Shown: in pieces, positions 1 through 20,035 of the stretch
Position numbering within the stretch: the first letter of the stretch is position 1
Layout: each line of letters starts with the position of its first letter
Virus record (IMG/VR): IMGVR_UViG_3300046536_000506
Span: 1-20,035 of that record
DNA: 20,035 nt
Reading direction: 5' to 3' (one strand)
Source: a virus
Notes under the pieces: generated by a model
What the model saw: only the letters and a program-made list of their open reading frames with translations
Told to the model about the DNA's origin: nothing
Database searches by the model: none
Made by a program: the position numbers and the translations under genes

Positions 1-542
1 AGGGTCGTCAGGATGCGCCGCGGCACCGGGGATGCCGGCACGCCCCGCTCGGTGGCGTAGGTCTGGCGAGCCTTGAGACCATTGAGAATGTCGACCAGCG
101 CCTTCGGCGGGCTCTCGAGGAGCTCGACGAACTGGCGGGTCCGCGGGGAGAGGCGGGCAAGCTGCTTGTGCCGGCGATCGTTGAGCTCCAGGAGCTCGTC
201 GGCGCGATCGGCGCCCTGGTCGGCGAAGATGTCGTGCAGGCTGCCGCTGTCGTCTTCGCCACGCGAGGCATCGAACTCCAGGTGGGACCCGTTGTGTTCC
301 CGAAGCTCCTTCTCGACCCAGCGGTTGATGTGGTTGCGCATGCCTGTGCGCAGATAGGCCAGGAACGGCACGCCGGCTGCCTCATCCCAGGACCGGCTGG
401 CTTGCACCCAGGCGATCGAGCATTCCGAAATGACGTCCTCGATGCTGATCACCGATCCGGCCGCGGTCACCCGGCGCATCACGCGCGAGGCGAACGAGCG
501 AATAGCGGGCATCGAGTCCTCGATACGGAGAACCATGTTCAT
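1..542 (-). CDS. Sigma-70-like RNA polymerase sigma factor, 3' end cut by window edge
   Basis: The reading frame starts at an ATG at 542 (second in-frame ATG at 536), preceded by GGAG a few bases upstream, and runs off the left edge after 180 codons. Residues about 32-75 resemble sigma region 2: a helix containing EDVISECSIAWVQA, then FLAYLRTGMRNHINRWVEKE, which has the F-x-x-Y-L-R pattern of the core-binding and -10-binding helices of small sigma factors. A C-terminal part with LSPRTRQFVELL could be the start of a region 4-like segment. Phage and ECF-like sigma factors redirect host RNA polymerase to phage promoters; that role is inferred. The gene lies 15 bp after the CobS-like gene stop and is probably co-transcribed with it. 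A different helical regulator cannot be excluded because the C-terminus is missing. Confidence 0.62.
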   Translation of the reverse strand, partial: MNMVLRIEDSMPAIRSFASRVMRRVTAAGSVISIEDVISECSIAWVQASRSWDEAAGVPFLAYLRTGMRNHINRWVEKELREHNGSHLEFDASRGEDDSGSLHDIFADQGADRADELLELNDRRHKQLARLSPRTRQFVELLESPPKALVDILNGLKARQTYATERGVPASPVPRRILTT

Positions 543-557
543 CACTCCGCTCCGCCC

Positions 558-1742
558 TTAGCCGAACAGCCGCTGGGCATACTGGTCGACGACCTCGCGA
601 TCCGTCGACGACAGGCGGTTCGCGAACGCCAGAGCCAGGCCCTCGCGCCAGTTGCCGCCGGTGACGACACCGAACAGCGCGGCGTTGATCAGTTCGCGCG
701 GGCTCACCACGTTGCTGATCTGGCCTCCGGTGAAGGCTTTGCGGATCTCGGTCGCATACTGGATGATCTTGTTGGCTTCCTGCATGCGGATGCCCGACTT
801 GCCGGCGACGACCGCGGCTTCGATGTTCGCGGGCATGTAGCCGACCTTCTTGGTGACGGCGAAGCGCGAGTAGTTCGCGGCATTCTGGATCTGGGTGCCC
901 TGATAGAGGCCCGTCTCGTCGCCGCCGCCGTTGGTGTTGCCGGTCGCAACGAAGCGGAAGTTCGGGTGCGGCTCGACGACGCGCCACTCGGGCGGGGCGT
1001 CCTTGATGACGAGCGCCTTGCCTTCCATCACCGGCTGGTAGGCAGCGAGCACGCTCGGCATGCCGAAATCGTATTCGTCGGCGCAGTAGACCCAGCCGTA
1101 TTTCATGGCGAGGGCGAGGGGACCGGGGTTGAACTTCGTGACGGCGTGGACGTGCTCCTTGCCGTCGGAGCCGATGATGATCTCCTGCACCACGATGTAT
1201 TGGCCCAGGATGTGCGCCTCTTCGGTGTTGACCGTGTGCTGCACGCGATGGAAGGGGCGGCCTGTGCGGGCACAAACCTGTTCCCAAGCGGTCGTCTTGC
1301 CGGTGCCGTGCGGACCCCAGAACAGCGCGGGCTTGTTGAGCTCGAGCGCCATCAGGGCGATCTTGGTGAGGTCGACGTCGAAGATGTAGTCCGCGTCGAT
1401 CTTGGGCAGCCAGGCAAGGGTGTCGGCGTCATAGTCGGAGCGCTCGAACACGCGCGCGTCCATGACCTTGCCCTGGGTGTTGGTGACGTTCTTCGGGTCG
1501 AAGCCGAAGATCTCGGTGAGCGGCTGGCGCGGGCCGGCGCTGGCCTTCTCGGCCGCCTTCTGCGCGCGCTTGAGCCGGATGGCGTCTTTGGCTGTCTCGG
1601 AAAGGAGCGGCGCGTTCGGGAACTGCGCCTGGTAGTCGGCGAGGGTGACGGTCGGGTGGTTCTTCGAGAGATGGAGCTCGATCGAGTGAACCATCGCGCT
1701 GTCAAGCTCGCACTTGATCTTCGCCTTGCTGTTATCGCTCAT
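558..1742 (-). CDS. CobS-like (MoxR/cobaltochelatase family) AAA+ ATPase
   Basis: A 394-residue AAA+ ATPase. The Walker A motif GPHGTGKT is at residues 143-150, Walker B VYCADEYDF at about 218-226 (D222, E223), sensor 1 ATGN at 266-269, and a possible arginine finger in YSRF near 293. The segment after sensor 1 (GGGDETGLYQGTQIQNAA) is typical of CobS, the ATPase subunit of aerobic cobaltochelatase. Phages often carry a CobS-like/CobT-like pair with no cobalamin genes around, and none are visible here, so a chaperone-like remodelling role with the VWA protein at 2179-4791 is more likely than cobalt insertion. The N-terminal 100 residues are an extra region compared with cellular CobS of about 330 residues. 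The start codon follows a GC-rich leader with only a weak GGGG. Two palindromic operators (1783 and 1805) lie in its promoter. Confidence 0.88.
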   Translation of the reverse strand: MSDNSKAKIKCELDSAMVHSIELHLSKNHPTVTLADYQAQFPNAPLLSETAKDAIRLKRAQKAAEKASAGPRQPLTEIFGFDPKNVTNTQGKVMDARVFERSDYDADTLAWLPKIDADYIFDVDLTKIALMALELNKPALFWGPHGTGKTTAWEQVCARTGRPFHRVQHTVNTEEAHILGQYIVVQEIIIGSDGKEHVHAVTKFNPGPLALAMKYGWVYCADEYDFGMPSVLAAYQPVMEGKALVIKDAPPEWRVVEPHPNFRFVATGNTNGGGDETGLYQGTQIQNAANYSRFAVTKKVGYMPANIEAAVVAGKSGIRMQEANKIIQYATEIRKAFTGGQISNVVSPRELINAALFGVVTGGNWREGLALAFANRLSSTDREVVDQYAQRLFG

Positions 1743-1776
1743 TGTTGACCCCGTGTGCTGTGCTGCTGATTTGTTA

Positions 1777-1805
1777 GATATAAGTCAAAACTGACTGGAA
1801 AACAA
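1777..1805 (-). promoter_or_regulatory. Promoter of CobS-like gene with operator in the spacer
   Basis: On the minus strand a -35-like TTGTTT (1800-1805) and a -10-like TATATC (1777-1782) are separated by 17 bp, and the palindrome AGTCAAAACTGACT (1783-1796) fills the spacer. Binding of a dimeric protein here would block RNA polymerase. The elements match the sigma-70 consensus only partly, so the promoter is inferred from geometry and from the same arrangement at other genes. Confidence 0.6.
1783..1796. promoter_or_regulatory. Palindromic operator copy 1, AGTCAAAACTGACT
   Basis: A 14-bp dyad with arms AGTCA/TGACT, a member of the window-wide AGTCAGNNCTGACT family. Its centre is 22 bp from copy 2, which is two DNA helical turns, so two dimers could bind the same face of the DNA. 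Confidence 0.8.
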
Positions 1806-1818
1806 GTCAGAACTGACT
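1805..1818. promoter_or_regulatory. Palindromic operator copy 2, AGTCAGAACTGACT
   Basis: This second dyad upstream of the CobS-like gene has arms extended to AAGTCAG...CTGACTT, and it touches the proposed -35 element. It is the only place in the window with two full copies in tandem. Confidence 0.8.
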
Positions 1819-1849
1819 TTATGGGGTAGGGACGTTTAAGGGAGCTCGG

Positions 1850-2071
1850 TCAGTCGAACTCGCCAAGGAGGTCGCCAAACATGAAGCATGGGACCCGTGG
1901 TTGTGGATCGGGCATGGCGTAGGCGCAGTCGGCGCAGTGGATCGCCCGCTTGTCGCCGATGAAGGCTTCATCGCATTTGTGGCAGCGCGAGACGTAGCCG
2001 CCTGGCGCCCAGCCAAATCGCTGCGGGCGCTCGTCAAGCTTCCAATTCAAGGGAAATGCTGCTCGGGCCAT
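1850..2071 (-). CDS. Small zinc-finger protein of phage type
   Basis: A 73-residue protein with two CxxC pairs: CHKC near residue 30 and CADC near residue 46, separated by AFIGDKRAIH. This is a zinc-ribbon-like knuckle. The pattern W-x-P-G-G-Y-x-S-R-C-x-x-C followed by F-x-G-D-K-R-A is familiar from short hypothetical proteins of many tailed phages, whose function is unknown. The ATG at 2071 is preceded by a strong GGAGG, which overlaps the stop codon region of the upstream membrane peptide gene, so the two are translationally linked. It is the last gene of the CobT-like operon before the CobS-like promoter. Confidence 0.8.
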   Translation of the reverse strand: MARAAFPLNWKLDERPQRFGWAPGGYVSRCHKCDEAFIGDKRAIHCADCAYAMPDPQPRVPCFMFGDLLGEFD

Positions 2072-2074
2072 GGG

Positions 2075-2182
2075 CTAACCTCCGATGCTGGCGCGGATGG
2101 GCACTGCGGGAATATGGTCGAGCACCACGTAGATCACGACCAGACAGACGAGAACGATTAGGGCGGCCTTCACGTTGATCAC
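2075..2182 (-). CDS. 35-residue single-span membrane peptide
   Basis: A GTG start at 2182 overlaps the TGA stop of the CobT-like gene as GTGA, and the frame ends in TAG at 2075-2077, directly before the next gene. The product begins MINVKAALIV and has a hydrophobic stretch of about 18 residues (AALIVLVCLVVIYVVL), long enough to cross a membrane once, followed by a short polar tail DHIPAVPIRA. The tight coupling on both sides and the clean hydrophobic helix argue that it is a real gene. No function is recognised. Small membrane peptides are common in phages, for example as accessory lysis or membrane proteins, but nothing here selects between these. Confidence 0.62.
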   Translation of the reverse strand: MINVKAALIVLVCLVVIYVVLDHIPAVPIRASIGG

Positions 2183-4791
2183 GGCAGCAGGATCCTCTTC
2201 AGTTCGGCCATCACGGCCTTCGGCAGTTCGTTGAGTTCGTTCAGGACGACGCACTTCGGATAGAAGGTGCGAACCGCGTCGCTTAGAATGCCGACGCCGA
2301 CCGTCTCGATCTTCGCCTTCTCGCACTCCTCGACCGCCTTATGGAGATCCGAGTAGATTTCGTCCGAGAAGTTGGACATGCCGGCGGGGTGACCATCGGA
2401 CAGCACGATCAGCACCTTGCGGGGCTCAGGGCGCAGCATCAGGCGCTGACCGGCGTAGCGCACGGACTCGCCGTCGGTGTTGCCTTGCATCGAGCAGGTG
2501 AACGGGGCGGCCGCGAAGCGACGCTTCACCTCCGGCGTGACCCGCTCGTCGAATGCCTTGTAGATCGGCAGATAGAGGGCGCCCATGCGGGAGAACTCGC
2601 GTCCGATGCGCTCCTCTTCCGCTCGCTGCTCCTCGATCCACTCGTAGCCCTTGAAGCCCCGCGGGGGCATCGTGGTGAACCCGGTGACCTCGTGCTTGAT
2701 GTTGACCCGCTGCAAGGTCTGCGACAGCGCGTAGCCTGCGGCCATCGCGACGGTCATCTTGCCGCGTTCGTCCATCGAGCCTGAATTGTCGATCAGGAGC
2801 GAGACGGCCGTCTCCTGCGACTTGTGCTCGTGGACGCGGCGGAACACGCGGTCGTCGCCGGTAGCGAGCCGATGCAGCGAGCCGGAGTGCAGGCGACCCG
2901 AACGATAGCCGGGGACCTTGAGCACCTGGCTGCGCGCGGCCATCATGCGCTCGATGTCCTTTTGCATCGGCGCGACCATGTGACCGGTGCGCTCGTCGAG
3001 CTCCACGACCAGATCGCTGACCTTCTTGGTCACGCGCTCGTAGCGGCGACCGATTTGCATTTCCTTGGTGACGGTCTCGTTGCCGTCCGGCGCCGGGAAC
3101 TTCTCGTGGACGTCCCAGTCGCGGGTGTAGACGCGATAGTCCAGGCCCTTGATGTTCCGCGTTGCCTCGTTGGTCACGATCATGGCGATCGCTGTCGCCA
3201 GGTCCGGGCCCAAATTCTCGATGTCCGCGCCCTGGAACGGGCTGCTCTCCGGCGCCTGCTCGAGTTCGGCGTTGGTGACTTCGGCCTCGTCCTCTGCGTC
3301 GGCTTTCTCGCCGGCCGCGCGGGACCCACCGTCGTCCTGGCCCTCTTCGTCGTCAGCCTCGGAGCCTACTTCGCCGTCGGCTTCCTCGCTGCTTTCGCCC
3401 TGTTCTTCAGGCGAACCCTCATCTTCGCCGTGTGCGCCTTCAGAACCGTCAGCGTCATCGGCCTCGTCGGTGTCATTGTCACCACTTGGATCCTTGGAGC
3501 CGGAACCACCCTTGGCGCCGTCTTTCTCCTCCTCGGCATCTCCTTCGTCGTCGCCGGCAGCATCATCGCCATCAGCATCGTCGCCTTCATCTTGATCGTC
3601 CTTCGAGGAGCCAGATGGCCCGCCAGCCTGATCGTCGCCGTCGCCATCCTCCGTGTCATCATCTTCTCCGTCGTCGGCGTCGCCTTCGCCCGCTTCATCA
3701 CCGTCGGCCAGTTCGTCCTCGTCCTGATCGTCGTCGCGTCCGCCAGCGCCCGCCTGGTCGCCTTCGGCATCGGCGTCTTCAGCATCGCCTTCTCCAGCGT
3801 CCTGATCATCGCCGGCTTCACCCTCGGCTTCCTTGCCTTCTTCGCCATCTTTCTCACCCTCTCCGATATCGCCGTCGTCGCCGGCCTCGTTCTCCTGGTC
3901 AGCCGGCTGCTCCTCGTCCGACTGTTCGCCGTCCGAGCCCTTGTCGTCTTCGTCCTCGGGCTTGTCCTGGTTGTTGCCTTCGCCGTCGGCATCGTCCGAC
4001 TTCTCGCTGTCGGACTGCTCGTCGTCCTTCTTCTCCTGCTCCTTCATCTCCTCATTGATGGCGTCGGCCATCGAGGGCTGCGGCGGGGGCGGGGGAGGCG
4101 GCTCGGGGTGGATGATGTCGAACAGGATCTTGGCGAGCTCGAGGGCTTCCCACGAATCCTTGATCCGGGCGAAGCGCGCCTTGTCGCTGTCCGGAACAGC
4201 CTTGACCAGCGCCGCGACCAGCGGGTCCTTGTCGTAGCCATTATCGACGATCAGGTCGGTGAATTTCTGCTGGCCCGCCCAAGAGCGCACCAGCGGCACG
4301 ACGATGCAGCCGAAGCGATCCTGCGGCGTCTTTGCGTTCTCGATGCCGGGCTTGCAGATGCGGTTGATGAAGACGTCGTGGAGCTTGTCGATGTTGTAGG
4401 CCGAGCCCTTGAAGCGCTTGGCCATTGCGGCCTCGACGAAGGGGTCCTCGACGATGTTGTGGAGCTGGTCGAGACGCTGTGCGCCGGCCTTGGGCGTCAT
4501 GCCGCGGCTCGGGCCAAGCTTCGCGCCAATCACGAGGGACTCGGCGACTGCGTCCCAGTCGGTGTCGAGGACGTGACCGAGTTCGTGGTCGATGAAGCCC
4601 TGGACCGCGAAGATCAGGGCTTCATCTGCGTTGTCAGGCAGATGGGGAATGTTGACCTGGATCGGCTTCCGGGTCTTCGGATCGGTTCGAACAAAGGCCT
4701 GCGCGCCGACTTGCGTCACTGCGATGCCGCGCGATGCGATCATCGGAATGAGCTTCTTAACAACCTCGCGAAGTCGCTGGACTTTGTTCAT
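2179..4791 (-). CDS. CobT-like VWA protein with HELGH motif and long acidic linker
   Basis: An 870-residue protein in three parts. The N-terminal domain (1-230) has a zincin-like HELGH at residues 69-73 in FIDHELGHVLDTDW. A proline run (230-238) leads into an extremely Asp/Glu/Gly-rich low-complexity linker (about 250-515). The C-terminal domain (about 517-870) carries a von Willebrand A fold with MIDAS motif DNSGS at 668-672 and a second Asp in VLSDGHP near 799. This matches the CobT subunit of cobaltochelatase, which works with CobS, but it is larger than cellular CobT (roughly 630 residues) because of the linker. With the CobS-like ATPase it probably forms a MoxR/VWA-type remodelling complex. 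No purine-rich ribosome binding site is evident before the ATG at 4791; the leader shares a sequence with the CobS-like leader. It has its own operator-bearing promoter. Confidence 0.87.
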   Translation of the reverse strand: MNKVQRLREVVKKLIPMIASRGIAVTQVGAQAFVRTDPKTRKPIQVNIPHLPDNADEALIFAVQGFIDHELGHVLDTDWDAVAESLVIGAKLGPSRGMTPKAGAQRLDQLHNIVEDPFVEAAMAKRFKGSAYNIDKLHDVFINRICKPGIENAKTPQDRFGCIVVPLVRSWAGQQKFTDLIVDNGYDKDPLVAALVKAVPDSDKARFARIKDSWEALELAKILFDIIHPEPPPPPPPQPSMADAINEEMKEQEKKDDEQSDSEKSDDADGEGNNQDKPEDEDDKGSDGEQSDEEQPADQENEAGDDGDIGEGEKDGEEGKEAEGEAGDDQDAGEGDAEDADAEGDQAGAGGRDDDQDEDELADGDEAGEGDADDGEDDDTEDGDGDDQAGGPSGSSKDDQDEGDDADGDDAAGDDEGDAEEEKDGAKGGSGSKDPSGDNDTDEADDADGSEGAHGEDEGSPEEQGESSEEADGEVGSEADDEEGQDDGGSRAAGEKADAEDEAEVTNAELEQAPESSPFQGADIENLGPDLATAIAMIVTNEATRNIKGLDYRVYTRDWDVHEKFPAPDGNETVTKEMQIGRRYERVTKKVSDLVVELDERTGHMVAPMQKDIERMMAARSQVLKVPGYRSGRLHSGSLHRLATGDDRVFRRVHEHKSQETAVSLLIDNSGSMDERGKMTVAMAAGYALSQTLQRVNIKHEVTGFTTMPPRGFKGYEWIEEQRAEEERIGREFSRMGALYLPIYKAFDERVTPEVKRRFAAAPFTCSMQGNTDGESVRYAGQRLMLRPEPRKVLIVLSDGHPAGMSNFSDEIYSDLHKAVEECEKAKIETVGVGILSDAVRTFYPKCVVLNELNELPKAVMAELKRILLP

Positions 4792-4815
4792 CTGTGCTGT
4801 GCTCTGCTGCCTGTA

Positions 4816-4829
4816 AGTCAGAAGTGACT
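4816..4829. promoter_or_regulatory. Palindromic operator copy 3, AGTCAGAAGTGACT
   Basis: This dyad lies between the CobT-like start (4791) and the stop of the small gene at 4841. It has one arm mismatch in the inner GNNC positions. The flanking TAAGTCAG...TGACTGTAAC matches the copies at 9590 and 19440. Promoter elements around it are poor matches to sigma-70 (TACAGG as -10). Confidence 0.75.
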
Positions 4830-4840
4830 GTAACGAGAAG

Positions 4841-5068
4841 CTACAGCGTCAACTCTTGGATTACAATTGGCACGAGCCTGGAAAGATCAGCCGAGGAGAT
4901 GACGGCGGCCTCCCAAGGCGGGATGGTGATATGGATCGCGCCGAGATCGGGGTGAATCCCACTAAACACAGTGCACGCCTTGCCCTCATGAGTAGTCTTG
5001 TCGGTCAGTTCTTCCGCAATTTCATAGGCACGTTCAATCGAGATTTCGGTGATGCGAGTTGAGGGCAT
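4841..5068 (-). CDS. Hypothetical 75-residue protein
   Basis: A short mixed alpha/beta protein beginning MPSTRITEIS, with an amphipathic N-terminal helix (ERAYEIAEELTDKT) and a beta-like GAIHITIPPW segment. I do not recognise a family. It has no signal peptide, membrane span or Cys motif. It is supported by its own promoter with an operator copy at 5106 and a good -35 (CTGACA), and by ending just before the CobT-like promoter. The ribosome binding site is weak (GGTAAAAGC before the ATG). A spurious frame is possible but unlikely given the promoter placement. Confidence 0.62.
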   Translation of the reverse strand: MPSTRITEISIERAYEIAEELTDKTTHEGKACTVFSGIHPDLGAIHITIPPWEAAVISSADLSRLVPIVIQELTL

Positions 5069-5099
5069 GCTTTTACCGCTATTCCTATGCTGGGTTTAA

Positions 5100-5127
5100 G
5101 GATTAAGTCAGTGCTGACTGTTGTCAG
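5100..5127 (-). promoter_or_regulatory. Promoter with operator copy 4 in the spacer
   Basis: On the minus strand CTGACA (5122-5127, five of six consensus -35 bases) and TAATCC (5100-5105) are separated by 16 bp. The spacer holds the perfect dyad AGTCAGTGCTGACT at 5106-5119. It faces the gene at 4841-5068. Confidence 0.65.
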
Positions 5128-5138
5128 TTGGCACAAAT

Positions 5139-5171
5139 TAGGCGGCCACGCAAGTGGGGCGGGACCGCCTA
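5139..5171 (-). terminator. Probable terminator of the XRE regulator gene
   Basis: Arms TAGGCGG (5139-5145) and CCGCCTA (5165-5171) form a 7-bp stem. Inside it CCAC-TTGC-GTGG forms a second short stem. On the minus strand it is followed by ATTTGTG, a weak T-tract. It lies 32 bp past the stop of the regulator gene and before the next promoter, where a terminator is expected. Confidence 0.5.
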
Positions 5172-5202
5172 GTTCTGCCCGAGGAGCGCTCGAGTTTCGC
5201 CT

Positions 5203-5637
5203 CTACTCTTTGAACGCCGCTCGTAGTTTCGTCTCAACGTCGCGAGACAAAGAGGGATCCGAGTTCTTGGACACGCTACGGACGAACTCGATGATTTCGG
5301 TTTCGTTCTTCGTCAGCGGAGTGCCGAAGATCTGAGCGATCGCGTCAGCCGCGTCCGGCCACTGCTGATGCATCACCAGGCGGAAAAGGAAACCGGCGTC
5401 GACATTCAGCGCCTTGGCAAGCGCCGGCACCTTGTCCAGAGGCACCTTCATGGTGCCCTTGGACATCATGTTGACCGGGTTCGGTTTGTCGTAGCCGATG
5501 GCCAACGCAATGTCGCGCTGGGTCTTTCCCATCGACTTTGCAATGTCGAGCTGGGCCGCGAGAAAGTCGTGGATTTTGATCCCCGACGCCGTCTTAGGAC
5601 TTTTGGACACTCTCGCGCCCTCCATTGTAGACAACAT
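5203..5637 (-). CDS. XRE-family helix-turn-helix regulator, candidate phage repressor
   Basis: A 144-residue DNA-binding protein. Residues about 37-82 form an XRE/Cro-type helix-turn-helix (GKTQRDIALAIGYDKPNPVN, then MMSKGTMKVPLDKVPALAKAL). A C-terminal helical part (95-144) has no S24 peptidase signature, so it would not self-cleave like CI or LexA. The start at 5637 has GGAG 10 bases upstream; a later ATG at 5625 lacks any. The gene is divergent from the plasmid-type block at 6102 and sits beside the palindrome-rich control region, as expected for a maintenance or lysogeny regulator. It is the only XRE-type protein in the window and therefore the best local candidate for binding the AGTCAGNNCTGACT operators, one of which lies 168 bp upstream. 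That link is inference. Confidence 0.78.
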   Translation of the reverse strand: MLSTMEGARVSKSPKTASGIKIHDFLAAQLDIAKSMGKTQRDIALAIGYDKPNPVNMMSKGTMKVPLDKVPALAKALNVDAGFLFRLVMHQQWPDAADAIAQIFGTPLTKNETEIIEFVRSVSKNSDPSLSRDVETKLRAAFKE

Positions 5638-5713
5638 AAAATTTCTTCTCCTCGATGGCGGTTGCCGCGCCGCAATGGTTGCTCTCTAGTTGTCGCCCCG
5701 GCTTCTTGTTTGC

Positions 5714-5725
5714 ATTTGCGCAAAT
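5714..5725. promoter_or_regulatory. Perfect palindrome ATTTGCGCAAAT
   Basis: A 12-bp perfect dyad about 77 bp before the regulator start codon. The core TTGCGCAA also occurs at 9707-9714, again near a member of the AGTCA palindrome family (9723). It may be a second regulator's site. Confidence 0.4.
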
Positions 5726-5804
5726 AATCTGAGCGACAATGACGATATAGCAGAGCGATGACGGCTTTCTTGTCGGAGCAAGTTGGGAGTTGCAACTTCC
5801 ATCT

Positions 5805-5818
5805 AGTCAATGCTGACT
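5805..5818. promoter_or_regulatory. Palindromic operator copy 5, AGTCAATGCTGACT
   Basis: This dyad lies in the divergent control region upstream of the XRE regulator. No good -10 follows it on either strand, unlike most copies. It could serve autoregulation of the regulator or regulation of the divergent genes. Confidence 0.65.
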
Positions 5819-5915
5819 TCGCGAAAACTGTTCCAGTTCGCGCCACAAGTCAATAGCTGGCATGTGTAAAACTTAAAATGCCTATATGTTTCAATGGCTT
5901 ACGGCGAAAATATTC

Positions 5916-5931
5916 CATAACGGATGTTATG
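5916..5931. promoter_or_regulatory. Inverted repeat CATAAC-N4-GTTATG
   Basis: Perfect 6-bp arms with a 4-bp centre lie in the most AT-rich part of the control region. This arrangement suits a dimeric DNA-binding protein. The binder is unknown; the ribbon-helix-helix protein downstream is one possibility. Confidence 0.35.
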
Positions 5932-6076
5932 CGAAGTTCAGTTCTGTAATAGTGGTGTAATGAAACGCCAACCCTAGCTTGATGTCGGCACTTATACAAC
6001 CGGCCTGATTCGGACCTCCTGCACACAGGAACAGGTTCTGGCAAGGCCTTGGTAATAGTCCCGAATCATGACAATC

Positions 6077-6092
6077 CTCGTAACGTAACGAG
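6077..6092. promoter_or_regulatory. Dyad CTCGTAACGTAACGAG at the start of the RHH gene
   Basis: Arms CTCGT and ACGAG flank a repeated CGTAA unit. The dyad overlaps the start of the ribosome binding site (GAGAGG) of the gene at 6102. Ribbon-helix-helix proteins usually bind short repeats at their own promoters, so autoregulation is a reasonable inference. Confidence 0.4.
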
Positions 6093-6101
6093 AGGAATGC
6101 C

Positions 6102-6311
6102 ATGGCGGACTTTGGTGGACCCCAGCGTGTGAAGAAGCTGCGCGAGCGGCGCGCGGCCGAGGGCTACGTCGAGACCAACATCTCGATCCCAAAGGAAGTC
6201 CGCGAGGTCATCGACAGTAAGGTTGCGTCAGGTGCGTATGAGAGCCGGCGATGGGCAATCATCGACGCGCTACAGAAGGTTTTTCTGCAACAGGAACAGC
6301 AATCTAGGTAA
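6102..6311 (+). CDS. Ribbon-helix-helix DNA-binding protein
   Basis: A 69-residue basic protein. The beta strand YVETNISIPKEVREVID (about 24-40) followed by two helices (KVASGAYESRRWAIIDALQKVFLQQ) is the CopG/Arc/ParD-like ribbon-helix-helix pattern. The start at 6102 has GAGAGG upstream. It is the first gene of the plus-strand block and ends just before the repC leader. RHH proteins in plasmids act as copy-number repressors (CopG), partition factors (ParG-like) or antitoxins. No toxin or ParA gene is next to it, so a role in controlling repC or its own promoter is favoured, as inference. Confidence 0.75.
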   Translation: MADFGGPQRVKKLRERRAAEGYVETNISIPKEVREVIDSKVASGAYESRRWAIIDALQKVFLQQEQQSR

Positions 6312-6391
6312 GCAAAAGGCCCCTGAAGCTGGACACTTCAGAGGCCTTGGTAGCATTAGCCCAGTTGGCACTGGGAGCGCAAACAGCACAC
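6312..6391 (-). ncRNA. Candidate counter-transcribed RNA against the repC leader
   Basis: A minus-strand promoter with TTGACA (6421-6426), a 17-bp spacer and CATAAG (6398-6403) would start transcription near 6391. The transcript would fold CCCAGT-GCCA-ACTGGG (6360-6375) and end at the terminator hairpin at 6315-6348, giving about 80 nt antisense to the repC leader. In repABC plasmids a small ctRNA encoded opposite the repB-repC interval represses repC and sets incompatibility. The start and end points are estimated from sequence. Confidence 0.7.
6315..6348 (-). terminator. Rho-independent terminator of the candidate ctRNA
   Basis: A 13-position stem AAGGCCTCTGAAG/CTTCAGGGGCCTT with one mismatch and a 7-nt loop is followed on the minus strand by TTTTGCTT. 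The A-run on the plus side and lack of a T-run there show that it works mainly leftward. It may also weakly stop transcription from the RHH gene. Confidence 0.7.
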
Positions 6392-6397
6392 GCCCTC

Positions 6398-6426
6398 CTT
6401 ATGCCAACTCTTTGATTCGGTGTCAA
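6398..6426 (-). promoter_or_regulatory. Antisense promoter opposite the repC leader
   Basis: A perfect -35 TTGACA (6421-6426), exact 17-bp spacing and -10 CATAAG (6398-6403, four of six bases) point leftward, away from repC. It is the best consensus -35 in the window. No reading frame begins downstream on that strand. Confidence 0.72.
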
Positions 6427-6478
6427 GAACACCCCGATTCGGGGAACGCTACCGGCTTGCCCAAATCTGGGGAAAGTC
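6419..6478 (+). promoter_or_regulatory. Structured repC leader with possible RBS-masking hairpin
   Basis: Three competing stems are visible: GGTGT-CAAGA-ACACC (6419-6433), CCCCGA-T-TCGGGG (6432-6444), and CCCCGATT (6432-6439) with AATCTGGGG (6464-6472), the last containing the repC ribosome binding GGGG with one bulged T. Only one of the latter two can form at a time, so translation of repC could be switched by folding. Confidence 0.5.
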
Positions 6479-7642
6479 ATGCGATCGTCATCATCAGGGT
6501 GGCGGCGGACGTCCGCCGCTGCTCTGCAAGGGGTCAAGGCCGTCGAGCCGGAAAGGACCGTCACCAGGCGCGAGCTCTCCATGGTGGCGCGGAACGCAAT
6601 GAAGGGGCTGCGGCTCCCCTCCTCGCTCCGGAACCTGCTGGGCGAGCTCGTGGGTGTCTACGGCGAGACGATGGTGAAGGGGAAGATCCTGATCTACCCC
6701 TCGAACGACTACCTGGTCACCCGCACTGGTCTATCCGAGCGGGCCGTGCGCTATGGGATCCGCCGTCTGGTGGATCTGTGCCTGGTCGGCGTCAAGGACT
6801 CGGCCAACGGCAAGCGCTTCGCCATCAAGAACAAGGCCGGCGACATCCAGGACGCCTACGGCTTCGACCTGACCAAGCTTTACGATCGGCGTGCGGAGTT
6901 TGTGGAGCTAATCTACGAACAAGATGCGGAGATTGAGCGGCGCGCGCGGATGTTTGACGAGATCACCATCTGTCGGCGGGCCTCACAGGAGACGATCACG
7001 GCGCTGTCCGAAGAAGGTGGTCGTTTTTCGGACAGGCTCGAGCGCCTGATCGGCCGCACGCCGCGGAGGTCCCGCACGCTGGCTGTCGAGCTGATCGAGC
7101 CGGTGCTGGTCGAGTGGCGCGCTCTACGCTGCGAGCTTGAGGAAACCTTCTATATAGCCGCCTCTGGCGGCAAGAACCGCCGTCTCATTGAATCAAGACC
7201 ACCCAATCTTGAATCCCATATGATGGAACAAGAGGCTCTGCGAGGAGCTGAGGCTGGGGAAGATCTTTCTACGCCAATCGGCACCCTCCCCGTGGCGCTG
7301 GTCGTCGAAGCATGTCCTTCTCTTTTGGAGTATGTCGAGCTTCCCCGAAGCGAGGTCGATCTGGTCGCGGCCGGCCGCTTCCTGCGCTCTACGCTGGGCG
7401 CTCATGCGACCGTTTGGAAAGAAGCGTCAGATGCGCTGGGGCCGGTCGCGGCCGCTGCAGCGGTCTGCCTGGTGCTCCAGCTGTATGAGAACGACGCCAA
7501 GCGCGGCCAGGCGCAGCGCATCCGCAACCCGGGCGGCTATTTGAGGTCCGTGGTCCGGATGATAAAGGACGGCCGGATGAACCTGCGCGCCGAACTGCTG
7601 GCTCTAATTCGAAAACAAAATGGCCCGACTGAAATCCCCTGA
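6479..7642 (+). CDS. repC: RepC-family plasmid replication initiator
   Basis: A 387-residue initiator. Residues about 45-150 form the RepC winged-helix region: YGETMVKGKILIYPSNDYLV, then TGLSERAVRYGIRRLVDLCLV, then DSANGKRFAIKNKAGDIQDA and YGFDL, all hallmarks of RepC. A coiled middle part (150-240) precedes the C-terminal domain with the conserved IRNPGGYLRSVVRMIKDG near 350-370. In repABC plasmids RepC binds the origin, which lies inside repC, and starts replication. The ATG at 6479 has GGGG six bases upstream within a structured leader. RepA and RepB are not visible; the gene before it encodes an RHH protein. Its last codons overlap the next gene by 23 bp. This is the main sign that the element can live as a plasmid. 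Confidence 0.92.
   Translation: MRSSSSGWRRTSAAALQGVKAVEPERTVTRRELSMVARNAMKGLRLPSSLRNLLGELVGVYGETMVKGKILIYPSNDYLVTRTGLSERAVRYGIRRLVDLCLVGVKDSANGKRFAIKNKAGDIQDAYGFDLTKLYDRRAEFVELIYEQDAEIERRARMFDEITICRRASQETITALSEEGGRFSDRLERLIGRTPRRSRTLAVELIEPVLVEWRALRCELEETFYIAASGGKNRRLIESRPPNLESHMMEQEALRGAEAGEDLSTPIGTLPVALVVEACPSLLEYVELPRSEVDLVAAGRFLRSTLGAHATVWKEASDALGPVAAAAAVCLVLQLYENDAKRGQAQRIRNPGGYLRSVVRMIKDGRMNLRAELLALIRKQNGPTEIP
7140..7230. other. Candidate origin segment inside repC
   Basis: Within repC this stretch is lower in GC than the rest and carries a perfect GCCGCC-TCT-GGCGGC hairpin (7157-7171) and two copies of TTGAATC (7188-7194 and 7209-7215) spaced 21 bp, two helical turns. Known RepC origins lie in an AT-richer part of the repC coding sequence. 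The placement is therefore plausible but untested. Confidence 0.4.
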
Positions 7643-8360
7643 CGCCCGCCGGCGAGAGAGCACTGGCCGAATTCGCGGTATCGAGACGATTAAGCGGCAC
7701 GCCGCTCAACGCAATGTGCTGCGGGACGAGACTTTCGACCAGGCGATCGCGCCGGCCGTCATCCAGGCCTTCAACGAGGGGGTTCGATTCTTTTGGCAAC
7801 TGGCGGATTGGCTGAATGAGCGGCGCCTGCTCACCTGGCGCGGCGAGTCCTGGACGCGACAGCGCGTCGACAGCGCCTTTAGGCGCGAGCATCGGCGGAT
7901 ATTGAACGAGGTCGGGATCAAAAACGGGCCGAGACCGTGTCCTATATGCTTCATGACGACCCGCACCGACTGCCCTATTCCGGGCTCCTGGTGTCACGGG
8001 CGATCGAGGGTCGGCAGACGGTGCAATTCGAAGCAGATGCCGAAGGCGCAAAGACAAAAACTGCTCGCGGCCCCGCGGCAAGTCTTGATCGCTATGAGCG
8101 AGGAGTGGCGACGTGATCCTAAATACGCCGTTGAGGTTTCGAACCGCGGCCGGGTTCGCAAGCGAGAGCTGCTGGAAGCAAAACTGTCGCCCCACGGTGA
8201 TCTCTGCGTCGATATTGGCGGGGTAAGCCTGCCTGTCGCATATCTCGTGGCGACAAATTTCCACGGCACCCCGCAAGCGAGGAACGAGACCATCCGTTTT
8301 CTGGATGGCGATCGACGAAACGTCGATGCTGCAAATCTGGGCTGGTCTATTCGCCGGTGA
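7620..8360 (+). CDS. Recombinase-like/NUMOD-HNH-like fusion protein
   Basis: A 246-residue protein that overlaps the end of repC and has no clear ribosome binding site, so it may depend on repC translation. Residues about 40-85 (AIAPAVIQAFN, LADWLNERRLLTWRGESW, RQRVDSAFRR) resemble the 'LN..G..T..G..W....V...L.R' DNA-binding segment of large serine recombinases, without a catalytic domain. Residues about 105-135 hold Cys/His (CPIC, WCHG, RRC). From residue 159, an internal ATG at 8094, MSEEWRRDPKYAVEVSNRGRVR matches the NUMOD4 motif, and the tail FLDGDRRNVDAANLGW matches the end of an HNH homing-type nuclease, but the catalytic histidines appear replaced. It could instead be two joined genes. 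Function unknown. Confidence 0.6.
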   Translation: MARLKSPDARRRESTGRIRGIETIKRHAAQRNVLRDETFDQAIAPAVIQAFNEGVRFFWQLADWLNERRLLTWRGESWTRQRVDSAFRREHRRILNEVGIKNGPRPCPICFMTTRTDCPIPGSWCHGRSRVGRRCNSKQMPKAQRQKLLAAPRQVLIAMSEEWRRDPKYAVEVSNRGRVRKRELLEAKLSPHGDLCVDIGGVSLPVAYLVATNFHGTPQARNETIRFLDGDRRNVDAANLGWSIRR

Positions 8361-8363
8361 AAC

Positions 8364-8438
8364 TGGCTCGAGAGGCAGGATTCGAACCTGCGACCACCCG
8401 ATTAACAGTCGGGGGCTCTACCGCTGAGCTACTCTCGA
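8364..8438 (-). tRNA. tRNA-Asn (anticodon GTT), CCA encoded
   Basis: A full cloverleaf on the minus strand: acceptor TCGAGAG/CTCTCGA, D stem GCTC/GAGC, anticodon stem CCCGA/TCGGG with loop CTGTTAA (anticodon GTT at 8404-8406), T arm GCAGG-TTCGAAT-CCTGC, discriminator G and encoded CCA. It starts 3 bp beyond the stop of the convergent plus-strand gene. Phage tRNAs usually supplement host codon supply; tRNA genes can also be integration sites. Confidence 0.96.
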
Positions 8439-8445
8439 ACATGGA

Positions 8446-8542
8446 TGGAGCAGCGAGACGGGTTCGAACCGCCTACTTGGCGAACGGAACAGAAGGGCGA
8501 TCAACCCCAACCGCGCCGCCGTTGGTGCTTTCAGCGCGCTGC
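8446..8542 (-). other. tRNA-like element with T arm and acceptor stem but no clear anticodon arm
   Basis: On the minus strand a T arm GGCGG-TTCGAAC-CCGTC is followed by TCGCTGC, T and CCA. The 3' strand CGCTGC pairs fully with GCAGCG at 8542-8537, giving a 97-nt unit with a 6-bp acceptor-like stem. I could not fit a 5-bp anticodon stem with a 7-nt loop in the middle. It may be a decayed tRNA, an unusual tRNA-like RNA or an integration-site remnant. Confidence 0.45.
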
Positions 8543-8549
8543 GTAGAGA

Positions 8550-8762
8550 TCAGCCGACCGTGAAACGGACGACGTGTGAAGCCTCGTCGACCCAGACGTT
8601 GAGTCGGTTCGGGTTGACGTCGATATTGCCGGAGATGCCGTTGGCGGGATCGAGCACGTTGACCGAGAGGTGGTGCGCGTGAGCAACGACCGCGATCGTG
8701 TCGGCGCAATCGATGAGTTGCTTGCCGACGAACGGTTTGTAGAGGCGGAGATCCTGGGCCAT
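8550..8762 (-). CDS. I78-family peptidase inhibitor-like protein
   Basis: A 70-residue protein starting at the ATG at 8762, chosen because AGAGGA lies just upstream; a longer frame to 8801 lacks this. The N-terminal YKPFVGKQLIDCADTIAVVA and the C-terminal NPNRLNVWVDEASHVVRFTVG match the I78 inhibitor pattern (FVG..., then RLNV.VD....V.RV..G), a relative of potato inhibitor I. The middle part has an insertion (LDPANGISGNID) compared with short I78 proteins, and the usual final Cys is Val. There is no signal peptide, so it would act in the cytoplasm, possibly on host or phage serine proteases (inferred). It lies just upstream of the two tRNA-like units and may be co-transcribed with them. Confidence 0.72.
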   Translation of the reverse strand: MAQDLRLYKPFVGKQLIDCADTIAVVAHAHHLSVNVLDPANGISGNIDVNPNRLNVWVDEASHVVRFTVG

Positions 8763-8851
8763 AGCTTCCTCTTCTGAATTGGATAAACGAGGCCGGGGCA
8801 ATAACCGTCCCGAGCGTTGCAGCCCTCCGCCCTCGCGGTCGGAGCCCGTAG

Positions 8852-8879
8852 CCGAAAGCCTGGAGCCGAAGCTCCAGGC
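8852..8879 (-). terminator. UUCG-loop Rho-independent terminator
   Basis: On the minus strand the perfect 9-bp stem GCCTGGAGC/GCTCCAGGC closes the very stable tetraloop C(UUCG)G and is followed by TTTCGG. It begins 8 bp past the stop of the structural gene at 8887. Confidence 0.75.
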
Positions 8880-8886
8880 GAAGTCG

Positions 8887-9564
8887 TTAGGCGAGCGTCG
8901 CGGTCGAGTTGAGCACCTGCCAGCCGGCGCCGAGCCACTTCAGGCGGGCATACTTCTGGACGGTGTCGAAGGTCAGCGTGCTGCCGCCGATGAACGTGCC
9001 GGTCACGACGGCATTGGAGCCGGTGCCCTTGGTGTTCAGATAGAGGGTGCATTCCTGGCCCTCTTCGCCGTTCGGCAGGTTGAAGGCCATCACGGCGCCG
9101 GCCAGGGTGACGAGCGCGTAGGTCTCGGCGTCGAGCTTGATCGGCTCCACGCCAGCGCCACCGGTCAGGGCCGCAGCCGAAACGGTCGCGTTCGCGCTGG
9201 TTTCGGCCAACGTGAAGGAGCTGCCGTCACCGACAACCTTGAGCGTGACGCCGAGGCCCGTGCCACCCACGTTGGAATAGGTCGCCAGGCTGACTGCGGG
9301 GTCGACCGAGGCACTGAGCACCGTAACCATCGCATCGATCGTGGCCGAGAGGCTGCCACCGATGTTGAACTGGTTGCCGGCCGCGCCGGAAGCCTTGGCC
9401 GTGAACACGACGCCCTTGAAGGTGAACGTGTCGTTCGCCGCGGGCTGGCCGGTGAAGTTGATCGCACCAGTCGCCTGGCGGGCGCCGGTGAGCTTGTGGG
9501 AAGCGCGCTTGCCGGCGGCAATACCGGCCTCGCGGGAACCCTGGTGAGTCTGAGATCGAAGCAT
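8887..9564 (-). CDS. Phage structural protein, possibly capsid decoration or fibre
   Basis: A 225-residue protein rich in Ala, Gly, Thr and Val. After a short N-terminal tail (1-30) the segment GAINFTGQPAANDTFTFKGVVFTA (33-56) is a beta-rich motif seen in many phage virion proteins, and the C-terminal part (about 145-225) has short beta strands ending LKWLGAGWQVLNS, typical of head-decoration or fibre proteins. It has no membrane span or enzyme motif. The ATG at 9564 has GGAGG eight bases upstream. It is a single-gene unit: a terminator lies before its promoter and a UUCG terminator after it, with operator copy 6 at 9590. High isolated expression would suit a virion protein. The exact role is not determined. 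Confidence 0.66.
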   Translation of the reverse strand: MLRSQTHQGSREAGIAAGKRASHKLTGARQATGAINFTGQPAANDTFTFKGVVFTAKASGAAGNQFNIGGSLSATIDAMVTVLSASVDPAVSLATYSNVGGTGLGVTLKVVGDGSSFTLAETSANATVSAAALTGGAGVEPIKLDAETYALVTLAGAVMAFNLPNGEEGQECTLYLNTKGTGSNAVVTGTFIGGSTLTFDTVQKYARLKWLGAGWQVLNSTATLA

Positions 9565-9589
9565 TTTGGCCTCCAGCCATGTTGGAATA

Positions 9590-9603
9590 AGTCAGTAATG
9601 ACT
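9590..9603. promoter_or_regulatory. Palindromic operator copy 6, AGTCAGTAATGACT
   Basis: This dyad lies 26 bp before the start codon of the structural gene. On the minus strand TATTCC (9584-9589) follows it as a -10-like box, with GTGTGT at the -35 place. Flanks match copies 3 and 10. Confidence 0.72.
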
Positions 9604-9620
9604 GTAACACACGCGCAACG

Positions 9621-9655
9621 AAAGAAAAAGGGGCGGATCAAACAAGACCCGCCCC
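9621..9655 (-). terminator. Rho-independent terminator upstream of the structural gene
   Basis: On the minus strand GGGGCGG and CCGCCCC form a 7-bp GC stem (9649-9655 with 9630-9636), followed by TTTTTCTTT. It ends the ligase operon or the orphan transcript proposed from the promoter at 9704-9732. Confidence 0.85.
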
Positions 9656-9703
9656 GAGCACAACAGAGGAGAAACACGACTTAACCCAGTCGCCGGGGTA
9701 ACA

Positions 9704-9737
9704 TAATTGCGCAAAATAGGTAAGTCAATGCTTACTT
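9704..9737 (-). promoter_or_regulatory. Degenerate operator copy with overlapping promoter
   Basis: AGTCAATGCTTACT (9723-9736) is an operator with one arm mismatch. On the minus strand its TTGACT serves as a five-of-six -35, followed by 17 bp and TATGTT at 9704-9709. No gene starts between here and the terminator at 9655, so it may drive a short RNA. Confidence 0.5.
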
Positions 9738-9751
9738 ATTACCGCGCAACC

Positions 9752-10021
9752 CTATTTCGCGATGCACTCCTCGACCGAGGTGCATTGGCAGGAACCGCCC
9801 TGGCGACCACAGGAGGCTTCGGGCCCAGGCACGTAGCTCGGATTGTCACCCAGCACGAATTTGAGGCGCCGAACTTCGACTTCGGCCGTTCGCGCGCGGA
9901 GCAGTAGTTCCGTGTTGTGGGCCTGGAGCGCGGTGTTCTGAGCCTCGAGATCCGCAATCTTGCCCTCAAGGAGCTCGATCGTGAATGATTTGCGCATCCG
10001 CGCCGCCTGATCGCTGGTCAA
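9752..10021 (-). CDS. Small coiled-coil protein with C-terminal cysteines
   Basis: An 89-residue protein. Residues about 14-55 (ELLEGKIADLEAQNTALQAH and onward) show a clear leucine heptad coiled coil. The tail CGRQGGSCQCTSVEEC holds four Cys and may bind a metal or form disulfides. It starts with TTG at 10021, overlapping the ligase stop as TTGA, with GGGAGG five to six bases upstream; an ATG eight codons later has a poorer site. It is the last gene of the ligase operon. A small coiled-coil protein after a lysis or replication gene can be many things, including an Rz-like spanin, but no signal or lipobox is seen. Function unknown. Confidence 0.7.
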   Translation of the reverse strand: MTSDQAARMRKSFTIELLEGKIADLEAQNTALQAHNTELLLRARTAEVEVRRLKFVLGDNPSYVPGPEASCGRQGGSCQCTSVEECIAK

Positions 10022-11136
10022 TCCACCCTCCCCTCGGCGCCCTGGAAGTCGATCGCGACCGGGAAGCGGAGCGAGCCGTCCGGCGTGCGGCCGAAGTGAC
10101 GGATCGTCGCCTGCTTGTAGAGCCCGGCGTTCTCGAGGAGCTTCTTGGCGAAGTCCTGGTTGCCGCGCATGCCGGCACCGACCTCGCCGTCGGGCGCATC
10201 CGGAATGTCCAGAACAACCCGCTTGGCGTAGCCTGCCCAGTTGCCGTTGCCTTCCTCGATCCGCTTGATCGGGAACTCCTCGGTAATGAACTCCTTGCGC
10301 TTGAGCAGGCTCTTGGAGCGGGTGTCGAAGTCATAGGGCGCGTCCAGGCGAACCATCTGGCCCTCGTAGCCGTCCTGGGTGTAGAGCCCGTTGAGCCGGT
10401 CCAGATGGTCCTGCTCCAACACGCATTGCGTGAGAACGATGCGCAGCGCCGGATGACTGTGCAGGCCGAATTCCAAGCCGATCTCGTCGAGCCGCTTGAT
10501 GCGCTCGCTGAACGGCTTGTCGCTCGGCAGATCGTAGACGTGATACTGGAGCAGCTTCGCGGCCTCGGCCTTCTGGTCGGCCGACGGCTTCTGCTTGCGG
10601 ACCACCGAGACGATCTTGTTGAAATCATCCTTGAGGTCGTGGTTGTAGAACTCGCCGTCGAAGCTGATGTCCGGATACTTCGCGAACACCGGCGCCAGAG
10701 CCTCGAGGATGTGATCGCAATTGTAGTGCGGCTGGAGCTCGCGCGAGAACGCACCGTGCCGGCTGATGATCGCCCGGATGCCGTCCAGCTTCGGTTGGCT
10801 GTAGACCGGGAAGGTCAGCGGCTTCTTCAGTTTGGCGTAGTCGGCGGCGAGCATCGGCCCGACCGGAACGGCATCGAGCTCGATCTCGGTCCAGCGGTAT
10901 TCCCGCTTGAGCTTCTTCTGCATTTCAGCCTCGCCCTCGGCTGCGGCTTGCTGCTCCGCGGTCGTCGCGTTAGCGCGGCCGACGTTCTTCGGCTCGCACT
11001 TGGTCCAGCCAGTGGTGACGAGCGAGCCGCCCTTGACGCCGGCGATGGTGCGATAGCTGTCGCCCTCGACCTCGTATTGCCAGGTGCGGATCTTGCCGGC
11101 GGTGTCGCGCTTGTAGATCGGTGGGGAAATGCTCAA
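10018..11136 (-). CDS. ATP-dependent DNA ligase
   Basis: A 372-residue ligase. The nucleotidyltransferase motifs are in order: motif I QPKLDG with the AMP-accepting lysine K116, motif III FDGEFY (159-164), motif IV EGQMVR (258-263) and motif V LLKRKEF (277-283). A C-terminal part (285-372) fits the OB-fold. The first 80 residues (TWQYEVEGDSYRTIAGVKGG, then KNVGRANATTAEQQAAAE) form a WGR-like N-terminal extension often seen in phage ligases. It seals nicks with ATP during replication and repair. The start is TTG at 11136, overlapping the preceding stop as TTGA, with GGAG upstream; the next in-frame ATG would remove the N-terminal domain. It belongs with the helicase, primase and WGR-like genes upstream. 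Confidence 0.93.
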   Translation of the reverse strand: MSISPPIYKRDTAGKIRTWQYEVEGDSYRTIAGVKGGSLVTTGWTKCEPKNVGRANATTAEQQAAAEGEAEMQKKLKREYRWTEIELDAVPVGPMLAADYAKLKKPLTFPVYSQPKLDGIRAIISRHGAFSRELQPHYNCDHILEALAPVFAKYPDISFDGEFYNHDLKDDFNKIVSVVRKQKPSADQKAEAAKLLQYHVYDLPSDKPFSERIKRLDEIGLEFGLHSHPALRIVLTQCVLEQDHLDRLNGLYTQDGYEGQMVRLDAPYDFDTRSKSLLKRKEFITEEFPIKRIEEGNGNWAGYAKRVVLDIPDAPDGEVGAGMRGNQDFAKKLLENAGLYKQATIRHFGRTPDGSLRFPVAIDFQGAEGRVD

Positions 11137-11675
11137 GACTGGTTCTCCATTGCTGCGTTGACGGCTGCGCTCATGTCGCCCGACTGGGCGGCACTGACGA
11201 GTTCGGATGCGTCGGTCTTGGCCGGCGCGGTGGGCTTCTCGACGGTGTCAAGCTCCATCGCGGCCTGCTTAATGCTGCGGGTCTTCTTGACCGTCTTGTT
11301 GACGTAGTTCTTGGCGTCCTCGTTATGCTCGACGAGGTATTTCGCCTCGGCAGCGGACAGCGAGAACCGGTTCATCATCTTGTCCGTGATCAGCACCTTG
11401 CCGGTCGCGTCCAGGAGCTCGGTGTCGAAGTCGCGGACCCGCGGCTCGACCGAGTGGTATTCGTCGGTGCCGTTGCGGACCATGCGCTTGACCAGGCGGT
11501 CGATCGGGCATTTGCCGCAATGCATCGCGGCCTGGCATCCTGCCCGCTTGTCGGGCGGACCATCGCCGCGCCAGACGAGATCGCGCAGGATGAAGCACGC
11601 GGCGATCCGGCTCTTGGTCGGAAACACCGGGCAGTTGATGACGAGTTGGTTTTCGGTCGCGAGTGTCTTGTTCAA
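11133..11675 (-). CDS. Cysteine-cluster phage protein of unknown function
   Basis: A 180-residue protein starting with TTG at 11675, overlapping the WGR-like gene stop as TTGA and preceded by a GGGGGATCTGGGG purine-rich stretch. A longer frame upstream is out-of-frame read-through of the previous gene. The N-terminal half has four to five Cys: NCPVFPT near 14, AACF, then GCQAAMHCGKCPIDR near 47-61, which could bind zinc or an iron-sulfur cluster. The C-terminal half (about 110-180) is helical and Ala-rich and looks partly disordered. I do not recognise a characterised family. Its position between a WGR-like protein and DNA ligase suggests a role in DNA metabolism. Confidence 0.75.
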   Translation of the reverse strand: MNKTLATENQLVINCPVFPTKSRIAACFILRDLVWRGDGPPDKRAGCQAAMHCGKCPIDRLVKRMVRNGTDEYHSVEPRVRDFDTELLDATGKVLITDKMMNRFSLSAAEAKYLVEHNEDAKNYVNKTVKKTRSIKQAAMELDTVEKPTAPAKTDASELVSAAQSGDMSAAVNAAMENQS

Positions 11676-12175
11676 CCCCAGATCCCCCAGTTTGGATTCG
11701 ATGCGATACGGTCTTCGATGGGCTCGGGCGGCTCCGGCGCCTCCTCGACGAGCTTGCGCGGGCGCTCCGTGTAGCGACCTGCCTTTTCGTCCCATTCGGC
11801 TTCGTGCTGGCCGTCCTTCATGCCGCTGACGTCGGCGCCAGGGATCAGCAGCGCCCAATCGCGTGCGCCGATCGCGGCAACGAGCTGATTGCCTAGGTGC
11901 TTGCGAAGCGTCTCCTCATCGTGAGCGATCTGCTCCTTGTCGATGAAGTGGGTGCGATATTCGCCCTCAAGCTTCTCGCGGTGCTTCTTGTCCCAGGCCC
12001 TGCGGGCATCGATGTAGTCGGGGAAATACTCGCACTTCCAACCCTTGCCCCACTGGGCCTTCTTGCCCCAGCGATTGATGTAGAGTGCGCGACCGTCAGC
12101 CGTCTTGATCAGGATTAGGTGATAATCCTTCGTGACGGCGCGACCCGACTTCTTAACGATCGTCATGGGAAACAT
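11672..12175 (-). CDS. WGR-domain-like protein
   Basis: A 167-residue protein. Residues about 17-76 (YHLILIKTADGRALYINRWG, KKAQWGKGWKCEYF, ARRAWDKKHREKLEGEYR) fit the WGR domain, with RWG at 35-37, a second GKGW turn and a conserved helix ending in K...GEYR. WGR domains bind nucleic acids in PARPs and in bacterial and phage DNA-processing proteins. The C-terminal half is charged, with a proline-rich stretch (EEAPEPPEPIED). The ATG at 12175 has AGAGG ten bases upstream. It opens an operon with the Cys-cluster protein, ligase (itself with a WGR-like N-terminus) and coiled-coil protein. Operator copy 7 lies 77 bp upstream. Confidence 0.7.
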   Translation of the reverse strand: MFPMTIVKKSGRAVTKDYHLILIKTADGRALYINRWGKKAQWGKGWKCEYFPDYIDARRAWDKKHREKLEGEYRTHFIDKEQIAHDEETLRKHLGNQLVAAIGARDWALLIPGADVSGMKDGQHEAEWDEKAGRYTERPRKLVEEAPEPPEPIEDRIASNPNWGIWG

Positions 12176-12251
12176 GACTTCGGAACCTCTGTTGTTGTGT
12201 GCGCTCTCGCGCTGCTCTCGATTACATATAGCGTGTTCGTTCAGGATTGTC

Positions 12252-12265
12252 AGTCAAAACTGACT
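12252..12265. promoter_or_regulatory. Palindromic operator copy 7, AGTCAAAACTGACT
   Basis: This dyad is identical to copy 1 and lies between the primase stop (12273) and the WGR-like gene. On the minus strand GACAAT (12246-12251, four of six -10 bases) follows it directly; no good -35 is visible. Confidence 0.75.
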
Positions 12266-12272
12266 GGAACGA

Positions 12273-13385
12273 TCAGGCAGCTTTGAACGGGTTTTGCAGC
12301 ATCCATTTGATGTGCTGCGCCGTGCTGTAGGGAACACGCTCCCAGAACGCGCGCCGGCAGACGTCGCCCGTGACCTCGTTCGGGTCGCGATCGGCCGGCA
12401 ACAGGGCGATGTAGACCTTGAGCCCGATCCGGAGCAGCAGCTTGGCCGCTTCGCAGGCCGCGAGCAGCGCCTTGTGCTCGCCGTCCCACATGATGGTCAC
12501 CTCTTTGAGCCCTTGGCTCTTGAGGGTCCGGAAGCGCGAGAGCTGGTCGTTGTTGTCGGCGGCGCCGAATGACAGGTGCTTGCCGAACGAGCCGACCGGC
12601 ACCACGTCGCGCAAGGCGACCTCCTCGTCGAAGGCCTTCTTCAACGCCATGACGTCGAAACCGCCCTCGCCCATCACCACGCGCTCGGCGCGTTGCACGG
12701 ATTGCCCGTTCAGGAGATATCGACCCGTTCCTGGAAGACCTTTTGGGAACAAATATTTCTTGTCGCCCGCGAGCCCGGTAATGTCGCGCCCCTGGAACGT
12801 GACGAACTCGCCATCGAGATCGTAGACCGGGATGATGACGCGCCCGCCGAACTGCTGGAAGCCGTCTTTGCCGTCCTCGTTCTTGAACTTCCACCAGCCG
12901 CGCTCGCAGAAGCGTAGATGAAAATAGTTGGCGAGCTTGCCATCGATGCCGCGATCCTCGAGGTATTGGAGATTGCAGCCCTCGGGCGTCGGCAGCTCGA
13001 ACGAGTTGGGGAACACGGCCTTTTCATAGGCGACCGCGACCTGGACGGTCTTCTTGGGGCGCCAGCCCTGTTCCGTGATGCATTCCGTGGCGTGCTCGAA
13101 GGTCGCGCGCCAGGACTTGCGGTCCTCCGGATCGCTGCCGAGGTATAGGTGGATGAAGCTCAGCTTGTTGAAGGTCTGGTTGCAGACGAAGCAGTTGCCG
13201 AGGCCGGTGTCCGCGTTGAGGTAGACGCGCCAGCGAGCGTCGCCGCAATGCGGGCAGTCCTTGACGTTGATCTGCATGCCGCTGGAGCCGCGCCCGACCT
13301 TGTGGGCGATGCTCTCGCGGTCCATCCAGTATTCGAGATCAAGGTGCTCGACGAGCTCGTCCTTGTCGACGCGGACATGCATCAT
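12273..13385 (-). CDS. DnaG-type DNA primase
   Basis: A 370-residue primase. It starts at the ATG at 13385, overlapping the helicase stop as ATGA; a longer frame upstream is shadow. The N-terminal zinc ribbon has CPHC (44-47) and CFVC (65-68). The Toprim core shows VVMGEGGFDVMAL with the metal-binding Glu at 240, and IMWDGEHKA with D301 and E303. The usual DxD second motif here reads DGE. The motif LPADRDPNEV (330-339) matches the LPxGxDPxE signature of phage and bacterial primases. It lays down RNA primers for lagging-strand synthesis, working with the DnaB-type helicase encoded just upstream. It is the last gene of the long operon that begins near 17185. Confidence 0.92.
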   Translation of the reverse strand: MMHVRVDKDELVEHLDLEYWMDRESIAHKVGRGSSGMQINVKDCPHCGDARWRVYLNADTGLGNCFVCNQTFNKLSFIHLYLGSDPEDRKSWRATFEHATECITEQGWRPKKTVQVAVAYEKAVFPNSFELPTPEGCNLQYLEDRGIDGKLANYFHLRFCERGWWKFKNEDGKDGFQQFGGRVIIPVYDLDGEFVTFQGRDITGLAGDKKYLFPKGLPGTGRYLLNGQSVQRAERVVMGEGGFDVMALKKAFDEEVALRDVVPVGSFGKHLSFGAADNNDQLSRFRTLKSQGLKEVTIMWDGEHKALLAACEAAKLLLRIGLKVYIALLPADRDPNEVTGDVCRRAFWERVPYSTAQHIKWMLQNPFKAA

Positions 13386-14737
13386 AGGATGCCCAATACC
13401 TTCGTTGCGAATTTCATCTGCTCCCGCTTCTGTTGCAGGCGCAGCGTGACTTCCTTCTGGTTGCGGCTGGCCGCGAAGTGCAGCCGGCACTCGCCGGCCG
13501 AGATTTCGGGGTCGGTAGCGTTGCCCGACAGCAGCAGATCGGCGATGCGGGTCTTGTTGTAGTCCTCGGCGACGTCGGTGCCCTTGGCCACGGTGGCCTT
13601 GGCGCCCTCGCGGTTGGTCTGGGTGGCCGTCAGCAAGGCCGCGTTCTGCTCGTAGGCGATGTCGCGCAGGTCGATCCAGACCGTCCTGGAATCCTCACGG
13701 ATCTCGCCAGTCAGCCGTTCCGGACACATGATGTCGGCGTAGTCGACGATGATCAGGTCGAAGATGATGCCCTGGTCGCGATACCACTCCAGGCGCCGGC
13801 GGAGCTGGCTCGGCTTGAGCCGGCCGCTCGAATATTCCTCCATCTTGATGATGCCGCCGGCAGCCTTGGCGCGGGCTTCGGCCGCCTGGATCTTCTTCTG
13901 GACGTCGAAGGCGTTGCCGGTCAGCGCGTTCATCGCGGTGTCGGCGAAGTTGGCGTCCATACGGTCGGCGTAGATGCGACAGGAGACTTCGCAGGTCGCG
14001 ATGAAGACCTTGTAGCCGGCCATCGCAGCACCCTTGCCGAAGTCGCCGAGCGCCATCGACTTGCCGAACTTCGCGCGACCCATGATCGCGGAGAGCTCTT
14101 TGCGGCCCCAGCCGCCGTGATAGAGGTGCTTGTCGATCTCGGGCAGGCCGGTGGTGATGCCGGAGGGCTTGATCAGACCGGTTGCGAGCGCGTTGCGGTG
14201 CTTGGTGCGTGCCTCGATCTCGGCGAAGTAGTCATATTCGCCGCTGCCCTGGACGGCGCCGACGTTCACGGCCGCGCGGATGATCTGCTCGATCTTGGCG
14301 TAGTCAGCCTTCCCCAGCAGCCCGACCGAGGCCATGATCGCGCCCTCCATCGCCTTGTGCTTGGCGAAGTCGGCGACCTGGTCGATGGCGTAGTCGCGGT
14401 TGGACAGCGAGGTGCCCAGGAGCTCACCGAGGCGCGGCTTGATATCCGGCCACAGATCCTTCGGGATGCGCTTGTCGTCCTTGGCCTCTTTGATGACCCG
14501 CACCAGAGTTGCGGGATCCGGTGCCTGCTTGTATTTCCGGAAATGGTCCTGGGTGACCTTGACCAGCACCTTGTCGATGTCGTTCTCGAAGTAGCCAGGG
14601 TCGATCAGCCCGTCCGTGCGCTGCACGAAGACGGGGTCGCGCAGCGCGAGCGCCGCGATCTTGGTCTGGAACTTCTCGTCGAACTCGAAGGTCGCCTCCT
14701 CGGCGGCCTCCGGCTCTTTCTCCTCGACGTCCGACAT
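13382..14737 (-). CDS. DnaB-type replicative helicase
   Basis: A 451-residue RecA-fold helicase. The N-terminal domain (20-160) is helical, as in DnaB. The ATPase core has Walker A GRAKFGKS (220-227), a catalytic Glu in IATCEVS (250), Walker B DLIIVDYAD (327-335), and ATQTNREG, the motif that contacts DNA or the neighbouring subunit. It unwinds DNA at the fork as a hexamer and recruits the primase encoded downstream. The start at 14737 overlaps the Hfq-like gene stop as TAATG. The initiator at 6479 (RepC) does not normally load a phage helicase, so how this helicase is recruited in each replication mode is open. Confidence 0.93.
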   Translation of the reverse strand: MSDVEEKEPEAAEEATFEFDEKFQTKIAALALRDPVFVQRTDGLIDPGYFENDIDKVLVKVTQDHFRKYKQAPDPATLVRVIKEAKDDKRIPKDLWPDIKPRLGELLGTSLSNRDYAIDQVADFAKHKAMEGAIMASVGLLGKADYAKIEQIIRAAVNVGAVQGSGEYDYFAEIEARTKHRNALATGLIKPSGITTGLPEIDKHLYHGGWGRKELSAIMGRAKFGKSMALGDFGKGAAMAGYKVFIATCEVSCRIYADRMDANFADTAMNALTGNAFDVQKKIQAAEARAKAAGGIIKMEEYSSGRLKPSQLRRRLEWYRDQGIIFDLIIVDYADIMCPERLTGEIREDSRTVWIDLRDIAYEQNAALLTATQTNREGAKATVAKGTDVAEDYNKTRIADLLLSGNATDPEISAGECRLHFAASRNQKEVTLRLQQKREQMKFATKVLGIL

Positions 14738-15018
14738 TAAGGCACCCGGTAGAAGCGAATGCTGTGCTTGAATACAGTCAGAACTGACTTATACGATCCG
14801 TCAGGGTTAGACACCTCGATCTTGAGCGAGAACTGATCCGCTTCGAGGAGAATGCCGGTCAGACCGTCCTCGGCGCCGAACAGGATCTCGACGCGCTTGC
14901 CTTTGGCGTTGGCGAGGTCGCCCTGATGGCTCCAGGGCTTGGGCTTGAACGGCTTGCGATCGCGGGTGTTCTCGCGCTTGAACTCGGGTCGGGGCGCGCG
15001 GAAGGGTGTCGTCGTCAT
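14737..15018 (-). CDS. Hfq/LSm-like small protein
   Basis: A 93-residue protein with a basic, disordered N-terminus (1-38) and an Sm-like core. GKRVEILFGAEDGLTGILLEADQFSLKIE (40-68) corresponds to the Sm1 strands, with the G-x-L-x-x-x-D-x-F-x-L pattern of Hfq, and TVFKHSIRFYRV (81-92) corresponds to Sm2, where Hfq has VYKHAIS. The Lys-His pair that lines the RNA-binding pore in Hfq is kept. It would therefore form a ring and bind RNA (inference). The ATG at 15018 follows GAGAGTAGAG. It lies inside the replication operon, directly before the helicase. Operator copy 8 lies within its coding sequence. An unrelated SH3-like barrel is the main alternative. Confidence 0.6.
   Translation of the reverse strand: MTTTPFRAPRPEFKRENTRDRKPFKPKPWSHQGDLANAKGKRVEILFGAEDGLTGILLEADQFSLKIEVSNPDGSYKSVLTVFKHSIRFYRVP
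14765..14795 (+). promoter_or_regulatory. Operator copy 8 with possible antisense promoter inside the Hfq-like gene
   Basis: The dyad AGTCAGAACTGACT (14776-14789) lies within coding sequence. On the plus strand it is framed by TTGAAT (14768-14773) and TATACG (14790-14795) with 16-bp spacing, the same arrangement as at other copies but pointing antisense to the gene. On the minus strand GTATTC would be a weaker -10 toward the helicase gene. Confidence 0.5.
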
Positions 15019-15041
15019 CTCTACTCTCTTTCGTTGTCGTG

Positions 15042-15863
15042 TTAGCTATAGCGCTGCATGCGCGGTTCGCTGCCGGCGAACGACAGGAAACGTTCGAAGC
15101 CGTGCTCGTCGAGGCGGGCCTTGACCTTCTCGAGCGGCAGCACCTGGTCGTGGAAGACCATCTGCGCGAGGATCTCGTGACCGTTCACGCGGTTCTCGCA
15201 CTGGGCAAAGATCCACTCGTGATGCTGGTTCTGGTTGTGCAGGACCGAACTGTCGATGTCGGCATCGGCCAGGATTCGGGTGGCCTCGAGATAGGCGCCG
15301 TTCTTGTATTGCGGCAGCGCTGAGTAATAAAACTCCGCCTGCTGCCGTTCTTCCCATGCGATAGTTGCGCGATCGACCACCAGATCGGAATAAAGTTGCT
15401 GGGGTCGCGGCAGGTGGCGCTGCTGCCAATAGCGCAGCGACCAATGGAAGGCGAGCTCGAGGTAGACCGGATACGGGATACCCATCGCGTCGGCGACCAT
15501 GCGGCCGCGCCAGATCCCAACGGTTCGCATCTTGTGCGAACTCAGCCGTTTCCGGAATGCCTTGTCGGTCTCGTCCTGCTTTTGCTCCGGCAGAACGAAC
15601 ATCTTCTCCACGTTGAGCGGCTTGATAAACTGCGCCGTTCCGGTGTCGATGTTGACCGAATAGGCCTGCTTGTAGGCTTTGACGAACTCGTGGGCGTAGA
15701 GGTAGGTCGCCTGGACCGGGTTCAGGTAGCGGTAGTCGAACCACTTGCCGCGATAGAGCGCGGCCTCGACTGCGAGCCAGTCGCTTTTGATCCAACGATT
15801 CCCAAACATAATCCGGGCAGCTTCATCCTGCCCGGTCTCCAGTCCAAACAATGCTTCGGTCAT
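15042..15863 (-). CDS. Phage protein of unknown function, 273 residues
   Basis: A soluble, aromatic-rich protein (many Tyr and Trp, such as GKWFDYRYLNPVQATYLYAHEF at 39-60 and HWSLRYWQQRHLPRPQQLYS near 139-158) with mostly helical character. No nucleotide-binding motif, Cys cluster, signal or membrane span is visible. I do not recognise a family. The ATG at 15863 overlaps the PhoH stop as TAATG, and the gene continues the Ntn hydrolase-PhoH-helicase operon. A role in replication or nucleic acid metabolism would fit the context but is not shown. Confidence 0.8.
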   Translation of the reverse strand: MTEALFGLETGQDEAARIMFGNRWIKSDWLAVEAALYRGKWFDYRYLNPVQATYLYAHEFVKAYKQAYSVNIDTGTAQFIKPLNVEKMFVLPEQKQDETDKAFRKRLSSHKMRTVGIWRGRMVADAMGIPYPVYLELAFHWSLRYWQQRHLPRPQQLYSDLVVDRATIAWEERQQAEFYYSALPQYKNGAYLEATRILADADIDSSVLHNQNQHHEWIFAQCENRVNGHEILAQMVFHDQVLPLEKVKARLDEHGFERFLSFAGSEPRMQRYS

Positions 15864-16678
15864 TACGCTCTCAGAGTTCGCGCGAGACCCGTCTGATCAG
15901 TCTCGCTGTCTCTCTCGCTATAGCGTTCGCTTTCAGGGTTGCTTGACGTTTCGTAAGCCTCGACGATCGCCTGGCAGACCGGATCGCGGACGATGTCCTC
16001 CTTGCGGAACCGGATCAGCCCGACGAACGGCATCTGGCCGAGCCGGCGCACCGCATCCTCGAGACCGGAGGGGCCCGGAATGTCCTTCTGGGTCGGATCA
16101 CCGTTGACGATGAAGCGGCTGTTCTCGCCGATGCGGGTCAGAAACATCTTCATGCCGGACGGGGTCGCGTTCTGCATCTCGTCGGCGAGCACCCACGCAT
16201 TCTTCAGCGTAGCACCCCGCAGGAACGCGAGCGGGCGCACCTCAACGATCTTCGTCTTGATGAAGTATTCGAGCTGCCCCGAACCCAGTCGCTCCTCCAG
16301 CGCGTCCCTGACGGGCCGGAAATAGGGCTCGGTCTTCTCGTCCATCTCGCCAGGCAGGAAGCCCAGGCGCTCGTCTGCGGCCTCGACGGCCGGCCGGGTG
16401 ATGATGATCCGCTCGATCTCCTTGGCGAGCAGCGCCTCGGCGGCGAGTGCCGCGGCATACCAGGTCTTGCCGGTGCCGGCCGGGCCGATCCCGAAGGTGA
16501 CGCGCGAGGCCTGGATGGCCGCACCGTAGAGCCGCTGACGCTCGGTGAGCGGCCGCAGCGGCGCGCGCGAGGCGCGCACGGGCGCCCTGGTAATTTCTTC
16601 CTTGACGAGTTGCAGTAGCGGGCCGTGGTCCTTTGGTTTCTTGGAACGTCTATCGAGGCGGGCGGCGGCGCGCGACAT
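15863..16678 (-). CDS. PhoH-like ATPase
   Basis: A 271-residue P-loop ATPase. Walker A GPAGTGKT is at 65-72, the [10 protein letters not shown]...[23 protein letters not shown] block (91-126) is diagnostic for PhoH, Walker [13 protein letters not shown] contains D166 and E167, and sensor NGDPTQ lies at 192-197. PhoH proteins are helicase-like ATPases linked to RNA metabolism in bacteria and are frequent in large phages, where their role is not settled. The N-terminal 45 residues are basic and likely disordered; the last 35 are Ser/Glu-rich. The gene follows the Ntn hydrolase gene by 9 bp. Confidence 0.93.
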
Positions 16679-16687
16679 GGTCTCAAC

Positions 16688-17185
16688 TCACTTTGGTCTT
16701 GGGGGCTTGGGCTTCTTCGGTTCAAACGAGATCGTGTGGACCGGAAGTTTGGATGCGTTGTCGATCTTGCAGGCGATCATCACCGCGTCGCGCGCGCTCT
16801 TGCCGGCGAGCATGGCGCCGGTCGCGAGAGCCCAGCCGGAGCCGGTCGCTGCCAGGCCCAGATTGGCGATGTTGACGTAGCCGGTATAGCGACCGCTATC
16901 CTCGTCGCAGCCGACGCAGTAGACTTGGTTGGGGCCAAAGGCGATCAGGAGCTCGAAGTCGGTCAGACAGGCCGCGATCTCCTGCTTGGTCGGGAGTTGC
17001 TTGGCGTTCTTCACTTTGTCCAGGAGTGCGAGCACCGCGCGATTGTCCGCTTCGCCTGACCAGCCGATCAGAGCGCCGGCGGACGTGCGCAGAACCTTCT
17101 GCACGGAGGCGGCATAGAAGCCGGAACCCGAGATGCAGGAATCGGAGGCCATGACGCCGTCTTTGAAAGCGATTGTGGTCATCAT
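16688..17185 (-). CDS. Proteasome/HslV-like Ntn hydrolase
   Basis: A 165-residue protein with the fold signature of 20S proteasome beta subunits and HslV. It begins [16 protein letters not shown], where Thr after Met removal would be the N-terminal nucleophile (HslV mature enzyme starts TTI). Later blocks are [22 protein letters not shown] and [24 protein letters not shown], typical of the family. The last 12 residues are Lys/Pro-rich. GGAG lies 3 bases before the first ATG and 6 before the second at 17182, so the second start, giving Met-Thr-Thr, is likely used. No partner ATPase of the HslU type is seen here. It opens the replication operon, under operator copy 9. It may degrade host or phage proteins, or cleave its own partner; this is inference. 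Confidence 0.82.
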
Positions 17186-17206
17186 GGTCTCCGGTTAAGT
17201 CAGCGC

Positions 17207-17236
17207 ATCATAAGTCAGCGCTGACTTACAACGCAA
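17207..17236 (-). promoter_or_regulatory. Promoter of the replication operon with operator copy 9
   Basis: On the minus strand TTGCGT (17231-17236) and TATGAT (17207-17212, five of six -10 bases) are 18 bp apart. Between and overlapping them lies the perfect 18-bp dyad TAAGTCAGCGCTGACTTA (17211-17228), the most symmetric copy. A half copy AAGTCAGCGC recurs at 17197-17206, 15 bp away. Confidence 0.75.
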
Positions 17237-17245
17237 GACGGAACT

Positions 17246-18301
17246 TTACGGCGACGGCAGTCCACCCACAGAGCAGACCGCGAATGCATTGGCCGCGAAG
17301 CAGGCGACGCAGGCGATGCCGTTCGTGATATCGAGACCCATCGCGCCATCCATCCATGTGCTGGTCGGACCCTTCACCCCGCCCAGAAAACGGATGTTTT
17401 GCAGGTTGCTGACATCCAGAACGATCAGAGCTTTGCCGGATTCGGACGTGATGTAGGCGTAGTTCTGATAGACCACGATGCCGCGACCGCCGGCGAAATA
17501 CGTCATCGCGCCGAAGCCGCCATAGCCACTAAAGACCGAAAGAACGCTGGGAGCCGTGGGCGTGGTTACGTCGATCACAATCAGGGCGCCATTGAAGCCC
17601 TGCGTCGAGGACCCGGCTCCAAGCACGAATAGCTTCTTGCCGTCCGGACCCAGCGTGATGCCGCGAGCGCTACCCAATGCCGAGTGAGTGATGTTGGTCA
17701 CCCAGACCAGATTTGTCCGATCGCGAATGTCGATCACGGCGACGCAGTTCGCGGTGTCACAAGTGACGAACGCGTAATTGCCGTCGGCCGAAAAAATCAC
17801 ATCGCGAGCGCCGTTCATCGAGCTGCCCGGCGTGGGACCTCGCTGTTCCGCGATGTAGGCCGGCGCGGCGGGATTGGTGATATCGACCGAGCACACCGAG
17901 GCGCGCGTCAGCGTGGACACGTAGGCGGTCACGCCGTCAGGATGAAGACGCAGGTTCGTCGCGCCGCCAAAGTGGACAGCATCAACAAGACTGGTGACGA
18001 CAGACGGCGCGGCCGGGTTGGAGACATCGAGAACGCCGAACCTGGCCGACGTCTCGCCGATGACGAAGGCGCGATTGCCGGCGACCCGAATTGCCTCGAC
18101 GTTCGCAAGATTGGTTGCGTCCTTGAGGTTTCCCACCACAACAGGCTTGCTCGGAACCGAGACGTCAACAATGTTGACGTTCGCACCTGTTCCCGCCGTG
18201 TAGACGAGATTGCCTACGCGGCACAAATTGACGCAGGTGCCAAAGCGAGCGTCAGAAATTCGCGCGAGCACGCTGGGCTGCTTAGCAGAGCCAAAGCCCA
18301 T
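17246..18301 (-). CDS. LVIVD-repeat beta-propeller protein
   Basis: A 351-residue protein. It starts at the ATG at 18301, which has GGAG seven bases upstream overlapping the preceding stop region; a longer frame upstream is shadow. Six or so repeats of about 45 residues each end in a V/L-D-V-S/T-x-P-x-x-P motif: VDVSVPSKP (45-53), LDVSNPAAP (91-99), VDITNPAAP (139-147), IDIRDRTN, IDVTTPTAP (243-251) and LDVSNLQN. This is the LVIVD repeat, forming a beta-propeller; in cells such proteins are often surface-exposed. There is no signal peptide. Between phage structural genes it is best read as a virion surface or tail-tip protein used in adsorption (inference). Confidence 0.82.
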   Translation of the reverse strand: MGFGSAKQPSVLARISDARFGTCVNLCRVGNLVYTAGTGANVNIVDVSVPSKPVVVGNLKDATNLANVEAIRVAGNRAFVIGETSARFGVLDVSNPAAPSVVTSLVDAVHFGGATNLRLHPDGVTAYVSTLTRASVCSVDITNPAAPAYIAEQRGPTPGSSMNGARDVIFSADGNYAFVTCDTANCVAVIDIRDRTNLVWVTNITHSALGSARGITLGPDGKKLFVLGAGSSTQGFNGALIVIDVTTPTAPSVLSVFSGYGGFGAMTYFAGGRGIVVYQNYAYITSESGKALIVLDVSNLQNIRFLGGVKGPTSTWMDGAMGLDITNGIACVACFAANAFAVCSVGGLPSP

Positions 18302-18305
18302 TGTT

Positions 18306-19409
18306 TTACTCCTCAGTCCATTCGATCGCGATATCGATCTTGCCGCCGGCGGGCACCGCAGCGCCAGCCAAGTTGATCGCCAGGAAGTCAGACGTGCCGC
18401 GCAGCACGAACGGCTCGTCATTGCGAATGCCGAAAGAAATTTCGACGGGCGACGCCGGCAGACCGGCGGGCGGGTTGAGGCCGACCCGGCGCTGGATCAT
18501 GGTCGCGATAGCGGTGCCGACGGCCGTCAGGTTCGCCGTAAACACCTTGAGGACCGCGGTCGCAACCGCATCGGTATTGTCGGATCGTGCGGGAGTGATC
18601 GTGGTCGCGGTGCCGCCCGAGCCGGCCGTGCTGCGCCGGATCATCGAGGCGGTCATCTGCGCAGCCGCAGTGGCTTCGCCGGAGATCAGGACCCGCTTGA
18701 CCTTGATCACCTTGGTCGACGAACCCTGCAACAGAACGAGATCCGTCGGGGTCGCGGCCGGAACGAGAGCGACAGCCTCATACCGATAGGTCGCCTTCAG
18801 ACCTTCCGTCGAGACGTGGCCGATATAGGTGTTCTGGACCGGCGAGTTGAGGTTGCCGATCGAGTTCGTGCCCAGAGGCAGAGACCCCTGCAACAGGTTG
18901 AGAATGAGCTGATCGTTGGACGCAGCACTTGCCAGCGCGGCCACAGTCGCCGTGGGCGAAGCGCCGACAGCCGAAACACGAACGCGAACCTTGCCGAACG
19001 CGCCGCACGGCACCACCCAGGCGCCGACGCCGTTGGCCGGGACGCTGCTCACACCGGCGCCGCCGCTGAACGGGTAAGCGCTGACGCCGACCCAATTGGT
19101 GCCGTCGGGCGTCAATGCCTCGAACAGCAGCGTGACGTTGGTATTGGCGGTCACGTTGAAGGCGGCACTCGCCTTGCCCGTCGTGACGATTTCCAGGGTC
19201 TGGGCGACGGTCGTCAGTGCCGCAGGTGCGACCGTGGTGTCGGTCGCATTTGCAGATCCACCGCCGGCAGAGCCACCGTCAATGATGACGTGGAGGCCCG
19301 GAGTTACTCCGGCGCTGACCGGATTGGGGCCACTCGTCGGCTCGCCGGCATCGGATTTGCCGATTACGGTTGCAGGCGGACTCGAAATACCATCGTCGAC
19401 AAAGGACAT
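18306..19409 (-). CDS. Phage structural protein, possibly tail or fibre
   Basis: A 367-residue Ala/Thr/Val/Gly-rich, beta-type protein without Cys motifs (one Cys) or membrane spans. The middle part (about 80-160) has a jelly-roll-like pattern (FNVTANTNVTLLFEALTPDG then GAWVVPCGAFGKVRVRVSAV). The end PAGGKIDIAIEWTEE resembles C-termini of phage surface proteins. I do not recognise a named family. Its start at 19409 lies 31 bp from operator copy 10 and its strong promoter; the stop is 5 bp from the propeller start, so the two are co-expressed and perhaps assembled together. Confidence 0.7.
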   Translation of the reverse strand: MSFVDDGISSPPATVIGKSDAGEPTSGPNPVSAGVTPGLHVIIDGGSAGGGSANATDTTVAPAALTTVAQTLEIVTTGKASAAFNVTANTNVTLLFEALTPDGTNWVGVSAYPFSGGAGVSSVPANGVGAWVVPCGAFGKVRVRVSAVGASPTATVAALASAASNDQLILNLLQGSLPLGTNSIGNLNSPVQNTYIGHVSTEGLKATYRYEAVALVPAATPTDLVLLQGSSTKVIKVKRVLISGEATAAAQMTASMIRRSTAGSGGTATTITPARSDNTDAVATAVLKVFTANLTAVGTAIATMIQRRVGLNPPAGLPASPVEISFGIRNDEPFVLRGTSDFLAINLAGAAVPAGGKIDIAIEWTEE

Positions 19410-19433
19410 GCGAAAACTCCAGCTAGGATCACA

Positions 19434-19462
19434 AGTATAAGTCAGGACTGACTGTTACGCAA
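19434..19462 (-). promoter_or_regulatory. Promoter of structural operon with operator copy 10
   Basis: On the minus strand TTGCGT (19457-19462) and TATACT (19434-19439, five of six -10 bases) are exactly 17 bp apart, and AGTCAGGACTGACT (19440-19453) fills the spacer. The -35 is identical to that of the replication operon. The promoter overlaps the stop codon of the upstream gene. Confidence 0.8.
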
Positions 19463-20035
19463 CCGCGCGCAGCCAGGCCTGATGCACCACGCCGCCCATG
19501 GTGACGTCGCCGAGATAGTTGTCGGTTCCATCTCCCGTCGCCAGGCCGAAGGTCGCAACCATGTCGGTCGCCGCGATCGCGGTGAATTCGAAGCCGATCT
19601 TGACGAAGCCGTTGATGTCCGGCACCGCGAACGGGATCGGGTTCGTCAGCGACCCATAGGGGAAGAAGCTGTCGATGACGCCGTTGACCAGGTCGTAGAA
19701 GACGCTTTCGCCGGAGGCGAAGCTGCCCTGCTGAAGCTGGATGCGAGCGAAATTGTGCCCGATCGGCTTGACACGCACCCAGACCCGGTAGACCCGAACC
19801 GCGGTATCCTTGGTGTAGGTCTGCTGAAGGAAATGCTGCTGGGTAACTGCGGTCTCGAGAACGTTCCAGGCCGTTGACCCGCCGAACGGATCGGTCTGAC
19901 CACCGACCGGCGACTGCACAGCCGTCTTGCCCCAGACGCCGGCCGTGAAGGTGTTCGGGCTGGCGAAGAGGTTGGTCTTGGCGATATTGGAGAACTCGGA
20001 CTTGAACCGGGCGCTGACCGTCGGATACTGGTCCT
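19455..20035 (-). CDS. Phage structural protein with jelly-roll features, 5' end beyond window
   Basis: The frame is open from the right edge (first full residues DQYPTVSARFKSEF) to TAA at 19455, giving at least 192 residues. An internal GTG near 19919 can be taken as a start, but the upstream sequence ARFKSEFSNIAKTNLFASPNTFTAGVW clearly continues the protein. The pattern N-x-F-x-x-x-x-W followed by VRVYRVWVRVKPIGHNFARIQL and FGLATGDGT resembles carbohydrate-binding-type beta-sandwich domains of phage tail or surface proteins. It precedes the two other virion genes; its end overlaps their promoter. Confidence 0.68.
   Translation of the reverse strand, partial: DQYPTVSARFKSEFSNIAKTNLFASPNTFTAGVWGKTAVQSPVGGQTDPFGGSTAWNVLETAVTQQHFLQQTYTKDTAVRVYRVWVRVKPIGHNFARIQLQQGSFASGESVFYDLVNGVIDSFFPYGSLTNPIPFAVPDINGFVKIGFEFTAIAATDMVATFGLATGDGTDNYLGDVTMGGVVHQAWLRAVA

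Follow-up and report, generated by a model that had tools for sequence, protein, structure and literature searches.

Does a viral protein that resembles the cobaltochelatase subunit CobT, and carries an HExxH motif in its N-terminal domain, serve vitamin synthesis or protein processing? Viral cobS and cobT genes are often tallied as auxiliary vitamin-B12 genes, and the question is raised by such a pair in the window analysed here, a stretch of 20,035 nucleotides that makes up positions 1 to 20,035 of IMG/VR virus record IMGVR_UViG_3300046536_000506. Based on the evidence presented below, the protein is more likely to be part of a protein-cutting or remodelling machine of phage replication than a vitamin enzyme.

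The cobT-cobS gene pair and its products

A sequence-only reading of the window had described a CobT-like protein with a HELGH motif, a 265-residue acidic linker, a complete MIDAS and a partner ATPase of the MoxR type, and all of these features were recovered in our analysis. The cobT-like gene is a real minus-strand ORF that runs from an ATG at position 4791 down to 2179, while the plus-strand frame across this interval is broken by stops. Long plus-strand ORFs that lie over cobT were judged to be antisense artefacts of the acidic stretch. The relevant features are as follows:

3–545, minus strand: sigma-70-like factor, truncated by the window end, next after cobS (Sigma70_r2, E = 7e-8)
558–1742, minus strand: CobS-like AAA+ ATPase of the MoxR/CbbQ type, the partner (AAA_5, E = 1e-14; CbbQ_C)
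2179–4791, minus strand: CobT-like protein, 870 aa, phrog_1576 (E = 1e-177)
2185–2847, minus strand: VWA domain (CobT_C), residues 649–869 (PF11775, E = 5.7e-37)
2776–2790, minus strand: MIDAS motif DNSGS, residues 668–672, with T706 and D799 elsewhere (conservation)
3256–4065, minus strand: acidic low-complexity linker, residues 243–512, 46% D/E (composition)
4066–4101, minus strand: proline-rich hinge, residues 231–242 (composition)
4102–4791, minus strand: predicted N-terminal zincin-like domain, residues 1–230 (fold model and PF06213 matches, see below)
4432–4458, minus strand: second motif, N112-x2-E115-D116-x3-E120, with a candidate third metal ligand, D116 being favoured (conservation)
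4573–4587, minus strand: HELGH, residues 69–73 (conservation, see below)
6479–7642, plus strand: RepC replication initiator (PF03428, E = 3e-36)

The VWA domain scores 127.9 bits against PF11775 (cut-off 21), and its MIDAS residues D668, S670, S672, T706 and D799 show little or no variation across 23 relatives. Linker residues 248–512 (265 aa) consist of 46% D/E and 6% K/R and have a net charge of about -106; for the stretch 243–512 the net charge is about -108. Acidic linkers are also present in relatives, with a median length of 280 aa.

The HExxH site and the predicted fold of the N-terminal domain

HELGH is the sole HExxH in the 870-residue protein, a motif that occurs in 3% of shuffled copies, and it is retained in 89 of 98 nonredundant full-length ORFs. 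In an alignment of 18 members, H69, E70 and H73 belong to the 34 invariant columns together with N112, E115, D116 and E120 of the second motif, and, of the 228 positions, E70, E115, E120 and D116 rank within the top nine by conservation. To avoid selection on the motif itself, 80 loci were picked by their VWA domain alone: 71 of them possess HExxH, five are cut by contig ends, two carry the N domain on an ORF of its own, and two have HEVAR. A chance origin is ruled out by conservation of this extent and, judged by these comparisons, HELGH is neither fortuitous nor a local relic.

HExxH is paired with a second motif of the pattern N-x2-ED-x3-E, in which the position of D116 is occupied by Asp in all 89 HExxH carriers (88 with ED, one with VD). 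The position of E115 is variable, being V in ICP2, which retains HExxH. At the D116 position, the nickie group has S and canonical CobT has Q, and both are devoid of HExxH. This pattern favours D116 rather than E115 as candidate third metal ligand. Covariation of the two motifs is partial, as ED is kept without HExxH in ANB28 and Caballeronia.

The nine ORFs without HExxH comprise three fragments or misaligned rows (two of them derived from split genes), one cellular protein (Caballeronia), one HEVAR variant and four true losses, which belong to the Pseudomonas nickie group and Stenotrophomonas phage ANB28. Both of these lineages keep the VWA domain and CobS, which implies that the complex can work without the site and that peptidase activity is not essential in every relative. 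The peptidase-type N domain proposed by the sequence-only reading thus stands as a zincin-like domain with a conserved HExxH and a second acidic motif, and does not extend to the two lineages that lost HExxH; in these, the sequences indicate that a non-proteolytic role also exists.

This observation leads to what we rank as the main rival explanation, namely a pseudo-peptidase N domain with a metal-binding or purely structural role, within a CobT-CobS pair that acts as a remodelling chaperone without proteolysis. There is precedent for such a function, since other MoxR-vWA pairs remodel their targets without a peptidase (PMC7159879), and absence of the site with retention of the rest is seen not only in the two phage lineages but also in cellular CobT. 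However, E70, a glutamate of the catalytic type, is among the most conserved positions, and HExxH-type sites are common to viruses of bacteria and archaea. Moreover, joint retention of H, E, H and D is not what one would expect from a purely structural role. A remodeller that does not cut therefore appears possible, if rather improbable.

An AlphaFold model of the N domain, computed on the 18-member alignment, reached a pLDDT of 90 and a pTM of 0.83. It consists of a helix, three short strands, the helix carrying HExxH (residues 57–76), the helix carrying the ED motif (residues 100–126) and further helices. The top rows of a VIA-align comparison were ZMPSTE24 (Z 5.5; 148 residues, 4.7 Å), Ste24p (5.3) and ArdC (4.4); IrrE (3.9), MATCAP, selecase and a putative Zn peptidase followed further down amid unrelated helical proteins. 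VIA-align Z values below 8 may reflect a common arrangement, and all zincin values obtained here are 5.5 or less. Ste24p/ZMPSTE24, ArdC and IrrE thus have the resemblance to the phage fold model and the HExxH motif in common with the phage domain, but Z is low and no sequence relation to them was detected. A Foldseek search of the model against the PDB returned nothing significant, and no meaningful match emerged when PDB sequences were searched with the N-domain profile. None of the 18 members' N domains matched the DUF2201 metallopeptidase-VWA family (PF13203/PF09967) at E ≤ 1, and PADLOC found no match. Taken together, the modelled N domain resembles zincin proteases best, albeit weakly.

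Distant viral proteins display comparable motif pairs. They include the cyanophage "peptidase" (HEVGH with LED or TED in Syn19, P-HM2 and S-CREM1), proteins of Vibrio, Gordonia and Roseobacter phages, and gp57 of the archaeal virus HVTV-1. The pairs are HECYH and VVD in ICP2, HEIGH and GED in Gordonia phage Katyusha, and HEAGH and LED in CRP-810. HVTV-1 gp57 (L283:5608-7839, minus strand) contains HECGH, AED, an acidic linker and a VWA domain, and an AAA+ gene is located two genes away; Foldseek matched viral CobT/VWA proteins including that of HVTV-1. A SprT-like gene is also found near gp57. In cyanophages, the core "peptidase" with HEVGH, LED/TED and VWA adjoins cobS (L277:2097-4256, L278:1853-4078, L279:1983-4124). 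The N-domain profile matched only one of 289 genomes of the class, the match (L287, G185:C30:51435-51683) being a 574-aa bacterial protein with HEAAH, LED and VWA encoded on a 368-kb contig.

Relation to cellular CobT and the cobaltochelatase

Cellular CobT (PF06213/PF11775, TIGR01651), of which 77 canonical genes were examined, has the order N domain, acidic linker and VWA in common with the phage protein. When deeper alignments were used, hhalign related the phage and cellular N domains with E = 2.5e-5 over 186 columns; the small alignments A1 and A3, compared as profiles, yielded another, weak register (E = 0.022). PF06213 was matched by all 18 phage N domains at E ≤ 1 (best 6e-10). The window N domain scores 22.1 bits, below the gathering cut-off of 26.1, while two relatives, L078 and L080, exceed it with 48.5 and 45.7 bits. 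With a cellular CobT profile, viral CobT N domains rank at the top of 4145 ORFs, although individual E-values are modest; in the reverse profile search, the acidic linker inflates the result. Based on these sequence comparisons, shared ancestry of the phage and cellular N domains is well supported, and the VWA domains are likewise homologous.

The two forms differ at the putative active site: phage GFIDHELGH is aligned with cellular GLGDSMALR, and phage VVEDPYVE with cellular AVEQARVE, such that SMALR takes the place of HELGH and EQ that of ED. Judged by the wide spread of HExxH, the cellular N domain may be the derived, degenerate form, an idea that we did not encounter in a limited search of the literature. 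The VWA-domain tree, in which the root and cellular CobT are unplaced and branches are long, implies more than one change of the HExxH state (the starred branches force at least two).

Could the viral pair nevertheless act in cobalamin synthesis? It has been proposed that viral CobST replaces or joins the host subunits, uses host CobN and raises cobalamin synthesis (PMC8651126). Sequence likeness to the CobT and CobS families is compatible with this model, as is the presence of CobN in 12 of 14 bacterial genomes with canonical CobT, which means that an alphaproteobacterial host could supply this partner of cellular CobT. By contrast, the viral proteins fall far short of the respective equivalogs (CobT, TIGR01651, 93.7 bits versus a cut-off of 759; CobS, TIGR01650, 143.7 versus 558.6 for the partner ATPase), and true CobT is devoid of the HExxH site. 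CobN was not found in 16 related phage records by the same search that was positive in those 12 of 14 bacteria. Likewise, and as the sequence-only reading had stated, the scanned ORFs of the 20-kb window contain no cobalamin genes besides cobT and cobS. The hosts of relatives also argue against this model, as they include E. coli, Salmonella and Klebsiella. De novo synthesis of the corrin ring does not take place in E. coli, and CobNST is not used by Salmonella. A cobaltochelatase role is thus unlikely, and the host-complementing model in particular has a very slim chance of being correct. The same study regarded the cyanophage "peptidase" label as a mistake (PMC8651126); the sequence evidence collected here favours the opposite, i.e., a peptidase-type site in viruses.

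Gene neighbourhood and proposed mechanism

Of 103 nonredundant relatives, 100 have CobS at the locus, mostly directly downstream of cobT, and a sigma-70-like gene comes directly after cobS in 65 of the 85 loci with room for it. DnaE is encoded close by in phage-plasmids, and sliding clamp and clamp loader genes are located nearby in cyanophages. In two phages with a split cobT (L078:3965-6448 and L080:1792-4550) the protease half forms a protein of its own, which keeps HExxH and ends with a sigma-70 region 4 domain and thereby also hints at a connection with transcription. The RepC gene marks the element as a phage-plasmid and, together with genes for a ligase, a primase, DnaB helicase and PhoH, suggests that the window covers part of a phage-plasmid from alphaproteobacteria. 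Among the relatives are Rhizobium phage RHEph10, Acinetobacter plasmids, SSU5-type elements and a Methylobacterium oryzae plasmid that has the same RepC and sigma neighbours. Elsewhere in the window, an HNH endonuclease-like gene (7620–8360, plus strand) overlaps the end of repC, a small ORF (8550–8801, minus strand) matches peptidase inhibitor I78 weakly, with a score below the cut-off (E = 0.005), and 17246–18421 (minus strand) encodes a protein with LVIVD repeats.

The combination of a metallopeptidase-vWA protein with a MoxR-type ATPase is already known from jumbo phages (PMC7824862). There, a pair with an N-terminal metallopeptidase was proposed to act in virion assembly, and an archaeal virus in which a MoxR-vWA pair contributes to tail development was cited as precedent (PMC7824862). 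By analogy, the protein studied here might be a virion-maturation protease that processes structural proteins together with its chaperone, for which the architecture described there and the tail-development precedent speak (PMC7824862). The genes of phage-plasmids and cyanophages are, however, located with replication and transcription genes and not with structural genes, and we consider a maturation function improbable. The group 2.2 jumbo-phage pair (example ASV44728; likened here by description) shares the N-terminal metallopeptidase fused to vWA and the MoxR-type partner (PMC7824862), but differs from the present one in that the latter occurs in phage-plasmids next to replication and sigma factor genes. 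A search for phrog_459 in Erwinia phage Yoloswag gave no hit, and no control gave a signal either. Similarly, cyanophage "peptidase" T4-GC146 has HEVGH, the LED/TED motif, a VWA domain with SGSM and an adjoining cobS in common with the window protein, but belongs to T4-like phages; a tblastn search with the full-length window protein did not recover it at E ≤ 1e-5.

The explanation that we prefer, with somewhat better than even prospects, is that of a metalloprotease-VWA cochaperone which is driven by a MoxR/CobS-type ATPase and acts in phage replication or transcription. In this model, the N domain would be a zincin-type metallopeptidase joined through the long acidic linker to the VWA cochaperone domain, which would dock via its MIDAS on the CobS-like AAA+ ring. 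The ring would use the energy of ATP for pulling or remodelling a client protein, and the zincin domain, with H69, E70, H73 and either D116 or E115 as putative site residues, would bind metal and cut the client. With the operon embedded in a neighbourhood of replication and sigma-factor genes, the client should most likely be sought among the phage or host proteins of replication or transcription, an assignment for which this neighbourhood is our sole guide.

It is tempting to speculate beyond this locus. Ancestrally, the CobT-family N domain may have been an active zincin protease; viruses of bacteria and archaea would have kept it as a protease that is powered by ATP and directed at replication or transcription proteins, whereas CobT of the cobaltochelatase would be a derived pseudo-protease. 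We put this forward tentatively, as a scenario with slightly less than even prospects. In either case, a protease-type site is conserved in viruses and absent from the cellular enzyme. If the scenario is true, many viral "cobT" genes that are counted as vitamin-B12 genes would be misannotated.
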